DNA from: Actinomycetes bacterium
GTDB lineage: Bacteria > Actinomycetota > Acidimicrobiia > Acidimicrobiales > Ilumatobacteraceae
Direction of reading: 5' to 3'
Assembly: GCA_027491335.1 (NCBI GenBank)
Contig: JAIXWJ010000053.1
Span: forward strand, 1-64,000
DNA length: 64,000 nucleotides
Numbering within the stretch: the stretch's first letter is position 1; each line of letters begins with the position of its first letter. The notes beneath the pieces are model-generated. The model had not been told where the DNA came from and made no database searches. It saw nothing but the letters and a program-made list of their open reading frames with translations. Below, in pieces: positions 1-64,000 of the stretch. The position numbers and the translations under genes are program-made.

Positions 1-1
1 C

Positions 2-598
2 GCGCCCACCGGATTGGTGTTGTTCCCTGGCTCGGGCTCGGGATCCGATCACTCCTCGCTGATCGCCATCGAACAGCGCATGTCGCCCCTGCCGGTGGGG
101 CGTTACGACTTCGACTATCGGCTGGCGGGCAAACGCGCCCCCGATCGCCCGCCGAAGTTGTTGGCGCGAGTGCGCGAATGCGCGCGCGAGTTCGCCACCG
201 CCAACGCCACCAAGCACGACACCGCCATCGCGGGTTTGGTGTTGGGTGGTCGCTCCATGGGCGGACGCATCTGCTCGATGGTGGCCGCGGGCGTTCCCGA
301 CATTGATGGTGAGCCGGCCATGCCGGTGCGCGGGCTGGTGTTGGTGTCGTATCCGTTGCATCCGCCGGGCAAGCCCGAGAATCTGCGCGTCGAACATCTG
401 CCGCGCATCACGGTTCCGTGTCTGTTCGTGCATGGCACCAAGGACGACTTCGGATCACCCGACGAGTTACGGAAATTCACCGCCACCATTCCGGGCGCCG
501 TCACGCATCACTTCATCGAGAACGGTCGTCACGACCTGAAGAACAAAGACGCGATCATCGCCGACGTCATCGCCGACTGGATGTCGTCACTCGTCTGA
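2..598 (+). CDS. Alpha/beta hydrolase (KANL3/Tex30-like), 5' end outside window
   Basis: The frame is open from the first bases, so the N-terminus lies to the left of the window; about 198 codons are visible. The fold is an alpha/beta hydrolase. A nucleophile elbow reads GGRSMGGR (Ser), an acid region reads HGTKDDFG, and a late His sits in GRHDL. Spacing and the LVLFPGSGSGSDH start resemble the KANL3/Tex30 dienelactone-hydrolase-like group, whose substrates are mostly unknown. It is convergent with the MFS gene, with four bases between the two stop codons. The stop codon lies inside a 16-bp tandem duplication. No specific reaction can be assigned. Confidence 0.8.
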   Translation, partial: APTGLVLFPGSGSGSDHSSLIAIEQRMSPLPVGRYDFDYRLAGKRAPDRPPKLLARVRECAREFATANATKHDTAIAGLVLGGRSMGGRICSMVAAGVPDIDGEPAMPVRGLVLVSYPLHPPGKPENLRVEHLPRITVPCLFVHGTKDDFGSPDELRKFTATIPGAVTHHFIENGRHDLKNKDAIIADVIADWMSSLV

Positions 599-616
599 TT
601 CGTCACTCGTCTGATT
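585..616. repeat. Perfect 16-bp tandem duplication across convergent stop codons
   Basis: The unit cgtcactcgtctgatt occurs at 585-600 and again at 601-616 with no mismatch. The first copy holds the last codons and stop of the hydrolase. The second copy holds the stop and C-terminal codons of the minus-strand MFS gene. Confidence 0.95.
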
Positions 617-2183
617 CGTCGCGCGTGACGGGCAACGTGTGGTCCTCGGGATTGAGTTCCTCCAACTCGCGGCGCGCCGTCTCCGGATAGGTGAAGGCCA
701 CGATCAGCGCCACCACCACCGGCCCGCTCACCAACGCCAGCATCACCGGCCCGTACGGGGTGCCGCCATCCACGATGGCTCCGGTGAGCAACAGCGACAC
801 GCTTCCGCCCACCAAGGCGCTGGCCAGAATCAGATACGCGGCGCGACCGCGATTGCCGGTGGGGAACAGTTCCGTGCGGTACACGGCCAACGGCGGGTAA
901 CTGGTGGCCGCGATGATCGCGCCGATGATGGCACTCCACCACATCAACGGTCCCGAGAACCAGAACGACAACGCGATCAACAGTGCACCGGTGGGTGCGC
1001 AGATCACGGCCAAGCGTCGTCGCCCGGATCGATCGGCCACGCGACCGCCGATCACCAAACCGATCACGGCCGGGGTGGCGGTGACGATGGTGAACAGCGA
1101 CACCATGCCCGCCGAGAATCCGCGCTCGTCCTTCAGGAACGTGTTCTGAAAGAACGAAGCCGGTGACAACAACATGTTGCCGAAGAAGGCCACCGCCATC
1201 TGCACGGCCAAACGTCGCCGTTGCAGCGGTGGCACGGGCGTGGCCGCCGCGTCGGACTTGTGCCACTCGAAGCGCTTCGTCTCGGGTAGATGTCGAGCCA
1301 GATCTCGCGCCACCAACAACCACACCAATCCCAACACGTACACCCAACGCCAACCGGACTGACCCACATCGGCCAACGGCAACGCCACCACGGCCACGCC
1401 GGCTCCCAGTCCGTTGGCCATGGCCAACACGCTGATGGCGTAGGCGCGCGAACCGCGTGGCATCTCCTCGGCGGCGATGACCGCGATCAACAGATCGAGA
1501 GCCAACCCGAGCGGCCGACCGAGCGTTTGTGTGGCCACCAACAACGGGAAGTTCGGTGCCACCGCGCCCAACGACGCGATGATGGGCGCGGCCCACGCCA
1601 AGGTCACCACCACGCGTCGACGTCCGATGCGATCGGCCAACAGTGCCGCGGGAAGTCCGAACAGAATGCCGATGCGCACGATGGTTCCGGCCACACCGCG
1701 ACCCCAATCGCCCACGCCGAAGTCGTCGCCGGCGAACGACACCGTCTGGGTGAACAAGGTGTTCACGAAGGCGGTCAACAACGATGCCGCGGCCAACAAA
1801 CCGAGGATGCGCACCTGTCGTTGGTCCAGTCGATCGGGTGGGGCCCAGCCGGGTTGTCCCTCGCGCGACTGCGGTGATCGACGCGCGATCGACCGACGCA
1901 CCAACGGCCCGAACAACCAATGGAACCACGGGATCACCAATCGGTAGTCGGTGCGTTCGTGCAGCCGCCCCTCGCGCGCGGTGACGGTGCGGCGGTATTC
2001 GCGGAACGGTCCGTGCTGTTGCGCGAACGAAACCGCGTCGAGTTCATGGCCGGTCACGCCATCGTCATCACCAACAACAACCACGGTCTCGCGCACCAGA
2101 TCATCGTGCGGGGCGGTCAACCAGGCCCTCACCTGCGGTTCGTCGGGCCAGTCGCGCACCAGATGCACCCCGTTGCGACCCAC
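603..2183 (-). CDS. MFS transporter with a soluble N-terminal extension
   Basis: A 526-residue protein. Hydrophobic segments begin near residue 123 and continue to about residue 505, giving roughly twelve membrane helices. Two MFS loop motifs are visible, LLADRIGRRR in the first half and GGRVADRSGRRR in the second, typical of sugar/metabolite-type carriers. The first ~120 residues are hydrophilic (for example EYRRTVTAREG) and are not part of the usual fold. The start is GTG at 2183, only 23 bp from divergent murA, and a later start is possible, which would remove the extension. Substrate unknown. Confidence 0.85.
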   Translation of the reverse strand: MGRNGVHLVRDWPDEPQVRAWLTAPHDDLVRETVVVVGDDDGVTGHELDAVSFAQQHGPFREYRRTVTAREGRLHERTDYRLVIPWFHWLFGPLVRRSIARRSPQSREGQPGWAPPDRLDQRQVRILGLLAAASLLTAFVNTLFTQTVSFAGDDFGVGDWGRGVAGTIVRIGILFGLPAALLADRIGRRRVVVTLAWAAPIIASLGAVAPNFPLLVATQTLGRPLGLALDLLIAVIAAEEMPRGSRAYAISVLAMANGLGAGVAVVALPLADVGQSGWRWVYVLGLVWLLVARDLARHLPETKRFEWHKSDAAATPVPPLQRRRLAVQMAVAFFGNMLLSPASFFQNTFLKDERGFSAGMVSLFTIVTATPAVIGLVIGGRVADRSGRRRLAVICAPTGALLIALSFWFSGPLMWWSAIIGAIIAATSYPPLAVYRTELFPTGNRGRAAYLILASALVGGSVSLLLTGAIVDGGTPYGPVMLALVSGPVVVALIVAFTYPETARRELEELNPEDHTLPVTRDESDE

Positions 2184-2206
2184 GGAGCGAGCATACTTGT
2201 ACGTCT

Positions 2207-3496
2207 ATGGACCGCGTCGCAGACCGCATCGTCGTGCAGCGCAGTGGTCCGCTCACGGGAGAAGTCGACGTCCCCGGCGCCAAGAACTCGGTGCTGAAAT
2301 TGATGGTGGCCTCGCTGTACGCGCCGGGTCGACACGAACTCACCAACGTCCCCGATATCTCCGACGTGGAAACCATGGGTGCCCTTTTGGGTGCGCTCGG
2401 CGTGCGCGTCGTTCGCGACGACGTCGACGACGCGGTGCTGCATCTGCACAACGACGGCGACGTGCGAACGGTGGCGCCACCCGACCTGGTCACCAGCATT
2501 CGCGCGTCCATCAACGTGCTCGGCCCGTTGTTGGCGGTGCGCGGACGCGTGCGTCTCGACATGCCCGGCGGTGACGACTTCGGTTCGCGTCCCATCGACA
2601 TGCACATCGCCGGCCTGAAAGCCATGGGCGTCGAGTTCGACATCGATGACCAATCGATCGCGGCTCGCGTGGATCGACTGCGGGGCGCCGACATCGTGCT
2701 CGACTTCCCGTCGGTGGGCGCCACCGAGAACTTGGTGACCGCGGCCGTGCACGCCGAGGGTCTCACCACCATCACCAACGCCGCGCGCGAGCCCGAGGTG
2801 GCCGACCTGTGCGAGCTGTTGGTGGAAATGGGTGCGCGCATCGACGGCATTGGTTCCTCGGTGCTTCGTATCGAAGGCGTCGAACGCGGTTCGCTGGTTC
2901 CGGTGTCGCACGCCGTGGTGCCCGATCGCATTCAGGCCGCCACCTATCTGGCCGCCGTGGCGGTGGCCGGTGGTACGGCCGTGGTGAAGGGCGCGCGCGC
3001 CGATCACATGGTGGTGTTGTTGAATCGCATGCACGACATGGGCCTGGAATTCTCCGTGGTGCCCGGGGGAATCGAGATTCGTTCCGAGGGCCGCATGCGC
3101 GCCGTCGACGTGCAGACCCTTCCGTATCCGGGGCTGGCCACCGACTACAAGCCGCTACTCGTCACCATGCTGGCCGTCGCCGAGGGCATGGGCATCGTCA
3201 CCGAGAATCTGTATCCGGGTCGCTTCCGATACGTGGAGGAACTGTCGAAGTTGGGTGCCGACATTCGCACCGACGGTCATCACGCCATCGTGCGTGGCAT
3301 GGAACGTTTGCGTGGCGCCGCGGTGGTGGCGCCCGACATTCGCGCCGGTGCCGCGTTGGTGATCGCCGGTCTGGCCGCCGAGGGTCGCACCGTGATCTCG
3401 GGCATCGAGCACATCGACCGGGGTTACGACGACCTGGTGGGTCGCTTGGTGGCGTTGGGTGGCTCGGTGGCGCGCGCCAACTCGGCCGATCTCTGA
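2207..3496 (+). CDS. murA: UDP-N-acetylglucosamine 1-carboxyvinyltransferase MurA
   Basis: Catalyses the first committed step of peptidoglycan synthesis, transferring enolpyruvate from PEP to UDP-GlcNAc in the cytoplasm. 429 residues, the usual length. Conserved features: GAKNSVLK (Lys26/Asn27, matching E. coli K22/N23), ATDYKPLL (the Asp general base), and DIRAGAALVIAG (Arg equivalent to R397). The catalytic-loop cysteine of E. coli (Cys115, in PGGCTIG) is Asp123 here (PGGDDFGSRP), as in mycobacterial and chlamydial MurA, which are intrinsically fosfomycin resistant. Start ATG 2207; there is no clear Shine-Dalgarno. The stop lies in the first copy of a 16-bp tandem repeat. Confidence 0.97.
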   Translation: MDRVADRIVVQRSGPLTGEVDVPGAKNSVLKLMVASLYAPGRHELTNVPDISDVETMGALLGALGVRVVRDDVDDAVLHLHNDGDVRTVAPPDLVTSIRASINVLGPLLAVRGRVRLDMPGGDDFGSRPIDMHIAGLKAMGVEFDIDDQSIAARVDRLRGADIVLDFPSVGATENLVTAAVHAEGLTTITNAAREPEVADLCELLVEMGARIDGIGSSVLRIEGVERGSLVPVSHAVVPDRIQAATYLAAVAVAGGTAVVKGARADHMVVLLNRMHDMGLEFSVVPGGIEIRSEGRMRAVDVQTLPYPGLATDYKPLLVTMLAVAEGMGIVTENLYPGRFRYVEELSKLGADIRTDGHHAIVRGMERLRGAAVVAPDIRAGAALVIAGLAAEGRTVISGIEHIDRGYDDLVGRLVALGGSVARANSADL

Positions 3497-3540
3497 CTCA
3501 GTCGATCCCTGATTCAGCCGATCTCTGACTCAGCCGATCT
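3485..3540. repeat. 16-bp tandem repeat, 3.5 copies, starting in the murA stop region
   Basis: Copies: 3485-3500 gccgatctctgactca, 3501-3516 gtcgatccctgattca, 3517-3532 identical to the first, and 3533-3540 a half copy. The murA stop TGA (3494-3496) is in copy one. The stop of the minus-strand small gene (3530-3532) is in copy three, so the repeat joins both 3' ends. Confidence 0.95.
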
Positions 3541-3706
3541 TGGAGTCGGAGTCCTGCGTCGCGCGATCGCCATCGGAGATTCCCGCGCCCAAACGGCGAC
3601 GCACGATGGCCAGCAGACCCACGATGACGGCGATGGGTCCGGCCACCATCAGGATCTCGTCCCATCCGCCCTGGTGGGCGAGAAGTGCGCTGATCACGCC
3701 GATCAT
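3530..3706 (-). CDS. Small single-pass membrane protein (58 aa)
   Basis: A 58-codon ORF reading MIGVISALLAHQGGWDEILM then a hydrophobic stretch (VAGPIAVIVGLLAIV, residues 21-35), a basic stop-transfer RRR and a polar tail ending DSDSKIG. A good ribosome site (GGAAGGA) precedes ATG 3706 at normal spacing, which supports real translation. Inferred topology: one membrane helix with the tail in the cytoplasm. Convergent with murA. I do not recognise a family. Small proteins of this shape are common in actinobacteria and are often missed by annotation. Confidence 0.75.
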   Translation of the reverse strand: MIGVISALLAHQGGWDEILMVAGPIAVIVGLLAIVRRRLGAGISDGDRATQDSDSKIG

Positions 3707-3800
3707 CGGGTTCCTTCCATGACTTGCGCCGCTTGACAGAGGTTCCGGCGCCCTCTCACTCTACGATTTGAATCTCTCCCTAGCCCATTCAGGTGATTCT

Positions 3801-4064
3801 GTGTCCAGCATGCGAACCCAAGTCGAAGAGACCATCGAGGCCATCCGGCCGGCTCTTCATGCCGACGGCGGAGACATCGAGTTGAACGACGTGGACGAAG
3901 CCACCGGCATCGTGAAGGTGACCTTGGTTGGCGCGTGCGGAACGTGCCCCACTTCCACCCAGACCCTGAAGCAGGGCATCGAGCGCATCATGCGCGACCG
4001 CGTCGACGGTGTCACCGAAGTGGTGAACATCGGAGTGGTGACCGTGGGCGAACTGGATTCGTGA
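3801..4064 (+). CDS. NifU-like C-terminal domain Fe-S protein
   Basis: An 87-residue stand-alone NifU C-terminal (Nfu-type) domain. The central signature GACGTCPTS supplies the CxxC that binds or delivers an Fe-S cluster, preceded by HADGGDIEL, typical of the family. Start GTG 3801 is chosen because AGGTGA lies just upstream (3791-3796); ATG 3810 is the alternative. A TTGACA at 3733-3738 and a TACGAT at 3762-3767 look promoter-like, but their 23-bp spacing is too long for a normal pair. The stop overlaps the meaB start by GTGA, so the two are probably co-translated. Role: cytosolic Fe-S cluster assembly or transfer. Confidence 0.9.
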   Translation: MSSMRTQVEETIEAIRPALHADGGDIELNDVDEATGIVKVTLVGACGTCPTSTQTLKQGIERIMRDRVDGVTEVVNIGVVTVGELDS

Positions 4065-5038
4065 CCGGTGATCTCGTGAGCCGTCGCGACCGCAACCCCG
4101 AGACCCTTTTCGCTTCCGCACTCGAGGGTGATCGCACGGCGTTGGCTCGTTTGCTGTCGTTGATCGAACAAGGCGGTGACGCGGCGCGAACCATCGGCCG
4201 TTTGTCCTACCCGCGCGGCGGCAACAGCTACACGGTGGGACTCACCGGTGCACCCGGTGCCGGCAAGAGCACGCTGACGTCATCCATCATCGGTCACCTG
4301 CGTTCGCAGCAGTTGGAAGTGGCGGTGTTGGCCATCGACCCGTCGTCGCCTTTCACCGGTGGCGCCATTCTCGGTGACCGCGTGCGCATGCAAGACCACG
4401 CCACCGACCCCGGCGTGTTCATTCGCTCCATGGCCACGCGCGGACATCTGGGCGGATTGTCGTTGGCGGCACCCGAAGCGATTCGTTTGCTCGACGCCAT
4501 CGGCCGTCTGTGGGTGTTGGTCGAGACCGTGGGTGTGGGTCAGGTGGAAGTGGAGATCGCCGGCAAGGCGGACACCACCGTCGTGGTGGTGAACCCGGGT
4601 TGGGGCGACTCCGTGCAGGCCAACAAGGCCGGTCTCATGGAGATCGCCGACATCTTCGTGATCAACAAGGCCGATCGCAAGGGCGTGGACGAGACCCGTC
4701 GCGACCTGGAGCAGATGCTCGATCTTTCCGATCTTCCCCACGAGGCGTGGCGTCCGCCCATCGTTCCCACCATCGGTTCCACCGGCGAGGGCGTGCCCGC
4801 GTTGTGGGACGTGGTGAAGCAGCATCGCGAGTTCATCACCACCAGCGGCGAACTGGATCGTCGTCGTCGCTTCCGTCTGCGCGAAGAGTTGCGCGAGATC
4901 GTGGCGCGTCGATTGGAACAGCGGGCCCGTGAAATCTGCACCGGCGAACGCTGGGATTCGTTGCAGGACGGCGTCATCGGGCGCACGCTCGATCCGTGGA
5001 GCGCCGCCGACGAGATGCTGAAGGCCGTCGGCGCCTGA
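4061..5038 (+). CDS. meaB: MeaB-type GTPase, chaperone of methylmalonyl-CoA mutase
   Basis: G3E-family GTPase of 325 residues that protects and reactivates the B12-dependent methylmalonyl-CoA mutase in propionyl-CoA metabolism. Visible motifs: Walker A GAPGAGKST (residues 63-71), the VETVGVGQ switch region, and NKAD for guanine recognition, followed by a C-terminal dimerisation helix. Start GTG 4061 overlaps the upstream TGA by four bases; GTG 4076 is an alternative. The mutase subunits are not in this window. ArgK is an older name for the family, but MeaB is the better-supported role. Confidence 0.93.
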   Translation: MTGDLVSRRDRNPETLFASALEGDRTALARLLSLIEQGGDAARTIGRLSYPRGGNSYTVGLTGAPGAGKSTLTSSIIGHLRSQQLEVAVLAIDPSSPFTGGAILGDRVRMQDHATDPGVFIRSMATRGHLGGLSLAAPEAIRLLDAIGRLWVLVETVGVGQVEVEIAGKADTTVVVVNPGWGDSVQANKAGLMEIADIFVINKADRKGVDETRRDLEQMLDLSDLPHEAWRPPIVPTIGSTGEGVPALWDVVKQHREFITTSGELDRRRRFRLREELREIVARRLEQRAREICTGERWDSLQDGVIGRTLDPWSAADEMLKAVGA

Positions 5039-5067
5039 GCGACCGGCGTCACGAGCGAGGAGCGAAC

Positions 5068-5844
5068 ATGTCCGACGAACTGGTTCTGTGCGAACGGCGT
5101 GCCGACGGCGTGGCCGTGGTGACGTTGAACAATCCCAAGGTGAACGCGCTCAGCCAAGCGGTGTTGGCCCGTCTGCGCGCGGTGGCCGAGGATCTCACCG
5201 CGAATCCGCCCGGCGCGGTGGTCATCACCGGTGGCGAGCGCATTTTCGCGGCCGGTGCCGACATCAGCGAGTTCGGTGGCACGGCCGAGGGTGAGCGCAT
5301 CGGACTCGGTTTCCATTCGGCACTCGACGCCGTGGCCGCCATTCCGCGTTTCGTCATCGCCGCGGTCAGTGGCTACGCCCTCGGTGGTGGTTGCGAGTTG
5401 GCTCTGGCGTGCGACTATCGCATCGCCGGCGAGAAAGCCGTGTTCGGTCAGCCCGAAGTGTTGTTGGGCATCATCCCCGGCGGTGGCGGCACGCAACGGT
5501 TGCCCCGTGTCGTTGGTGTCAGTCGCGCCAAAGAGCTGGTCATCACCGGTCGCCAGGTGAAGTCCGACGAAGCGTTGCGCATCGGCCTGGCCGACGAGGT
5601 GGTGCCGAACGAAACGTTGCACGAGCGCGCCTTGGCGTTGGCGTCGTCGGTGGCCAGTGGTGCCGCGTTGGCGCACGCCGCCATGAAGCGCGCCATCGAC
5701 GAGGGAATGTCCACCTCGTTGACCGAGGGTTTGCTGTTGGAGCGCCGCCTGTTCACCGACGTGTTCGCCACCGACGACAGTCAGGTGGGCGTGAAGAGTT
5801 TCCTCGAGAACGGTCCGGGCAAGGCCACCTTCAGCGGCCGCTGA
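5068..5844 (+). CDS. Enoyl-CoA hydratase/isomerase family protein
   Basis: Crotonase of 258 residues. The oxyanion-hole region AAGADISEFG, the first catalytic Glu in GGGCELALACDYRIA and the second in GQPEVLLGIIPGGGGTQRL are all present, so it is likely a true hydratase acting on 2-enoyl-CoA esters in beta-oxidation. Start ATG 5068 has a GAGGAG ribosome site. It follows meaB by about 30 bp in the same direction and may be co-transcribed, which suits acyl-CoA/propionyl-CoA breakdown. Its 3' end overlaps the convergent glycosyltransferase by 14 bp on a palindrome, and both proteins end Ser-Gly-Arg. Confidence 0.93.
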   Translation: MSDELVLCERRADGVAVVTLNNPKVNALSQAVLARLRAVAEDLTANPPGAVVITGGERIFAAGADISEFGGTAEGERIGLGFHSALDAVAAIPRFVIAAVSGYALGGGCELALACDYRIAGEKAVFGQPEVLLGIIPGGGGTQRLPRVVGVSRAKELVITGRQVKSDEALRIGLADEVVPNETLHERALALASSVASGAALAHAAMKRAIDEGMSTSLTEGLLLERRLFTDVFATDDSQVGVKSFLENGPGKATFSGR

Positions 5845-6979
5845 TCACGTTCTCGTACACCGCCGTCGTGGAAGTGGCGATGGCGTCCCACGAGAAACGA
5901 CTGCGCAACACTTCGCGTCCCTTGGTCTGCATGTCGTTCGCCAACGCGGATTCGTTCAGCACGCGCTCGATGGCGGCCGCCAACTGACGCGCGTTGCCCG
6001 GCTCGAACAGCAGCGCCGCATCCGTGCCCTCGATGATTTCGGCCAAGCCACCCGTGCGCGCCGCCACCGTGGGTGCGCCCGCGGCCAACGACTCGAGGGC
6101 CACGATGCCGAACGGTTCGTACAGCGACGGAATCACCACGCAACCCGCGCGATGCAGCAACGACCGCAATTCGTCGTCGGGCACGAAGCCGGCCAGGTTC
6201 ACCAGATCGCTCACGCCTTCGATGTCCACTTGGCTTTGCAGTTCGGGCAGATACGAACCGCGACCCGCGATGACGCAACGAATTCCGGGCACGCGACCAC
6301 GCAACAACGCCATCGCTTGGGCCAGCACTTGGAAGCCCTTCTCGTATTGCACGCGACCCCACGCCAGCACCAATGGTTCGCGCGCGATCGCGCCGCTGGG
6401 TTCCCACACGCGCGGATCCACGCCGTTGGGCACCAGCTGGACGTTGGCGGGGTCGAGGCCCTCCAACAACTCGCGCATCATGAAACGCGAACAACAGATC
6501 TGCGCCGTGGATCGATACGCCAACCACGCTTCGACGGCGTTGATGGCCGAACTGGCCCCCTCGGGGACGTGACCACCGTGGCGACCGCGCTCGGTGGAAT
6601 GAAACGTGGCCACCAGCGGAACGGCGAACAACGTCGACAACGTGTCGCCGGCCCACGCGGTGTGCCAGTCGTGCGCGTGCACCACGTCGGGACGCCAGCC
6701 GTCGATGTGTGCGGCCAGGGCGACCATCTGATTGTTGGCCGAAGCCGTGCGCAACACCTCGTCATTGTCGGGCAACCACGGCAGGTCGGTGCGAGCGCGC
6801 ATCACGCGAACTCCGTCGACCGTCACGGACCGAGCGGGCAGATCGCCCTCGTTGTCGACGCTGAACACCACCACCTCGTGCCCGGCACGGGCCAGCGCAC
6901 CGGCCAGGCCGTCCACGTGGGCCGCGACGCCACCGATGGAGGCCGGCGGAAACTCGCGGGTCAGCATCAGCACGCGCAC
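5831..6979 (-). CDS. GT4-family glycosyltransferase (glycogen-synthase-like)
   Basis: 382 residues in a GT-B fold. The N-terminus is MRVLMLTREFPPASIGGVA, the glycine-rich acceptor loop of GT4 enzymes. VHAHDWHTAWAG follows. The C-terminal donor domain has GRVQYEKG and the EX7E motif EPFGIVALE. The pattern is close to actinobacterial GT4 glycogen/maltosyl-type synthases, but the donor (ADP-, UDP- or GDP-sugar) cannot be read from sequence. GTG start at 6979; a TACCGT box six bases upstream (6986-6991) and no Shine-Dalgarno suggest a leaderless mRNA. Confidence 0.88.
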   Translation of the reverse strand: MRVLMLTREFPPASIGGVAAHVDGLAGALARAGHEVVVFSVDNEGDLPARSVTVDGVRVMRARTDLPWLPDNDEVLRTASANNQMVALAAHIDGWRPDVVHAHDWHTAWAGDTLSTLFAVPLVATFHSTERGRHGGHVPEGASSAINAVEAWLAYRSTAQICCSRFMMRELLEGLDPANVQLVPNGVDPRVWEPSGAIAREPLVLAWGRVQYEKGFQVLAQAMALLRGRVPGIRCVIAGRGSYLPELQSQVDIEGVSDLVNLAGFVPDDELRSLLHRAGCVVIPSLYEPFGIVALESLAAGAPTVAARTGGLAEIIEGTDAALLFEPGNARQLAAAIERVLNESALANDMQTKGREVLRSRFSWDAIATSTTAVYENVISGR

Positions 6980-6985
6980 GAGCGA

Positions 6986-6991
6986 ACGGTA
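6986..6991 (-). promoter_or_regulatory. Leaderless -10 box of the GT4 gene
   Basis: TACCGT (TA-N3-T) ends six bases before GTG 6979, placing the transcription start on the start codon. No convincing -35 was seen. Confidence 0.5.
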
Positions 6992-7004
6992 GCGGACGAC
7001 CTCG

Positions 7005-7010
7005 TAGCCT
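7005..7010 (+). promoter_or_regulatory. Leaderless -10 box of azlC
   Basis: TAGCCT ends seven bases before GTG 7018, and no Shine-Dalgarno is present. It lies only about 14 bp from the divergent GT4 box. Confidence 0.55.
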
Positions 7011-7017
7011 TGGGAGC

Positions 7018-7089
7018 GTGAACGAACGACCGATCGTGAATGGTCAACCGGCCGTGAATGGTCGACCGGCCGTGAATGGTCAACCGTCG
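7018..7089 (+). repeat. 18-bp tandem repeat, four copies, beginning at the azlC start codon
   Basis: Copies start at 7018, 7036, 7054 and 7072, each opening with an in-frame GTG. The last three are gtgaatggtcaaccggcc with few changes; the first is diverged. They encode MNERPI-VNGQPA-VNGRPA-VNGQPS, so the protein start is a repeat tail and several GTG codons could serve as start. Confidence 0.93.
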
Positions 7090-7782
7090 TGGTGGCGCGA
7101 CCCGGCGTTGCGACCCATGGTGGTGGCGTGCCTCACGCTCAGCGGTGCCGTGGGCGTGTTCGGCTTCTCGTTCGGTGTGGGTTCCGTGGCGGCCGGAGCC
7201 AGCGTGTGGCAGACGTGCGCCTTGTCGTTGTTCGTGTTCACGGGGGCGTCGCAGTTCTCGGCCATGAGCGTCATCGGCGCCGGTGGATCCTTGGGTTCGG
7301 CGTTGGGCGGCGCGTTGTTGTTGGCCGCGCGCAACGGCGTGTACGGATTGGCGATGTCGCGTCGATTGGACGGATCGCTGGGGCGACGTTTGCTGGCCGC
7401 GCAGTTGACCATCGACGAGACCACGGCGATGGCGGTGGCACAGCCCACTCGCCGCGAGCAACAGATCGCGTTCTGGTTGACGGGATTCGCGTTGTACACG
7501 TTCTGGAACACGGGCACGCTCATCGGTGCGCTCACCGGCAGTGCGATCGATCCGGAAACCTTCGGCCTCGACGCGGCGTTCCCCGCCGGCTTCGTGGCCA
7601 TGGTGTGGCCCTTGCTCAGCGACAAGCGGGCTCGTCTGGCCGCCGCGATCGGGGGAGTGGTGTTCTTGGCCTCGGTGTCGTTCCTGCCCATCGGCGTGCC
7701 GATTCTGTTGTCGGTGATCGGCGTGTTGGTGGGCGTGCAAAAGCCGGTTCCGCCGCCGGTGGTCGATGGGGCCGTCTCATGA
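7018..7782 (+). CDS. azlC: AzlC-family branched-chain amino acid exporter, large subunit
   Basis: 254 residues; the AzlC membrane protein pairs with AzlD to export branched-chain amino acids or analogues. GFSFGVGSVAAGASVWQTC and FTGASQFSAMSV are family hallmarks, and six or so hydrophobic helices follow residue 30. The first 24 residues are an 18-bp-repeat-encoded hydrophilic tail not expected in AzlC. GTG 7018 is taken as start because of the leaderless -10, but GTG 7036, 7054 or 7072 would also work. azlD follows after ten bases. Confidence 0.92.
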   Translation: MNERPIVNGQPAVNGRPAVNGQPSWWRDPALRPMVVACLTLSGAVGVFGFSFGVGSVAAGASVWQTCALSLFVFTGASQFSAMSVIGAGGSLGSALGGALLLAARNGVYGLAMSRRLDGSLGRRLLAAQLTIDETTAMAVAQPTRREQQIAFWLTGFALYTFWNTGTLIGALTGSAIDPETFGLDAAFPAGFVAMVWPLLSDKRARLAAAIGGVVFLASVSFLPIGVPILLSVIGVLVGVQKPVPPPVVDGAVS

Positions 7783-7792
7783 GGTTCGGGTC

Positions 7793-8092
7793 ATGAGCTG
7801 GACGCTGGTGATCGTGCTGGCTCTGGGCGCGTACGCGTTCAAGGTGACCGGACTCGTGATTCTGGGTGGACGAACTCTGCCGGCGGTGGTCGAGCGGTGC
7901 TTGGCCCTGATCCCGGCCGCGGTGGTGACCGCGCTCATCGTGAAGGACACCTTCACCACCGGACAGGACCTGGTGCTGGACGCCCGAGCGGCCGGAATCG
8001 CGGTGGCGGTGGTGGCGGCCTGGCGACGGGCCCCCTTGATCGTGGTGATCGTGCTGGGCGCGGCCGTGACCGCCCTCTTGCGCCAGATCTAA
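7793..8092 (+). CDS. azlD: AzlD-family branched-chain amino acid exporter, small subunit
   Basis: 99 residues, the usual AzlD size, with four hydrophobic helices: LVIVLALGAYAFKVTGLV, LALIPAAVVTALIV, AGIAVAVVAAWRRAPL and a C-terminal one. The GGRTLPAVVERCLALIPAAV stretch matches the family. ATG 7793 lies ten bases after the azlC stop, so the two form an operon and presumably one export complex. A strong hairpin starts three bases after the stop. Confidence 0.92.
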   Translation: MSWTLVIVLALGAYAFKVTGLVILGGRTLPAVVERCLALIPAAVVTALIVKDTFTTGQDLVLDARAAGIAVAVVAAWRRAPLIVVIVLGAAVTALLRQI

Positions 8093-8094
8093 AT

Positions 8095-8155
8095 CCCCGC
8101 GTTCTGGGTCGGTGAACGGACGAAATGTGTCCGTTCACCGACCCAGAATGCGGGG
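8095..8155. terminator. Long hairpin between azlD and groES
   Basis: Two 27-base arms (8095-8121 and 8129-8155) are complementary except for one position, around a seven-base loop (gaaatgt). There is no T-tract. The right arm ends immediately before the first CIRCE element. Probably a tail-less terminator isolating azlCD from the heat-shock operon, but the stem is much longer than normal. Confidence 0.75.
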
Positions 8156-8182
8156 TTAGCACTCTCGGGTTCCGGTTGCTAA
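8156..8182 (+). promoter_or_regulatory. CIRCE operator 1 (HrcA site)
   Basis: TTAGCACTC, nine bases, then GGTTGCTAA. The left half is a perfect CIRCE half-site; the right half matches GAGTGCTAA at seven of nine positions. It overlaps the likely -35 (TTGCTA, 8177-8182). Confidence 0.88.
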
Positions 8183-8205
8183 CGCCCGACACCCACCTCT
8201 ATCCT
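8177..8205 (+). promoter_or_regulatory. groESL promoter
   Basis: TTGCTA (8177-8182), a 17-bp spacer, then TATCCT (8200-8205). The -35 sits in CIRCE 1 and the start site would fall in CIRCE 2, a classic repression layout for HrcA. Confidence 0.65.
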
Positions 8206-8231
8206 TGGCACTCGACCGACGGGAGTGCTAA
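8205..8231 (+). promoter_or_regulatory. CIRCE operator 2 (HrcA site)
   Basis: TTGGCACTC, nine bases (gaccgacgg), then GAGTGCTAA. Only one base departs from the consensus TTAGCACTC-N9-GAGTGCTAA. It covers the predicted transcription start. Confidence 0.95.
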
Positions 8232-8289
8232 CGCCTCTCGGCGGTCGACATGACCAGTCACTACACATGCCAACGAAAGGCTCGACACC

Positions 8290-8583
8290 ATGAACCTGAA
8301 GCCCCTCGATGACCGAATCGTGGTCCGGCCCAACGCAGCCGAGGAGCGCACCGCTTCCGGTCTCGTCATCCCCGACACCGCCAAGGAAAAGCCCCAGCAG
8401 GGTGAAGTCCTGGCCGTGGGCCCCGGCCGCTGGAGCGACGACGAAGGCAAGCACTTCGCTCTCGACGTGAAGGTCGGCGACACCGTCCTCTACAGCAAGT
8501 ACGGCGGCACCGAGATCACCGTTGGCGGCGAGGATCTTCTCATCCTCACCAGCCGTGACGTTCTTGCCATCGTGGTCAAGTGA
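8290..8583 (+). CDS. groES: Co-chaperonin GroES
   Basis: 97 residues, the usual length. It caps the GroEL folding chamber in the cytoplasm. [15 protein letters not shown], the mobile loop region [19 protein letters not shown] and the C-terminal [16 protein letters not shown] are all typical. Start ATG 8290 has AAAGG at normal distance. It heads the groESL operon, eleven bases before groEL, behind two CIRCE operators, so it is expected to be repressed by HrcA and induced by heat. Confidence 0.98.
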
Positions 8584-8591
8584 GGAACTGA

Positions 8592-10241
<1,650 letters not shown>

Positions 10242-10262
10242 CCCACTCTCCACTGGAGTGAT

Positions 10263-10294
10263 CGAAGGCCCCGGGGTTCGCCCCGGGGCCTTCG
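10263..10294 (+). terminator. Terminator after groEL
   Basis: A perfect 14-bp stem (cgaaggccccgggg / ccccggggccttcg) closed by a TTCG tetraloop, about 20 bp after the groEL stop. No long T-run follows. Confidence 0.9.
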
Positions 10295-10349
10295 CCATTC
10301 TCGGCCCGGTCGGCGACTCGCGCGTCCTCGCATCGAGAGCGCGTCTCGT

Positions 10350-10355
10350 TAGTGT
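10350..10355 (+). promoter_or_regulatory. Leaderless -10 box for the 10363 gene
   Basis: TAGTGT ends seven bases before ATG 10363, and no Shine-Dalgarno lies between. Confidence 0.5.
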
Positions 10356-10362
10356 TCGCATC

Positions 10363-10833
10363 ATGGTGGCCGAAGGCAAGCGCGCGTTCTGGGTGCATCA
10401 AGCCGCCGAGTACGTGGTGGGTGGTGCGTTGGTGGCCAGTGGTCTGCAAAGCGTCGATCCCGTGGTGCCCACCGCCTTGGGTGCGTTGATCGTGATCAAC
10501 GCCGCCGTCGCCGACGCGCCTTTGGCGGCGTTTCGCAAGGTGGGCCGTCGCGCGCATCGAGTGTTGGACTACATCTTGGTCGCGATCGCGGTGGCGGCCT
10601 GCGCGTTGCCCGGACTCGAAACCAACACCCGGATGGTGCAGATTCTCATCGTGGTGGTGCTCATCGTGGTGGTGGCCCGCACGGACTACAGCGCTCCCGC
10701 CAAGAAGGGTGTCACCGAGTTGTCGCAACGACCCGACGGTCGATCCGACGAGATCGGTCGATTGGCCGGACGAACCGTGGGCACCGTCGCGGGCAAGTTG
10801 CGCGCTCGCATGAAGAACGACGACTCCGCCTGA
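10363..10833 (+). CDS. Small integral membrane protein, unknown function
   Basis: 156 residues with about four hydrophobic segments (YVVGGALVASGLQS, ALGALIVINAAVA, VLDYILVAIAVAACALPGL, MVQILIVVVLIVVVA), then a basic soluble tail containing GRLAGRTVGTVAGKLRARMK. ATG 10363 is favoured over upstream codons because of the leaderless -10 box. I do not recognise a family. It starts about 70 bp after the groEL terminator and is probably its own unit. Confidence 0.8.
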   Translation: MVAEGKRAFWVHQAAEYVVGGALVASGLQSVDPVVPTALGALIVINAAVADAPLAAFRKVGRRAHRVLDYILVAIAVAACALPGLETNTRMVQILIVVVLIVVVARTDYSAPAKKGVTELSQRPDGRSDEIGRLAGRTVGTVAGKLRARMKNDDSA

Positions 10834-10854
10834 GCCACCCATCCATCGCACTCG

Positions 10855-10860
10855 TAGACT
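10855..10860 (+). promoter_or_regulatory. Leaderless -10 box for the 10867 gene
   Basis: TAGACT ends exactly six bases before ATG 10867. Confidence 0.55.
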
Positions 10861-10866
10861 GAGCGC

Positions 10867-11046
10867 ATGGCATCCGACTTCGAACGACCCGCACCCGACC
10901 TGGCCAAGATCATCGCGGCGTGGGAAGAGTGGGAGCGCGGCGAACAGGCCCCAGGCAAGGTGCTGACCTCCATGAAGACCGCCGGTTTGGCCGAAGTGCT
11001 CCAGCAGTTGCAGGCGTCGGGTTGGACGCCCGCGCCGGTCGCCTGA
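10867..11046 (+). CDS. Small soluble protein (59 aa), unknown function
   Basis: A 59-codon ORF: MASDFERPAPDLAKIIAAWE, then EWERGEQAPGKVLTSMKTAG and a helical C-terminus with LAEVLQQLQ. It has a leaderless -10 box exactly six bases upstream and host-like codon use, and is followed 13 bp later by the NUDIX gene in the same direction. The sequence resembles short conserved actinobacterial proteins with no assigned function. I judge it a real gene, but the function is unknown. Confidence 0.75.
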   Translation: MASDFERPAPDLAKIIAAWEEWERGEQAPGKVLTSMKTAGLAEVLQQLQASGWTPAPVA

Positions 11047-11059
11047 CCCGCCTGTCGTC

Positions 11060-11752
11060 ATGAGCGGGCGTCGACCGGGTGGAGCCCAGTCGATACCCGT
11101 CCCGCCCGCTTCGCGGCCCGCGGGTGATCCGTTGTGGCGTGAACGCGACGCCGACTTCTCGTTGACGGCGGTGCTCGACGCGTTGAGCGCGGGAACGTCG
11201 TCGACGAAGGAACCACGCGCGGACGAGAAGGTGTCGGCGGTGTTGATGTTGCTCGCCGACTCAGACGACGGTGCCGAGATCTTGCTCACGCGGCGATCGT
11301 CGAACCTCAGCAACCATCGCGGGGAAATCAGTTTCCCCGGCGGTCGCGTGGACGCGGGGGAGAGCATCATCGAGGCCGCGCGTCGCGAGACCCACGAAGA
11401 AGTGGGAGTGCATCCCGACATGGTGCGGGTGCACGGAACGTTGTCTCCGTTGTCGACGTTCGTGAGCCGCAGTTACATCGTGCCGGTGGTGGGCGCCGTC
11501 GACGAGCGGCCAACGTTGACCATCAGCAACGACGAAGTTGAACGTGCCTTCTGGGTGCCGTTGCGCGAACTCACGCGCCCCGACACGTTCTCGTGGGAGT
11601 GGTGGTCGGTGCCCGCGGCCGACGACGGCGAGCGCCCGATGTTCTTCTTCCATCTGGACGACGAGACGATCTGGGGCGCGACCGCGCGCATCCTGCACGA
11701 GATGTTGTGCCGCGTTCACGGCGTAAATCACTTGGATCTTCCGAACTGGTAG
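11060..11752 (+). CDS. NUDIX hydrolase, CoA-pyrophosphatase-like
   Basis: 230 residues. The NUDIX box GGRVDAGESIIEAARRETHE followed by EVGV fits GX5EX7REUXEEXGU, so a metal-dependent diphosphate hydrolase is expected. The surrounding pattern (ILLTRRSSNLSNHRGEISFPGGR) matches the CoA pyrophosphatase (NudL/PCD1) subgroup, which cuts CoA or acyl-CoA to phosphopantetheine and 3',5'-ADP. Start ATG 11060; likely co-transcribed with the small gene upstream. Confidence 0.9.
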   Translation: MSGRRPGGAQSIPVPPASRPAGDPLWRERDADFSLTAVLDALSAGTSSTKEPRADEKVSAVLMLLADSDDGAEILLTRRSSNLSNHRGEISFPGGRVDAGESIIEAARRETHEEVGVHPDMVRVHGTLSPLSTFVSRSYIVPVVGAVDERPTLTISNDEVERAFWVPLRELTRPDTFSWEWWSVPAADDGERPMFFFHLDDETIWGATARILHEMLCRVHGVNHLDLPNW

Positions 11753-11766
11753 GCCACGATTCGTTC

Positions 11767-12258
11767 ATGGTGGTTCTGCGCGAATCGTTTCTCGAATCCG
11801 ACATCGACTGGATCACCGAGGCCTGTCAGGACCCCGACATCCAACGCTGGACGTTGGTGCCGCGTCCGTACACGCGCGATCACGCGCGTCACTTCGTGGA
11901 ACATCCCGAATCGGAGTACTGGCGTTGGATCGTGGAACAAGACGACACCGGCACTCCGGTGGGAGTGGTGAGCATTCACGCCGTGAACGAGAACGGCGAT
12001 GCCGAGGTGGGCTATTGGGTGGCGCCCTGGGGACGTGGCATGCGCGTGATGGCGGCGGCGTTGCTGCGGGTGATGGATGCGGCCGCCACCGACCCGTCCA
12101 TTCGCGCGCTCACCGCGCGCATCGCCGAGTGCAACACCGCGTCGCGCCGCGTGGCTCAACGCGCGGGGTTCGTGGAGATGACGCGCATCGAGAGCGGCTG
12201 TCGCGATGGCGACGAACCAGCCGACGCGCTGCTGTACCGCCGCCCTCTGCCCGGCTGA
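11767..12258 (+). CDS. GNAT-family N-acetyltransferase
   Basis: 163 residues. The RimJ/RimL-like GNAT layout is visible: ITEACQDPDIQRWT, then the acetyl-CoA binding region EVGYWVAPWGRGMRVMAAAL, and NTASRRVAQRAGFVEMTRIE near the C-terminus. Substrate unknown (ribosomal protein N-terminus, small amine or antibiotic are all possible). Start ATG 11767; CACGAT lies six bases upstream as a weak leaderless -10. Convergent with the phospholipase gene, four bases between stops. Confidence 0.88.
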   Translation: MVVLRESFLESDIDWITEACQDPDIQRWTLVPRPYTRDHARHFVEHPESEYWRWIVEQDDTGTPVGVVSIHAVNENGDAEVGYWVAPWGRGMRVMAAALLRVMDAAATDPSIRALTARIAECNTASRRVAQRAGFVEMTRIESGCRDGDEPADALLYRRPLPG

Positions 12259-12262
12259 TGCG

Positions 12263-12775
12263 TCACGGGCCGCCGAAGGTGCGCACCGCTTTGTGGAACG
12301 TGGTGGCCCAGGCCCGACAGGTGGGGCGATCCCACACAGGCCGCGACGCGCAATGGCCGAACAAGTCCTTCTTGAACTGTGCGTCCAGTCGCGCGCGGTT
12401 CGACGCGTTCCACCACCGGCCGTAACTCCAGGTGCCCTCGGCGCACGGCGTGTTGGCCGGTCGATGCGGGCAGTTGTACAAGCGGTCGAGCAGTTTGTGA
12501 TTGCGGTAGCCGAAGTCGTGGCGCAAGCACGCCGCGGTGAAGTCGAACGAGCGTCCGGTGCTGCCCACGATGGGCGCGGAGCACTGGTCGGTGCTCCAGT
12601 CGAGCGTGCCGTCCACACCGCGGGGCGATTGGGAAGTGGCCACGAAAGTGGTCAGAGGTGTGCGGAACATCAGCACCTCCACGCGTCCGGCCATGGTGGC
12701 GGGCTCGTTCACCGTGATCGAGGGGGCGGTCAAGGAACTCGCAACCGCGACGAGGATGGCCAGGATTGCGCCCAT
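12263..12775 (-). CDS. Secreted prokaryotic phospholipase A2
   Basis: 170 residues. An N-terminal hydrophobic segment (MGAILAILVAVASSLTAPS) looks like a signal peptide. The mature part has the active-site block DFTAACLRHDFGYRNHK, where the His-Asp pair matches the bacterial/fungal PLA2 family (Streptomyces violaceoruber type), and several cysteines that could form disulfides (QCSAP, YNCPHR, TPC, GHC, TC). Predicted to hydrolyse sn-2 acyl chains of phospholipids outside the cell, probably with calcium. The ATG 12775 ribosome site (GAGGAG) is close, three bases away. Confidence 0.88.
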   Translation of the reverse strand: MGAILAILVAVASSLTAPSITVNEPATMAGRVEVLMFRTPLTTFVATSQSPRGVDGTLDWSTDQCSAPIVGSTGRSFDFTAACLRHDFGYRNHKLLDRLYNCPHRPANTPCAEGTWSYGRWWNASNRARLDAQFKKDLFGHCASRPVWDRPTCRAWATTFHKAVRTFGGP

Positions 12776-12793
12776 GATCTCCTCATTGTTGTC

Positions 12794-12812
12794 CGGGGGA
12801 GTGATCCCCGGT
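12794..12812 (-). terminator. Hairpin after ribH
   Basis: ccgggg / ccccgg arms around a seven-base loop, 30 bp beyond the ribH stop on the minus strand, also lying just upstream of the phospholipase start. Confidence 0.5.
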
Positions 12813-12842
12813 TGTCGGGTGGGAGCGAACGACCCCGATGGG

Positions 12843-13343
12843 TCAGGCTTCGGGATACGTGGCTTCGATGGCGTTGATCAACAGACCCATCTCCACCGCA
12901 CCCACCGCGGCCTCGTCACCCTTGTTGTCGATGCCCGGACCCGAGCGATCGATGGCCTGCTGGTTGGTGTCCACGGTGAGCACGCCGAACATCACGGGAA
13001 TGCCCGTCTCCAGTTGCGCGTTCTGAATGCCGCGGGCGCACTCGCCGGCCACGAACTCGAAATGCGCGGTGTCACCGCGGATGACGGTGCCCAACGTGAT
13101 GATGGCGTCGTAGTTGCCCGAGCCGGCCATGGTGATGGCCGCCAACGGAATCTCGAACGCACCGGGCACCCACACCACGTCGATGTTGGCGTCCTTCACG
13201 CGACAGCGGTCGAGGCCGCGACGCGCACCCGCCAACAACTCGGTGACGATGTGGTCGTTGAAACGCGCGCACACGATGCCGATGGACAGGCCCGACCCAT
13301 CGAAGGACTCGGGCATGGTCTGGCTGCTCTGAATTCTGGTCAT
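12843..13343 (-). CDS. ribH: 6,7-dimethyl-8-ribityllumazine synthase RibH
   Basis: 166 residues. Condenses 3,4-dihydroxy-2-butanone 4-phosphate with the ribitylamino-pyrimidinedione to lumazine, forming an icosahedral or pentameric cytoplasmic enzyme. Visible: GIVCARFNDHIV (substrate loop), WVPGAFEIPLAA, GTVIRGDTAHFEFV (catalytic His), and PVMFGVLTVDT. Start ATG 13343 has GGAG eight bases upstream. Last gene of the riboflavin operon, 17 bp after ribBA. Confidence 0.97.
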   Translation of the reverse strand: MTRIQSSQTMPESFDGSGLSIGIVCARFNDHIVTELLAGARRGLDRCRVKDANIDVVWVPGAFEIPLAAITMAGSGNYDAIITLGTVIRGDTAHFEFVAGECARGIQNAQLETGIPVMFGVLTVDTNQQAIDRSGPGIDNKGDEAAVGAVEMGLLINAIEATYPEA

Positions 13344-13360
13344 GTTCGTCTCCGTTGTGG

Positions 13361-14590
13361 TCAGGCGTTGGTTTCGGGAAGGTCCAGCAGGTGTCCCATG
13401 CGATCGCGCTTGGTCTGCAGGTACTTCAGGTTCTCTTCGGTGGGCAAGGGGTTCAAGGCCACGCGCTCGGTGATCTCCAAACCGTAGCCCTCGAGCCCGC
13501 CGTACTTGGCGGGGTTGTTGGTGATGAGGCGCAACTTGTTCGCACCGAGGTCGGCCAGAATCTGCGCGCCGATTCCGTATTCGCGACTGTCCACCGGCAA
13601 ACCGAGTTCGGTGTTGGCGTCCACGGTGTCGAGGCCTCCGTCCTGCAACGAATACGCGCGAATCTTGTGTCCGATGCCGATGCCGCGACCTTCGTGTCCG
13701 CGCAGATACACCACCACGCCACGACCTTCTTTGGCGATGAGCGCCATGGCCGAGTTCAACTGCGGACCACAATCGCAACGACGACTGCTGAACACGTCTC
13801 CGGTGAGACACTCGCTGTGCACGCGCACCAACGACGGCTGCCCGTCGTTCACGTCGCCCATGCTGAACGCCAGGTGCTCGGTGTCGTCCAAGTGGCTGCG
13901 ATAGGCCGTGCACGTGAACGTGCCCCAGTCGGTGGGAACCTGGGCTTGGCCGATGCGGGTGACCAGCTTTTCGTGACGACGTCGGTACTTGATGAGCTCG
14001 GCGATGCTGGACAACAGCAAGCCGTGCTGTCGGCTGAATTCGATCAACTGCGGCAGACGCGACATGGAGCCGTCCTCGTTGACGATCTCGCAGATGATGC
14101 CGGCGGGCTCGAGCCCGGCCATGCGCGCCAGATCGACGGCGGCCTCGGTGTGGCCGGCGCGCTTCAGCACGCCACCCTCGCGAGCGCGCAACGGAAAGAT
14201 GTGGCCGGGGCGCGCGAAAGCGGCGAATCCCACCTGCGGGTCGGCCAACGCGCACAGCGTCGCGGCACGATCGGACGCCGAGATGCCGGTGGAGGTGCCC
14301 TCGATGAGATCGACCGACACGGTGAACGCGGTGCGATGGCTCTCGGTGTTGTGCTCCACCATCAGCGGCAGACGCAGATCGTCGCAACGCTCGCCGGTGA
14401 GCGGCGCCACCACCACGCCCGATGTGTGGCGCACGATGAAGGCGATCTTCTCGGCGGTGGCGAACTGCGCGGCCATGATCAGGTCGCCCTCGTTCTCGCG
14501 GTCCTCGTCGTCGACGATGACCACCATTTCGCCGCGGCCGATGGCGGCCACCACGTCCTCGATCGGGGCGAAGGAAAAATCGCTGCTCAT
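13361..14590 (-). CDS. ribBA: Bifunctional DHBP synthase / GTP cyclohydrolase II RibBA
   Basis: 409 residues, two fused enzymes supplying both riboflavin precursors. The N-terminal half (about 1-200) is 3,4-dihydroxy-2-butanone 4-phosphate synthase with DDEDRENEGDL and FVRHTSG-like FIVRHTSGVV. The C-terminal half is GTP cyclohydrolase II with the zinc motif C-X10-C-X-C (CLTGDVFSSRRCDC) and the GHEGRGIG catalytic loop. ATG 14590 overlaps the ribD stop (ATGA), so translation is coupled. Confidence 0.97.
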   Translation of the reverse strand: MSSDFSFAPIEDVVAAIGRGEMVVIVDDEDRENEGDLIMAAQFATAEKIAFIVRHTSGVVVAPLTGERCDDLRLPLMVEHNTESHRTAFTVSVDLIEGTSTGISASDRAATLCALADPQVGFAAFARPGHIFPLRAREGGVLKRAGHTEAAVDLARMAGLEPAGIICEIVNEDGSMSRLPQLIEFSRQHGLLLSSIAELIKYRRRHEKLVTRIGQAQVPTDWGTFTCTAYRSHLDDTEHLAFSMGDVNDGQPSLVRVHSECLTGDVFSSRRCDCGPQLNSAMALIAKEGRGVVVYLRGHEGRGIGIGHKIRAYSLQDGGLDTVDANTELGLPVDSREYGIGAQILADLGANKLRLITNNPAKYGGLEGYGLEITERVALNPLPTEENLKYLQTKRDRMGHLLDLPETNA

Positions 14591-15648
14591 GGTTGCTCCT
14601 TGTTGGTGGGGAAGTGATCGTCGATGCGAATGGGATCGTCGACGTGAACGGGATCGATGACGACTTCGATGTCGTCTCCGAGAGCTCGAGTGCGCACCAG
14701 ATGGCCGCGCCGAATGTCGGCCATGGTCGATGCGGTGGATCCGGCGAACATCGGTCGTCCGTGATCGCCCAGGAACGCCGGTGCCAGATGGATGACGTAT
14801 CGATTCACGAGCCCGGCCTCGTGGAACGAGGAGGACACGCTCGCTCCGCCCTCGACCATCAACTGCAACACGCCCTCGGCGCCGAGATGATCGAGCAACG
14901 ACTCGATCGAGTCGGTCCACTCCAGGCACGGACGCACGCGAGCGTCGGCGGGAGCGGATCCCAACACGATGCGACGCGGCGATGGCCCGTCCACCAGTCG
15001 AGTGGTGAGTTCGGGATCGTCGGCGCGCACGGTGCCGGCACCCACCACGATGGCATCGCTGTCGGCGCGCAACGCGTGCACCGCGGTGCGGGCCGCGTCA
15101 CCGGTGATCCATCGACTGCTTCCGTCGGCGGCCGCGGTGCGCCCGTCGATGGTGGCGGCCATTTTCAACACCACGAAGGGTCGGGCGGTGCGGCGATGAT
15201 GCAGATAGGGAAGAAGTTGTTCGCGCGCTTCGTCGGCCAGAAGTCCGACGACGACCGACACGCCAGCGGCCCGCAACATGTCGTGACCACGACCCGCGAC
15301 GTTGGCGTCGGGATCCTCGAGCGCGCTCACCACGCGAGCGACTCCGGCTTCGATCAATGCATCGGCGCACGGTCCGGTGCGACCGTGGTGGCTGCACGGT
15401 TCCAACGTGGTGAACACCGTGGCTCCGCGCGCGTCAGCGCCGGCGTCACGCGCCGCATGAAGGGCCACGATCTCGGCGTGACGACCGCCCGGGGGTTCGG
15501 TGGCACCCACGAAGACGCGACCGTCCGGACACTCGACGACGCAACCCACCCACGGGTTCGGCGAGGTGCGACGACGAACACCCGAAGCGGCGTCGATCGC
15601 CATCTTCATGTTCCGCTCGTCGTTGGTCATCTCGTCGTTGGCCATCAT
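14587..15648 (-). CDS. ribD: Bifunctional riboflavin deaminase/reductase RibD
   Basis: 353 residues. The N-terminal deaminase has HAE and the zinc cysteines in TLEPCSHHGRTGPCADALI. The C-terminal reductase has KMAATIDGRTA, ADSDAIVVGAGTVRADDP and LMVEGGASVSSSF. It converts the GTP cyclohydrolase II product to the ribitylamino uracil phosphate. Start ATG 15648 is chosen for AGGA at normal spacing; ATG 15645 and 15630 are alternatives. It is first in the operon, about 120 bp after the FMN riboswitch. The usual neighbour ribE (riboflavin synthase) is absent between ribD and ribBA. Confidence 0.95.
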   Translation of the reverse strand: MMANDEMTNDERNMKMAIDAASGVRRRTSPNPWVGCVVECPDGRVFVGATEPPGGRHAEIVALHAARDAGADARGATVFTTLEPCSHHGRTGPCADALIEAGVARVVSALEDPDANVAGRGHDMLRAAGVSVVVGLLADEAREQLLPYLHHRRTARPFVVLKMAATIDGRTAAADGSSRWITGDAARTAVHALRADSDAIVVGAGTVRADDPELTTRLVDGPSPRRIVLGSAPADARVRPCLEWTDSIESLLDHLGAEGVLQLMVEGGASVSSSFHEAGLVNRYVIHLAPAFLGDHGRPMFAGSTASTMADIRRGHLVRTRALGDDIEVVIDPVHVDDPIRIDDHFPTNKEQP

Positions 15649-15767
15649 GGTCTGTCCTGGTCTCGACCCGGGCGGGGAGACGGCAACGCAGGCACGACAA
15701 GGGCCAATGGACGCCGCACGGTCGTCGACGGACGACCAATGCCACGGCCAAGCCGGTGCGCACCCGT

Positions 15768-15890
15768 GCTCCCATCCGGACTCTGACCGTCGGCCTTGGA
15801 ATTTCACCAAGTCGGCTCCGGTGGATTGCTCCTCCGGAGTTCGCGGGCTGTACCGCCGGTTTGGACTTTCACCAATACCCCGCACGGGGT
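15768..15890 (-). promoter_or_regulatory. FMN riboswitch (RFN element)
   Basis: Read on the minus strand, the conserved RFN blocks appear in order: TTGGTGAAAGTCC, ACCGGCGGTA, CAGCCCGCGA, a variable arm CTCCGGAGGAGCAATCC, TTGGTGAAATTCCAAGGCC, GACGGTCAGAGTCCGGATGG. This is the FMN aptamer. It controls ribD-ribBA-ribH. The downstream leader contains a hairpin (GGTCGT / ACGACC) and a GC-rich stretch near the ribosome site, so translational or termination control are both possible. Confidence 0.96.
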
Positions 15891-15909
15891 GTGTTCGATT
15901 GTGAACGCG

Positions 15910-15915
15910 AGTCTA
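15910..15915 (-). promoter_or_regulatory. Possible -10 for the riboflavin operon
   Basis: TAGACT lies 20 bases before the aptamer and overlaps the TAG stop of the upstream decarboxylase gene. The -35 is weak (TTGGGG at 19-bp spacing). Confidence 0.35.
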
Positions 15916-17331
15916 CGCCCGGTCCCGCAGCAAACCCCAAGCCGACTCCACGTGTTCCCACGTGGTGGTGCGACTGCCGATGCTGAAGCGCAGAACGCTG
16001 CGTCCGTCCAGCACCGTGCGGGTGAACATGACCCGACGAGTGGCGTTGGCCGACTCGATGAGGGTGTCGGTGAGGGTGTCGCCGTGCTCGGGGGAGTCGC
16101 CCCGCAGACGCAGGCACAGCAGGTTCAACGGATGCGGGGCCACGATCTCGAAGCGAGGGTCGGCGGCCACCAAGTCGGCCAGACGTTGGGTCATGGCGAC
16201 ATGGCTGTCGATCAGCGAACGGAAGACCTCGGTGCCGTCGGTGCGGATGGCGAACCACAACTTCAACGAACGGAACCGACGGCCGAGCGGAATCTGCCAG
16301 TCGCGATAGTCGATGGCCGCACCCGATTGCGCGGCCGCCGAACGCAGATACTCGGGCAGGATGCTGAGCGCGCCCAACAACGCGGCACGGTCGGCGGTCC
16401 AGAACAGATCGCAGTCGAAGTTGACGCCCATCCACTTGTGCGGGTTGGTGCAGTAACTGTCGGCGAGTTCCAGACCGTCGTTCACCCATCGCAACGCGGG
16501 ATCCAGGGCCGCGATTCCGTGCATGGCCGCGTCCACGTGCAACCACATGGAGTGTTCGCGCGCCACGGTGGCGATCTTCGTGGTGGGATCGAACGCACCC
16601 GACGAGGTGGTGCCGTGCGTGCTGCACACCCAGAACGGCATCAGGCCGCGTCGCTCGTCGTCTTCCACCATCGACCGCAAAGCGTCGACGTTCATGGCGA
16701 AGTTCTTGTCGTGGGGCACGACGCGAACGTTGGCGGTGCCGATGCCGGCGATGCGCAAGCCCTTCTCGATGCTGCTGTGAGCCTGCGACGTGCAATAGGC
16801 GATCAACTTCGACGTGTCGCCGTCGGTGTTCACGCGACCGCCGGTGCGCTTCCATCGGGCCGCCAGGATGGACGACAACGTGGCCTCGCTCGCGGAACCT
16901 TGAATGACGCCGCCACCGTTGGTCGAGGTGCTGCGGAAGCGATCGGGCAGACCCAGCAATTCCTGCATCCAATCCATCATGAGGGTTTCCACCTCGGTGC
17001 ACGCCGGGCTGGACAACCAGCTCATGCCCTGCACTCCGAGGCCGGCCGTCAATAGGTCGGCCAAGATCGACGGATACGACGAGTTGCCCGGGAAAAAGGC
17101 GAAGAAGTTCGGGTGCTGCCAGTGCGTGAGACCGGGGATCACGATGTCGACCACGTCGCGAAGCACATCGTCGAAGGGCTCGGGGGCGGTCGGCGGATGC
17201 TCGGGCAGTCGCGCGCGCACGTCGCCGGGCTCCACGTCGGAGGTGACGGGACGATCGCCGATGGTCTCGAGGTAGTTGGCGATCAACTCGATCACGGCAT
17301 GGCCGTTCTCGCGGAATTCCCGTGCGTCCAT
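15913..17331 (-). CDS. Group II PLP-dependent amino acid decarboxylase (AADC-like)
   Basis: 472 residues, the size of aromatic-L-amino-acid/tyrosine decarboxylases. THWQHPNFFAFFPGNSSYPS is the family signature, HVDAAMHG supplies the PLP-binding Asp, and Lys299 in NPHKWMGVNFDC is the Schiff-base lysine. Substrate (tyrosine, phenylalanine, tryptophan or other) cannot be fixed from sequence. ATG 17331 has a TAGCCT box six bases upstream and no Shine-Dalgarno, so it is probably leaderless. The next gene downstream on this strand is the riboflavin operon, with its own leader. Confidence 0.93.
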   Translation of the reverse strand: MDAREFRENGHAVIELIANYLETIGDRPVTSDVEPGDVRARLPEHPPTAPEPFDDVLRDVVDIVIPGLTHWQHPNFFAFFPGNSSYPSILADLLTAGLGVQGMSWLSSPACTEVETLMMDWMQELLGLPDRFRSTSTNGGGVIQGSASEATLSSILAARWKRTGGRVNTDGDTSKLIAYCTSQAHSSIEKGLRIAGIGTANVRVVPHDKNFAMNVDALRSMVEDDERRGLMPFWVCSTHGTTSSGAFDPTTKIATVAREHSMWLHVDAAMHGIAALDPALRWVNDGLELADSYCTNPHKWMGVNFDCDLFWTADRAALLGALSILPEYLRSAAAQSGAAIDYRDWQIPLGRRFRSLKLWFAIRTDGTEVFRSLIDSHVAMTQRLADLVAADPRFEIVAPHPLNLLCLRLRGDSPEHGDTLTDTLIESANATRRVMFTRTVLDGRSVLRFSIGSRTTTWEHVESAWGLLRDRA

Positions 17332-17337
17332 GGCGAA

Positions 17338-17343
17338 AGGCTA
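17338..17343 (-). promoter_or_regulatory. Leaderless -10 box of the decarboxylase gene
   Basis: TAGCCT ends six bases before ATG 17331 on the minus strand, four bases from the divergent box at 17348. Confidence 0.55.
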
Positions 17344-17347
17344 CGGG

Positions 17348-17353
17348 TACCGT
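17348..17353 (+). promoter_or_regulatory. Leaderless -10 box of the epoxide-hydrolase-like gene
   Basis: TACCGT ends six bases before GTG 17360. Two divergent leaderless promoters share a 28-bp intergenic region here. Confidence 0.55.
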
Positions 17354-17359
17354 GGCGAC

Positions 17360-18289
17360 GTGAGCATCGATCCGAATCGATTCGAGGTGAAGCGCGCCGC
17401 ACCGCGCGGCTTCGAGCAGGCCTACGTCCACGAGAAAGCCGCCGTCACCGGACAGCGTGTCGCGTTGTTGTGCGTGCACGGCTGGCCCGAGAGCAAGCGC
17501 ATCTTCTGGAAGGTGATCGAGCCGTTGGTGGCCGCCGGTTTCGACGTGATCGTGCCCGACCTGCGCGGATTCGGCGACAGCGCCCCCGCACCCGACGGTC
17601 GGTACGACACCGTCTCGCACGCGCGTGATTTGTTCGCGTTGGTGCACGATCACATGGGTTACGACAAGCTGGTCGTGTTGGGTGGCGATCTGGGCGGACC
17701 GGTCATTCAGGACATGGCTTTGCGCTATCCCGACTTCGTGGATCGCATGGTGCTGTTCAACTCACCGTTGCCCTACGACAAGGAACGCATGGCGGGCATG
17801 GAGGGAACGCGCGCACCGCGCGAGTCGGCCGACTACTTCGTGCGTCAGGGCACCGACGCCGATCGATTGGCCGAAGAACTCTCCACACCGGTCGCTCGAC
17901 GGGCGTACATCTCGACGTTCTACACCAGTCGCTTCTGGGCCCATCCGGGAACGTTCTCGTCGAGCGAGGTGGACTTTCACACCGAGCCGTTCGCCGACGC
18001 CGACACGTTGCGCAACTCTTTCGGCGCGTACGAGAGCGCGTTCGATCCCACCAAGCGCCCGGAACCCACGGTGATGGGACGCAACGACGTCACCTCGACG
18101 TTGGTTCTGTACGGGCCGTCCGATCACGTGATCTATCCGGCCTTCGATCGCATGGCCGCGGTGATCTTCGACAAACACGTGGGGCCGTACTTGTTGCGCG
18201 ACTGCGGGCACTTCGTTCCGTGGGAGGCCCCGCACGCATTGGTATCGGGCACCGTGGCATTTTGTTCGGATCTTCTGCATCGAGCCTGA
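17360..18289 (+). CDS. Epoxide hydrolase / haloalkane dehalogenase-like alpha/beta hydrolase
   Basis: 309 residues. The oxyanion motif HGWPES and the nucleophile elbow GGDLGGPV, with Asp rather than Ser, place it in the epoxide hydrolase / haloalkane dehalogenase group. The acid probably lies in YGPSDHVIYP and the catalytic His in DCGHFVPWEAP. Asp nucleophile enzymes make an ester with the substrate and release a diol or alcohol. Substrate unknown. GTG 17360 is set by the leaderless -10 six bases upstream. Confidence 0.88.
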   Translation: MSIDPNRFEVKRAAPRGFEQAYVHEKAAVTGQRVALLCVHGWPESKRIFWKVIEPLVAAGFDVIVPDLRGFGDSAPAPDGRYDTVSHARDLFALVHDHMGYDKLVVLGGDLGGPVIQDMALRYPDFVDRMVLFNSPLPYDKERMAGMEGTRAPRESADYFVRQGTDADRLAEELSTPVARRAYISTFYTSRFWAHPGTFSSSEVDFHTEPFADADTLRNSFGAYESAFDPTKRPEPTVMGRNDVTSTLVLYGPSDHVIYPAFDRMAAVIFDKHVGPYLLRDCGHFVPWEAPHALVSGTVAFCSDLLHRA

Positions 18290-18312
18290 ACGAACGGGCC
18301 CGAACGAACTCG

Positions 18313-19605
18313 CTACAGATTCGGCGGCAACAACCGGTTCACGTTCTGGAAGACGAAGTACAGAACGACGAAGAACGGAACGAATCCGACGGCCGCCCCG
18401 ATGAGGCGATTGCGCAAGCGCTTGGCCACCCGCCACGCGGCCCACACCACGAGAAGTTCGAGCGCGATCCACGCCAGCACGTGCGGCCACGCCGCACCGT
18501 CGGAGAACCATCCGCTCTCGAAGATGTCGGCTTCGATCACGGTGTCGTCCTCGATCGCGACGGGAACCGTGGTCGTGGGGGCGACCGTGGCAACGACCGA
18601 GGTGGTCGACGCGGACGACGACACGACCGACGACGACACGGTCGACGTCGGTTCGGGTGACGCGGTGGTGGACGGAGCGGATGAATTCCTCGACGGATAC
18701 GCCGCGGCCGGCTGATCGACCGGTGCACTGACGGAGAGGTCCAGCTCGGCCGACACGATGAGGCGTTGCTTGGCCGAGAACTCCGGATGACACGTGGTGA
18801 GCGTCAACGTGGCGACGGTGGGATCGGTGGTGGCCACCACCCACGAGTCGGCGGGTCCGACGATTTGCGTGCCGGTGACCCGATACACGAACTCGCGTCC
18901 GAACAAATCGGTGACCTTGATTTCGTCACCGATTTGGAGTTCGTCGAGCTGACGGAAGGGCTCGCCGTACGTGGTGCGGTGACCGGCGATCGCCGCGTTG
19001 CCCAGCTCGCCGGGGAACGGCGTGTCGGGGTAGTGGCCCGGGCCCTTTTTCAAGTCGGCGGTCTGCACGCCGGCCACCACGAACTTCTTCACGTTGATGG
19101 TGGGCAATTCGATGATGGCGACGGGGTCGCCCTCGACGATGTCGATGGGTTCGCGCGTCTCGGTGGGCTCGGTTGGTTCGGGCGTGGCGGCCACGGTGGT
19201 GGTCGGCGAAGTCGGATTCGTGGTGTCGGGAGTTGAATCCGGAGATTCATCCACGCGCGCCACGAGTTCGGCGAAGGAGTCCTCGAGACGATTCTGCGAT
19301 TGCGCCTCTTCGATGCCGGTGCCCCACAACTGGTAGCCGACGAACAGGAACATCAACAGGCCGAGAATGATGAGGCCGCTTCCGAGACGGCCGAGGAACC
19401 AGTACCAATCACGCGGTTGCTTGGGCCGATCCCAGTACGGGATCTTCACCGGAGGTTCGACGGGTTCGTTCGGAACAGGGTTGGGCGAGTCCAGCAACGG
19501 CTCGACCGGACCGGTCGCTTGCGCGCGCGGAATGGGTTTGGAGATGCCGAAGGGGTCGTACTCGTCGGGAGGCTCGAGGAGCTTCTCGAAATCGTCGTCG
19601 GCCAC
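18313..19605 (-). CDS. Class E-type sortase with extra C-terminal membrane segments
   Basis: 430 residues. Order: acidic cytoplasmic N-terminus (about 1-70), a membrane helix (LGSGLIILGLLMFLFVGYQL), a Thr/Pro-rich linker, then the sortase domain with catalytic His in AGHRTTYG, Cys in TLTTCHPEF and a following Arg (KQRLIV). After the domain come a Ser/Thr-rich stretch of about 60 residues and two further hydrophobic segments ending VFQNVNRLLPPNL, which ordinary class E sortases lack. Start GTG 19605 is chosen from a TAGCGT box seven bases upstream; TTG 19650 would add 15 residues. No LPxTG substrate was seen nearby. Confidence 0.87.
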   Translation of the reverse strand: MADDDFEKLLEPPDEYDPFGISKPIPRAQATGPVEPLLDSPNPVPNEPVEPPVKIPYWDRPKQPRDWYWFLGRLGSGLIILGLLMFLFVGYQLWGTGIEEAQSQNRLEDSFAELVARVDESPDSTPDTTNPTSPTTTVAATPEPTEPTETREPIDIVEGDPVAIIELPTINVKKFVVAGVQTADLKKGPGHYPDTPFPGELGNAAIAGHRTTYGEPFRQLDELQIGDEIKVTDLFGREFVYRVTGTQIVGPADSWVVATTDPTVATLTLTTCHPEFSAKQRLIVSAELDLSVSAPVDQPAAAYPSRNSSAPSTTASPEPTSTVSSSVVSSSASTTSVVATVAPTTTVPVAIEDDTVIEADIFESGWFSDGAAWPHVLAWIALELLVVWAAWRVAKRLRNRLIGAAVGFVPFFVVLYFVFQNVNRLLPPNL

Positions 19606-19612
19606 GTGGGCA

Positions 19613-19618
19613 ACGCTA
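19613..19618 (-). promoter_or_regulatory. Leaderless -10 box of the sortase gene
   Basis: TAGCGT ends seven bases before GTG 19605 and supports that start over the upstream TTG. Confidence 0.5.
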
Positions 19619-19667
19619 TCGGGGGCCACATCGTCGTGACCGGCGGGCAAGGTAGCGTCGAGGGGGC

Positions 19668-20327
19668 ATGGCGCACGATCTTCCCGTGGAACTGAACGAC
19701 GCCGTCGCGGTGCTCGGCGCGTTTCCGGTGTTGGCCGGGGCCAACCTCACGGTGCAGCGCGGAGAGATTGTTCTGTTGCGCGGCCCGAACGGTGCCGGCA
19801 AGACGACGTTGTTGCGTCTGTGCGCGGGATTGATCGAACTCGAACGGGGGCACGGTCACGTTCTCGGACTGGATCTGTCCACGCAACGTTGGGCGGTCCG
19901 TCATCGCGTGGGTCTGCTCGGTCACGCCAACGGTTTGTACGCCGACCTCACCGTGACCGAGAACGTGGCCTTCTGGGGGCGCACGGTGGGTGCCTCGGAC
20001 GCCGAGATCGCCGCGGCCGTGAAGCGCATGGGACTCGATGGTCGTCTCGCCGACGTGCAGGTGTCGCGCCTCTCGGCCGGTCAGCGTCGGCGCACCGCGT
20101 TGGCGTCGTTGGTGGCTCGCCGCGCCGAGTTGTGGCTTCTCGACGAGCCCCACGCCGGACTCGACGCCACGGGTCGCGACGAACTGGACGACGTGTTGCG
20201 TCTGGCCGCTCGCGCCGGCGCCACCATCATGGTGGCCAGCCACGAACTGGAGCGCGCCGGCACGTTGGCGACCCGACAGGTGGAAGTGGTGGCCGGTCAG
20301 GTTCGCGAATTGGGGGCGACGTCATGA
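19668..20327 (+). CDS. ccmA: Heme exporter ATP-binding protein CcmA
   Basis: 219 residues, ABC ATPase of System I cytochrome c maturation. Walker A GPNGAGKTT, signature LSAGQRRR, Walker B LWLLDEPH and the switch His in ASHELE are present. It works with CcmB/C/D to release holo-CcmE. First gene of the nine-gene ccm operon. A TAGCGT box at 19653-19658 lies nine bases before ATG 19668, and AGGGGG overlaps the leader, so either a very short leader or normal initiation is possible. ATGA overlap with ccmB. Confidence 0.95.
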   Translation: MAHDLPVELNDAVAVLGAFPVLAGANLTVQRGEIVLLRGPNGAGKTTLLRLCAGLIELERGHGHVLGLDLSTQRWAVRHRVGLLGHANGLYADLTVTENVAFWGRTVGASDAEIAAAVKRMGLDGRLADVQVSRLSAGQRRRTALASLVARRAELWLLDEPHAGLDATGRDELDDVLRLAARAGATIMVASHELERAGTLATRQVEVVAGQVRELGATS

Positions 20328-21031
20328 GCGAGACACGTCGCGCGTTCGCCTCGGTGCGGGCCACGGCTCGCCTGATCGCGGTCAAGGATCTGCGGATCGA
20401 GCGTCGAGGTCGTGTGCTCACCAATCAGGTTCTCCCGTTCGCGTTGATCGTGATGGTGATGTTCGCCTTCGCCCTCGACAGCGACGCCGTGCTCGAGCGC
20501 GTGGCGCCGGGTCTGGTGTGGCTGGCCACCTTGTTCAGCACGTTGTTCGTGATCGCCCGTTCGTTCGCCGTCGAGAGCGCCGACGGTGCGCTCGATCAAT
20601 TGCGCACCACCGGAGCTCCCAGTGCGGGAATCTTCCTCGGAAAGGCCCTGGCATTGATGATCCAGTTGCTGGCCCTGGTGGCCGTGCTGGTGCTGGCGGC
20701 GGTCGTGTTGTACCGGGCCGACATCTCGTGGCAAGGGGGAGTGCTGTTGGTCACCACGGCGGTGGCCGCTACCTGCGGTCTGGCGGCGGTGGGTACCCTG
20801 TACGGAGGTCTCTCCGCCGGGGCCAAGGGTCGCGAAACGTTGCTTCCGCTCCTGGTTCTTCCGGTGGTGGCACCCGTGCTGATCGGGGCGACCCGGGCCA
20901 CCGAATCGGCCTTCGGCACGAACGGAATCGCCGTCGGTGAAGGCTGGCCTTGGCTGGTTTTGCTGGTGGTGTTCGCCGTGTTGTTCAGTGTGACGGGTGC
21001 GATCGCGTTCGGCTCACTGCTCGACGAATGA
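20324..21031 (+). CDS. ccmB: Heme exporter membrane protein CcmB
   Basis: 235 residues with about six hydrophobic segments. The N-terminal KDLRIERRGRVLTNQVLPFA and the conserved FARSFAVES-like VIARSFAVESADGALDQLRTT are typical of CcmB, the membrane partner of the CcmA ATPase. ATG 20324 overlaps the ccmA stop (ATGA). Followed after about 35 bp by ccmC. Confidence 0.94.
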   Translation: MSETRRAFASVRATARLIAVKDLRIERRGRVLTNQVLPFALIVMVMFAFALDSDAVLERVAPGLVWLATLFSTLFVIARSFAVESADGALDQLRTTGAPSAGIFLGKALALMIQLLALVAVLVLAAVVLYRADISWQGGVLLVTTAVAATCGLAAVGTLYGGLSAGAKGRETLLPLLVLPVVAPVLIGATRATESAFGTNGIAVGEGWPWLVLLVVFAVLFSVTGAIAFGSLLDE

Positions 21032-21065
21032 CCGAACAAGGATGAGACGAGTGGAAGGACGAGAC

Positions 21066-21809
21066 ATGACCGCGACGCGCGACCGCAACGTCACCGGAAC
21101 CCCGTTCACCCGCGGGCTCGGAGTGGTCACGTTGCTCGGCATCGCGCTTCTCGTCATTCTCGGATTGTTCGTGTCGCCCGCCGACGTCACCCAGGGTGAG
21201 TCGGTGCGCATCATGTACGCCCACGTGCCCGGTGCATGGTTGGCGTATCTCGCGTTCATCGTCACCGGCATCTCCTCGGCGGCCTATCTCTGGAAGCGCA
21301 CGCGGTCGCTCACCTGGGATCGCATCGCCGGCGCCTCGGCCGAGGTGGGCGTGCTGTTCATGGGCATCTCGTTGGTGACGGGCAGCCTGTGGGGTCGCAT
21401 CACTTGGGGAACGTTCTGGACGTGGGACGCGCGACTCACCACCACGGCGTTCTTGTTCGTCACCTACGTGGGTTATCTCGCGGTGCGCGGTCTGGGTGGA
21501 TCGCATCATCAACGCGCCCGACGCAGTGCCGTGTTGGCTCTCCTCGCCGTTCTCGAGATTCCGTTGGTGCACTTCTCGGTGCAGTTGTGGAACACGCTGC
21601 ATCAAGAAGCCAGCGTCGCGGGCCGCGGAACCGACGTGACGATGGACGGCCTGATGTTGTTCAGCTTGTTCCTGGGAGTCATCGTCTTCACGCTCATGTA
21701 CGTGTGGTTGGTTCTGCACCGCCAGCGCGCGCTCGCCCTGCAAGACATGGTGGACGACACCGGACTCGACGCGGCTCTGGCGGCTCGCCGGGCCGAGGCG
21801 GTGGCGTGA
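21066..21809 (+). CDS. ccmC: Heme lyase/handling membrane protein CcmC
   Basis: 247 residues, six membrane helices. The tryptophan-rich WWD segment WGTFWTWDARLT and two periplasm-facing histidines, in MYAHVPGAW and VHFSVQLWNTLHQ, are the heme-handling elements by which CcmC loads heme on CcmE. ATG 21066 follows a run containing GGAAGGACGAG (ribosome site). The stop overlaps the ccmD start (TGATG). Confidence 0.96.
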   Translation: MTATRDRNVTGTPFTRGLGVVTLLGIALLVILGLFVSPADVTQGESVRIMYAHVPGAWLAYLAFIVTGISSAAYLWKRTRSLTWDRIAGASAEVGVLFMGISLVTGSLWGRITWGTFWTWDARLTTTAFLFVTYVGYLAVRGLGGSHHQRARRSAVLALLAVLEIPLVHFSVQLWNTLHQEASVAGRGTDVTMDGLMLFSLFLGVIVFTLMYVWLVLHRQRALALQDMVDDTGLDAALAARRAEAVA

Positions 21810-21943
21810 TGGAAGATCTGGGTTTCATCCTCGGTAGTTACATCGTGACCTTCGGGTCGATTCTTCTGTACGTCGCTTCGGTGGTGCGACGCTCTCGTCG
21901 CGCCGGACGCGACATTCCTCGCGAAGAAAGGCCGTGGACGTGA
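21809..21943 (+). CDS. ccmD: Small heme exporter protein CcmD-like (44 aa)
   Basis: A 44-codon ORF between ccmC and ccmE: MEDLGFILGSYIVTFGSILL, then YVASVVRRSRRAGRD. One membrane helix followed by a basic cytoplasmic tail is the CcmD shape. Position, size and overlaps on both sides (TGATG with ccmC, GTGA with ccmE) support a real gene, although CcmD sequences are poorly conserved. CcmD stabilises the CcmABC-CcmE complex. Confidence 0.85.
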   Translation: MEDLGFILGSYIVTFGSILLYVASVVRRSRRAGRDIPREERPWT

Positions 21944-22458
21944 CCGACGATCCGCAGCGCATCGGTTCGTCCGACGACGAATCCGGCCTCGACCTGAGCC
22001 CGCGTTCCACCCCCGCCGTGTCGTCGCGCAAGCGCCGTCCGTGGGGCGCCATCGCCGTGTTGGTGGTGGTCGTGGGAGCGGGCTTCGTGGTGATCACCAA
22101 ATTCCTCACGTCCGCGGTGGACTACTACTGCAACGTCGACGAGATCGGGCAGAAGGACGGTTGCGACGATGGTCGTCGTCTGCGCGTGCAGGGAATCGTG
22201 GACGCGGGTTCGGTGGCCGACGACGGAACCACCACGGTGTTCGACGTGTCATTCAACGGCGAGACCATTCCCGTTCGTTACGACGGTGACCCCGGGGGAA
22301 TCTTCAAGGAGTGCATTCCGGTCGTGGTTCATGGCGTGCTGAAGGACGGCACGTTCCTGGGTGATCGCATCGAAGTGAAGCACTCGAACGAATACGAGGC
22401 GGAGAATCCCGACCGGGTGGACGAGCCGGAGGACGGCGAGTGCTCGCAGTCAGCCTGA
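21940..22458 (+). CDS. ccmE: Periplasmic heme chaperone CcmE
   Basis: 172 residues. A cytoplasmic Ser-rich start and a membrane anchor (residues 36-55) precede the OB-fold domain. His148 and Tyr152 in KHSNEYE form the HxxxY heme-attachment motif, so covalent heme binding by His is expected, unlike the CxxxY form of some archaea and sulfate reducers. Two extra cysteines, Cys64 and Cys75, sit just after the anchor in DYYCNVDEIGQKDGCDD and are not in E. coli CcmE; a third is Cys125. GTG 21940 is favoured over GTG 21934 by AAAGG spacing and the GTGA overlap. Confidence 0.95.
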   Translation: MTDDPQRIGSSDDESGLDLSPRSTPAVSSRKRRPWGAIAVLVVVVGAGFVVITKFLTSAVDYYCNVDEIGQKDGCDDGRRLRVQGIVDAGSVADDGTTTVFDVSFNGETIPVRYDGDPGGIFKECIPVVVHGVLKDGTFLGDRIEVKHSNEYEAENPDRVDEPEDGECSQSA

Positions 22459-24404
22459 ACGCCGCCGTCGGGCGCGGCGCGATCCTTCTCGGACTTCTCA
22501 CCTGCATCGCCGGTATCGCGATCACGATCGCCGGTGTGCGCCGTCACGATCAGCGGGCCTTGAAGTCGTCGATCCGTTACGCGTACGTGGTGTTCTTCGC
22601 CGCGCTGTTGGCGTTCGTCATGATGGAACGCGCGCTGATCACCCGCGACTTCTCCTTGCTGTACGTGCAAGAACACGGCTCGCGCGACACGCCGTTCCTG
22701 TACAACGTGACCACGTTGTGGAGCGCTCTCGAAGGCTCGATTCTTCTGTGGATTCTGGTGCTCGCGGGTTTCATCGCCGCCGTGGCCCGCAAGTTCCGTG
22801 CGCGCGTGGGCGACGAACTGTTGGCGTGGGCGATGGTGTTCATGTTCGCCGTGGGACTGTTCTTCTTCCTGCTGGCGTTCGGACCGGCCAACCCCTTCGT
22901 GACCGGACCGGTGGGTGTCACCGACGGACCGGGACCCAACCCGCTTCTTCAGAACCACATCCTCGTGCTGTTCCACCCGCCGATCCTGTACATCGGCTAC
23001 GTCGGATTCACGGTGCCGTTCGCGTTCGCCATGGCGGCCTTGGTGACGGGCCGCGTGGGCGAGGGCTGGTTGCTGGAGACCCGTCGATGGACCCTGTATT
23101 CGTGGGGCTTTTTGACCACGGGAATCATCCTGGGCAGTTGGTGGAGTTACGAGGTGCTCGGTTGGGGTGGCGTGTGGGTGTGGGATCCGGTGGAGAACGC
23201 CAGCTTCCTTCCCTGGCTCACCGGAACCGCCTATCTGCACTCGGTGCTGGTGCAGGAACGTCGTGGCATGTTGCGCGTCTGGAACCTGTCGCTGGTGGTG
23301 GCCACCTTCAGCCTCACGATTCTCGGTACCTTCCTCACGCGCTCCGGAGTGATCAACAGCGTTCACGCCTTCAGCGAGGGAAGCGTGGGTCCGTGGCTGT
23401 TGGTGTTCTTCGCGATCATCGTGTTGTCGTCGGTGATTCTCATCGGACTGCGCGGTGAGCGACTGCGCTCCCCGGGATCGATCGACTCTCCGTTCAGTCG
23501 CGAGGGCGCGTTCCTCGCCAACAACGTGCTCTTCAGCATCTTCGCCTTCGTCGTGTTGTTGGGAACCGTGTTCCCCCTCGTGGTGGAAGTGCTCGACGAC
23601 CGTCGTTTGGTGGTGGGCTCGCCCTTCTTCGATCAGATGACCAAGCCGATCGGTTTGACGATGCTGTTCCTGATGGCGGTGGCGCCGGTGTTGCCGTGGC
23701 GCAAGGCGAGTCAGGAAGTGTTGCGCGATCGTCTGTTCTGGCCGGCGGTGTGCGGAGTCGGTGCCCTGGCGTTCGCCGTGATCACCGGCTCGGGCGGATG
23801 GGCCCCGTTGTCGGCGTTCGGTCTCGGTGGCTTCGCCGCCGGTGCCGCGTTGCGGCAGGTGGCGTTGGCGACGCGTCGCCAGGGTTGGCGCGGCTTCGTG
23901 GGTCGGGCCAACGGCGGCATGATCGTGCACCTCGGCGTGATCATCATCGCGGTGGCGTTGGCGGCCAGTGGCGCGTACACGCGCTCGCAGGAGTTCGTGT
24001 TGGACGTGGGCGAACGCGTGGAGTTCGCCGGTCACTCCTTCGAGTTCGAGGGGTTGTCGTTGGAGGCCGATGCGGTGAAGACCAGCGTGGTGGCCGCGGT
24101 TCGCATCGACGATGGCCCGGTGTACGAACCTCGGCGCAGCAAGTACGTCAAGCAGGGCATGGACATCGGAACGCCGAGCGTCAAGACCGGGGCACGACAC
24201 GACATCTACCTCACCCTGGAGGGCACGGTGCGTCCCGACGACACCACCGCGCGCATCAAGGTTCTCATCAAGCCGTTGATCCTGTGGTTGTGGATCGGCG
24301 GAGGCTTGATGGCGCTCGGCACCGTGTTGTCGGCTTTCCCGGGATCGCGTCGACGCCCCACCGCACCGGTTTCCGATGGACTCGCGGAGCCGACCAGTGT
24401 CTGA
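22440..24404 (+). CDS. ccmF: Cytochrome c heme lyase CcmF
   Basis: 654 residues and roughly 13-15 membrane helices. The WWD domain reads WGGVWVWDPVENASFLPWL, and NHILVLFHPPILYIGYVG and LGTFLTRSGVINSVHAF contain the heme-ligand histidines. CcmF with CcmH ligates heme to apocytochrome CxxCH sites on the outer face. GTG 22440 lies inside the end of ccmE (19-bp overlap) and has GGAGG about six bases upstream. Confidence 0.97.
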   Translation: MLAVSLNAAVGRGAILLGLLTCIAGIAITIAGVRRHDQRALKSSIRYAYVVFFAALLAFVMMERALITRDFSLLYVQEHGSRDTPFLYNVTTLWSALEGSILLWILVLAGFIAAVARKFRARVGDELLAWAMVFMFAVGLFFFLLAFGPANPFVTGPVGVTDGPGPNPLLQNHILVLFHPPILYIGYVGFTVPFAFAMAALVTGRVGEGWLLETRRWTLYSWGFLTTGIILGSWWSYEVLGWGGVWVWDPVENASFLPWLTGTAYLHSVLVQERRGMLRVWNLSLVVATFSLTILGTFLTRSGVINSVHAFSEGSVGPWLLVFFAIIVLSSVILIGLRGERLRSPGSIDSPFSREGAFLANNVLFSIFAFVVLLGTVFPLVVEVLDDRRLVVGSPFFDQMTKPIGLTMLFLMAVAPVLPWRKASQEVLRDRLFWPAVCGVGALAFAVITGSGGWAPLSAFGLGGFAAGAALRQVALATRRQGWRGFVGRANGGMIVHLGVIIIAVALAASGAYTRSQEFVLDVGERVEFAGHSFEFEGLSLEADAVKTSVVAAVRIDDGPVYEPRRSKYVKQGMDIGTPSVKTGARHDIYLTLEGTVRPDDTTARIKVLIKPLILWLWIGGGLMALGTVLSAFPGSRRRPTAPVSDGLAEPTSV

Positions 24405-24957
24405 GCGCCGTTGGAACGTGGGTCGCGTGGCGGCCATGGGAGCCATCGCGGTGGCGGTCTTCTTCGTGGGGTTGTTGGTGGTCGCGTTCAACAAGGACGT
24501 CTCCAACACCGACACACCGTTGATGTTGAAGCCGGCCCCGGAGGTGGTGAGCACCACGTACGACGGTGACACGTTCGATTTGTCGCGTCGACGAGGATCG
24601 TGGGTGGTGCTGAACTTCTTCAATTCCACGTGCGTGCCCTGCAAGCGGGAGCATCCCGAATTGGTGAAGTTCAACGAAACGCAAAAGGCGCTGGGCGGAA
24701 CGGGCGCCGAGTTGTACACCATCGTGAACGACGACGACGAGAAGGCGGTGCGCGCCTTCTTCGAACAGCAGGGCGGTGACTGGCCGATCGTGCGCGACGA
24801 TGATGCCAGCATCTCGGTGGACTTCGGAGTGGCCAAGGTTCCCGAGACGTGGTTGATCAGCCCCACGGGCGTGGTGGCACAGCGCTTCACCGGACAAGTG
24901 ACGGCCGCGCTGTTGGGCGAGGCGATCGCCTCGATGTCGGCGGAGTCACCATCGTGA
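24397..24957 (+). CDS. ccmG: Membrane-anchored thioredoxin CcmG/ResA-like
   Basis: 186 residues. One N-terminal membrane helix (VAAMGAIAVAVFFVGLLVVAF) and a thioredoxin fold with the redox motif CVPC in NFFNSTCVPCKREHPEL and a cis-Pro in VAKVPETWLI. It keeps apocytochrome cysteines reduced before heme ligation. GTG 24397 is preferred (GGAG seven bases upstream, overlapping the ccmF stop); ATG 24376 would add seven residues. Confidence 0.92.
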   Translation: MSERRWNVGRVAAMGAIAVAVFFVGLLVVAFNKDVSNTDTPLMLKPAPEVVSTTYDGDTFDLSRRRGSWVVLNFFNSTCVPCKREHPELVKFNETQKALGGTGAELYTIVNDDDEKAVRAFFEQQGGDWPIVRDDDASISVDFGVAKVPETWLISPTGVVAQRFTGQVTAALLGEAIASMSAESPS

Positions 24958-25448
24958 GTCGCTCGTCCTTCAATCGTGCGATCAAGCGTTGGCCGTCGTG
25001 GCTGGCGTTGGTGGTGGTGGCCGTCGTGATGTTGGCCATCGGCATCGGACGGGACTCCGGTCCGTCCACACCCGAAGAACGCATCGACGCCATCGCGCAA
25101 CGTTTGGCCTGTCCCACGTGCGACGGCGAGAGCGTCTACGAGTCGCGGGGTTCGGCGTCGCAGGCCATTCGTCAGGAGATCGCCCGGCAGGTGGCGGCCG
25201 GTCAGGCCACCGACGACCAGATCGTGGCCATCATCGACGACAGCTACGAAGCCGATCTGCGTTTGGTTCCCGACGCCGAAGGTTTGGAAGCGGCCATCTG
25301 GATCGTGCCGGTGGTCGCGGCGGTCCTGGCCATCGCGGTGTTGGCGTTCGTGTTCCGCCGTTGGCGTGACGAAGGCTCGCTGGTGCCCACGGACGATGAG
25401 CGCTCGCTGGTGGAGAAAGCCATGCGCGACTCGGAGTCCTCGACGTGA
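24954..25448 (+). CDS. ccmH: Cytochrome c maturation protein CcmH (CcmH/NrfF family)
   Basis: 164 residues. A membrane helix, then the conserved LACPTCDGESVYESRGS stretch with the CxxC that reduces the apocytochrome thiols, IRQEIARQVAAGQ and a second membrane helix. The motif is a variant of the LRCPxCQ consensus. GTGA overlaps on both sides (with ccmG and the next gene) indicate tight translational coupling. Confidence 0.93.
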   Translation: MSRSSFNRAIKRWPSWLALVVVAVVMLAIGIGRDSGPSTPEERIDAIAQRLACPTCDGESVYESRGSASQAIRQEIARQVAAGQATDDQIVAIIDDSYEADLRLVPDAEGLEAAIWIVPVVAAVLAIAVLAFVFRRWRDEGSLVPTDDERSLVEKAMRDSESST

Positions 25449-26212
25449 CCAAGCGCGATCGCATCGAGGAGGAGAAGCGTTTCCTGTTCGATTCGTTGGC
25501 CGATCTCGAACGTGAACACGCCGCGGGTGACGTGGACGAGCACGACTACGCGGCATTGAAGGATTCCTACACCGCGCGGGCGGCTCGACTGATCGCCGAA
25601 CTCGAGGCGACTCCGAGCACCAAGACCGGCGCGCGTCGGCCGCGCAACATCATCTGGGCGGTGTCGGTGGTGGTGTTGGCGGTGGTGAGTGGCGTGTTGG
25701 TGGCGAGCAACAGTGGCGAGCGACGAGAGGGCCAGGTGATGACCGGCACCATCGACGACAGCAACGTGAGCTCGTTGTTGGTGCAGGCACGGTCGATGGG
25801 CATGTCCGACATTCCCACCGTGCTCGACCTGTACTCGCGCGTGTTGGCGATCGAGCCCGACAACATCGAAGCACTCACGTATTTCGGATGGTTCAGCGTG
25901 TTGTCGGCCACTCAAGAGACCGACGAGGCGCGAGCGGCCGAACGACTGGAATCCGGTCTGGTGTTGATGCGACAGGCGACGATCACCGATTCCACGTATC
26001 CCGACGCGCACTGCTTCCTCGGCATCACGTTCTTCCGTTTCCTCGACGATGCACCAGCGGCCAAGCCCGAGGTCGACACGTGCCTGTCGTCGAATCCGCC
26101 CGCCGAAGTGGCCGCGTTGGTTCAAGGTTTGGCCGATCAGATCGACGAAGCCATCGCGAACGATTCGTCCGCGTCGAACGAGTCAGGCGACTCGACGACG
26201 TCCGTTCCCTGA
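25445..26212 (+). CDS. ccmI: CcmI-like TPR protein
   Basis: 255 residues. The N-terminal coiled-coil-like segment (RDRIEEEKRFLFDSLADLER and following), a membrane helix (IIWAVSVVVLAVVSGVLVA) and a TPR-like C-terminal half (LDLYSRVLAIEPDNIEALTY) match the CcmI layout, which presents apocytochrome c to CcmFH. Last gene of the operon; GTG 25445 overlaps the ccmH stop. The C-terminus is low-complexity Ser/Asp/Thr and its stop codon lies in a 14-bp tandem duplication. Confidence 0.82.
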   Translation: MTKRDRIEEEKRFLFDSLADLEREHAAGDVDEHDYAALKDSYTARAARLIAELEATPSTKTGARRPRNIIWAVSVVVLAVVSGVLVASNSGERREGQVMTGTIDDSNVSSLLVQARSMGMSDIPTVLDLYSRVLAIEPDNIEALTYFGWFSVLSATQETDEARAAERLESGLVLMRQATITDSTYPDAHCFLGITFFRFLDDAPAAKPEVDTCLSSNPPAEVAALVQGLADQIDEAIANDSSASNESGDSTTSVP

Positions 26213-26224
26213 CGTCCGTTCTCC
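26197..26224. repeat. 14-bp tandem duplication across the ccmI stop
   Basis: gacgtccgttccct (26197-26210) is followed by gacgtccgttctcc (26211-26224), with further partial gacgttc copies up to about 26243. The stop TGA (26210-26212) straddles the junction. Confidence 0.85.
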
Positions 26225-26240
26225 GACGTTCTGACGACGT

Positions 26241-26729
26241 TCAGTCGTCGGTCGGTGGCGCCCAGCAGGAGGCCTCGACCACCTCGTCGCCTCGCCGCGC
26301 GAGCACCCACACGGATCCCTTGCGCCAGTCGGGTGCGCCCACGATTTCGGTGGTGCGTCGCTGCAACGCGGCCATCACGTCGGGGATGACGTCGCCGTGA
26401 CTGCACAACACCGAACCGTTGGGAACCGTCGCGATCAATTCCAGCGCTCCGTCGCGGTCGTATCCCTCGGCCAAACGATCGTCCCCGCGCACCGTTGAGT
26501 GCAGTCGGGCCGCGAGTGGTTCCAGCGTCTGCAAGCACCGCGTGTACGGACTGGAGATCAGCAAAGCCTCGGAATGAATCGACACCAACGGGAACAACCG
26601 GTCGCAAACCTTCACGGCCTGGCGTCGGCCCTTGCCGGTGAGGGGACGCACACGATCGTCGCCGTTCCAGGACGAGCGGTCGCCGGCCTTGGCGTGGCGA
26701 ACGAGGTACACCGTCGAGGTCGTCGTCAC
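26241..26729 (-). CDS. SixA-like histidine phosphatase
   Basis: 162 residues. The RHG phosphatase motif LVRHAKAGDRSSW at the N-terminus, the SSPYTRCLQTLEPLA block and the second catalytic His in VLCSHGDVIP are intact. The short size fits SixA-type phosphohistidine phosphatases that act on His-phosphorylated proteins, but NUDIX-linked or sugar-phosphate roles are possible. GTG 26729 has TAGTTT seven bases upstream and no Shine-Dalgarno. Convergent with ccmI. Confidence 0.9.
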   Translation of the reverse strand: MTTTSTVYLVRHAKAGDRSSWNGDDRVRPLTGKGRRQAVKVCDRLFPLVSIHSEALLISSPYTRCLQTLEPLAARLHSTVRGDDRLAEGYDRDGALELIATVPNGSVLCSHGDVIPDVMAALQRRTTEIVGAPDWRKGSVWVLARRGDEVVEASCWAPPTDD

Positions 26730-26736
26730 GAAGAAG

Positions 26737-26742
26737 AAACTA
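26737..26742 (-). promoter_or_regulatory. Leaderless -10 box of the SixA-like gene
   Basis: TAGTTT ends seven bases before GTG 26729. Confidence 0.5.
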
Positions 26743-26790
26743 CCGACCTTCGGCGGTGCATCGACGTACTTCGTGCGTCAGACTTGCGAC

Positions 26791-27402
26791 ATGAGTTTCT
26801 TCGAGCGGAATCGCCAGGAACTGAAAGCGAAGGGCTTCGACCAGTCGCGTTTGCCTCCGGGCCAGTACCTCACCGATCGTTTCCCCGTTCTTCACGTGGG
26901 GGACATCCCCAGCTACGCGCCCGGTGAATGGAATCTGAGCATCGGTGGTTTGGTGGATCAACCGTTCGTTCTGGGTTTGGACGAGTTGAAGGCGCTGCCG
27001 TCGGTCACTCTCACCTACGACATCCATTGCGTCACCAAGTGGAGCAAGTTCGACACCACCTGGACCGGTGTGCGCGTGCGCGATCTGTTCGCGATGGCCG
27101 GCGTGAAGCCCGAAGCCACCCACGTGATGGAGCACGCCGAGTTCGGATACACGACCAACGTTCCCTTGACCGACATCACCACCGATGAGGCGTTGGTGGC
27201 GTACGCGTTCGAGGGCGAAGAGATCACGGCCGAACACGGCGGTCCGGTGCGCATCGTCATCCCGCACCTGTACTTCTGGAAGAGCGCGAAGTGGGTTCGC
27301 GGTCTGGAACTGCGATCGTCAGATGCCCCCGGATTCTGGGAGCGCAACGGTTATCACATGTACGCGGACCCGTTCCGCGAGCAGCGTTTCTGGAACGACT
27401 AG
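26791..27402 (+). CDS. Sulfite-oxidase-like molybdopterin oxidoreductase
   Basis: 203 residues, a single Mo-cofactor domain. The conserved cysteine that binds molybdenum is in YDIHCVTKWSKFDTTW, and FGYTTNVPL, LVAYAFEGEEI and HLYFWKSAKWVRGLEL are typical of the short sulfite-oxidase-like group. No signal peptide is visible, so it is probably cytoplasmic and lacks the heme or dimerisation domain of true sulfite oxidase. Physiological substrate unknown. ATG 26791; CAGACT six bases upstream is a weak leaderless -10. Its TAG stop overlaps the TAG stop of convergent mrp (ctag). Confidence 0.9.
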   Translation: MSFFERNRQELKAKGFDQSRLPPGQYLTDRFPVLHVGDIPSYAPGEWNLSIGGLVDQPFVLGLDELKALPSVTLTYDIHCVTKWSKFDTTWTGVRVRDLFAMAGVKPEATHVMEHAEFGYTTNVPLTDITTDEALVAYAFEGEEITAEHGGPVRIVIPHLYFWKSAKWVRGLELRSSDAPGFWERNGYHMYADPFREQRFWND

Positions 27403-28544
27403 TTCACGCGCAACGCGCGCAGGAACTTCTTGCGAGGCTTGTTGTCCTCGGCGATCTTGCGCGCGATCTCGTGGAACGCGCGACCAAGTTCGCTCTCGGG
27501 AGTAACCGCGGCGATCGGCTTGCCGTCGTCGCCGCCCTCGCGCAACGCCTGCACCAACGGGAGTTGACCGAGAAGCGGAACACCGAGCTCTTCGGCCAAC
27601 TCGGCACCGCCACCGCTACCGAACAACTCGTAGCGCTTGCCGTCGTCGCCGGTGAACCAGCTCATGTTCTCGATGATGCCCTTCACGGGCAGGCCCACCT
27701 TGGTGGCCATGGCGGCCGACAGTCGCGCCACCTTCTGGGCGGCCTGCTGCGGCGTGGTGACCACGTAGACCTCGCCCTTGGGTAGGTACTGGCTCAGCGA
27801 CAACGCGATGTCACCGGTGCCGGGCGGCATGTCGATCAACAAGAAATCGGGCTCGTCCCAGAACACGTCGGTGAGGAACTGCTCAAGAGCCTTGTGCAAC
27901 ATCGGACCGCGCCACACGACGGCTTGTCCGTCGGGAACGAAATAACCGATGGAAATGCAGCGCACGCCGAAGGACTCCGATGGCAACAACATGCGGTCGA
28001 TGGCCACCGGATCGGCGGAGGCGCCGAGCATGCGCGGAATGGAATAGCCGTAGATGTCGGCGTCGAGCACGCCCACCGAATATCCCTGTGCGGCCAAGGC
28101 CACGGCGAGGTTGGTGGTGACGCTGCTCTTGCCCACGCCACCCTTGCCCGAGGAGATGAGCAGGGGACGGGTCTTGCTCTCGGGCTCGGCGAAGGGAACC
28201 TTGCGTCCCTCGGCATGACCGTGCGCGTGACCGTGTCCGGCGGTGGAAGCCGGGTCACCGTGCAACTTCTTGCGCAGTTCCTCGCGGTCCTCGTCGGTCA
28301 TCACGGTGAACTCCAGGTCCACCTTGGACGCGCCCACCAAAGGCTCGACCGCGCTCTTCACGCGATTGGTGATCTCGTTGCGCAACGGACAACCGGCGAC
28401 GGTGAGCGCGACGAGGATCTTGGCGCGACCATCGTCGGTGATGTCCACCGTGCGCAACATGCCGATATCGACGATGGAGCGGTGGAGTTCTGGATCTTCG
28501 ACCGGACGCAGGGCTTCGACGACCTGCTCGCGTGTGACGGACAT
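27399..28544 (-). CDS. mrp: Mrp/NBP35-family Fe-S cluster carrier ATPase
   Basis: 381 residues. An N-terminal MIP18/DUF59 domain (about 1-85), a His-rich linker (GHGHAHGHAEG), then a deviant Walker A P-loop ISSGKGGVGKSSVTTN and DADIYGYSIPRML. It carries Fe-S clusters to apo-enzymes. The C-terminal CxxC of E. coli Mrp is absent: the equivalent region reads ENMSWFTGDDGKRYELFG, which as far as I recall is the actinobacterial form. Divergent from the SufR-like regulator. Start ATG 28544. Confidence 0.93.
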   Translation of the reverse strand: MSVTREQVVEALRPVEDPELHRSIVDIGMLRTVDITDDGRAKILVALTVAGCPLRNEITNRVKSAVEPLVGASKVDLEFTVMTDEDREELRKKLHGDPASTAGHGHAHGHAEGRKVPFAEPESKTRPLLISSGKGGVGKSSVTTNLAVALAAQGYSVGVLDADIYGYSIPRMLGASADPVAIDRMLLPSESFGVRCISIGYFVPDGQAVVWRGPMLHKALEQFLTDVFWDEPDFLLIDMPPGTGDIALSLSQYLPKGEVYVVTTPQQAAQKVARLSAAMATKVGLPVKGIIENMSWFTGDDGKRYELFGSGGGAELAEELGVPLLGQLPLVQALREGGDDGKPIAAVTPESELGRAFHEIARKIAEDNKPRKKFLRALRVN

Positions 28545-28587
28545 GGGTGGGGGCTCCCGACTTCAGAATTTGCACTACGGCGATAGG

Positions 28588-28593
28588 TAGAAT
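28588..28593 (+). promoter_or_regulatory. Leaderless -10 of the SufR-like gene inside an inverted repeat
   Basis: TAGAAT ends six bases before GTG 28600. It overlaps the perfect inverted repeat GGTA-GAA-TACC (28586-28596), a possible small operator in the mrp/regulator intergenic space. Confidence 0.5.
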
Positions 28594-28599
28594 ACCGGC

Positions 28600-29367
28600 G
28601 TGTCCACGAGCCGCCCCTCACCGAGCCCGGCATCCGGTCAATCGTCACTCTCGACCGCTTCGTCGACTAACGGTTCGTTCACGGCCACGGTGGCCGCCAT
28701 CACCAACGCGTTCGGTGATCCCACCCGCCGCGCGATCTATTTGTTCGTTCGGGGCCGCGAGGAGGGCGTGACCGCCTCCGATGTGGCATCCGAGTTCGGT
28801 CTGCACTCCAACGTGGCTCGGCATCACCTCGACAAGCTCACCGTGGGTGGTTACGTGGAGGTCACGGTGTCGCGCGTGGCCGGAGGAGGCGCGGGTCGAC
28901 CGGCCAAGCGCTACACGGCGGTCGCCGAACTCCCGATGGGCGAATTCCCGGTGCGCAGCGACGACCTGGTGCTCAGTTTGTTGGGCAAGACGCTGGCCCT
29001 GTTGCCGGCGGATCGCGCCGAGACCATCGCCGAGGAAGTCGGGCACGAGTACGGGCGCGCGATGGCCGCGGCCATGACCGGCTCGGATTTGGCGGCCGGA
29101 CAGCGCAGTTTGCGTTCGGCCATGCAAGCCGTTGCCGACGCCCTCACCGCGCATGGTTTCGCGGCGCACACCGAGAAGCGCAACAACCAGTTGCGCATCA
29201 TCAACAATCACTGCCCGTTCGGTGACGTGGCCATCGAGCATCCGGTCATTTGCGCCGTCGACCGGGGAATGGTGAAGGGAATGTTGGCCGCGCTCTACGG
29301 CGACGCCGACGTGTCCACCATCGAATCGCTCCCGCAGGGCAACACCTTCTGCGCGACTGCGGTCTGA
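28600..29367 (+). CDS. Winged-helix transcriptional regulator, SufR-like
   Basis: 255 residues. N-terminal winged helix (FGDPTRRAIYLFVR, then TASDVASEFGLHSNVARHHL and the wing RVAGGGAGRPAKRY). The C-terminal half has three cysteines, a C-X12-C pair (HCPFGDVAIEHPVIC) and a last one in GNTFCATAV, about 32 residues on. This resembles the Fe-S-sensing SufR repressors of suf operons. It is divergent from mrp, an Fe-S carrier, which fits regulation of Fe-S assembly, but no suf genes are in the window and the cysteine spacing is not identical to cyanobacterial SufR. The Ser-rich start is poorly conserved. Confidence 0.78.
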   Translation: MSTSRPSPSPASGQSSLSTASSTNGSFTATVAAITNAFGDPTRRAIYLFVRGREEGVTASDVASEFGLHSNVARHHLDKLTVGGYVEVTVSRVAGGGAGRPAKRYTAVAELPMGEFPVRSDDLVLSLLGKTLALLPADRAETIAEEVGHEYGRAMAAAMTGSDLAAGQRSLRSAMQAVADALTAHGFAAHTEKRNNQLRIINNHCPFGDVAIEHPVICAVDRGMVKGMLAALYGDADVSTIESLPQGNTFCATAV

Positions 29368-29417
29368 GTTCGCGCGAGCGGTAGCGTCTTCGTCACCAGG
29401 CCTTCAGGAGGAGCACC

Positions 29418-29648
29418 GTGGACATTCGTATCGGCGTGACGCAAGCGGTCCGTGAAATCACCCTCGAGCAAGCCGACGGTGAGCACGACGCCACCAAGGC
29501 CAAGATCGAAGCAGCGTTGTCCGGAGCGGTGGACGTGTTGTGGCTCGTCGACAAGAAGGGCCGCACGGTGGGCGTTCCGGCCGCCAAGATCGCCTACGTC
29601 GAGATCGGTTCCACCGACGGCGAACGGCGCATGGGTTTCGGCGCCTGA
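29418..29648 (+). CDS. DUF3107 family protein
   Basis: 76 residues. MDIRIGVTQAVREITLEQAD at the start and VGVPAAKIAYVEIGSTDGER near the end with terminal MGFGA are the family pattern, found almost only in actinobacteria and without a known role. GTG 29418 has a clear AGGAGG ribosome site about six bases upstream, so this gene is not leaderless. The stop lies in the first unit of a 30-31 bp tandem repeat. Confidence 0.9.
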   Translation: MDIRIGVTQAVREITLEQADGEHDATKAKIEAALSGAVDVLWLVDKKGRTVGVPAAKIAYVEIGSTDGERRMGFGA

Positions 29649-29748
29649 GCCGAACCCGAGATTCGTTTTCGGCGCCTGAGCCGAACCCGAGATTCGTTTT
29701 CGGCGCGTAGCCGAATCCGAGATTCGTTTTCGGCGCCTGAGCCGAACC
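29639..29748. repeat. 30-31 bp tandem repeat, 3.6 copies, starting at the DUF3107 stop
   Basis: Units at 29639-29669, 29670-29700 (identical), 29701-29730 (one base shorter, a few changes) and partial 29731-29748. Each begins cggcgcctgagccgaa or a variant and ends gattcgtttt. The first includes the last two codons and TGA of the gene, so the stop is copied in later units. There are no unique spacers, so it is not a CRISPR. Confidence 0.96.
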
Positions 29749-29798
29749 TGTGGCGGGGATGACTCCGCGCCTCTCTCCGGTGGGGCAGACTCGTAGGC

Positions 29799-31280
29799 AT
29801 GGCGACGCTTGCCGAACTCATTCGTCAGCACACCGACATCTCCAAGGATGACACGGCTCACCTTCAGCAGTTGATCGGCGAGTGGGGAATGCTCGCCGAC
29901 CTGTGCTTCGCCGACATGCTCCTGCATCTTCCGTCGACGAGCGGTTCGTGGTTGGTGGGCGCCCAGGTGCGACCGGCCACCGGACAAACCATTCACCGAA
30001 CCGACCTCGTGGGCACCGAGGCCAACGCCGACGAGAAGACTCTTCTCGCCGATGCCTTCGCGTCAGGACAGATTCGCGAAGGTGAGTTGAACAAGCAAGG
30101 GATCTCCGACTCGGTGCAGGTGTTGGCCATTCCGGTGCGCGGCGAGAACGGACCGGTGGCGGTCCTCACCCGTGAGTGGAGTTCCAAGACCAGCCGTCAA
30201 CCCGGTGAGCTGGAGCGCACGTATCTGTCGATCTTCCATCGCTTCGCCGAGATGATCGCGCAGGGCGCGTTCCCGTTCGCCGGTCGCGCCGCCGACCTGT
30301 CGGCGGCCCCGCGCGTGGGCGACGGCGCGGTGGTGCTCGACGACAACGCCGTGATTCGTTACGCCTCGCCGAACGCGGTGTCGGCGCTTCACCGTGTGGG
30401 CATCACGTCGAACGTGGTGGGACAGGCGCTCAGTGAACTCGGTTTCGCCGACAGTCCGGTGCGACAGGCGTTCGAACGCATGGAGCCGGTCATCGAGGAG
30501 TTCGAGCAAACCGCTGACGTCACGTTGTTGGTGCGTTGCATCCCGATTCTCTCCGACGATGTGGTCACCGGGGCCATGCTCCTCGTGCGCGACGTCACCG
30601 AGTTGCGTCGCCGCGATCGCATGTTGTTGTCCAAGGACGCCACCATTCGCGAGATCCATCACCGCGTGAAGAACAACCTGCAGACGATCTCCTCGCTGTT
30701 GCGATTGCAGGCCCGCCGTTTGGAGTCACCCGAGGCCAAGGCCGCGGTGCAGGAGAGTGTTCGTCGCATCCGCACCATCGCGCTGGTGCACGAAACCCTG
30801 TCGCGCGAGCCCGGCGACGACGTGGCCTTCATCGAGATCGTGCGTCCGTTGATGCGTTTGGCCGAAGAGGGCCTGCAATCGCCCGATCGCCCGGTGCGTT
30901 TCATGGTGCAAGGCGACGGAGGTCGTCTGCCGGCCACCATCGCCACGCCGTTGTCGGTGGTTCTCACCGAGTTGTTGCAGAACGCGGTGGATCACGGCTT
31001 CCCGGAAGGCAGTGAGGGCGGCACGGTGGTGGTCGATCTCGGTGGCGACGACGACGAGATCGCCATCAGAGTGGTCAATGACGGCCGCGGTTTGGATCCC
31101 GGCTTCGATCTGAATGGAGCCACCGGACTGGGGCTCTCGATCGTGCGCACTCTGGTGACCACGGAATTGAACGGCACCATCTCCATTCGACCCGGAGCCC
31201 CCGAGGACTTCATCGCGGTCGGTATCGAAGGTCAGCGTCGCGGGGACGGCACGGTCGTCGATCTGCGCCTTCCGCGCTGA
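29799..31280 (+). CDS. pdtaS: Sensor histidine kinase, PdtaS-like (HWE/HisKA_2)
   Basis: 493 residues. A GAF-like domain (about 1-150), a PAS-like domain (about 170-270), the HisKA_2 phosphoacceptor IREIHHRVKNNLQTISSLLR and a HATPase domain with LTELLQNAVDHG and GATGLGLSIVRTL. This is the layout of mycobacterial PdtaS, which signals through an ANTAR-domain RNA-binding regulator (PdtaR). No partner regulator is adjacent. ATG 29799 has CAGACT seven bases upstream, so it may be leaderless. Confidence 0.88.
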   Translation: MATLAELIRQHTDISKDDTAHLQQLIGEWGMLADLCFADMLLHLPSTSGSWLVGAQVRPATGQTIHRTDLVGTEANADEKTLLADAFASGQIREGELNKQGISDSVQVLAIPVRGENGPVAVLTREWSSKTSRQPGELERTYLSIFHRFAEMIAQGAFPFAGRAADLSAAPRVGDGAVVLDDNAVIRYASPNAVSALHRVGITSNVVGQALSELGFADSPVRQAFERMEPVIEEFEQTADVTLLVRCIPILSDDVVTGAMLLVRDVTELRRRDRMLLSKDATIREIHHRVKNNLQTISSLLRLQARRLESPEAKAAVQESVRRIRTIALVHETLSREPGDDVAFIEIVRPLMRLAEEGLQSPDRPVRFMVQGDGGRLPATIATPLSVVLTELLQNAVDHGFPEGSEGGTVVVDLGGDDDEIAIRVVNDGRGLDPGFDLNGATGLGLSIVRTLVTTELNGTISIRPGAPEDFIAVGIEGQRRGDGTVVDLRLPR

Positions 31281-31296
31281 GTTCGGCGCTCGGGGT

Positions 31297-31695
31297 TCAG
31301 GAAGCCGGAGCGGCGGTGCGGTTCTGCTGCGCGGCGCGGTTGCGGGCGGCGATCTGACGGCGAATGTTGCGACGCTCCTCTTCGGAGGTGCCACCCCAGA
31401 TGCCGGAATCCTGGTTGGTCTCCAGGGCGAACTCGAGACAGCTCACGCGCACGTTGCACTCGTTGCACACTTGCTTGGCGCGATCGATCTGCAACAGGGC
31501 CTGGCCCGTGGTGCCCACCGGAAAGAACAACTCCGGATCGGTGTCGCGACAAATGGCTTCGTTGCGCCACGAGTAATCAGCGGAACCAAGGGCGAGGGCA
31601 GAGGCAAGGATCGACACGTTGATCTCCAGATTGGTTGTGGGGGCTGAATGAACGGGGATTGCGGTGGTGGGGTTCGAACGTTCGGTTGATGTCAC
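31297..31695 (-). CDS. WhiB-family Fe-S transcription factor (WhiB1-type spacing)
   Basis: 132 residues. Four cluster cysteines at 49, 77, 80 and 86 give C-X27-C-X2-C-X5-C, the spacing of mycobacterial WhiB1, followed by GIWGGTSEEERR and a basic DNA-binding tail (RRNIRRQIAARNRAAQQ). WhiB proteins bind sigma factor and a 4Fe-4S cluster and respond to NO or redox. GTG 31695 is chosen for a CAGGAG ribosome site eight bases upstream; the N-terminal 42 residues are longer than in WhiB1. Convergent with the histidine kinase gene. Confidence 0.93.
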   Translation of the reverse strand: MTSTERSNPTTAIPVHSAPTTNLEINVSILASALALGSADYSWRNEAICRDTDPELFFPVGTTGQALLQIDRAKQVCNECNVRVSCLEFALETNQDSGIWGGTSEEERRNIRRQIAARNRAAQQNRTAAPAS

Positions 31696-31901
31696 GAACG
31701 GACTCCTGAAGGTTGGCAAACGGAAGATGAACTCGCAATAGGTCGCGACGGATTTTTTGCTTCCGGACAAACGAGCGGTGGCGAGAAATTCGAGAGGATT
31801 GGGTCACAACCCATTGACAGGGCGAAACTGTCGTGACAATGCGGGACCGTGTTCGGACGTCGTATCGTCGTCTCGCAATGTGATCAGGTCGGGGGAGGAC
31901 A

Positions 31902-32621
31902 ATGTCAGCCAGCACACAGGTGATCGCGCATCGTGGGGCGTCACGGGCCGAGATGGAGAACACCGTCGCGGCGTTCCGTCGCGCGGTGCAGATGGGATCG
32001 CAGTCGGCCGAGCTCGACGTTCGTCGCACCATCGACGGCGTGCTCGTCGTTCATCACAACCCCACCCTCGACGATGGTCGCGTGGTGGCTTCGTTGCCGT
32101 TCGCCGAACTTCCCGAGCACGTGTGCACTCTCGACGAGGCACTCGACGCCTGTTCCCCGATGTGGGTGAACGTCGAGATCAAGAACGATCCGAGCGAACC
32201 CGACTTCGACCAGTCCGAATCGATCGCCGACGACACCATCGCGTGTCTCGCGGATCGTTCCGAGGGTGACGAGCGTTGGTTGATCTCCTCGTTCCGTCGC
32301 GAGACCATCGATCGTTGTCGCGCGTTGCGGCCCACCATCGCCACCGCCTGGTTGACCGTGGGCGTGCGCGAAGAAGATCGCGCGGCGTGCATCGATTCGT
32401 TGTCGGCGAGCGGGCACTCGGCGATCCATCCGTGGTTCGGACACGTCACCGAGGAGATGATCGGCGACTTTCACGCCGCCGGATTGAAGGTGAACACCTG
32501 GACGTGCGACGATCCGGCGCGAATGCAGGAGCTGATCGATTGGGGTATCGATGGCATCTGCACGAACATCCCCGATGTGGCGCTGGCCGTGGTCGCACGG
32601 ACCTCAGGCGGGGAAGAGTAA
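31902..32621 (+). CDS. Glycerophosphodiester phosphodiesterase
   Basis: 239 residues, GDPD TIM-barrel. IAHRGASRAEMENTVAAF supplies the first catalytic His/Arg and Glu, AELDVRRTIDGVLVVHHNP the metal ligands and second His, and VNVEIKND and VNTWTCDD complete the site. It hydrolyses deacylated phospholipids to glycerol 3-phosphate and an alcohol. No signal peptide, so probably cytoplasmic. Strong ribosome site (GGGGGAGGA) before ATG 31902. Overlaps the convergent lipid kinase by 18 bp. Confidence 0.92.
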   Translation: MSASTQVIAHRGASRAEMENTVAAFRRAVQMGSQSAELDVRRTIDGVLVVHHNPTLDDGRVVASLPFAELPEHVCTLDEALDACSPMWVNVEIKNDPSEPDFDQSESIADDTIACLADRSEGDERWLISSFRRETIDRCRALRPTIATAWLTVGVREEDRAACIDSLSASGHSAIHPWFGHVTEEMIGDFHAAGLKVNTWTCDDPARMQELIDWGIDGICTNIPDVALAVVARTSGGEE

Positions 32622-33587
32622 CTTCACCGCGTCGGGCACGTGTCGGAAGTGCAGCCGACCGGTCTCGCCCAAGTAATCACCGTCCACCTGATACGGAAAC
32701 GGCGTGTGATGCTCGACGATCAGCTCGTGCACGTCGTCGAATCGCGCCACGTTCTCGTTGGGCGTCACGCCACCACCGCGCAACGCGCCGGCGAGAGTGC
32801 GAATGATCGCCACTGCCGACATCGTGCGGAAGGTCACCGCCACGAGGGGCTTGTCCAGGCCGGCCTCGGGGGAGAGGTCGAGGGGACGATTGCCGAGGAA
32901 CGAATACGGGTTGGTGTTCAACACCACGGTGAAGTAACCGTCCTCGACGCGACGCGAGGGATCGAATCGATCGTGTTCGCCCGATGCATCGACCGTGAGT
33001 CCGCCGGGTCCGCCGATGGCCCCGTCGGCGGTGACGCTGAAGTGGGGGCGTGATCGGTCGTAGCCGAACATCCACGTCTTCAACGCGGCGTAGATGAAGA
33101 GCGGATGACCGGCCCAACGTTTCAGAGAAGCGCGAGTCTCGACGGTGCGCACCACCGCGGCGTCGAAGCCGATGCCGGTGTGGAAGCAGAAGAATCGACC
33201 GTTCACCCGACCGAGCCCGATGGGGCGAATGTTCGCCTCCGGGTCGGCCAGACCCTTCACCAGCAGGTCCACGGCCGCCACCGGATCGTTGGGCAGTCCG
33301 ATGGTTCGGGCGAAGACGTTGGTGCTGCCCCCGGGCAGCACGCCGAGGGCGGTTTCGGTGCCGGCGACCCCGGTGGCCACCTCGTTGAGGGTGCCGTCGC
33401 CACCGAAGGAGATCACCAGGTCCACCCCGCGATGGGCGGCGTCCTGGGCGAAACGGGTGGCGTGACCACGGCGGTTGGTCTCCACGACCTGCACGTCATG
33501 GGCCCGCGACAAGGCCCGATGGACGATGACCGTGTTGCGCGCGGTCACCGAAGAGGCGAAGGAGTTGACGACCAGCAGGATGCGCAC
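32604..33587 (-). CDS. Diacylglycerol/lipid kinase family protein
   Basis: 327 residues in the DagK/YegS fold. The nucleotide loop ISFGGDGTLNEV and LGVLPGGSTNVFARTIGLP are diagnostic, and the C-terminal beta-sandwich has FPYQVDGDYLG. Likely ATP-dependent lipid phosphorylation, perhaps diacylglycerol to phosphatidate or a phosphatidylinositol mannoside precursor step. Start GTG 33587; TACGGT eight bases upstream. Confidence 0.92.
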   Translation of the reverse strand: MRILLVVNSFASSVTARNTVIVHRALSRAHDVQVVETNRRGHATRFAQDAAHRGVDLVISFGGDGTLNEVATGVAGTETALGVLPGGSTNVFARTIGLPNDPVAAVDLLVKGLADPEANIRPIGLGRVNGRFFCFHTGIGFDAAVVRTVETRASLKRWAGHPLFIYAALKTWMFGYDRSRPHFSVTADGAIGGPGGLTVDASGEHDRFDPSRRVEDGYFTVVLNTNPYSFLGNRPLDLSPEAGLDKPLVAVTFRTMSAVAIIRTLAGALRGGGVTPNENVARFDDVHELIVEHHTPFPYQVDGDYLGETGRLHFRHVPDAVKLLFPA

Positions 33588-33595
33588 CGGGTCCG

Positions 33596-33601
33596 ACCGT
33601 A
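33596..33601 (-). promoter_or_regulatory. Near-leaderless -10 box of the lipid kinase gene
   Basis: TACGGT ends eight bases before GTG 33587, allowing a 0-2 base leader. Confidence 0.4.
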
Positions 33602-33701
33602 CCAGCCACCGCCGGAGAGCCTGAGCCGTCGGTCACCAGCCCCGTTTTCCGGGGTGATGGGTTGTGCGAACCGGCGCCCCAGCCAGCAGAATGTGACCCT
33701 T

Positions 33702-34475
33702 ATGAACATCATCGTCTGTGTCAAGCAGATCCCCGATCCGGCCAACCCGGGTGCCCTCGACGGAAACAACGCTCTCAAGCGCGACGGCAAGCTCATCCTC
33801 GACGAGTCCGACAGCTACGGCGTCGAGATGGCGTTGCAGTTGGTCGATGCCGCCGGTGGCGGAGAAGTGAACCTCGTGTCCATGGCGCCCAACAGCGAGA
33901 CCGCCGGTCTGCGCACCGCGTTGGCGATGGGTGCGGCCAAGGCCGTGCTCGTGAGCGATCCGGCTCTGCAGGGCAGCGATGCTCTCACCACCGCCAAGAT
34001 CCTCGCCGCCGCCGTGCAGCGTCTCGGTGGAGCCGACCTCATCATCGCGGCCACCGAGTCCAGCGATGGTTACACCGGCACCGTCCCCGAGCAGATGGCC
34101 GAAGTGCTCGGTCTTCCGTCGGTGACCTTCGCCAAGAAGGTGGCCATCGAAGGTGGCGTGCTCAAGGCCGATCGTCAGACCGAAGAGGGTTACGACGAAG
34201 TCACCTGCCCGCTGCCCGCGTTGATCTCGGTCACCGCCGGTGTGGTTGAGCCGCGTTACCCGAGCTTCAAGGGAATCATGGCGGCCAAGTCGAAGCCCGT
34301 CGAAGAAGTGAAGGCGTCCGATCTCGGCGTCACCCCGGTCGGCTGGGACGGCGCCGGCCAGAAGATCACGAGCGTCACTCAGGCCGAGGCCCGCGCGGCC
34401 GGTGAGGTCATCGAGGACGACGGCGAAGCGTTCGGCAAGATCGTGACCTTCCTCGAAGGTCTCAAGGTCATCTGA
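33702..34475 (+). CDS. etfB: Electron transfer flavoprotein beta subunit
   Basis: 257 residues. VCVKQIPDPANPG start, the AMP-binding region and the signature VTCPLPALISVTAGVVEPRYPS are typical of group I EtfB. It forms a heterodimer with EtfA, taking electrons from acyl-CoA dehydrogenases. ATG 33702 has no Shine-Dalgarno; CAGAAT nine bases upstream suggests a very short leader. etfA follows 31 bp later with its own ribosome site. Confidence 0.96.
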   Translation: MNIIVCVKQIPDPANPGALDGNNALKRDGKLILDESDSYGVEMALQLVDAAGGGEVNLVSMAPNSETAGLRTALAMGAAKAVLVSDPALQGSDALTTAKILAAAVQRLGGADLIIAATESSDGYTGTVPEQMAEVLGLPSVTFAKKVAIEGGVLKADRQTEEGYDEVTCPLPALISVTAGVVEPRYPSFKGIMAAKSKPVEEVKASDLGVTPVGWDGAGQKITSVTQAEARAAGEVIEDDGEAFGKIVTFLEGLKVI

Positions 34476-34506
34476 GTCAACGGAAACACGGAGAACGGAC
34501 AGAACA

Positions 34507-35469
34507 ATGGCAATCAACAACATTTGGGTTTTCGCTCAGGTTTCCAACGGTGCGCCCACCTCGGCGTCGCTCGAACTCGTCACCAAGGCGCGCAGCCTCG
34601 GTGGTTCGATCGGCGTGTGGGTTGCCGGTGACGGCGCCGCGGTGGCGGGCGTGCTCGGTGAGTACGGCGCGACCAAGGTCTACGGCGTCGACTACGGCTC
34701 CAACCTCGCCGGTGCGGCCGTGGCCTCGGCCATGAAGTCGGTCATCGACGGCGGCGACTCGCCCGACCTCGTGATGTTCCCGCAGTCGTACGAGGGTCGT
34801 GACGTCATGTCGCGTCTGTCGGTGAAGCTCGACCGCACGGTTCTCACCAACAACATCGAGATCGTGGCGTCGGGTGACTCGGTCACCGTCACCACTCCCA
34901 TCTTCGGTGGCAACACGTTGGTGGCCACCACCTTCACCGGTGGTGCTCCGTACCTGGCGGCCTTCCGTCCCAAGTCGTTCGCTCCCGAGGCCTCCGGTGG
35001 AGCCGCCGCGGCCGTTCAGGCCGTCAGCGTCCCCGACCTCGGTGCCACCGGCACCGCCAAGGTGACCGCCGTTCACGTCGAGGAGACCACCGGTCCCAAG
35101 CTCGACGAAGCCGACATCGTGGTGTCGGGCGGACGCGGCCTCGGTGAGAGCGTCAAGTACGAAATGGTCGAGCAGTTGGCCAAGATCCTCAAGGGTGCCC
35201 CCGGTGCCTCGCGCGCGATCGTGGACGCCGGCTGGGTTCCCTACAGCTACCAGGTGGGTCAGACCGGCAAGGTCGTGAAGCCGAGCGTGTACATCGCGGC
35301 CGGCATCTCGGGCGCCACTCAGCACATGGTGGGCATGAAGGGCTCGAAGAACATCATCGCGATCAACAAGGACAAGGAGGCGCCGATCTTCGGAATCGCC
35401 GACCTCGGCATCGTGGGCGACGTCCACAAGGTGCTTCCGAAGTTGATCGAAGCCCTCGAAGGCCGCTGA
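34507..35469 (+). CDS. etfA: Electron transfer flavoprotein alpha subunit
   Basis: 320 residues. The C-terminal FAD domain has the family signature in YIAAGISGATQHMVGMKGSK followed by NIIAINKDKEAPIF. It passes electrons from acyl-CoA dehydrogenase FAD to the quinone-reducing system. An acyl-CoA dehydrogenase gene lies 15 kb away. ATG 34507 has GGAGAACGG before it. The end of the gene is followed directly by a 23-bp tandem repeat. Confidence 0.97.
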   Translation: MAINNIWVFAQVSNGAPTSASLELVTKARSLGGSIGVWVAGDGAAVAGVLGEYGATKVYGVDYGSNLAGAAVASAMKSVIDGGDSPDLVMFPQSYEGRDVMSRLSVKLDRTVLTNNIEIVASGDSVTVTTPIFGGNTLVATTFTGGAPYLAAFRPKSFAPEASGGAAAAVQAVSVPDLGATGTAKVTAVHVEETTGPKLDEADIVVSGGRGLGESVKYEMVEQLAKILKGAPGASRAIVDAGWVPYSYQVGQTGKVVKPSVYIAAGISGATQHMVGMKGSKNIIAINKDKEAPIFGIADLGIVGDVHKVLPKLIEALEGR

Positions 35470-35474
35470 GTTTC

Positions 35475-35538
35475 CGGCCGTCAGGCCGCCAATGTTTCGG
35501 CCGTCAGGCCGTGTTCATTGCGGCCTTAGGCCGTGTCC
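35475..35538. repeat. 23-bp tandem repeat between etfA and the next convergent gene
   Basis: Units at 35475-35497 and 35498-35520 and a partial at 35521-35538, each opening cggccgtcaggccg or a close variant. The partial unit contains the TAA stop of the minus-strand gene (35526-35528), and on that strand each other unit carries TGA in the same place. The ggcc inner palindrome could also form small hairpins. Confidence 0.9.
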
Positions 35539-36539
35539 CGGGCCAACAGCCCGAACGACAGTCCGTCGATCGGATCGACGGCGATGAGGCTCAATTCGTA
35601 GCCCGTCGTCGTCGCATCATCGAATCGGAACCACTGCAAGCTTTCGCTCACCGCTCCGAGTTCGTTGCCGAGTTCGCCCTCGTTCACGAGATCGTTCCAG
35701 TCGTCGGCGATTCCACCGAGTGCGGCCAACATCCACCACGTACCGAACCGTCCAAGAGCGCCTCCTCGACGACGGCCGTGTGCACCACCCGACGCTCCGC
35801 ACCACGCGAGCCACGCCAACGCATCGCGGGCTTCGATGCTCGTCAGTCGTGCGGAGGTGAGGCCCAATGCTCGCAACGCGTTCGACGCGTCACCCTCGAC
35901 CGCCACGGACTCGGCGCGTCCATTGGACGACGACGTCCACGGCTCCACCAACGAACGAAGGGCCGAGGCCACGTCGGCGTCGTCGATGTTGGTGGCCGAC
36001 GCGGCGGCGGTGACGAGGGTCCAGTCGTGATGCCACGAGTCCGATGGACATGGTGACTCCACTCCTTCGTCGCCGTACACCGGAACCGCGTACGCGGGTT
36101 CCCAGTCGAGAAGGGTCAACGGCAGATCGAGATCGTCGTCTTCGATGTTCGGCACGTCTCCACGCAGAACGCGTTCGTGGGCCACGAACGAACGACGAGG
36201 CCCGCGCTCGAGAAACGCAGCCAGGTCGGCCCACGTGTGATGTTGGGCGATCACCTCGGTCAATGGTCCGATGGTGAAGCGTCCGCCGTCTTCGCCCAAC
36301 ACGGAACAGGCCGACTCCGCCGGAGCCAACAGAGCGATGCGGTACTCGGCCAACGTGGCCGCGGGCCACACCTGACGGCCGGTCTTGGTGGCGGCTCGAC
36401 AGCGGGCGCGCACGCGCATCAGGCCTTCCCAATCACGCGACGCGCATCGGCCATCGATCAGTCGCACCAGTCCGTCCAGGTCGGCACGGTCGACGAGCCG
36501 ATCGAGTTCGTCGTCGTTCTCGGGGCGATCGTCGGACAT
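35526..36539 (-). CDS. Unknown conserved-type protein, last gene of the DUF3090 operon
   Basis: 337 residues, acidic, soluble, no signal peptide or membrane helix. The N-terminal third looks helical (DLDGLVRLIDGRCASRDWEG, then LMRVRARCRAATKTGRQVWP), and a later conserved-looking segment is FGTWWMLAALGGIADDWNDL. I do not recognise a family. It sits six bases after the SCO1664-like gene, where many actinobacteria have mshC (mycothiol ligase), but it shows no tRNA-synthetase-like motifs (no HIGH or KMSKS), so it is not MshC. Confidence 0.75.
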   Translation of the reverse strand: MSDDRPENDDELDRLVDRADLDGLVRLIDGRCASRDWEGLMRVRARCRAATKTGRQVWPAATLAEYRIALLAPAESACSVLGEDGGRFTIGPLTEVIAQHHTWADLAAFLERGPRRSFVAHERVLRGDVPNIEDDDLDLPLTLLDWEPAYAVPVYGDEGVESPCPSDSWHHDWTLVTAAASATNIDDADVASALRSLVEPWTSSSNGRAESVAVEGDASNALRALGLTSARLTSIEARDALAWLAWCGASGGAHGRRRGGALGRFGTWWMLAALGGIADDWNDLVNEGELGNELGAVSESLQWFRFDDATTTGYELSLIAVDPIDGLSFGLLARDTA

Positions 36540-36545
36540 GTGCGG

Positions 36546-37253
36546 TCACACCATCGGCCAGGGGTAGCGCTGTCCGGTGGAGTCGATGGGGAACATGCCG
36601 CCCTCGGCCAGCATTCGTGCCCGATCGACCATGGCCTCCATCTCGTCGGAGTCGAGGAATTCCTCCAATGCGCGCGGCGGATTGCTGGCCACCGAGCGCA
36701 CGCTTTCGCGCAGATCGTCCGACAAGGGCTCTCCGCCGAACTCCCAGATCACCGTGCGCAACTTGAAGTCCGCGGAGAAACACAGTCCGTTGTCGATGGC
36801 CCACACGCGGTCGTCGGAATCGATGAGGCAGTGACCGCTCTTGCGGTCGGTGTTGTTGGCCACGATGTCGAACGCGGCGATGGCGCGGAACTGGTCGTGC
36901 AGATCCTCGCGTTGCTCGAACAAGGTGAAGTAATGCTCCTCGAATCGCGCGTCGATGAACCACTGCAGGGAACCCTCACCGAACGGTCCGTCGCGCACGA
37001 CCGTGGGTGGCACCACGTGCAGGCCCATGGCATCGGACAACACGCACGCGGCCACCTCTCGCTTGAAAAGTCCGGAGGGAAAGTCCCACAGGGGGCGTTC
37101 GCCACGATGAGGTTTGTAGATCGCCTGGCCGTTCTCGGCCACACCGTCGAGGTCGCGGCTCAGGTTCACCAAGAAGGTGGCGTTGCTGCTGTAGGGCATG
37201 CGTCCCTCGACCTCGATGTCGGCCAGTCGGAGCAACGCGTCGATGTCGACCAC
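36546..37253 (-). CDS. SCO1664-family protein (PI 3/4-kinase-like fold)
   Basis: 235 residues. FLVNLSRDLDGVAENGQAIY with YKPHRGERPLWDFP resembles a kinase N-lobe, and the FDIVANNTDRKSGHCLIDSD segment resembles the catalytic DxxxxNxDR loop with a metal Asp in WAIDNGLCF. This is the actinobacterial SCO1664 family, suggested to be phosphotransferases, with no proven substrate. It is third in a four-gene operon with six-base gaps. Confidence 0.88.
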   Translation of the reverse strand: MVDIDALLRLADIEVEGRMPYSSNATFLVNLSRDLDGVAENGQAIYKPHRGERPLWDFPSGLFKREVAACVLSDAMGLHVVPPTVVRDGPFGEGSLQWFIDARFEEHYFTLFEQREDLHDQFRAIAAFDIVANNTDRKSGHCLIDSDDRVWAIDNGLCFSADFKLRTVIWEFGGEPLSDDLRESVRSVASNPPRALEEFLDSDEMEAMVDRARMLAEGGMFPIDSTGQRYPWPMV

Positions 37254-37259
37254 GGCGTC

Positions 37260-37814
37260 TCAGTTCATCCGGGGGCAGAAGTGTCCGTCGGGATCGACCG
37301 GGCGCTCGCAATACACGCAGTCGGGACGACCGGCCGACACCACCCGATCGGTGTGCTCGCAAAACGCCATCGCCTGCGCGCGGTTGAGCGACACGCGCAC
37401 GCGGGATCCGGCGTTCTCGTCGTCATCGTCGGGATCGAAGCTCATGGCCTCGTCGTCTTCATCATCGACGTCGTCGTCCATTCCCTCGTCGGGGGCCGCG
37501 AACTCGCGGAGATGCAACACGAAGTGGTCGCCCGAGCGATTGAACTCCAGAGCCACGGCACCCAGCACGAACGCCTCGTCGATGGGTTCGGTGAGATTCA
37601 TCACGTTGCGCGGTGGTTGACCCTCGGGCACGGGAAGATGCTTGAGAGCGCGACGCAGATACTGCGAGATGGCCGCCGCTTGTTGCTTCTCGCAACGCAC
37701 CGTCACCGTTCTGTTCCCCATGCGCGCCTGCAAGTAGAAGGTGCGGCGCCCGGGAACGCCGACGGCGCCGGTGGTGAGCACGTCGACGTGTTCGAACTCG
37801 GCGAAGAACGACAT
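37260..37814 (-). CDS. DUF3090 family protein
   Basis: 184 residues. RRTFYLQARMGNRTVTVRCE at the N-terminus and a C-terminal zinc-ribbon-like CVYCERPVDPDGHFCPRMN are the family hallmarks. An acidic stretch (DDDVDDEDDEAMSFDPDDDD) lies between. Function unknown; almost always found beside the MSMEG_4193 phosphatase and SCO1664 proteins, as here. ATG 37814, seven bases after the upstream stop. Confidence 0.9.
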   Translation of the reverse strand: MSFFAEFEHVDVLTTGAVGVPGRRTFYLQARMGNRTVTVRCEKQQAAAISQYLRRALKHLPVPEGQPPRNVMNLTEPIDEAFVLGAVALEFNRSGDHFVLHLREFAAPDEGMDDDVDDEDDEAMSFDPDDDDENAGSRVRVSLNRAQAMAFCEHTDRVVSAGRPDCVYCERPVDPDGHFCPRMN

Positions 37815-37821
37815 CGATGCC

Positions 37822-38496
37822 TCAGGACGGTCGCAATTCGGCCAACGACCCACCGGTGGAATTCACGGTGAGAACGATCGGTCCGGCGGGGGAGTAGGCG
37901 ATCGCCGAAACGGAACAGGTGCCGATGACGATGCGTTGGAAGAGGTCGATGTGGGTGCCCATGGCGTGGGCGACGGCGGCCTTGATGGGATCGGCGTGGG
38001 ACACGCACACGATGGTGCCACCGCGGTGTTTGGCGACGAGACGATCGATGGCGGACACCATGCGCGTCTGCATCTCGGTGAAGCTCTCGCCCGAGGGGAA
38101 TCGGAAGGTGGACGGTGAGCGCTGCACCGTGGTCCATTCGGGCAACTTCATCAGCTTGGAGAGTTCGGCTCCGGTCCAGTCGCCGAAGTCGCACTCCAGC
38201 AAGCCCTTGTCGATGATCACGCGTTGGCCGATCGCGCGGGCGATGGGGGCGGCCGTTTCTCGCGCGCGCTCGAGCGGAGAGGCGTACACGGCGTCGATTC
38301 GCTTCATCACCGACAGGCGTTCGGCGGCCACCTCGGCCTGTTGACGTCCGACGTCGGAGAGATGAAGTCCGGGTGCACGTCCGGGAAGCAACTTGCCCGT
38401 CGTGGGGGTCTGCCCGTGGCGCACCAGCAACACCAATGTCGAGGCGGGCGGCGCGCTCTTGGCGGACTTCTTCGGGGCGGGTTTTTTGATGGCCAT
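37822..38496 (-). CDS. MSMEG_4193-family histidine phosphatase
   Basis: 224 residues. A Lys/Ala/Pro-rich start (MAIKKPAPKKSAKSAPPAS), then the phosphatase motif LVLLVRHGQTPTTGK, SPLERARETAAP and the second catalytic His in VCVSHADPIKAA. It heads the four-gene operon with DUF3090, SCO1664 and the unknown gene. Possible roles are phosphomutase or phosphosugar phosphatase. TAGGTT lies ten bases before ATG 38496. Confidence 0.9.
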   Translation of the reverse strand: MAIKKPAPKKSAKSAPPASTLVLLVRHGQTPTTGKLLPGRAPGLHLSDVGRQQAEVAAERLSVMKRIDAVYASPLERARETAAPIARAIGQRVIIDKGLLECDFGDWTGAELSKLMKLPEWTTVQRSPSTFRFPSGESFTEMQTRMVSAIDRLVAKHRGGTIVCVSHADPIKAAVAHAMGTHIDLFQRIVIGTCSVSAIAYSPAGPIVLTVNSTGGSLAELRPS

Positions 38497-38520
38497 GATC
38501 GATGCCAACCTAGTGGGGTC

Positions 38521-39243
38521 ATGGCCATCCCGTCTCGTCCGCCTCGATCCGTTCACGTGGGTTCGCCACGTCCGCGCGCGAAGGTGTTGGCCAACATCCA
38601 CGACGACGTGTGCGGGTGTCGGGCATGCCCGCGATTGGTGGAGTGGCGCGAGGACGTGGCGCGCGAGAAGCGAGCGGCGTTCGTCGACGAAACGTATTGG
38701 GGTCGACCGGTTCCCGGATTCGGTGATCCGAACGCGTCCATTCTGGTGCTGGGCTTGGCGCCGGCCGCTCACGGGGCGAATCGCACGGGACGAATGTTCA
38801 CCGGTGATCGCAGTGGCGACTGGCTGTATCGAGCGATGCACAAGGCGGGGTTGGCCAATCAGTCGGAGTCCTTGCACGCGTCCGATGGTTTGCGTCTGAA
38901 CGGAGCGTGGGTGACGTCGGCGGTGAAATGCGCGCCACCGGACAACAAGCCGGCCAACGACGAACGCGACGAATGTCGGCCCTTCCTGAGGCGCGAGTTG
39001 GAGGCGCTCGCGCGGCTGCGCGTGGTCGTGTGTTTGGGCGCGTTCGCGTACGAGGCGGCGTGCTCGGAGTTCGGTGTGAAGCCCCGACCGAAGTTCGGTC
39101 ACGGGGTGGAAGTGACCACCCCCGATGGGTTCGTACTGCTGTGCTCGTTCCATCCGAGCCAACAGAACACGTTCACCGGGAAGTTGACCGAGCCGATGAT
39201 CGACGCGGTTTTCGCTCGCGCCAGAGTTCTGGCGCGCGTGTGA
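38521..39243 (+). CDS. Family 5 uracil-DNA glycosylase (UdgB-type)
   Basis: 240 residues. It removes uracil and some other deaminated bases from DNA. Motif GLAPAAHGANRTGRMFTGDR and the second motif CSFHPSQQNTFTGKLTE are specific to family 5. N-terminal cysteines in CGCRACPRL plus others would bind a 4Fe-4S cluster. Start ATG 38521, divergent from the phosphatase gene. The stop TGA abuts the convergent esterase stop (TGATCA). Confidence 0.93.
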   Translation: MAIPSRPPRSVHVGSPRPRAKVLANIHDDVCGCRACPRLVEWREDVAREKRAAFVDETYWGRPVPGFGDPNASILVLGLAPAAHGANRTGRMFTGDRSGDWLYRAMHKAGLANQSESLHASDGLRLNGAWVTSAVKCAPPDNKPANDERDECRPFLRRELEALARLRVVVCLGAFAYEAACSEFGVKPRPKFGHGVEVTTPDGFVLLCSFHPSQQNTFTGKLTEPMIDAVFARARVLARV

Positions 39244-40155
39244 TCAGCGTTCGAGCGCGGTCTTGACGAGCGAGGCGGCGTGCTCGATGGCCTTCATGCC
39301 ATCGTCCACCATCTCGCTCATCGAGAAGAACCCGTGGATCATTCCGGAATACCGTGCCAGCGCACACGGCACGCCGGCTTCCATCAGTCGAGCGGCGTAG
39401 TCCTCGCCCTCGTCGCGCAACGGGTCGTATTCGGCCGTGATCACCAATGCGGGTGGCGCGTCGGCCAACACGTGATCGGTGGCGAACAACGGCGACACGC
39501 GCGGGTCGGTTTCCGAGCCCACGCCACCGGAAAGGTAGTGATCGCAGAACCACTTCATGCCGGCGGCCGTGAGTCGGTAACCCTCGGCGTTTTCGACGTA
39601 GCTCTGCGACGAACGAGTGGCGTCGGCGACCGGATAGATGAGCATCTGATAGCGCAACGGCACCGGGGCGAGGTTCGCCACGACCGCGGCCAGGTTGCCT
39701 CCGGCCGAGTCGCCTCCGACCGCGATGCGATTCGGATCGACGCCCAACGTCGCCGCGTTCGCGTGGGCCCATCGCAACGCGTTCACCGAATCCTCGAGAG
39801 GCGCGGGGAACGGATGCTCGGGGGCCAGTCGATACTCGACGCTCAGCACGGCGTGCCCCATCGCGCGCGCCAACTTGCGACACACGTCGTCGTGGGTGTC
39901 GACGCTTCCGAGCACCCAACCGCCGCCGTGGTAGTACACCAGCAGTCCGATCTTGGTGGAGGCGCTCGGTCGATATAGGCGCGCGGGCACGCCACCGGCA
40001 TCGACATCGCGAATCTCGTGGAGGTCCACCGACGATGGCATCGTCATGGCCGCCATTCCGGCCCGAGCCTCGAGATGGCTCTGCGTTTCGAGCGCGGGAA
40101 TGTTCAGGGCCGCCAGGCCCTCCAACAGAACGGCGACCTGAGGATTCAGTGCCAT
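39244..40155 (-). CDS. HSL-family esterase/lipase (alpha/beta hydrolase 3)
   Basis: 303 residues. The hormone-sensitive-lipase motif YYHGGGWVLGS forms the oxyanion hole. The Ser nucleophile is in GGDSAGGNLA, the Asp probably in YDPLRDEG and the His in GMIHGFFSM. Hydrolyses short acyl esters in general; substrate not predictable. ATG 40155 starts one base after the FrhB-like stop (TGAcATG), so the two form an operon. Confidence 0.92.
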   Translation of the reverse strand: MALNPQVAVLLEGLAALNIPALETQSHLEARAGMAAMTMPSSVDLHEIRDVDAGGVPARLYRPSASTKIGLLVYYHGGGWVLGSVDTHDDVCRKLARAMGHAVLSVEYRLAPEHPFPAPLEDSVNALRWAHANAATLGVDPNRIAVGGDSAGGNLAAVVANLAPVPLRYQMLIYPVADATRSSQSYVENAEGYRLTAAGMKWFCDHYLSGGVGSETDPRVSPLFATDHVLADAPPALVITAEYDPLRDEGEDYAARLMEAGVPCALARYSGMIHGFFSMSEMVDDGMKAIEHAASLVKTALER

Positions 40156-40156
40156 G

Positions 40157-41344
40157 TCAGTGAGCGGCCGGGGCCGATCCGTCGGCCTTCTTCTTCGGCG
40201 GCGGCACGCCGACGCTGGGGGCCTTGTCGGCCCACTCGGGCCAACGACGACGGCTGACGATGCTGAGGGTGCGCAGCAGCTTCATGGCCACCTCGTCCTC
40301 CTGAGCCGGACGCGCCTCGATGACACCGTCCTTGATCATGCGATTGATCACTTCCTCACCCAGTTCGGTGCGCACGATGGTGAGAGTCCAGTCGTTGTCC
40401 TTGCCGATGCCTCCGGTGGCGATGTCGCTGTGCTCGGCGGCGAAGTCGGGGCAGTTCTTGCAACCCTCGCGAGTCCACTGATGGCATTCCTTCAGATCGA
40501 TCTCGTGGTACGAGCCGTCCTTCATCCAGATCTGGAAGACGCCCTTGATGTTCATCTTCACCATGTCCTGCTTCTTCAAGCCGTACTTGGCCTCGAACAG
40601 TTCCGGGAAGATGGCGTCGTCGAAGGTCTTGGAGCACAGCAAGCCGATGTTGAACTGGAACGGCTTGGACACCTTGCCGGCCTTGCGGTCCCACATGACG
40701 GGCGGCGACGAGGTCTGACAACCCATGCCCACCAACGCGAGGCGGCTGAAACCCTGCTCCTTGGCGTCACGCAACGCCAACGGATTCGCGCAGTACGTGT
40801 AGCGAGAGCCGGCGGTGGCCAGCACTTCCTCCTTGTTGCGCGCCAGAGCGGGCTTGGCCTTCCACGCATCGTCGGGCTCGACGCCACTCACGAGCGCGGC
40901 CTCGATGTAGTCGTTCTCGAGCAACCAGATGAGCATCGCCGAAACGAAGCCACCGTCCTGACCCTTCTCGTGGGCGACCTTGTCGGACGCCCGCGTGAGC
41001 AGAAGTTGACGCCAGATGCCGGCCATCTCGTCGGGCTCGCGAGTGCGACCGAACAGGTGCATGTCGGCGGCCGTCTCCCACGAACGGAAACGGGGGCAGG
41101 CGCGGGTGCAGGTGGTGCAGCCCTTCTCGCCGTGCAGACAGTTGTCGAGACCCAACTCTTCCTCGAGGTGGAACGGCTTGTACTTGCCCTCCTCGTGCTC
41201 GTAGCCGATCACGTCGTGCGGACAGGTGACGACGCACCCCGCGCAACCGGTGCACAGACCGGTCGTGATCACTTCGTTGTAGAGCTCTTTCCACTGGGCG
41301 GTCCAGCGTTCGGCTTTGGCGGGGGAGGACTCGGTCACGGTCAT
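40157..41344 (-). CDS. Coenzyme F420 hydrogenase/dehydrogenase beta-subunit family protein (FrhB-like)
   Basis: 395 residues. N-terminal ferredoxin-like motifs LCTGCAGCVVTCPHDVIGY and GEKGCTTCTRACPRF bind Fe-S clusters, followed by the FrhB domain (GQDGGFVSAMLIWLLE, VGMGCQTSSPP, IGLLCSKTF, KECHQWTREGCKNCPDFAAE). Such proteins bind FAD and move electrons between F420 and a partner such as ferredoxin. The partner is not obvious here. ATG 41344 has TAGATT seven bases upstream. Followed in operon by an esterase. Confidence 0.9.
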   Translation of the reverse strand: MTVTESSPAKAERWTAQWKELYNEVITTGLCTGCAGCVVTCPHDVIGYEHEEGKYKPFHLEEELGLDNCLHGEKGCTTCTRACPRFRSWETAADMHLFGRTREPDEMAGIWRQLLLTRASDKVAHEKGQDGGFVSAMLIWLLENDYIEAALVSGVEPDDAWKAKPALARNKEEVLATAGSRYTYCANPLALRDAKEQGFSRLALVGMGCQTSSPPVMWDRKAGKVSKPFQFNIGLLCSKTFDDAIFPELFEAKYGLKKQDMVKMNIKGVFQIWMKDGSYHEIDLKECHQWTREGCKNCPDFAAEHSDIATGGIGKDNDWTLTIVRTELGEEVINRMIKDGVIEARPAQEDEVAMKLLRTLSIVSRRRWPEWADKAPSVGVPPPKKKADGSAPAAH

Positions 41345-41351
41345 GCATGGC

Positions 41352-41357
41352 AATCTA
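41352..41357 (-). promoter_or_regulatory. Leaderless -10 box of the FrhB-like gene
   Basis: TAGATT ends seven bases before ATG 41344; no Shine-Dalgarno. Confidence 0.55.
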
Positions 41358-41430
41358 CGCTGGTGGAGGGCGGTCGGTCGGCTTCGAACCGATCCGACGT
41401 GGCCCGCGACCGAGTTCGAAGGGGATCCGC

Positions 41431-43716
41431 ATGGGCATGATCGGCACACGGGTGATGCGCACCGAGGACCCTGACCTCGTCACGGGCCGGGGCACCTTCG
41501 TCGACAACCTGGCTCTCCCGGGCGCCACGCACGTGGTGTACGTGCGTTCCACCATCGCCCACGGTCGCATCGTCGCGATCGACACCGACGAGGCCCGTGC
41601 GATGCCCGGCGTGTTGGGCGTCTTCACGGCGGCCGATCTGAGTGCCGATGGGATCGGCCCGGTGCCCATCGACATGCCGTTGTTGCCGGCCGACATCTCT
41701 CGCGGTGCTCTGGCGACCGACACCGTGCGTTTCGTTGGCGAGTTGGTGGCCGCGGTGGTGGCCGAGTCGCGCGCCCAGGCGGTGGATGCCGCCGAACGGG
41801 TGCAGGTGGACTACGAACCGTTGCCGGTGGTGGTGGACGCCGAGGAAGCCATGACCTCGAATGCTTTGTTGTTTCCCGAGCGTGGCAGCAACGTGGTGGT
41901 CACCCTGCCCGCGCAGCGCGAGGTGGACTTCTCGGCCTGCGAGGTGATCGTCGGGAAGCGCATCCTGAACCGACGCATCGCGCCCAGTCCGTTGGAGCCG
42001 CGCGTCGCGGCCAGTCGTTGGGAAGAGCCCGACGAGAACGGCGTGCGACGACTGACGCACTGGCAGGCGTGTCAAGGGGCCCATCCGATCCGCAATCAAC
42101 TGGCCACCTTCTACGGTCTGCCCGCCGAGCAGATTCGCGTCATCACGCCCGACGTGGGTGGAGGCTTCGGCGCCAAGGCGTTCTTCTATCCCGAGGATCT
42201 GTTGTTGCCGTGGTTGGCTCGCCGGACGAATCGTCCGGTGCGATACACGGAGTCGCGCACCGAGAGCATGAACGGTCTCGGTCATGGTCGGGCCCAGATT
42301 CAGGATCTGCGCATCGGCGGCACCCGCGACGGCCGCATCCTCGCCTACGAGCTGAAGGTCATCCAGGACTCGGGCGCCTATCCGCGCTTCGGTGCGTTCC
42401 TGCCGTACATGACCGGTGCGATGCTCACGGGCACGTATCACATTCCCAACGCGGCGATGCACGCCGTCGGAGTTCTCACCAACACCGTGCCCACGTTGGC
42501 GTATCGCGGCGCCGGCCGCCCCGAGGCCGCGGCGGCCATCGAACGCGCGGTCGACATGTTCGCCACCGAGATCGGCATGGATCCGGTGGAGGTGCGACGC
42601 ATCAACCTGGTACCCAAGGACGCGTTCCCGTACAAGAACGCCAACGGCACGGTGTACGACAGTGGCGACTATCCGGGCTCTCTCGATCTGGCGGTGAAGG
42701 CCGCGGACTACGACGCGTTGCGCGCCGAACAACGACATCGTCGGGAGAACGGTGATCGCGTGCAGTTGGGTATCGGCGTGGCCGTGTACGTGGAGATCAC
42801 CGCCATGTCGGGTGGTTCGGAGCTGGGCATGGTGGAGGTGTTGCTCGACGAGTCCGGCGAGGTGGCCGCTCGCGTGATCACCGGAACCACTCCCTACGGA
42901 CAAGGTCATCGCACGACGTGGGCGATGCTCGTGGCCGATCGTCTCGGAGTTCCCTTCGAGAAGGTGACCGTGATCCATGGCGACACCGATCTGGTGCCGA
43001 GCAGCGAGATCACCGGTGGCTCGCGATCGGTGCAACTGGGTGGAACCAACGTGTGGCGCGCCTCGGGTGTGGTGGCCGACAAGGCGCGCGAGATCGCCTC
43101 GCGGTTGTTGGAAGCCGACATCGCCGACGTGACGCTGGACGCGGGTCGATTCCACGTGGTGGGCACGCCGGCCATCTCGGTGGGTTGGACCGAGGTGTTG
43201 GCTTCGGCCTCCCGCGAGGGAGAACGTCTCGACGGCGCCGGGGACTTCGCGCAAGCGGGCGGCACGTTCCCGAGCGGCGCCCACATCGCGGTGGTGGAAG
43301 TGGACACCGAAACGGGTGGTGTGCGATTGCGCGACGTGTTCGCCGTGGACGACGCGGGTCGCATCGTGAACACGTTGTTGGCCGAGGGCCAGGTGCACGG
43401 AGGTTTGGTGCAGGGAATCGGTCAGGCCCTCTTCGAGGAGTTCGTCTACGACGAGGACGGCAACCCGCTCACGGGCAACTTCGCCGACTACGGATTTCCC
43501 AGTGCGGCCGAGGTGCCGAGCTTCGTGACCATCCACATGGAATCACCGTCGCCGCTCAACGACCTCGGCGCCAAGGGCATCGGCGAGAGTGGCACCATCG
43601 GCGCCACTCCCGCGGTGCAGAACGCCGTGGTGGACGCGTTGTCGCACCTCGGAGTTCGCCACATCGATTTGCCGTGCTCCGCCCAACGGGTGTGGGAAGC
43701 GATCACGACCGCCTGA
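41431..43716 (+). CDS. Form II CoxL-like molybdenum hydroxylase large subunit (orphan)
   Basis: 761 residues, full length. Xanthine dehydrogenase/CO dehydrogenase large-chain family: GGGFGAKAFFYPED binds the Mo cofactor, the active-site loop is AYRGAGRPEA (form II signature, not AYxCSFR of true CO dehydrogenase), and the catalytic Glu is in AKGIGESGTIGA. Substrate unknown. The FAD (CoxM) and Fe-S (CoxS) subunits that normally flank it are absent from this window. ATG 41431 has AAGGGG upstream; ATG 41437 is possible. Confidence 0.92.
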   Translation: MGMIGTRVMRTEDPDLVTGRGTFVDNLALPGATHVVYVRSTIAHGRIVAIDTDEARAMPGVLGVFTAADLSADGIGPVPIDMPLLPADISRGALATDTVRFVGELVAAVVAESRAQAVDAAERVQVDYEPLPVVVDAEEAMTSNALLFPERGSNVVVTLPAQREVDFSACEVIVGKRILNRRIAPSPLEPRVAASRWEEPDENGVRRLTHWQACQGAHPIRNQLATFYGLPAEQIRVITPDVGGGFGAKAFFYPEDLLLPWLARRTNRPVRYTESRTESMNGLGHGRAQIQDLRIGGTRDGRILAYELKVIQDSGAYPRFGAFLPYMTGAMLTGTYHIPNAAMHAVGVLTNTVPTLAYRGAGRPEAAAAIERAVDMFATEIGMDPVEVRRINLVPKDAFPYKNANGTVYDSGDYPGSLDLAVKAADYDALRAEQRHRRENGDRVQLGIGVAVYVEITAMSGGSELGMVEVLLDESGEVAARVITGTTPYGQGHRTTWAMLVADRLGVPFEKVTVIHGDTDLVPSSEITGGSRSVQLGGTNVWRASGVVADKAREIASRLLEADIADVTLDAGRFHVVGTPAISVGWTEVLASASREGERLDGAGDFAQAGGTFPSGAHIAVVEVDTETGGVRLRDVFAVDDAGRIVNTLLAEGQVHGGLVQGIGQALFEEFVYDEDGNPLTGNFADYGFPSAAEVPSFVTIHMESPSPLNDLGAKGIGESGTIGATPAVQNAVVDALSHLGVRHIDLPCSAQRVWEAITTA

Positions 43717-43718
43717 AC

Positions 43719-44128
<410 letters not shown>

Positions 44129-44144
44129 TGTCTCGTCGTGACGT

Positions 44145-45338
44145 TCAGTTGTTGTACGCGGTCTCGCCGTGCTCGGCCAGATCGAGACCGGCGGCCTCGC
44201 TCTCTTCGGACACTCGCACGCCGATGGTCTTCTTCAGCAACACCATGATGCCGTAGGTGAGCACGAACGACCACACGATGGCGGCACCGTTGGCGATGGC
44301 CTGTTCCAGCAACAGCTTGGCGCCGCCTCCGTAGAAGATGCCCTCCATGAACGAACCCTCGAAGAACGACGGGTTGGCGAAGAAGCCGATGAGCAGCGAG
44401 CCGACGAGGCCACCAACGAAGTGCACTCCGACCACGTCGAGCGCGTCGTCGTAGCCGAACTTGTGCTTCAGGCGCACCGCGTAGCAGCAGATCGCACCGG
44501 CGATGAGGCCGATGAAGATGGGGGACGCTCCCGAGACGTATCCGGCCGCCGGGGTGATGGCCACCAAACCGGCCACGATGCCCGATGCCGCACCGAGGTT
44601 GGTGGGATGGCCGTCGCGCAACCACTCGATGAGGATCCAGGCCAAACCGGCGGCGGCCGCGGCGAGGAAGGTGTTCATGAAGGCCTGAGCGGCGGCGCCG
44701 TTGGCGGCCAAGGCGGAACCGGCATTGAAGCCGAACCAACCGAACCACAAGATGCCGGTGCCGATCATGACGAGGGGCATCGAGTGCGGAGGAGTGGGCG
44801 CGGACTTGCGCTTGCCCAAGACCATCACCGCGGCCAAGGCGGCGATACCGGCGTTCACGTGAATGGCGGTACCGCCGGCGAAGTCGATGGATCCGCGATC
44901 GGCGAGCCAACCTCCGTAGACCCACTTGAACACCGGCACGTACACCAGCAGCGACCAGATGGGCACGAAGATGGCCCAGGCCGAGAACTTCATGCGATCG
45001 GCGACGGCACCGGAGATGAGCGCCGGCGTGATCGCGGCGAACATTCCGAGGAACGCCACCGTGGCCAACGTCATTCCGTCACCGGCGACGGTGATGTCCT
45101 TCAGGAAGAACGAGTCGAAGCCACCGATGAAGTCGGCATCGAAGGGATTCTGCGAGAGCGAGTAGCCCACGGCCACCCACAGGATCGGGATGATCAGAAC
45201 GCAGTAGAAGTTCATCATCAACATGTTCAACACGTTGCGATTGCGGTCCATGCCTCCGTAGAAGAAGGCCAGTCCGGGTGTCATGAACAGGACGAGGGCC
45301 GCCGAAATCAGCACCCACGCGATGTTGCCGCTTTCCAT
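44145..45338 (-). CDS. amt: Ammonium transporter Amt (copy B)
   Basis: 397 residues, about 11 membrane helices. DFAGGTAIHVNAGIAAL and VGVHFVGGLVGSLL hold the twin histidines of the pore; FNAGSALAANG is family-typical. Imports ammonium/ammonia and is gated by PII. ATG 45338 has GGAGAA at normal distance. It is the second amt-glnK unit, with its own promoter and GlnR-like box at 45401-45454. The C-terminal tail ends AAGLDLAEHGETAYNN, similar to copy A. Confidence 0.96.
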   Translation of the reverse strand: MESGNIAWVLISAALVLFMTPGLAFFYGGMDRNRNVLNMLMMNFYCVLIIPILWVAVGYSLSQNPFDADFIGGFDSFFLKDITVAGDGMTLATVAFLGMFAAITPALISGAVADRMKFSAWAIFVPIWSLLVYVPVFKWVYGGWLADRGSIDFAGGTAIHVNAGIAALAAVMVLGKRKSAPTPPHSMPLVMIGTGILWFGWFGFNAGSALAANGAAAQAFMNTFLAAAAAGLAWILIEWLRDGHPTNLGAASGIVAGLVAITPAAGYVSGASPIFIGLIAGAICCYAVRLKHKFGYDDALDVVGVHFVGGLVGSLLIGFFANPSFFEGSFMEGIFYGGGAKLLLEQAIANGAAIVWSFVLTYGIMVLLKKTIGVRVSEESEAAGLDLAEHGETAYNN

Positions 45339-45400
45339 GGTGTGGTTCTCCAGTGATGTGAGGGGTTCGTCGACGTCCGGGGCCGGTCGTCGATGGAGGC

Positions 45401-45454
45401 ACCGTAGAAAACGGTCGTTGCTCGAGTGTTTCGGCAGTGTGAAGCAATTGTGCG
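45401..45454 (-). promoter_or_regulatory. amt copy B promoter with GlnR-like box
   Basis: On the minus strand, four AC dinucleotides recur every 11 bp: CGCAC-N6-TTCAC-N6-GAAAC-N6-GCAAC (45454 to 45417), then exactly ten bases, then -10 TACGGT (45406-45401). This is the AC-N9-AC pattern of GlnR operators. Confidence 0.5.
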
Positions 45455-45491
45455 TTTCTCGGTGCCCCAAAACTGCTGCCCGAAAACGGAC

Positions 45492-45529
45492 GTCCCCGGG
45501 TCGGCCGCCGAAGCGTTCGACCCGGGGAC
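45492..45529 (-). terminator. Hairpin after glnK copy A
   Basis: Perfect 12-bp stem (gtccccgggtcg / cgacccggggac) with a 14-base loop, about 75 bp past the glnK copy A stop and upstream of the amt copy B promoter. Confidence 0.8.
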
Positions 45530-45603
45530 TGCCCCTACCGGAGGAGAACCACCTCCGTGTGCCGCCAGCGAAATCACCGGCGAGCTCAATGGGAGAGAAC
45601 CGA

Positions 45604-45978
<375 letters not shown>

Positions 45979-47523
45979 TCAGTTCTTCACGAACTCGGGG
46001 TAGGCGTAGACACCCATCTCGGGAAGATCGAGGCCCATCAGTTCGTCCTCTTCGCTGGAGCGGATTCCGCCCTTGCCCATCTTCTTGGAGATGATGTCCT
46101 GCAACTTGAAGAACGTGTACGACAAGCCACCGAGGACCACGATGATGACCACGGCTCCGAGGGCCTGGGCGCCGAGCTGACCCCAGTCCCCCTTGATGAT
46201 TCCTTCCACGCCCTCGCTGTCGGAGAGGTTCCAACCGGCGCCGTAGGAACCGTTGGCGAAGATGCCCACGGACAGCGTGCCGAAGAGTCCGCCGACACCA
46301 TGAACGCTGATGGCGCCCACCGGGTCGTCGAGCTTCAGCCTGCGCTCCACGAAGAACACGCTCTCGATGACGAGAACCGCGGCGATGCAACCGATGACGG
46401 CGGCGGCCCACGGAGCGATGAACGCGCAGGGAGCGGTGACGGCGACCAAGCCGGCGAGCATGCCGTTGGCCATCATGCCGGGATCGGGCTTGCCGGTGCG
46501 CTTCGTGATCCAGAACATCGCGACGATGGCGCCGAAGGCTCCGGCGATCGCGGTGTTGGTCGCCACCACGGCGAACTGCACGTCGGTGGCCGCGAAGGTG
46601 GACGCGGCGTTGAAGCCGAACCAACCGAACAACAAGATGAACGTTCCGAGCATCGCCATCGGGATGTGGTGGCCGGGAATGGCGCGCGGGTTGCCGTCCT
46701 TGTCGAACTTGCCGATGCGCGCACCGATGACCTTGGCACCGGTGAACGCGGCCACGCCACCGACGGCGTGAACGACGCCCGATCCGGCGAAGTCGACGTA
46801 ACCGGCACCGAGGTTCAGGCTGCTCCAGGTCTGCGACAACCAACCGCCGCCCCACGTCCACGCGGCGAACAGCGGGTAGTAGATCGCTCCGCAGAAGAAG
46901 CCCCACACCACGAAGCTTCCCCACTTCCAGCGCTCGGCCATGGAGCCGGTGGGGATGGTGGCCACGGTGTCCATGAAGGCGACCATGTACAAGAAGAAGC
47001 CGAGCAGCGCCGGGGTGATTCCTCCACCCGACATGGCCCAGCCACCCTTGAACAGGAAGATCCATTCGCCGCTACCCACGAGTGGTCCGCCGATGGGAGT
47101 CTCGAGGCCGAAGGCGCCGTAGCTGAATCCACCGAAGGCCAGCGGGAAGCCCACGAAGAAGAAGCCCACGAACCCCAATCCGAAGATGGCGAAGTTCGTG
47201 GTCACCACGTGAGCGGCGTGCTTGGCGCGACAGAAGCCGGTTTCAACGAGAGCGAATCCGGCCTGCATGAAGATGACGAGCGACGCGCCGATGATGACCC
47301 ACAACAGGTTGGTGGCCTGCGCGAGCGAGGTGACGGCGGCCTCGGCATCGAAGTCGCCTTCGGCGGCCATTGCCACGCTGCCGGCGATGAACGTCGCGCC
47401 CGACGACACCGCCATCGCGACGAGAAGTCGTTTCAGCAACGACGGGCGCTTGCGGAACGTGTCCGGGAAATGGTCGGCGGACGCGTCGCTCGCGGCGACT
47501 TTCGTCCGGGAAAGGGTGATCAT
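45979..47523 (-). CDS. amt: Ammonium transporter Amt (copy A, long form)
   Basis: 514 residues, longer than usual (about 400-450). The extra N-terminus has a basic, then hydrophobic segment (LLKRLLVAMAVSSGATFIAGSVAMA), probably a signal peptide. AGSGVVHAVGGVAAFTG and ISVHGVGGLFGTLS supply the pore histidines. The cytoplasmic tail (KGGIRSSEEDELMGLDLPEM) is a candidate PII contact. ATG 47523 has GAGGAGGA. Controlled by the GlnR-like region at 47630-47683. Confidence 0.96.
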   Translation of the reverse strand: MITLSRTKVAASDASADHFPDTFRKRPSLLKRLLVAMAVSSGATFIAGSVAMAAEGDFDAEAAVTSLAQATNLLWVIIGASLVIFMQAGFALVETGFCRAKHAAHVVTTNFAIFGLGFVGFFFVGFPLAFGGFSYGAFGLETPIGGPLVGSGEWIFLFKGGWAMSGGGITPALLGFFLYMVAFMDTVATIPTGSMAERWKWGSFVVWGFFCGAIYYPLFAAWTWGGGWLSQTWSSLNLGAGYVDFAGSGVVHAVGGVAAFTGAKVIGARIGKFDKDGNPRAIPGHHIPMAMLGTFILLFGWFGFNAASTFAATDVQFAVVATNTAIAGAFGAIVAMFWITKRTGKPDPGMMANGMLAGLVAVTAPCAFIAPWAAAVIGCIAAVLVIESVFFVERRLKLDDPVGAISVHGVGGLFGTLSVGIFANGSYGAGWNLSDSEGVEGIIKGDWGQLGAQALGAVVIIVVLGGLSYTFFKLQDIISKKMGKGGIRSSEEDELMGLDLPEMGVYAYPEFVKN

Positions 47524-47629
47524 GGGTCCTCCTCGGGGGATGGTCGTGGGTTCGGGTACCGCACGTCGCCGTTGACGGGCGTGTCACGGGAGCTCGACGA
47601 CGCTGTCGGAGCACGTTCGCTTGGACGAG

Positions 47630-47683
47630 AACCTACGAGAGCGATGTTTCCCGAGTGTCCGAGGATTGTTACGAGAGTGTGAG
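47630..47683 (-). promoter_or_regulatory. amt copy A promoter with GlnR-like box
   Basis: Minus strand: CTCAC-N6-GTAAC-N6-CGGAC-N6-GAAAC (47683 to 47646), ten bases, then -10 TAGGTT (47635-47630). A fifth AC lies 11 bp further upstream. It is close to the GlnR consensus gTnAC-N6-GaAAC repeated twice. Confidence 0.6.
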
Positions 47684-47718
47684 CGATGTGTTCACGAGCG
47701 CGAACTCGTCGGGTCGTC

Positions 47719-49491
47719 TCAGACGAGTCCGGAGATCGCTTCGTCGAGCGCGGCACGGTATTGCTCGCGCGCGGTGAGCGCGGCCAGCACCCAGGCGGAC
47801 AACACCAGATACTCGTCGCCCGACAGGAGTTCCACCGGCACCGTGGGATCCGGACCCTTCACCGCGTCCTTCATCGATTCGCTGAGCGACAAGATGTGCA
47901 TGAGGTCGTCCAGAGAGTCGGGCATCATCGTTCGCGCCACTTCGATGGCCGCGCGACCGTCGTCGACGATGGAGTCGATGAAGCAGGCCAGAGCGACCAC
48001 ATCGACCAGTCCGATGCGATCGATCGCCCGTCCCAGACGTTGATCCAGTCGCGGGTCGTCGAGATGACGCTTGAGTTCGTGCAGCGAATGCAGGTGACCG
48101 TTCAAACCTTGATCCGTGAAGTCGGGTTCGGCGCGATGGCGACTCATGGCCTCGCCCACGGCGGGCACGCGCTCCTCGATGCGACGACGATCGATGATTC
48201 GCCACCACTCGTCGGCATCGGTGTTGAGCAACTCGTCGAACAGGTGCGAGGTGTCCACCGAGGTCCAAGGTGCCAGGGGAGTGGACGCGTCATCGATCAC
48301 TCGGCGACTGAGCTTCCAGCGAATCAACGGCGGAGTGAGCATGGTGGTGACCAACACCATCAACAACAACGCCCCGTACAACTCGTCGTCGAGCACGCCC
48401 TTGGACAAACCGATGGACGCGAAGATGAGGCCCACCTCGCCCCGGGGCATCATGCCGATACCGACGAGCAAACGATCTCCACCGGCGCGACCAAGCCCGA
48501 GTCCGGCGACGAGTTTGCCCACGATCGCGACGACGGTGAGTGCGCCGGCCAACGCCAGAACGCTCGGCTGGAACATCGCATTCAGGTCGGCGTTGATGCC
48601 GATGCTGGCGAAGAACACCGGAATGAAGATGTGCCCGAGCGGATTCAGTCCCTCGGCGATGCGTTCGTGTTGGGTGCTGCGTCCCACGCCCAGACCGGCC
48701 ATGAACGCACCGATGATGAAGGCCAACTTGGCCTGATTGGCGAGCAGGGAGAAGGCCAACGTCAGGCCGAAGGCCACCGCCACGATGGTGGTGGAGGACT
48801 TGGCCAATCGATCGATTCGGGTGAACAACCGGGGGATGACGAAGATCGACAACAGTCCGGTCACGAGCAGGAACCCGATCGCGAGTCCGATCGTTTCGAG
48901 CACCACACCGGCGCCGATGGAACCTTCGGTCACCACCTTCACCACGACGGTGAGAATGACCAGACCCAACACGTCGTCGGCCACCGCCGCGCCCAACACG
49001 ATGCGCGACTCCTTCAAGGCCAGGGCCCGCAGATCGCCCAGCACGCGCGCGGTGATTCCCACGCTCGTGGCGGTGAGTGCGGCTCCGATGAAGAGAGCGA
49101 CCTTTCCCTCCTCACCGAACGCCGAGGCCACACCGAAACCGGTGGCGAAAGGAACGACGACACCCGCGATGGCGACGATGAACGCGGGCTTGCCCACCTT
49201 GGCCATCTCGCCCAAGTCCATTTCCAAGCCCACCTGGAACAACAACAGGATCACGCCGATCTCGCCGAGGAGAAGAACCATGTCGGCGATCTCGAGATGC
49301 GTGATGGGGTCGATCCACCCCAACACGCTCGGTCCGATGATGATGCCGGCCACGATCTCGCCCAGAACCGCGGGCACGCGCACCCGCTCGGCCAACTCGG
49401 CGGCCAACCGGGCGATCAGGATGATGACGAGCAGATTGCCGAGAACCAGCGCGAGGTCGTACGTACCTGTGGAGGCGGCGAGAATCGGCAT
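47719..49491 (-). CDS. CPA2-type cation/proton antiporter
   Basis: 590 residues. About 12 membrane helices in the first ~400 residues; LFQVGLEMDLGEMAKVG and VLGAAVADDVLGLVIL (the conserved Asp pair of ion transport) are typical of KefB/NapA-type Na+ or K+/H+ antiporters. The last ~190 residues are soluble and helical, without TrkA-N (no GxGxxG), and look unlike the usual regulatory domains. ATG 49491 has TAGGAT six bases upstream. Confidence 0.9.
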   Translation of the reverse strand: MPILAASTGTYDLALVLGNLLVIILIARLAAELAERVRVPAVLGEIVAGIIIGPSVLGWIDPITHLEIADMVLLLGEIGVILLLFQVGLEMDLGEMAKVGKPAFIVAIAGVVVPFATGFGVASAFGEEGKVALFIGAALTATSVGITARVLGDLRALALKESRIVLGAAVADDVLGLVILTVVVKVVTEGSIGAGVVLETIGLAIGFLLVTGLLSIFVIPRLFTRIDRLAKSSTTIVAVAFGLTLAFSLLANQAKLAFIIGAFMAGLGVGRSTQHERIAEGLNPLGHIFIPVFFASIGINADLNAMFQPSVLALAGALTVVAIVGKLVAGLGLGRAGGDRLLVGIGMMPRGEVGLIFASIGLSKGVLDDELYGALLLMVLVTTMLTPPLIRWKLSRRVIDDASTPLAPWTSVDTSHLFDELLNTDADEWWRIIDRRRIEERVPAVGEAMSRHRAEPDFTDQGLNGHLHSLHELKRHLDDPRLDQRLGRAIDRIGLVDVVALACFIDSIVDDGRAAIEVARTMMPDSLDDLMHILSLSESMKDAVKGPDPTVPVELLSGDEYLVLSAWVLAALTAREQYRAALDEAISGLV

Positions 49492-49497
49492 CGGGGG

Positions 49498-49503
49498 ATC
49501 CTA
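49498..49503 (-). promoter_or_regulatory. Leaderless -10 box of the antiporter gene
   Basis: TAGGAT ends six bases before ATG 49491. Confidence 0.55.
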
Positions 49504-49531
49504 CGAGTGGTGGTGAATCGAGTTCGGTGTT

Positions 49532-49801
49532 CTAGGCGGCCAACAACACTTCGGCACGGTCGACGGCCACGGGCACCAACATCCAGCCACGACCGCGCAC
49601 GGTGCGGATGGAGTCGGATCCGAGATGACGGCGAATCGCGACCAGCAAGGAGTCGCAGCGACGGTCGTTCAATTCGGCAATGCCCGCGAGTCGGGCCAGT
49701 TCCCGACGGCTGACCACCCGACCCCGACAATCGAGCAGGGCCTTGAGGACGGCGGCCTCCTGGGCGGCGAGGCGAGCGGACGTTTCCGTGGACGTATCCA
49801 T
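49532..49801 (-). CDS. Stand-alone OmpR/PhoB-type winged-helix DNA-binding protein
   Basis: 89 residues. AAVLKALLDCRGRVVSRREL, then a helix with NDRRCDSLLVAIRRHLGSD and the wing SIRTVRGRGWMLVP give a Trans_reg_C winged helix without a receiver domain. Probably a small DNA-binding regulator, target unknown. A leaderless box (TACGGT) lies six bases before ATG 49801. It is 40 bp upstream of the antiporter gene on the same strand and may regulate it. Confidence 0.82.
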   Translation of the reverse strand: MDTSTETSARLAAQEAAVLKALLDCRGRVVSRRELARLAGIAELNDRRCDSLLVAIRRHLGSDSIRTVRGRGWMLVPVAVDRAEVLLAA

Positions 49802-49807
49802 GCCTCC

Positions 49808-49813
49808 ACCGTA
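49808..49813 (-). promoter_or_regulatory. Leaderless -10 box of the winged-helix gene
   Basis: TACGGT ends six bases before ATG 49801; the GGAGGC between is too close to the start to act as a normal ribosome site. Confidence 0.5.
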
Positions 49814-49950
49814 GAAAGGCGGGATTTCTCGCCTGTTCGGGGTCTGTGAACGGCGTGTGAACGGTGGCGCACGGGAGTCCCGAGATGAGTCCTCAAATGA
49901 GGACAGGGCTCGGGTTGGGGTCGGGGTCCCATCTGCGAGAGACTGCGGGG

Positions 49951-51186
49951 ATGGAACTGAACTACCCCGCCGACGCCGAAGTCTTCCGCCAAGAGATCCG
50001 TGAGTGGCTCGTGGCCAATCTGCCCAAGGGTTGGGGAGAGCCCGGCTTCGAACTCAGCGGCGAGGAGCGCAAGAAGTTCGTCGAGGAGTGGCCCTCGAAG
50101 TTGTTCGCCGGTGGCTGGATCTGCGCCACCTGGCCCAAGGAGTACGGCGGCAAGGGTCTCTCCACCATGCAGGGTGTGGTGTTGTCCGAGGAGTTCGCTC
50201 GCCTGAAGGCGCCGCTGCGCGCCGACTTCTTCGGCGACACGTTGGTGGGACCGACCATTCTGCAGTGGGGCACCGAGGAGCAGAAGAAGGAGTTCCTCCC
50301 CAACATTCTGAACGGCAAGACCCGTTGGTGTCAGGGCTTCAGCGAGCCGAACTCGGGCTCGGACTTGGCGTCGTTGAAGACGCAAGCCATCCTCGACGGC
50401 GACGAGTGGATCATCAACGGCCAGAAGGTGTGGACCACCGGTGGCCATCACGCCGACTACTGCTTCTTGCTCACCCGCACCGATCCCGATGCGCCGAAGC
50501 ACAAGGGCATCTCGTACTTGTTGGTGCCCATGCGTCAGGAAGGCGTCGAGGTTCGTGGCATCGTGCAGCCCGACGGCACCGCCGAATTCTGCGAGGTGTT
50601 CTTCACCAACGCTCGTTGCCCGAAGGACAACGTCGTCGGAGGCGTGAACAACGGTTGGAAGGTGGCCAACAGCACGCTGGCCTTCGAGCGTGGCATGAGC
50701 GCCACCACCGGTTACCGCCGGTTCGAGGAGGAGTACAAGCAGATGGTGCGCGCGGCCACCGACAACGGTCGCATCCATGACGAGAAGATCCGTCAGGGTT
50801 TGATGGAGTACTACACCAAGATCCAGATCCTGCGCATCAACGGTCTGCGTTCGCTCACCGCCACGCTGAACAACTCCAAGGATCTCGGAGTCATGGCTCT
50901 CGGTGCGTCGAACAAGATGTTCTGGTCCGAGATGCACAAGGCGGCGATGGAACTGTCGCTCGACATCTTCGGCGCCAATTCCATGCTGGTGGACGCCGGC
51001 CCCGACACCGGTTCGTGGCCGGGCGTGGCGCGCGAGAAGCGTCGCGACGGCTACCCGGTGAGCCCGATGATGTCGGCGTTCTTCTTCAGCCGGTCCGAGA
51101 CCATCTGGGGTGGAACCAGTCAGATTCAGCGGAACATCGTGGGTGAGCGCGTGCTCGGATTGCCCAAGGAGCCGTCAGCCGGTTGA
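49951..51186 (+). CDS. Acyl-CoA dehydrogenase
   Basis: 411 residues. FAD-dependent alpha,beta-dehydrogenation of acyl-CoA. The signature CQGFSEPNSGSDLASLKTQA and C-terminal SETIWGGTSQIQRNIVGERV are diagnostic. Chain-length preference cannot be read. The ETF encoded at 33.7-35.5 kb is the likely electron acceptor. ATG 49951 has GAGACT six bases upstream as a weak leaderless -10. The stop overlaps the next MFS start (TTGA). Confidence 0.94.
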   Translation: MELNYPADAEVFRQEIREWLVANLPKGWGEPGFELSGEERKKFVEEWPSKLFAGGWICATWPKEYGGKGLSTMQGVVLSEEFARLKAPLRADFFGDTLVGPTILQWGTEEQKKEFLPNILNGKTRWCQGFSEPNSGSDLASLKTQAILDGDEWIINGQKVWTTGGHHADYCFLLTRTDPDAPKHKGISYLLVPMRQEGVEVRGIVQPDGTAEFCEVFFTNARCPKDNVVGGVNNGWKVANSTLAFERGMSATTGYRRFEEEYKQMVRAATDNGRIHDEKIRQGLMEYYTKIQILRINGLRSLTATLNNSKDLGVMALGASNKMFWSEMHKAAMELSLDIFGANSMLVDAGPDTGSWPGVAREKRRDGYPVSPMMSAFFFSRSETIWGGTSQIQRNIVGERVLGLPKEPSAG

Positions 51187-52379
51187 GCGAACGGATGGTG
51201 ACGCCGCGGTTCCTCCTGGTCACCGCGGCCACACTGGCGTACTACACGTGCGTCGGAATCTTCATTCCCACGTTGCCGGTCTTCATCAAGAACGGTCTCG
51301 GTGGCGGAGAGGCCATGATCGGCGCGGCCGGTGTGGTCTTCAGCGGATGTGCGGTGCTGTTTCGACCGTTGCTGACCTGGGTCGGCAACAAGTGGGGCCG
51401 GCGCACGATGATGGTGACCGGCTCCGTGGTCGGTGCGCTGGGTGCTCTCAGCCTGGTCGCAGTGACGGCGTCGTGGCAGATCCTTCCGTTGCGCGCGTTG
51501 ATGGGTGTGGGTGAAGCGGCGTTGTTCGTGGGCGCGGCGATCCTGGTGGTCGAGTTGAGCCCCGAGACTCGCAAGGCCGAAGCCGCGAGTTATCTGTCGG
51601 TGGCGGTGTTCGGTGGTTTGTCCGTCGGTCCGATCATCGGTGAGTGGGTGATGGGAGACGTGGCCGAAGGTTCGCGCGGTCTGTCATCGGGGCATTACGA
51701 CGCGGTGTGGATCGTCTCGGCGCTCGCGGCGTTGGTGGCGGCGCTGGTGTCGCTCACCGCTCCGGCTTTCGTGGGCGAGCGACCGACCGAGGTGAGTCGA
51801 CGCATCTCGTGGTTCCATCCACGAGCGATCCTTCCCGGCGCCATCCTGGCCTTGGGCATGGCGGCGTGGACGTCGTTCACGTCGTTCGTTCCGACGTTCG
51901 CCAAGTCGATCGGGCTGTCGGGATCGGCGGGTTTCTTCGCCGCCTACAGCATTCTGTGTTTGTTCATTCGTCTCTTCGGCGCCAAGTTCCCGGCGCGCGT
52001 CGGGCTGCGCCGCAGCGTGGTGATGGCGATGTGGTTCCTGTTCGGTGGCGTCTCGTCCGTGTGGGTGCTGGGAAACGCGCTCGGAATCTGGATGGGCACG
52101 ATCTTCTTCGCCCTCGGAGTGTCGTTCTTCTATCCGTCGTTGTTGGCGATGAGCGTGGAAGGAATCGACGGCGAGGATCGTGTGGAAGTGGTGGCCAGCT
52201 TCACCAGCTTCTTCGAGATCGGTGGAGTTGTCGGAGGGCTCGCGCTCGGGGTCGTCGGCGAACTCTTCGGTGAGCGGTCCACCTTCTTGGGCGGAGTTGG
52301 TTTCGCCGTGCTCGGCTTGTTGCTGCTGCAGCGAACGAAGCGAACGTCCGTGTCGGCGACGGCCTCAGTGGCCGGTTGA
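51183..52379 (+). CDS. MFS transporter (12 helices)
   Basis: 398 residues. VGIFIPTLPVFIKNGLG, the loop motif VGNKWGRRTMMV, and about 12 hydrophobic segments identify an MFS drug/metabolite-type carrier. TTG 51183 is chosen because it overlaps the acyl-CoA dehydrogenase stop and AAGGAG lies about 10 bases upstream; ATG 51195 is the alternative. Its 3' end overlaps the convergent DHA2 gene by 15 bp. Substrate unknown. Confidence 0.88.
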   Translation: MSERMVTPRFLLVTAATLAYYTCVGIFIPTLPVFIKNGLGGGEAMIGAAGVVFSGCAVLFRPLLTWVGNKWGRRTMMVTGSVVGALGALSLVAVTASWQILPLRALMGVGEAALFVGAAILVVELSPETRKAEAASYLSVAVFGGLSVGPIIGEWVMGDVAEGSRGLSSGHYDAVWIVSALAALVAALVSLTAPAFVGERPTEVSRRISWFHPRAILPGAILALGMAAWTSFTSFVPTFAKSIGLSGSAGFFAAYSILCLFIRLFGAKFPARVGLRRSVVMAMWFLFGGVSSVWVLGNALGIWMGTIFFALGVSFFYPSLLAMSVEGIDGEDRVEVVASFTSFFEIGGVVGGLALGVVGELFGERSTFLGGVGFAVLGLLLLQRTKRTSVSATASVAG

Positions 52380-53897
52380 CGCGGGGTCCGACGGTCCGTC
52401 GGTCTTCATGGCCGGGGCCGAGCGCAACGGTCGATTCGGCATGGCGAGGGCCACGACGAAACCGATGACGACCAACGGAACCGCGGCGCGGAAGACGATG
52501 ACGATCGCGTGGGTGAGAGCGTCGAGAGCCTGCTCGCGAACGGGCGACGGAAGCTCGCGGATCATGCGCGGAGCCTGCACCAATTCGGGGTCGATACGTC
52601 CGTTCAATTGATTGGCGAACAATGCCCCATAGGCCGCGAGGCCGACCGCACCACCCAACTGACGCATGAACACCACCACCGACGAGGCGGTGCCCATCTC
52701 CTTGGGTTCGACCGCGTTCTGAACCGCCAACGTGCCGGTGGGCATGATCATTCCCATGCCGATTCCGAGGATGAACGACGCGGCCATGGCGAGGTACACG
52801 TAGCCATTCGACGAGTCGAGGAACGAGGCCATGCCGAAGCCGACCACCGAGACCGCGCAACCGAGCGGCGACCACATCTTGTAGGTGCCGGTGCGCGACG
52901 TGATGCGTCCCACCCAGGTGGCGGTGATGGCCACCGACACCGCCATCGGCACCAGCAACAATCCCGAGTTGGTGGCCGACACGCCGGTGACGCCCTGCAA
53001 GAAGAGAGGCATGAACGCGTTCGCGCCGTAGAACACCGCTCCGATGAGAATCATGAGCGGCACGACCACCTTGACGGTGTCGATAGAGAGCATGGAGAGC
53101 GGGATGATCGGCTCGGGTGCCTTGGCTTCCCAACGAATGAACAACACGGTTCCCACGATCGCCGCGGCGAAGAACGCCAACGTGGGCGTCGAGGTCCATC
53201 CATACTCGTCACCCGTCCACGAGAGTCCGAGCAACAACGAGGTCACGGCGAAGACCAGCAATGCGGCGCCCATGAAGTCGACCTTGCGCGGCTGACGAAC
53301 GAACGGCAGCTTCAGCGCCTTGTTGGTGATGACGATCGCGACCGCGGCCACCGGAACATTGACGAGAAAGATCCATCGCCAGCTGGTGTTGTCGACGATG
53401 AATCCACCGAGAAGCGGTCCGACGACACTGCTGAACGTGAAGATGCTCGTGATGAGGCCCATGTACTTGCCGCGCTCGCGAGGAGCCACGACGTCGCCGA
53501 TGATGGCGAAGGCCACCGCCAGCAAACCGCCGCCGCCGATGCCCTGAACGCCGCGCGACACCACCAACTGCCACATCGTCTGCGAGATCCCGCAGAGCAC
53601 GGATCCAATGGCGAAGATGATTATGGCGGCCTGGAACAAGTTGCGCCGGCCGTAGAGGTCGGAGAGTTTCCCGAACAGGGGAGTGGACGTGGTGCTGGTG
53701 AGCATGTACGCCGTGCCCACCCAGGCGTAGTACTTGATGCCGCCGAGTTCGCCGACGATGGTGGCCATTGCGGTGTTGACGATCGTGCCGTCGAGGGCCG
53801 ACAGGGCCAATCCCGAGATGACGCCACCGAACACCATGTAGAGCTGGCGTTTGGTGATGGCCACGCCCATGGGGGTCGAGTTCAGGGTCTCCGACAT
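52365..53897 (-). CDS. DHA2-family MFS drug/proton antiporter (EmrB/QacA-like)
   Basis: 510 residues and about 14 hydrophobic segments. ALDGTIVNTAMATIVGELGG (motif D1), LSDLYGRRNLFQ (motif A) and VGPLLGGFIVDNTSWRWIFL (motif C region) are DHA2 hallmarks. Likely exports toxic compounds. ATG 53897 has TACGGT seven bases upstream, inside a perfect TTGTAC-C-GTACAA palindrome that could be a repressor site. No TetR/MarR gene is adjacent. ogt is divergent. Confidence 0.93.
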   Translation of the reverse strand: MSETLNSTPMGVAITKRQLYMVFGGVISGLALSALDGTIVNTAMATIVGELGGIKYYAWVGTAYMLTSTTSTPLFGKLSDLYGRRNLFQAAIIIFAIGSVLCGISQTMWQLVVSRGVQGIGGGGLLAVAFAIIGDVVAPRERGKYMGLITSIFTFSSVVGPLLGGFIVDNTSWRWIFLVNVPVAAVAIVITNKALKLPFVRQPRKVDFMGAALLVFAVTSLLLGLSWTGDEYGWTSTPTLAFFAAAIVGTVLFIRWEAKAPEPIIPLSMLSIDTVKVVVPLMILIGAVFYGANAFMPLFLQGVTGVSATNSGLLLVPMAVSVAITATWVGRITSRTGTYKMWSPLGCAVSVVGFGMASFLDSSNGYVYLAMAASFILGIGMGMIMPTGTLAVQNAVEPKEMGTASSVVVFMRQLGGAVGLAAYGALFANQLNGRIDPELVQAPRMIRELPSPVREQALDALTHAIVIVFRAAVPLVVIGFVVALAMPNRPLRSAPAMKTDGPSDPASTGH

Positions 53898-53900
53898 TGG

Positions 53901-53913
53901 TTGTACCGTACAA
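53901..53913. promoter_or_regulatory. Operator-like palindrome at the DHA2 promoter
   Basis: TTGTACCGTACAA, two perfect six-base arms around one base, overlapping the -10 (TACGGT, 53905-53910, minus strand). Position and symmetry fit a TetR-family operator. Confidence 0.6.
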
Positions 53914-54001
53914 TGAAACGCGCCCACGGGGGTAATTCGTGCCTGTTGCGCCGGACACATTCGGCGATCCGGGACTGGCTGGCACCTGAAAGGATGGCGA
54001 C

Positions 54002-54496
54002 ATGGCCGACGAACTGGTGAGTTCCATCCATGACAGCCCCATCGGAGGGCTCACGCTGGTCGCCAGTGAGGCGGGCCTGCGGGCCGTCTTGTGGCCGGCC
54101 GACGATGAGGCTCGGGTTCCCTCGGTGGCGGGTGCTCGTTCGGGTCGTCATGCGGTGCTCGACACAACCATGGCGCAGTTGGACGAGTACTTCGCCGGAC
54201 GACGTCGCGAGTTCGACCTACCTCTGGACCCGGTCGGCACCGAATTCCAACGATCGGCGTGGAACGTCCTGCGAACCATTCCGTACGGCGCGACCATGTC
54301 GTACGGCGAACAAGCCGCGGCGCTCGGCGACGCGAAGAAGGCACGCGCCGTGGGTTCGGCGAACGGTCGCAACCCGCTGTCGATCGTGGTCCCGTGTCAT
54401 CGGGTCATCGGAACCTCGGGAAAGTTGACCGGCTTCGCCGGAGGCATCGAGGCCAAGCGTTATTTGCTGGAGCTGGAGCGCCGCAACGCGACGTGA
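54002..54496 (+). CDS. ogt: Methylated-DNA-protein-cysteine methyltransferase
   Basis: 164 residues. The single-use acceptor Cys lies in IVVPCHRVIG, with the Arg finger region GNANGRNP-like GSANGRNPLS and YGEQAAALG. It repairs O6-alkylguanine in DNA. No AdaA domain is fused, so Ogt rather than Ada. ATG 54002 has AAAGGA upstream. Confidence 0.95.
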   Translation: MADELVSSIHDSPIGGLTLVASEAGLRAVLWPADDEARVPSVAGARSGRHAVLDTTMAQLDEYFAGRRREFDLPLDPVGTEFQRSAWNVLRTIPYGATMSYGEQAAALGDAKKARAVGSANGRNPLSIVVPCHRVIGTSGKLTGFAGGIEAKRYLLELERRNAT

Positions 54497-54533
54497 GCCA
54501 ACGGAAACGGGCGCTGGCTGACGCGAGTTCCGT

Positions 54534-55148
54534 TCAGCTCTTGCGACGCGACGCTTGCGCCTGCTCGCGACGGCGACGAGCGGCCTCTTGCTCGGCGGCC
54601 TTGCGGGCCTTGCGTTGTTCCTTCAGGGCGGTGCGCTCGGCTTCGTCCTTGGTGTCGACGACCAGCGGGGCGATGGTGACCGCCGGTGCCGGCGGAACCT
54701 TCCATGCATCATCGTGCTTCAGGAGGCGCGTGATGATGGGGGAGGCGATGGCCTCTCCGGTGACCACGGTGGCCAACATCACCTGCGTGACGTCGAGACC
54801 GTGGTTGGTGATGACGCCGGGAAGCACCTCGCGCAGGTTCTCCTCGCTCGGATCGTCGGCGTTGGAGCCCAACGCTTCGATGCATTCGTTCAGACAGGTC
54901 TCGGTGAGCACGAGAGCAAGACGCTCGAGGTCGCCGTTGATGCGACCCTTGGTGACGGTTTCGCGAATGGCCGCGATCAGTTCGGCGGGCGACGGGTCGG
55001 TGCCCTTGACGCTGGCGATGTGCTGGATGGCGTCCTGGCCGTCCTCGGGGAGTGCGTCGTAGAGAGCGGTGATCTTTTCGTCGGGGAGAAGACGGAAAGC
55101 CCGATCGAGCATGGAGAGGGCGGCGAGACGATTCTTGACCTGATTCAC
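54534..55148 (-). CDS. Unknown soluble helical protein
   Basis: 204 residues. No signal peptide or membrane segment. The body is mostly predicted helical (RLAALSMLDRAFRLLPDEKI) and the C-terminal 40 residues are a basic, Ala/Arg-rich coiled coil (TALKEQRKARKAAEQEAARR). GTG 55148 is set from the ORF; TAGCCT lies nine bases upstream. I do not recognise a family. Divergent from yqeY. Confidence 0.75.
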   Translation of the reverse strand: MNQVKNRLAALSMLDRAFRLLPDEKITALYDALPEDGQDAIQHIASVKGTDPSPAELIAAIRETVTKGRINGDLERLALVLTETCLNECIEALGSNADDPSEENLREVLPGVITNHGLDVTQVMLATVVTGEAIASPIITRLLKHDDAWKVPPAPAVTIAPLVVDTKDEAERTALKEQRKARKAAEQEAARRRREQAQASRRKS

Positions 55149-55191
55149 AAGTGGAGGAGGCTACCGCTCGCGGGGGCGTCAGAATGGTGAG

Positions 55192-55662
55192 ATGAGCACC
55201 GAGACCGGATTGAAAGCACGAATCCAAGCCGACATCGCCGAGGCGGTGCGTTCGGGAGACGAACTTCTGAAGTCGACGTTGCGCATGGCGTTGGCCGCCA
55301 TCATGAACGCCGAGGTGGCCGGAAGCGAGGCCGTGGTTCTGAGCGACGATCAGATCGTGAACCTTCTGCGATCGGAGTCGAAGAAGCGCGCCGAGTCCGC
55401 GGAGATCTACGAACAGGCCGGTCGCACGGAGTCCGCGACCAAGGAGCGCGCCGAGATCGCGATCATCGAGAAGTACCTGCCGGCGGCGATGGATGCCGCG
55501 GCGCTGGCCGCGATCGTGGCCGAGGAGGTGGCCACCGCCGCGGCGAATGGTCAGACCGGACCCAAGGCCATGGGCGTGGTGATCAAGGGTGTGAAGGAAC
55601 GCGTCGGTGCGTCGGCCGATGGTGCCGCCATCGCGGCGGCCGTGAAGTCCGCGCTCGCCTGA
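55192..55662 (+). CDS. yqeY: GatB/YqeY domain protein
   Basis: 156 residues, full length for YqeY. The helical N-terminus (LKSTLRMALAAIMNAEV, then SESKKRAESAEIYEQAGRTE) and C-terminal GatB-like tail (PKAMGVVIKGVKERVG) are typical. It resembles the tRNA-binding tail of GatB and may affect tRNA-dependent amidation, though the role is not proven. ATG 55192 has CAGAAT six bases upstream. Confidence 0.92.
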   Translation: MSTETGLKARIQADIAEAVRSGDELLKSTLRMALAAIMNAEVAGSEAVVLSDDQIVNLLRSESKKRAESAEIYEQAGRTESATKERAEIAIIEKYLPAAMDAAALAAIVAEEVATAAANGQTGPKAMGVVIKGVKERVGASADGAAIAAAVKSALA

Positions 55663-55687
55663 ATCGGCGAGGAGTTCCCGAAAATCG

Positions 55688-55719
55688 ATCGAGCGGCTCG
55701 GTTGCCCGAGCCGCTCGAT
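55688..55719. terminator. Bidirectional terminator between yqeY and the lipoprotein gene
   Basis: Perfect 14-bp stem (atcgagcggctcgg / ccgagccgctcgat) with a TTGC loop, preceded by AAAA on the plus strand. Confidence 0.88.
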
Positions 55720-55744
55720 GAACCGTTCTTCGTGATGTTCGCGT

Positions 55745-56539
55745 TCACATCACCGCGGCGAACGTCACCGTGGTGTCGTGGTACGTGGTGACGCCGTTCT
55801 CGTCGGTCACGCGAATCGACACGGGGGTGCCGGTGGAGAGGAACATGTTGGTGGCGCCCCACACGGAGCGGGTGGCACTGGCGGTGCGGCCGAGCGTGGC
55901 CGCGGTGGTCACCTTCGTCGAACCCACGTAGTAGACGAACTTCACCGAGACGATGTCGTTGCCGCCGAAGCCGCTCTCTTTCACGAAGACGCTGGCGTCC
56001 ACGTCGCCCTCGTCGCCGACGAAGAGGGTCATCTCGACGACCGCGCCCGGGTTGATGACGATGTCGCGGAACGGAGAGGTTCCGGTTCCGGGTCGGACTT
56101 CGACATCGGAGGTGTCCGTGTCCGGAGTGTCCGTCTCGGGGGTGTCGGATTCGGGAGTGGTGACTTCGGGCGTCGAGGTCTCGGTGGGCTCATCGGTCTC
56201 CGGCGTGTCGGCCGAGACGTCCACGCTGTCCGAGGCTCCCGCGTCGGCGGTGGCACCGGACGCACTCGTTTCGCCATCGGATGAAGCATCGGACGAAACG
56301 GCGGATGAACCGGTCGTGATCGTGTCGTTCGACGAGGTGGTGCCGTCGTCCTGACGGCTGGTGGAGGTCGCGTCGCCGGTGTTGGCGCCGTTCGAGCCGG
56401 AGAGCTCCGACGCCTCGACGGAACCGCTGGTGGTCTGGTCGCCGTTGCCCAAGCATGCGACGGCTCCCACGGCGAGTCCGACGATCGCGATGGCGGCGAG
56501 TCCGGAGGTGACGAGCTTGTTGTTGCGGTTGATCTTCAT
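55745..56539 (-). CDS. Predicted lipoprotein with long acidic Ser/Thr stalk
   Basis: 264 residues. Basic start, hydrophobic segment and a lipobox-like VGAVAC (Cys at about residue 29), so likely lipid-anchored on the outer face. Residues ~32-160 are a low-complexity Ser/Thr/Asp/Glu/Pro stalk with repeated TPETD/TPDTD units. The final ~100 residues form a possible beta-rich domain (IVINPGAVVEMTLFVGDEGD, KFVYYVGSTKV). The AGGGGA ribosome site supports ATG 56539. Function unknown. Confidence 0.82.
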   Translation of the reverse strand: MKINRNNKLVTSGLAAIAIVGLAVGAVACLGNGDQTTSGSVEASELSGSNGANTGDATSTSRQDDGTTSSNDTITTGSSAVSSDASSDGETSASGATADAGASDSVDVSADTPETDEPTETSTPEVTTPESDTPETDTPDTDTSDVEVRPGTGTSPFRDIVINPGAVVEMTLFVGDEGDVDASVFVKESGFGGNDIVSVKFVYYVGSTKVTTAATLGRTASATRSVWGATNMFLSTGTPVSIRVTDENGVTTYHDTTVTFAAVM

Positions 56540-56640
56540 GGCATTCCCCTGTCTGGTTGGTGGCAGCCCGTGTGGCTGCTCACCGGACAAGAGACCCGTC
56601 CCGCAACTTCCTCGCACTTTTCCCGACATTTCTTTTCCGT

Positions 56641-56698
56641 GGTGCTTCTGGTGGCATGAAACGACCCACAGGGGTCGTTTCATGCCACCAGAAGCACC
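56641..56698. repeat. Perfect 27-bp inverted repeat (hairpin) downstream of tRNA-Arg
   Basis: Arms 56641-56667 and 56672-56698 are perfectly complementary, with loop acag. It lies 24 bp after the tRNA on the minus strand and 100 bp upstream of the lipoprotein start. It may terminate the tRNA transcript, but the stem is far longer than needed. Confidence 0.95.
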
Positions 56699-56721
56699 AA
56701 CAGCGGTGGCGCTGGAATCAG

Positions 56722-56797
56722 TGGCGCCCACGGTAGGAATCGGACCTACGACCTTCTGCTCCGGAGGCAGACGCTCTATCCACTGAGCTACGTGGGC
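56722..56797 (-). tRNA. tRNA-Arg (anticodon CCG)
   Basis: A complete cloverleaf on the minus strand: acceptor GCCCACG pairs with CGTGGGC, D-arm TAGCTCAGTGGATAGAGC, anticodon arm TCTGC-CTCCGGA-GCAGA with anticodon CCG (reads CGG), T-arm with GGTCCGATTCC, discriminator G and an encoded CCA. TAGGCT lies nine bases upstream (56807-56812) as -10. It is divergent from argS, the cognate synthetase gene. Confidence 0.96.
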
Positions 56798-56908
56798 AAC
56801 GCGCGAAGCCTAGCGGGGGGGTCCGGCCATTGATTCCCGCCCGTGTTCAGGGGTTTCGTGTCAATCAAACCCCGCGGGCGACGAGCGATCGGTAACAATG
56901 GAACGGTT

Positions 56909-58642
56909 ATGGCCGATCCCCTCCACATCCTCGCCGCCCGTCTTCAAGCGGCGTTCGACGCCGTGGCCGGTCGCACCGGTGTGGATCCGGTCATTCGACC
57001 GAGCGAGCACGCCGATGCTCAAGCCAACGGCGCCCTGGCGCTGGCCAAGGAACTCGGTCGCAGTCCGCGCGACGTGGCCCAAGCCGTGCTCGAGGCGTGC
57101 GGCGGGCTCTCGGGAGTTTGTTCGTCCATCGAGGTGGCCGGCCCCGGCTTCTTGAATCTCGTCCTCGACAACTCGTTCCTCGCCGGTGAACTGTCGACGG
57201 TGGCCACCGACGAACGGCTCGGGGTCGGTGTCGTCGCACCGCGCAAGGTGATCATCGATTATTCGGCTCCGAACGTGGCCAAGGAGATGCACGTCGGTCA
57301 CTTGCGCACCACCGTCATCGGTGACGCGTTGGTGCGACTCATGGAGCACCTCGGGCACGAGGTGATTCGCGAGAACCACATCGGAGACTGGGGGACGCCG
57401 TTCGGGATGCTCATCGAGCACTTGCTGGATCTGGGCGAGACCCAGGCCGCCGATCATTTGTCGCTCGGCGATCTCGACGGCTTTTACAAGCAAGCGCGCG
57501 CGAAGTTCGATGCCGACGATGTGTTCAAGGATCGCGCGCGAGCCCGCGTGGTGTTGCTGCAATCGGGTGACACGGAAACCCGACGTCTCTGGAAACTGCT
57601 CGTCGATCTCTCCACCAAACACTTCAACGCGGTGTACTCGTTGCTCGGAATCCTTCTCACCGACGACGACCTCATGGGTGAGAGCGCCTACAACGATCTG
57701 CTCCCGCAAGTGATCACCCGTCTCGACGCTCTGGGTCTGCTTCAACAGTCCGATGGTGCCGACGTGGTGTTTCCGCCCGGCTACACCAACCGCGACGGTG
57801 ATCCGTTGCCCTTGATCGTGCAGAAGGGTCAGGGTGGCTTCAACTACGCCACCAGTGATCTGGCGTGCGTCATCGACCGCGTCGAGCGAATCGGCGCCGA
57901 CCTCTTGTTGTACGTGGTGGGGGCGCCTCAGGCCCAGCACCTCAGCATGGTGTTCGACGTCGCGCGCATGGCCGGTTGGTTGAAGGACCCGGTCGAGGCC
58001 GTTCACGTTTCCTTCGGCAGCGTTCTCGGCTCCGATCGCAAGATGTTGAAGAGTCGTAGTGGTGACCCGTTGAAGTTCATCGATCTGGTCACCGAGGCGG
58101 TGGCGCGGGCCGACGAGGCGATCGCCGCCAAGAACCCCGAACTTCCCGCCGACGAACGCGCCCGCGTGGCTCGCATGGTGGGCATCGGCGCCGTCAAGTA
58201 CGCCGATCTGTCCACCGATCGCGTGCGCGATTACGTGTTCGATTGGGAGCGCATGTTGTCCTTCGACGGCAACACCGCGCCGTACCTGCAATACGCGCAC
58301 GCGCGCATCTGCAGCATCTTCCGACGCGCCGGCATCGATCGGGCGTCGGTCGCCTCCACCACTCTCTCGGTGGTCGAACCGCAGGAACGCGATCTGGCCC
58401 TGAAGATCCTCGGGTTCGAATCCGCGATCCTGGACACCCTCGAGCGGTACAGCCCGCATCGTCTGTGCACGTATCTCTACGAACTCGCCACCGCCTTCAC
58501 CGCCTTCTACGAACACTGCCCCGTGTTGAAAGCCGACGACGACGCGATCCGTGCCAGCCGCTTGGCGTTGTGCGATCTCACGGCCCGGGTCATGAATCGC
58601 GGACTGGGCTTGCTCGGTATCGACGCACCGGAGCAGATGTGA
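56909..58642 (+). CDS. argS: Arginyl-tRNA synthetase
   Basis: 577 residues, class I. The HIGH motif is HVGH in APNVAKEMHVGHLRTT, and the KMSKS-like loop is KMLKS in GSDRKMLKSRSGDP. N-terminal additional domain (1-100) and C-terminal DALR anticodon domain (YLQYAHARICSIFRRA) are present. ATG 56909 is chosen; the usual upstream extension is absent. First of the conserved argS-lysA-hom-thrC block; the stop overlaps lysA (GTGA). Confidence 0.97.
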   Translation: MADPLHILAARLQAAFDAVAGRTGVDPVIRPSEHADAQANGALALAKELGRSPRDVAQAVLEACGGLSGVCSSIEVAGPGFLNLVLDNSFLAGELSTVATDERLGVGVVAPRKVIIDYSAPNVAKEMHVGHLRTTVIGDALVRLMEHLGHEVIRENHIGDWGTPFGMLIEHLLDLGETQAADHLSLGDLDGFYKQARAKFDADDVFKDRARARVVLLQSGDTETRRLWKLLVDLSTKHFNAVYSLLGILLTDDDLMGESAYNDLLPQVITRLDALGLLQQSDGADVVFPPGYTNRDGDPLPLIVQKGQGGFNYATSDLACVIDRVERIGADLLLYVVGAPQAQHLSMVFDVARMAGWLKDPVEAVHVSFGSVLGSDRKMLKSRSGDPLKFIDLVTEAVARADEAIAAKNPELPADERARVARMVGIGAVKYADLSTDRVRDYVFDWERMLSFDGNTAPYLQYAHARICSIFRRAGIDRASVASTTLSVVEPQERDLALKILGFESAILDTLERYSPHRLCTYLYELATAFTAFYEHCPVLKADDDAIRASRLALCDLTARVMNRGLGLLGIDAPEQM

Positions 58643-59943
58643 GCCCCCGGCCCGTGCCCATGCGACTGTTGCCCGACACGGCGCGGATCGAGTCCGATGG
58701 TTCCTTGAGCATCGGCGGCTGCCGCGTCGACGAGTTGGCCGAACGTCATGGCACGCCATTGTTCGTCTACGACGAAGCGCACGTGCGGGCCCGTTGTCGC
58801 GAAGCGGTGGCCGCGTTCGGGGTCGATCGCGTGGTGTACGCCAGCAAGGCCTTCAGCTGTGCCGCCATGGCACGACTGGTCAGCGACGAGGGCTTGTTGC
58901 TCGACGTGGCCACCGGTGGCGAGTTGTTCGTGGCCATGCACGGTGGAGTGCCGGCCGACCGTTGCATTCTGCACGGCAACAACAAGAGCCTGGCCGAACT
59001 GGAGATGGCACTGACCGTTGGCGCCGACACCCAGGCCCGTCCGGGCGTGCGACAGATCGTGGTCGACAGTTTCGACGAGATCGAACGACTCGAGCATCTG
59101 CGCTCGCGCGGGCTTCCCAAGCCGCGATTGATGATCCGAGTCACTCCCGGCGTGCACGCGCACACGCACGACTACATCGCCACGGGTCAAGACGACTCCA
59201 AGTTCGGGTTCAACCTGGCCAACGGCGATGCGGCGCGCGCCATCGAACGCATCACCCGCGGCGGATGCGGCGAGCTGGTCGGAGTGCATTGCCACATCGG
59301 TTCCAACGTGTTGTTGGTCGACAGCTTCGCCAAGGCCGCCGAAGTGATGGCGAAGTTCTCCGCTCCGTACGGATTGCCCGAGTTGACCCTGGGTGGTGGC
59401 CTCGGAGTCGCGTACGTGGAAGGCGAAGAGGCGCCGTCGATCACCGCGTGGGGCTCGGTGTTGCTCGACGCGTGTCGGGCCCTCGGCGTGCAGTCCGAGG
59501 TGTCGGTCGAACCCGGTCGTTCGATCGTGGCGTCGTCGGCCATCACCGTGTACACGGTGGGCACCATCAAATCCATCCCCGGCATTCGCACCTATGTCAG
59601 CGTCGACGGCGGAATCAGCGACAACCCGCGACCGGTTTTGTACGGCAGTGGATACGAGGCGTTCGCGGTGGCCGACGTGGCGGCCGCGCGCGACATGTCG
59701 GGGCGATTGGTGGGCAAGCACTGCGAGAGCGGAGACGTGCTCATCTTCGACGCCGATTTCCCGTCGTCGTTGAAGGTGGGCGATCTTCTGGCCACCCCGG
59801 TGACCGGCGCCTACGGACATTCCATGTCGAGCAACTACAACAAGGTTCCTCGACCGGCCGTGGTCTTCGTGGCCGACGGTGAGTCGCGAGTGGTGGTTCG
59901 TCGCGAGACCTACGAGGACTTGGTCCGTCTCGACCAGATCTGA
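58639..59943 (+). CDS. lysA: Diaminopimelate decarboxylase
   Basis: 434 residues, last step of lysine synthesis, PLP-dependent. The Schiff-base Lys is in VVYASKAFSC, with HCHIGSN and EPGRSIVASSA typical of the fold. GTG 58639 overlaps the argS stop and has GGAG five bases upstream; ATG 58660 is the alternative. Lysine and diaminopimelate pools are set here, the latter also feeding peptidoglycan. Confidence 0.95.
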   Translation: MSPRPVPMRLLPDTARIESDGSLSIGGCRVDELAERHGTPLFVYDEAHVRARCREAVAAFGVDRVVYASKAFSCAAMARLVSDEGLLLDVATGGELFVAMHGGVPADRCILHGNNKSLAELEMALTVGADTQARPGVRQIVVDSFDEIERLEHLRSRGLPKPRLMIRVTPGVHAHTHDYIATGQDDSKFGFNLANGDAARAIERITRGGCGELVGVHCHIGSNVLLVDSFAKAAEVMAKFSAPYGLPELTLGGGLGVAYVEGEEAPSITAWGSVLLDACRALGVQSEVSVEPGRSIVASSAITVYTVGTIKSIPGIRTYVSVDGGISDNPRPVLYGSGYEAFAVADVAAARDMSGRLVGKHCESGDVLIFDADFPSSLKVGDLLATPVTGAYGHSMSSNYNKVPRPAVVFVADGESRVVVRRETYEDLVRLDQI

Positions 59944-60006
59944 ATCAGCGGGCCCGAAACGGCACGCCCACCCACAAACCCCGAGGTTTCGGACGGGGAA
60001 TCCCCT

Positions 60007-60012
60007 TAGCCT
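60007..60012 (+). promoter_or_regulatory. Near-leaderless -10 box of hom
   Basis: TAGCCT ends eight bases before GTG 60021, allowing a start within two bases of the codon. Confidence 0.4.
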
Positions 60013-60020
60013 TGACCACC

Positions 60021-61325
60021 GTGACAACGGTTGAATCCCAAGGCAGAGTCGTGCGCATCGGTGTGCTCGGCTGCGGAAACGTGGGTGCGGCTCTCATCGG
60101 GCTCATCGCGCAGCAGTCGAAGGGCATCGAAGCTCGCACCGGCGTTCGACTCGAAGTGGTGAGCGTCGCCGTGCGCAACCTCTCGCGCGACCGCGAGATC
60201 TCGCTCGCGGATGGCCTTCTCACCCGCGATGCCCATGCCGTGGTCAGCGATCCCAACGTCGACCTGGTGGTCGAGGTCATCGGCGGCATCGAGCCCGCGC
60301 GCGAACTCATCTCGACGGCGTTGTCGCTCGGCAAGCCCGTCGTCACCGCCAACAAGGAACTGTTGGCCAACGTCGGCGTCGAACTGTTCGGAGCCGCCGA
60401 TGCCGCCGGCGTCGATCTGCTGTTCGAGGCCGCCGTCGCCGGTGGCATTCCGGTCATCCGCGCATTGCGCGAGAGTCTGCGTGGCGAGCCGGTGAGCCGC
60501 GTCATGGGCATCATCAACGGCACCACCAACTACATCCTCACCAAGATGACCGAGGAGGGCGCCGACTACGGAGTCGCGCTCGCCGAGGCGCAACATCTCG
60601 GTTTCGCCGAGCGCGACCCAACGGCCGACGTCGAGGGTTTCGATGCCGGAGCCAAGGCCGCGATCCTGGCATCCATCGCGTTCGGCGCCAAGGTGGTCGC
60701 CGGCGACGTGTATCACGAGGGAATCAGCCGCATCACGGCCGCCGACATCGCGGTGGCCAAGCGACTCGGATACGTCGTGAAGTTGCTGGGTATCGCCGAG
60801 CGCGACGATGTCACCGGCGAGATCGCGGTGCGCGTGCACCCGGCGATGGTTCCCCTTCATCATCCGTTGGCCAGCGTGCGCGAGAGCTACAACGCCGTGT
60901 TCGTCGAGGGCGGAGCCGTTGGTTCGCTGATGTTCTACGGCCGCGGAGCCGGCGGCGGGCCCACGGCCAGCGCCGTGCTCGGCGACGTGATCGACGCCGC
61001 AGTGAACCTGTCCAAGGGAACGCACGGCACCATCGGTGCGTTCTCCAAAGCCGTGGTGCGACCCATCGACGAGACGAGCGCCGAGTATTTGTTGTCGCTG
61101 GAAGTGGCCGACAAGCCGGGCGTCTTGCACGCGGTCACCGGCGTGTTCGCTCGCAACGGCGTCAGCATTCGAGCGGCCGAGCAAGAGGGCATCGGGGCCG
61201 ATGCTCGTCTGGTGTTCATCACCCACGACGCCAAGGAGTCCGCGGTGCAAGCCACGGTGCGCGAGTTGCGCGAACTCGACGCGGTCAGTCGGGTGGGCGG
61301 TTTGTTGCGCGTGGTCGGTTCCTGA
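60021..61325 (+). CDS. hom: Homoserine dehydrogenase
   Basis: 434 residues. N-terminal NAD(P) fold (IGVLGCGNVGAALIGL), catalytic region FEAAVAGGIPVI, the GTTNYILTKM segment and a C-terminal ACT domain (ADKPGVLHAVTGVFARNGVS) that may bind threonine for feedback. Converts aspartate semialdehyde to homoserine. GTG 60021 rather than the upstream TTG is chosen from the -10 position. thrC follows 13 bp later. Confidence 0.95.
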   Translation: MTTVESQGRVVRIGVLGCGNVGAALIGLIAQQSKGIEARTGVRLEVVSVAVRNLSRDREISLADGLLTRDAHAVVSDPNVDLVVEVIGGIEPARELISTALSLGKPVVTANKELLANVGVELFGAADAAGVDLLFEAAVAGGIPVIRALRESLRGEPVSRVMGIINGTTNYILTKMTEEGADYGVALAEAQHLGFAERDPTADVEGFDAGAKAAILASIAFGAKVVAGDVYHEGISRITAADIAVAKRLGYVVKLLGIAERDDVTGEIAVRVHPAMVPLHHPLASVRESYNAVFVEGGAVGSLMFYGRGAGGGPTASAVLGDVIDAAVNLSKGTHGTIGAFSKAVVRPIDETSAEYLLSLEVADKPGVLHAVTGVFARNGVSIRAAEQEGIGADARLVFITHDAKESAVQATVRELRELDAVSRVGGLLRVVGS

Positions 61326-61338
61326 CGAGGCGATGAAC

Positions 61339-62712
61339 ATGCGTTACGTCTCGACTCGCGGGCAGGCACCCGAACTCGGCTTCGCCGACGTTCTGTTGGC
61401 CGGACTCGCCACCGATGGCGGCCTGTACGTGCCCACGCACTGGCCGACACTTCCGTCGTTGCCCACGGGTTCCTACGCCGACTTGGCCGCCGCCGTGATG
61501 GCGCCCTACGTCGACGGCGAGATCGACGAAGCCGCATTCGCGGCCATGTGTCGCGATGCGTACTCCACTTTCCGTCATCCGGCCACCGTTCCCCTGGTGC
61601 AGATCGGTCCCGACGAATGGGTGATGGAGCTTTTCCACGGACCCACGTTGGCGTTCAAGGACGTGGCGCTCCAATTGGTCGGTCGCTTGTTCGATCACGT
61701 TCTGTCCCAACGTGGTGAGCGCGTGATGATCGTGGGCGCCACCAGCGGCGACACGGGCTCGGCGGCCATCGACGGAGTGAAGCAATGCGACAACGTCGAC
61801 ATCGTCATCTTGTATCCGCAGGGTCGGGTCAGTGACGTTCAACGCCGACAGATGACCACCGTCGACGCGCCGAACGTTCACACCGTGGCCATCGACGGCA
61901 CGTTCGACGATTGCCAGGACCTGGTGAAGGCCATGTTCAACGATGCCGCGTTCCGTGGCGAGATGAACCTCTCCGCGGTGAACAGCATCAACTGGGCGCG
62001 CGTGATGGCGCAGGTCGTCTACTACGTCGCGGCGTCCGACGCGTTGGGTGATCAACCGTTGTCGTTCAGCGTTCCCACCGGAAACTTCGGAAACGTGTTG
62101 GCCGGTTGGATCGCTCGCGAGATGGGCGTGCCCGCGCATTCGCTCATCGTCGGCAGCAACACCAACGACATCCTCACGCGGTTCTTCGAATCGCAGGCGA
62201 TGGTGGCCGACGGCGTGGTGCCCACCCTCAGTCCGTCGATGGACATTCAGGTGTCGTCGAACTTCGAACGACTGTTGTTCGAGATGAACGATCGCGACGG
62301 GGGTGCGACGGCCGAGCAGATGGCCCTGTTCCGCACGAGTGGTCGCATGAGCGTGGAAGCCGATCAATACGCGAACTGGATCGAGCCGGTGTTCCGTGCG
62401 GCGCGCAGCGACGACGCCGACACCTTGGCCACCATGGCGTCGGTGTATCGCGAGTCGGGGATGCTCATCGACCCGCACACCGCCGTTGGGGTGTCGGCGG
62501 CGCGACGTCAGCGCGAGGCCGGCGTGCCGGTGGTCACCATGGCCACGGCCCATCCGGCCAAGTTTCCCGACGCGGTGAAGAAGGCCACCGGCGTGCATCC
62601 CGCATTGCCCGAACATCTCTCTGACCTGCTGGAACGTCCCGAGCGAACCACGCCGTTGCCGAACGAATTGGCCGGGGTGCAAGCCTTCGTGCGCTCCGTG
62701 GCGCGCCGCTGA
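61339..62712 (+). CDS. thrC: Threonine synthase
   Basis: 457 residues, the long type. MRYVSTRGQAPELGF is the usual start, so ATG 61339 is preferred over ATG 61333 (GAGG spacing also fits better). The PLP Lys is in GPTLAFKDVALQLV; TSGDTGSAAIDG and VPTGNFGNVLAGW complete the site. Uses O-phosphohomoserine, so homoserine kinase (ThrB) is needed but is not encoded next to it. Confidence 0.95.
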   Translation: MRYVSTRGQAPELGFADVLLAGLATDGGLYVPTHWPTLPSLPTGSYADLAAAVMAPYVDGEIDEAAFAAMCRDAYSTFRHPATVPLVQIGPDEWVMELFHGPTLAFKDVALQLVGRLFDHVLSQRGERVMIVGATSGDTGSAAIDGVKQCDNVDIVILYPQGRVSDVQRRQMTTVDAPNVHTVAIDGTFDDCQDLVKAMFNDAAFRGEMNLSAVNSINWARVMAQVVYYVAASDALGDQPLSFSVPTGNFGNVLAGWIAREMGVPAHSLIVGSNTNDILTRFFESQAMVADGVVPTLSPSMDIQVSSNFERLLFEMNDRDGGATAEQMALFRTSGRMSVEADQYANWIEPVFRAARSDDADTLATMASVYRESGMLIDPHTAVGVSAARRQREAGVPVVTMATAHPAKFPDAVKKATGVHPALPEHLSDLLERPERTTPLPNELAGVQAFVRSVARR

Positions 62713-62737
62713 ACACCCCCGAAACAACGGGGATACG

Positions 62738-62766
62738 TTGCCAACCACCCCTGCCGTGGCTATGGT
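62738..62766 (+). promoter_or_regulatory. rho promoter
   Basis: TTGCCA (62738-62743), 17-bp spacer, TATGGT (62761-62766). It predicts a leader of about 145 bases before rho, which may be used for autoregulation. Confidence 0.65.
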
Positions 62767-62917
62767 CTGACTGTCTGGAATCCCAGACCGCACGAGTCTC
62801 CGCCTGGTGACAGAACCTGGGTTGGTCCGTGTGTGTTCCCCTCACTGGCGTTGGGATCGCCGGTGGTCGTGCCCTCACCGCACATCGCCGCATACCCCCG
62901 CCTGAAAGCAGGTTCTC

Positions 62918-64000
62918 GTGGCCGCAGACGCACTCGAAAAGTCGGTGCTCGAATCGAAGGACAAGGAGCAGTTGGTCGCCATCGCGACCGCGCTCGGCAT
63001 CAAGGCCGGTCCTCGGGCGAAGAAAGAAGACATCATCACCAAGATCCTCGACACCGTGGGTGGTCCGGCCGAGGCCGAGCCCGCGCCCGAGAAGCCCAAG
63101 CGAGGCCCGGGTCGTCCGCCCAAGGCGCGTCCCGCCGAGGAGGCAGCGACCGATGCTGATGCGTCCGCATCATCTTCACCCGCGTCAGCTTCCTCGTCGA
63201 CGGCTCCCGCACCCGCGGCCGAGCCGGCGGTGATCCTCGGACCCGACGGTGAGCCGTTGGCCGAGTGGGAAGCCGAACTGGTGCGCCAAGGCGTGTCCAC
63301 CGTGGCCGATCTCACGGGTGGCGAATCGGCTCCGGCGGGCGAGCAGCGTCAACAGCGCGACGGAAATCGTGATCGCAATCGTGATCGCAACGGCGATCGG
63401 AATGGCGATCGCAACGGTCAGCGCGATGGCAATCGCGACGGAAGCAATCGCGACGGGGGTCAGCGCGATCGTTTCGAGGGCGAAGGACGCAATCGTCGTC
63501 GTCGCCGTCGGGGCAAGGGCGGTCGTGATGAGGGCCCGCAGGGCGAGGATCGCGACGGCAACTACGAGCAGGGCGGATACCAAGGCGGCGAAACGGTCGT
63601 CCAGGAATCGGTGCCGGTGGAGGGTTACCTCGACCTGCGCGACGAGGGATACGGCTTCTTGCGCGTGCGCGGATTCCTGCCCAGCCGCGACGACGCCTAC
63701 ATCTCGGTGAAGCAGACCCGCCAGTACGGATTGCGCAAGGGCGATCACGTCACCGGAATCGCCCGCACGGCCGGACGCAACGAGAAGAACCCGGCGCTGC
63801 TCGAGATCAACACGGTCAACGGCGGTTCGCCCGACAAGGCCAAGGATCGTCCGCGTTTCGAGGACCTCACCGCGCTCTTCCCCGACGAGAAGCTGCGCCT
63901 CGAGAGTCCGCTCGACCCGGGCAACATGACCGCGCGCATCATCGATCTCATCTCGCCGATCGGAAAGGGTCAGCGCGGCATCATCGTGTCGCCGCCCAAG
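62918..64000 (+). CDS. rho: Transcription termination factor Rho, 3' end outside window
   Basis: 361 codons visible, truncated by the window end. N-terminal SAP-like Rho_N (about 5-45), then a long low-complexity insertion (about 55-210) of Pro/Ala and Arg/Asn/Asp/Gly (RDGNRDRNRDRNGDRNGD), then the cold-shock-like RNA-binding domain (EGYLDLRDEGYGFLRVRGFL) and the start of the ATPase domain, cut just before the Walker A Lys. Long N-terminal insertions are known in actinobacterial Rho. GTG 62918 follows GCAGG. Confidence 0.95.
   Translation, partial: MAADALEKSVLESKDKEQLVAIATALGIKAGPRAKKEDIITKILDTVGGPAEAEPAPEKPKRGPGRPPKARPAEEAATDADASASSSPASASSSTAPAPAAEPAVILGPDGEPLAEWEAELVRQGVSTVADLTGGESAPAGEQRQQRDGNRDRNRDRNGDRNGDRNGQRDGNRDGSNRDGGQRDRFEGEGRNRRRRRRGKGGRDEGPQGEDRDGNYEQGGYQGGETVVQESVPVEGYLDLRDEGYGFLRVRGFLPSRDDAYISVKQTRQYGLRKGDHVTGIARTAGRNEKNPALLEINTVNGGSPDKAKDRPRFEDLTALFPDEKLRLESPLDPGNMTARIIDLISPIGKGQRGIIVSPPK

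Follow-up and report, generated by a model that had tools for sequence, protein, structure and literature searches.

The tandem repeats at gene ends in this genome are most likely ordinary bacterial minisatellites, which probably arise by slipped-strand misalignment and persist, through tolerance, chiefly around stop codons and 3' of them; we give this reading a probability of about three in four. It builds on the arrays themselves, on stop codons recopied more often than chance allows, on orthologous gene ends with one or fewer copies, on copy numbers that differ between species, and on the within-species homogenization of an array at the end of a DUF3107 gene. Slipped-strand misalignment, as the inferred molecular event, would duplicate short stretches at gene ends; the copy-number differences are those between species. 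A duplication inside a gene would have to keep the frame and one at a start would disturb the start region, and arrays would last mostly at and beyond stops because a stop-spanning duplication leaves the protein unchanged. Tolerance would explain where the arrays lie, and they would be homogenized by gaining and losing copies again and again rather than by gene conversion.

Repeats at gene ends of the window

The window, a stretch of 64,000 nt, is contig 18 of its source genome (G000), a 94.6% complete 2.52-Mb draft of an uncultured actinobacterium. Ilumatobacteraceae/Acidimicrobiales-type lineages such as this one are typical of fresh water. The region around the DUF3107 gene is organized as follows.

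29418..29648, + strand: DUF3107 gene, 76 aa (gene call; PF11305, E 2.2e-21), TGA stop at 29646-29648
29636..29748, + strand: stop-spanning tandem array, TRF period 31, 3.7 copies, 92% matches, score 205
29637..29667, + strand: copy 1, 31 bp, opening with 12 nt that hold the final codons and actual TGA stop of the gene
29668..29698, + strand: copy 2, 31 bp, TGA at 29677-29679
29699..29728, + strand: copy 3, 30 bp, TAG at 29708-29710, the codon that ends the gene itself in G004 and G012
29729..29748, + strand: copy 4, partial, TGA at 29738-29740
29749..29798, + strand: gap between array and kinase gene, with a genus-conserved block (GGGCAGACTCGT..) at its end (12 loci compared)
29799..31280, + strand: downstream gene for a PdtaS-like sensor histidine kinase (PF12282, PF07568)

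The last codons of the DUF3107 gene, TTC GGC GCC TGA, fall inside the first repeat unit, and units of 31, 31 and 30 bp are followed by the partial fourth. The array is real and, as originally predicted, the largest of the window, where its score is the highest that TRF returns. The further claim that the TGA stop is copied 3.6 times holds for copies 1, 2 and 4; copy 3 reads TAG, so TGA is not copied there. The genus-conserved block is kept between the array and the kinase start, and the array thus sits in a gap able to grow. Upstream of the PdtaS-like gene in L016 (G003), a motif like GGTATGACT occurs about three times in the gap, where the downstream promoter may lie.

The same prediction named four other stop-anchored repeats, at 585-616, 3485-3540, 26197-26224 and 35475-35538. 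The first two do copy stops; the third only overlaps one, and the fourth consists of palindromes. TRF delimits the following arrays.

584..620, no strand assigned: two-stop array, 16 bp x 2.3, 100% matches, over convergent stops 596-598 (+) and 603-605 (-), 4 bp apart
3480..3540, + strand: array at the end of an EPSP-synthase-family gene, 16 bp x 3.8, in which TGA is copied three times
26196..26229, + strand: weak array over the stop at 26210-26212, 14 bp x 2.4, score 54
44070..44133, - strand: array in the ammonium transporter / P-II gap, 15 bp x 4.3, starting 11 nt after the stop, which is uncopied

The stop is copied in the 584-620 array, and that at 3480-3540 also covers the stop at which a small, convergent ORF ends. 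The other copies at 26196-26229 read CGA at the stop position, so that stop is not copied. TRF lists no array at a score of at least 30 at 35475-35538; 35470-35540 holds three GGCC-type palindromes (GGCCGTCAGGCC twice and a variant once) 3' of an electron-transfer-flavoprotein-like gene and begins after its stop. This looks like a hairpin cluster and is possibly a terminator. We note that a called gene begins with a tandem repeat of 18/36 bp (7017-7086), almost all of it within the coding frame.

Comparison of gene ends between species

A DUF3107 match is present in 59 of 61 genomes, G000 included, and G015 is without one. Thirty loci were retrieved from the 59 genomes; 24 gene ends were read by eye and 29 were checked with TRF, one locus cut by a contig end being excluded. 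The stop carries a repeat in six species: G000, G002, G023, G012 and G008, with 3.0 to 5.7 copies by TRF, and G004, whose 1.6 copies TRF missed. The G004 repeat is seen by eye and gives 14/15 in a word test that works without TRF (15 nt ending in the stop must recur with at least 12/15 matches within the next 60 nt; expectations come from permuted pairs). No array was found at the DUF3107 stop in 16 other genomes of the genus or in 7 from other genera of the family. In a three-gene tree the six array species are neighbors; five are grouped with support of 0.999, and the joining of G004 to them is nearly unsupported (0.112). In an actinobacterium further removed (L270, 10208-10297), the DUF3107 stop is likewise spanned by an array, with a 34-bp unit, which looks like an independent origin. 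In the gap 3' of DUF3107 in L024 (G033), a 23-bp doublet whose copies begin ATGACC reaches the next start codon; it is a duplication at a start, not at a stop.

Retention of the DUF3107 repeat in 6/6 neighboring species is not demanded by simple neutrality and counts against slippage with tolerance as a complete account. It would fit arrays that are weak RNA hairpin clusters, ending transcription or protecting mRNA 3' ends and kept for that role, a possibility that we regard as unlikely. The 181-nt DUF3107 stretch folds better than its shuffles (z -2.38, 3/200 as good), the TTCG...CGAA arms of the unit are kept in all six species, and hairpin clusters near stops are reported as terminators in PMC8355165, which describes repeated structures close after stops much as seen here. 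Unlike those terminators, gene ends with arrays show no more structure than the rest: 20 ends average -13.89 kcal/mol and 874 other ends -13.37 kcal/mol (P 0.80), so hairpins stronger than those of ordinary gene ends, as expected of intrinsic terminators, do not mark them. The suggested birth of terminators from these repeats is not supported by this comparison. Moreover, 29200-30100 holds no terminator-like site, an Rfam search gave no match at E <= 1, some arrays have no clear hairpin by eye, and the 16 other genus genomes read lack the DUF3107 array. Loss of SbcCD was considered as a cause of hairpin instability and rejected. SbcD exceeds the family cut-off in 0/24 genus genomes, with weak matches in 4/24 (many of these genomes are incomplete, and the control search matched 13/14 known genomes, only 8 of them over the cut-off); such a genus-wide result cannot explain arrays in one group.

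Each array species has its own, nearly uniform DUF3107 unit. Among 18 full units, mean identity is 0.986 within species (23 pairs) and 0.796 between species (130 pairs); the coding sequences of the array species are 83-98% identical. The Ser codon TCC of the G008 gene end is found in every copy of its array, and the TAG stop recurs in the two copies of G004 and, counting the incomplete final one, in three out of four in G012. This is concerted evolution at DUF3107 that extends into the coding gene end, stop type included, together with the noncoding copies, and the array has been renewed time and again in the six related species. One G000 copy still reads TAG, which suggests a TAG-to-TGA change of the gene's own stop via the array and so provides a worked case in which a stop-codon change may have moved through a repeat. 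A bolder version, that in this Ilumatobacteraceae-related group the last codon and the stop type (TAG/TGA) are rewritten from the array, aided by duplication favoring 3' ends and perhaps kept for a 3'-end function, is rather unlikely.

Further gene ends were picked for an array in G000 or G012, read by eye and then run through TRF, which listed none of the by-eye repeats below about 1.9 copies; because of this selection, the sites are uninformative on rates. At the end of a phosphatidate cytidylyltransferase-like gene (CdsA, below the family cut-off), the stop is present in two copies in G000, three in G023, two in G008 and one each in G004 and G012, within an otherwise conserved context, and the repeat is absent in eight other genomes. 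Copy number, which the original prediction proposed to compare between close strains, differs here between related species. The FtsR (NF050798) end carries 2.3-5.3 copies of a 25-bp unit in G000, G002, G023, G008 and G012, and none in G015 and seven others; in G004 a direct repeat of 7 bp, GGGTCGC, flanks a single copy. Together these ends form a natural series of one, two, three and more copies, from the birth of a minisatellite at a gene end to its homogenization. Direct repeats that could have seeded an array are clear at FtsR only, which is a point against slippage.

A rubrerythrin-like gene (below cut-off) ends in 2.6 copies of 47 bp in G012. The end is recopied by eye in G000, G004, G023, G008 and G015, with 14/15 (G008) and 15/15 (G015) in the word test; G002 has a different 17-bp doublet spanning the stop, and none was seen in nine other genomes. 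Three ends carry their array in G000 alone. One belongs to the EPSP-synthase-family gene, presumably MurA from its motif (16 genomes; four of the 15 others are sisters, which show weak resemblance at most to a seeding repeat). Another belongs to a chorismate-mutase-like gene (13 genomes), whose copies read CAG where the gene has TAA, and the third, a 15-bp triple, to a molybdopterin-type oxidoreductase gene (14 genomes), where an imperfect 13-bp doublet is seen by eye in some sisters. Across 21 genomes, the ammonium-transporter gap has an array just after the stop in G000 and others, with different units, in G009 and G016, which lie outside the group of G000; it is unrepeated in five sister species. 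These differing units indicate a gap free to duplicate with or without the stop. In the flanks of the orthologue loci, the word test matched 13/129 stops in neighboring species, all at loci preselected for arrays (one is a probable false gene on the opposite strand of the same array), and 0/206 in the rest of the genus.

Arrays and stop codons across the genome

The association with stops was measured in 1,043,100 bp (41%) of G000, in which a home-made gene caller placed 898 stops. Among arrays touching at least 8 noncoding nt (a threshold that leaves out five with stops and four with starts, two of these with both), 17/43 contain a stop. Random positions, the check named with the original prediction, lead one to expect 7.64, and 0/2000 placements reach 17. 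Thirteen of the 17 recopy the stop one period on. Starts are contained in 5/43 arrays (9.49 expected), and the stop excess remains when start-proximal DNA is excluded (14/24 arrays, 4.6 expected). It declines as longer gaps are dropped, from 16 stop arrays against 10.08 expected in gaps of up to 400 bp (P 0.015) to 15 against 10.45 at 250 bp (P 0.043), and at 150 bp there is no excess (14 against 11.99, P 0.24). That the noncoding-wide enrichment shrinks solely on omission of long gaps is a further point against tolerance as the whole explanation.

In the word test, the stop-word is recopied 17/894 times in G000 (0.9 expected) and the 15 nt right after the stop 16/894 times (1.75 expected), which do not differ (Fisher P 1.0); start-words are recopied upstream 6/888 times (1.35 expected), less often than stop-words (P 0.034). 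In-gene arrays have periods divisible by three in 129/139 cases, stop arrays in 7/17. Array density is 1.38 per kb in convergent gaps (10 arrays), 0.51 in co-directional (19) and 0.44 in divergent ones (11). Frame-keeping within genes, its lack at stops and array-rich convergent gaps are what slippage acting everywhere and filtered by selection would leave.

Outside G000, stop-words are recopied in 3/382 cases in G012, 1/359 in G019, 1/303 in G035, 4/405 in other Acidimicrobiia and 3/318 in other Actinomycetota. Pooled, these five sets (12/1767) fall below G000 (Fisher P 0.009), and G012 by itself is indistinguishable both from G000 (P 0.22) and from background. Stop-containing arrays number 2/3 in G012 (1.13 expected), 0/3 in G019 (0.48), 2/15 in G035 (3.49), 6/20 in other Acidimicrobiia (2.53) and 4/38 in other Actinomycetota (4.02); the last two locus sets were fetched by DUF3107 similarity, so the L270 array at that gene is among their matches. 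A mixed genus-like set of 17 loci (0/15 arrays with a stop, 1/211 stop-words) was left unused because gene calling missed DUF3107 genes there.

These counts bear on the idea that a lineage-specific process, linked for instance to transcription termination or R-loops, targets gene 3' ends and duplicates them, which we consider quite improbable. Stop enrichment over all noncoding DNA, the raised recopying in G000 and the several array loci common to neighboring species would agree with it. However, the adjacent downstream words are recopied equally often, short gaps hold no excess of arrays, the sister G012 gives no sign of a clade-wide rate, and the array counts from the other five sets speak against it. 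No result marks the stop codon as a target, and slippage together with the tolerance of 3' ends is explanation enough. Of the predicted mechanism, a duplication of gene 3' ends rather than a mobile family, the contrast with mobile repeats stands, given the single-locus core of the DUF3107 unit and the unrepeated orthologues, and slippage fits it; a process aimed at stops is not supported. Stop-anchored repeats call for caution, since tolerance can produce them with no dedicated system at work.

Selection of the copies as back-up stop codons, another of the predicted effects, is very hard to credit. The DUF3107 array does contain stops in three frames in G000, G023, G012, G008 and G002, though not in G004. 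A period divisible by three is nevertheless confined to the minority of stop arrays counted above, G023 and G012 have no second in-frame stop within 200 nt, and the next one in G000 lies 114 nt on. An assembly artefact at DUF3107 is barely conceivable: although the six repeat-bearing genomes are drafts of ~40-400 contigs, the repeat is found at this locus in all six, which were assembled separately and differ in their units, five of the six match MAG contigs with different accession prefixes, and the G000 copies are non-identical.

Relation to known repeats

The arrays share the marks of VNTRs or minisatellites, with short units arranged head to tail, copy numbers that vary between related genomes (here, between species) and, for the DUF3107 unit, whose core was searched genome-wide, a unit specific to its locus. 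The original prediction knew of no named system of this kind, yet PMC3689786 reports 88 VNTRs in Yersinia pestis, 10 overlapping stops and 6 starts. Their units are locus-specific, 84.1% measure 7-21 bp, and 24 in-gene ones are divisible by three; the authors remark that the protein might be less affected when copy number changes over a stop. The gene-end arrays described here resemble them in locus-specific units, stop overlap and in-gene periods divisible by three, and belong with these stop-overlapping VNTRs. That paper deals with variation among strains, whereas the present data concern species differences and long-lived concerted evolution at DUF3107. Persistence and homogenization of a gene-end array across six species were not found described in open-licence papers.

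The MIRUs of mycobacteria are likewise short gene-junction repeats tied to start or stop codons, but, in PMC12548453 and by general account, they are an apparently mobile family, dispersed and inserted at start codons. In G000 the unit differs from site to site, and the one unit searched genome-wide is not dispersed over many sites. A mobile repeat was accordingly rejected for DUF3107: with up to 2 mismatches, the sole locus of the 18-bp unit core in G000 is this array, and one array pattern had no match in viral_contigs.

Outside the array group, repeats of 38-39 bp that share a CTCTCCCCG core and resemble one another recur in three species (L214:4949-5078, L215:3815-3945 and L217:5096-5182); they may represent one repeat that is shared or dispersed.
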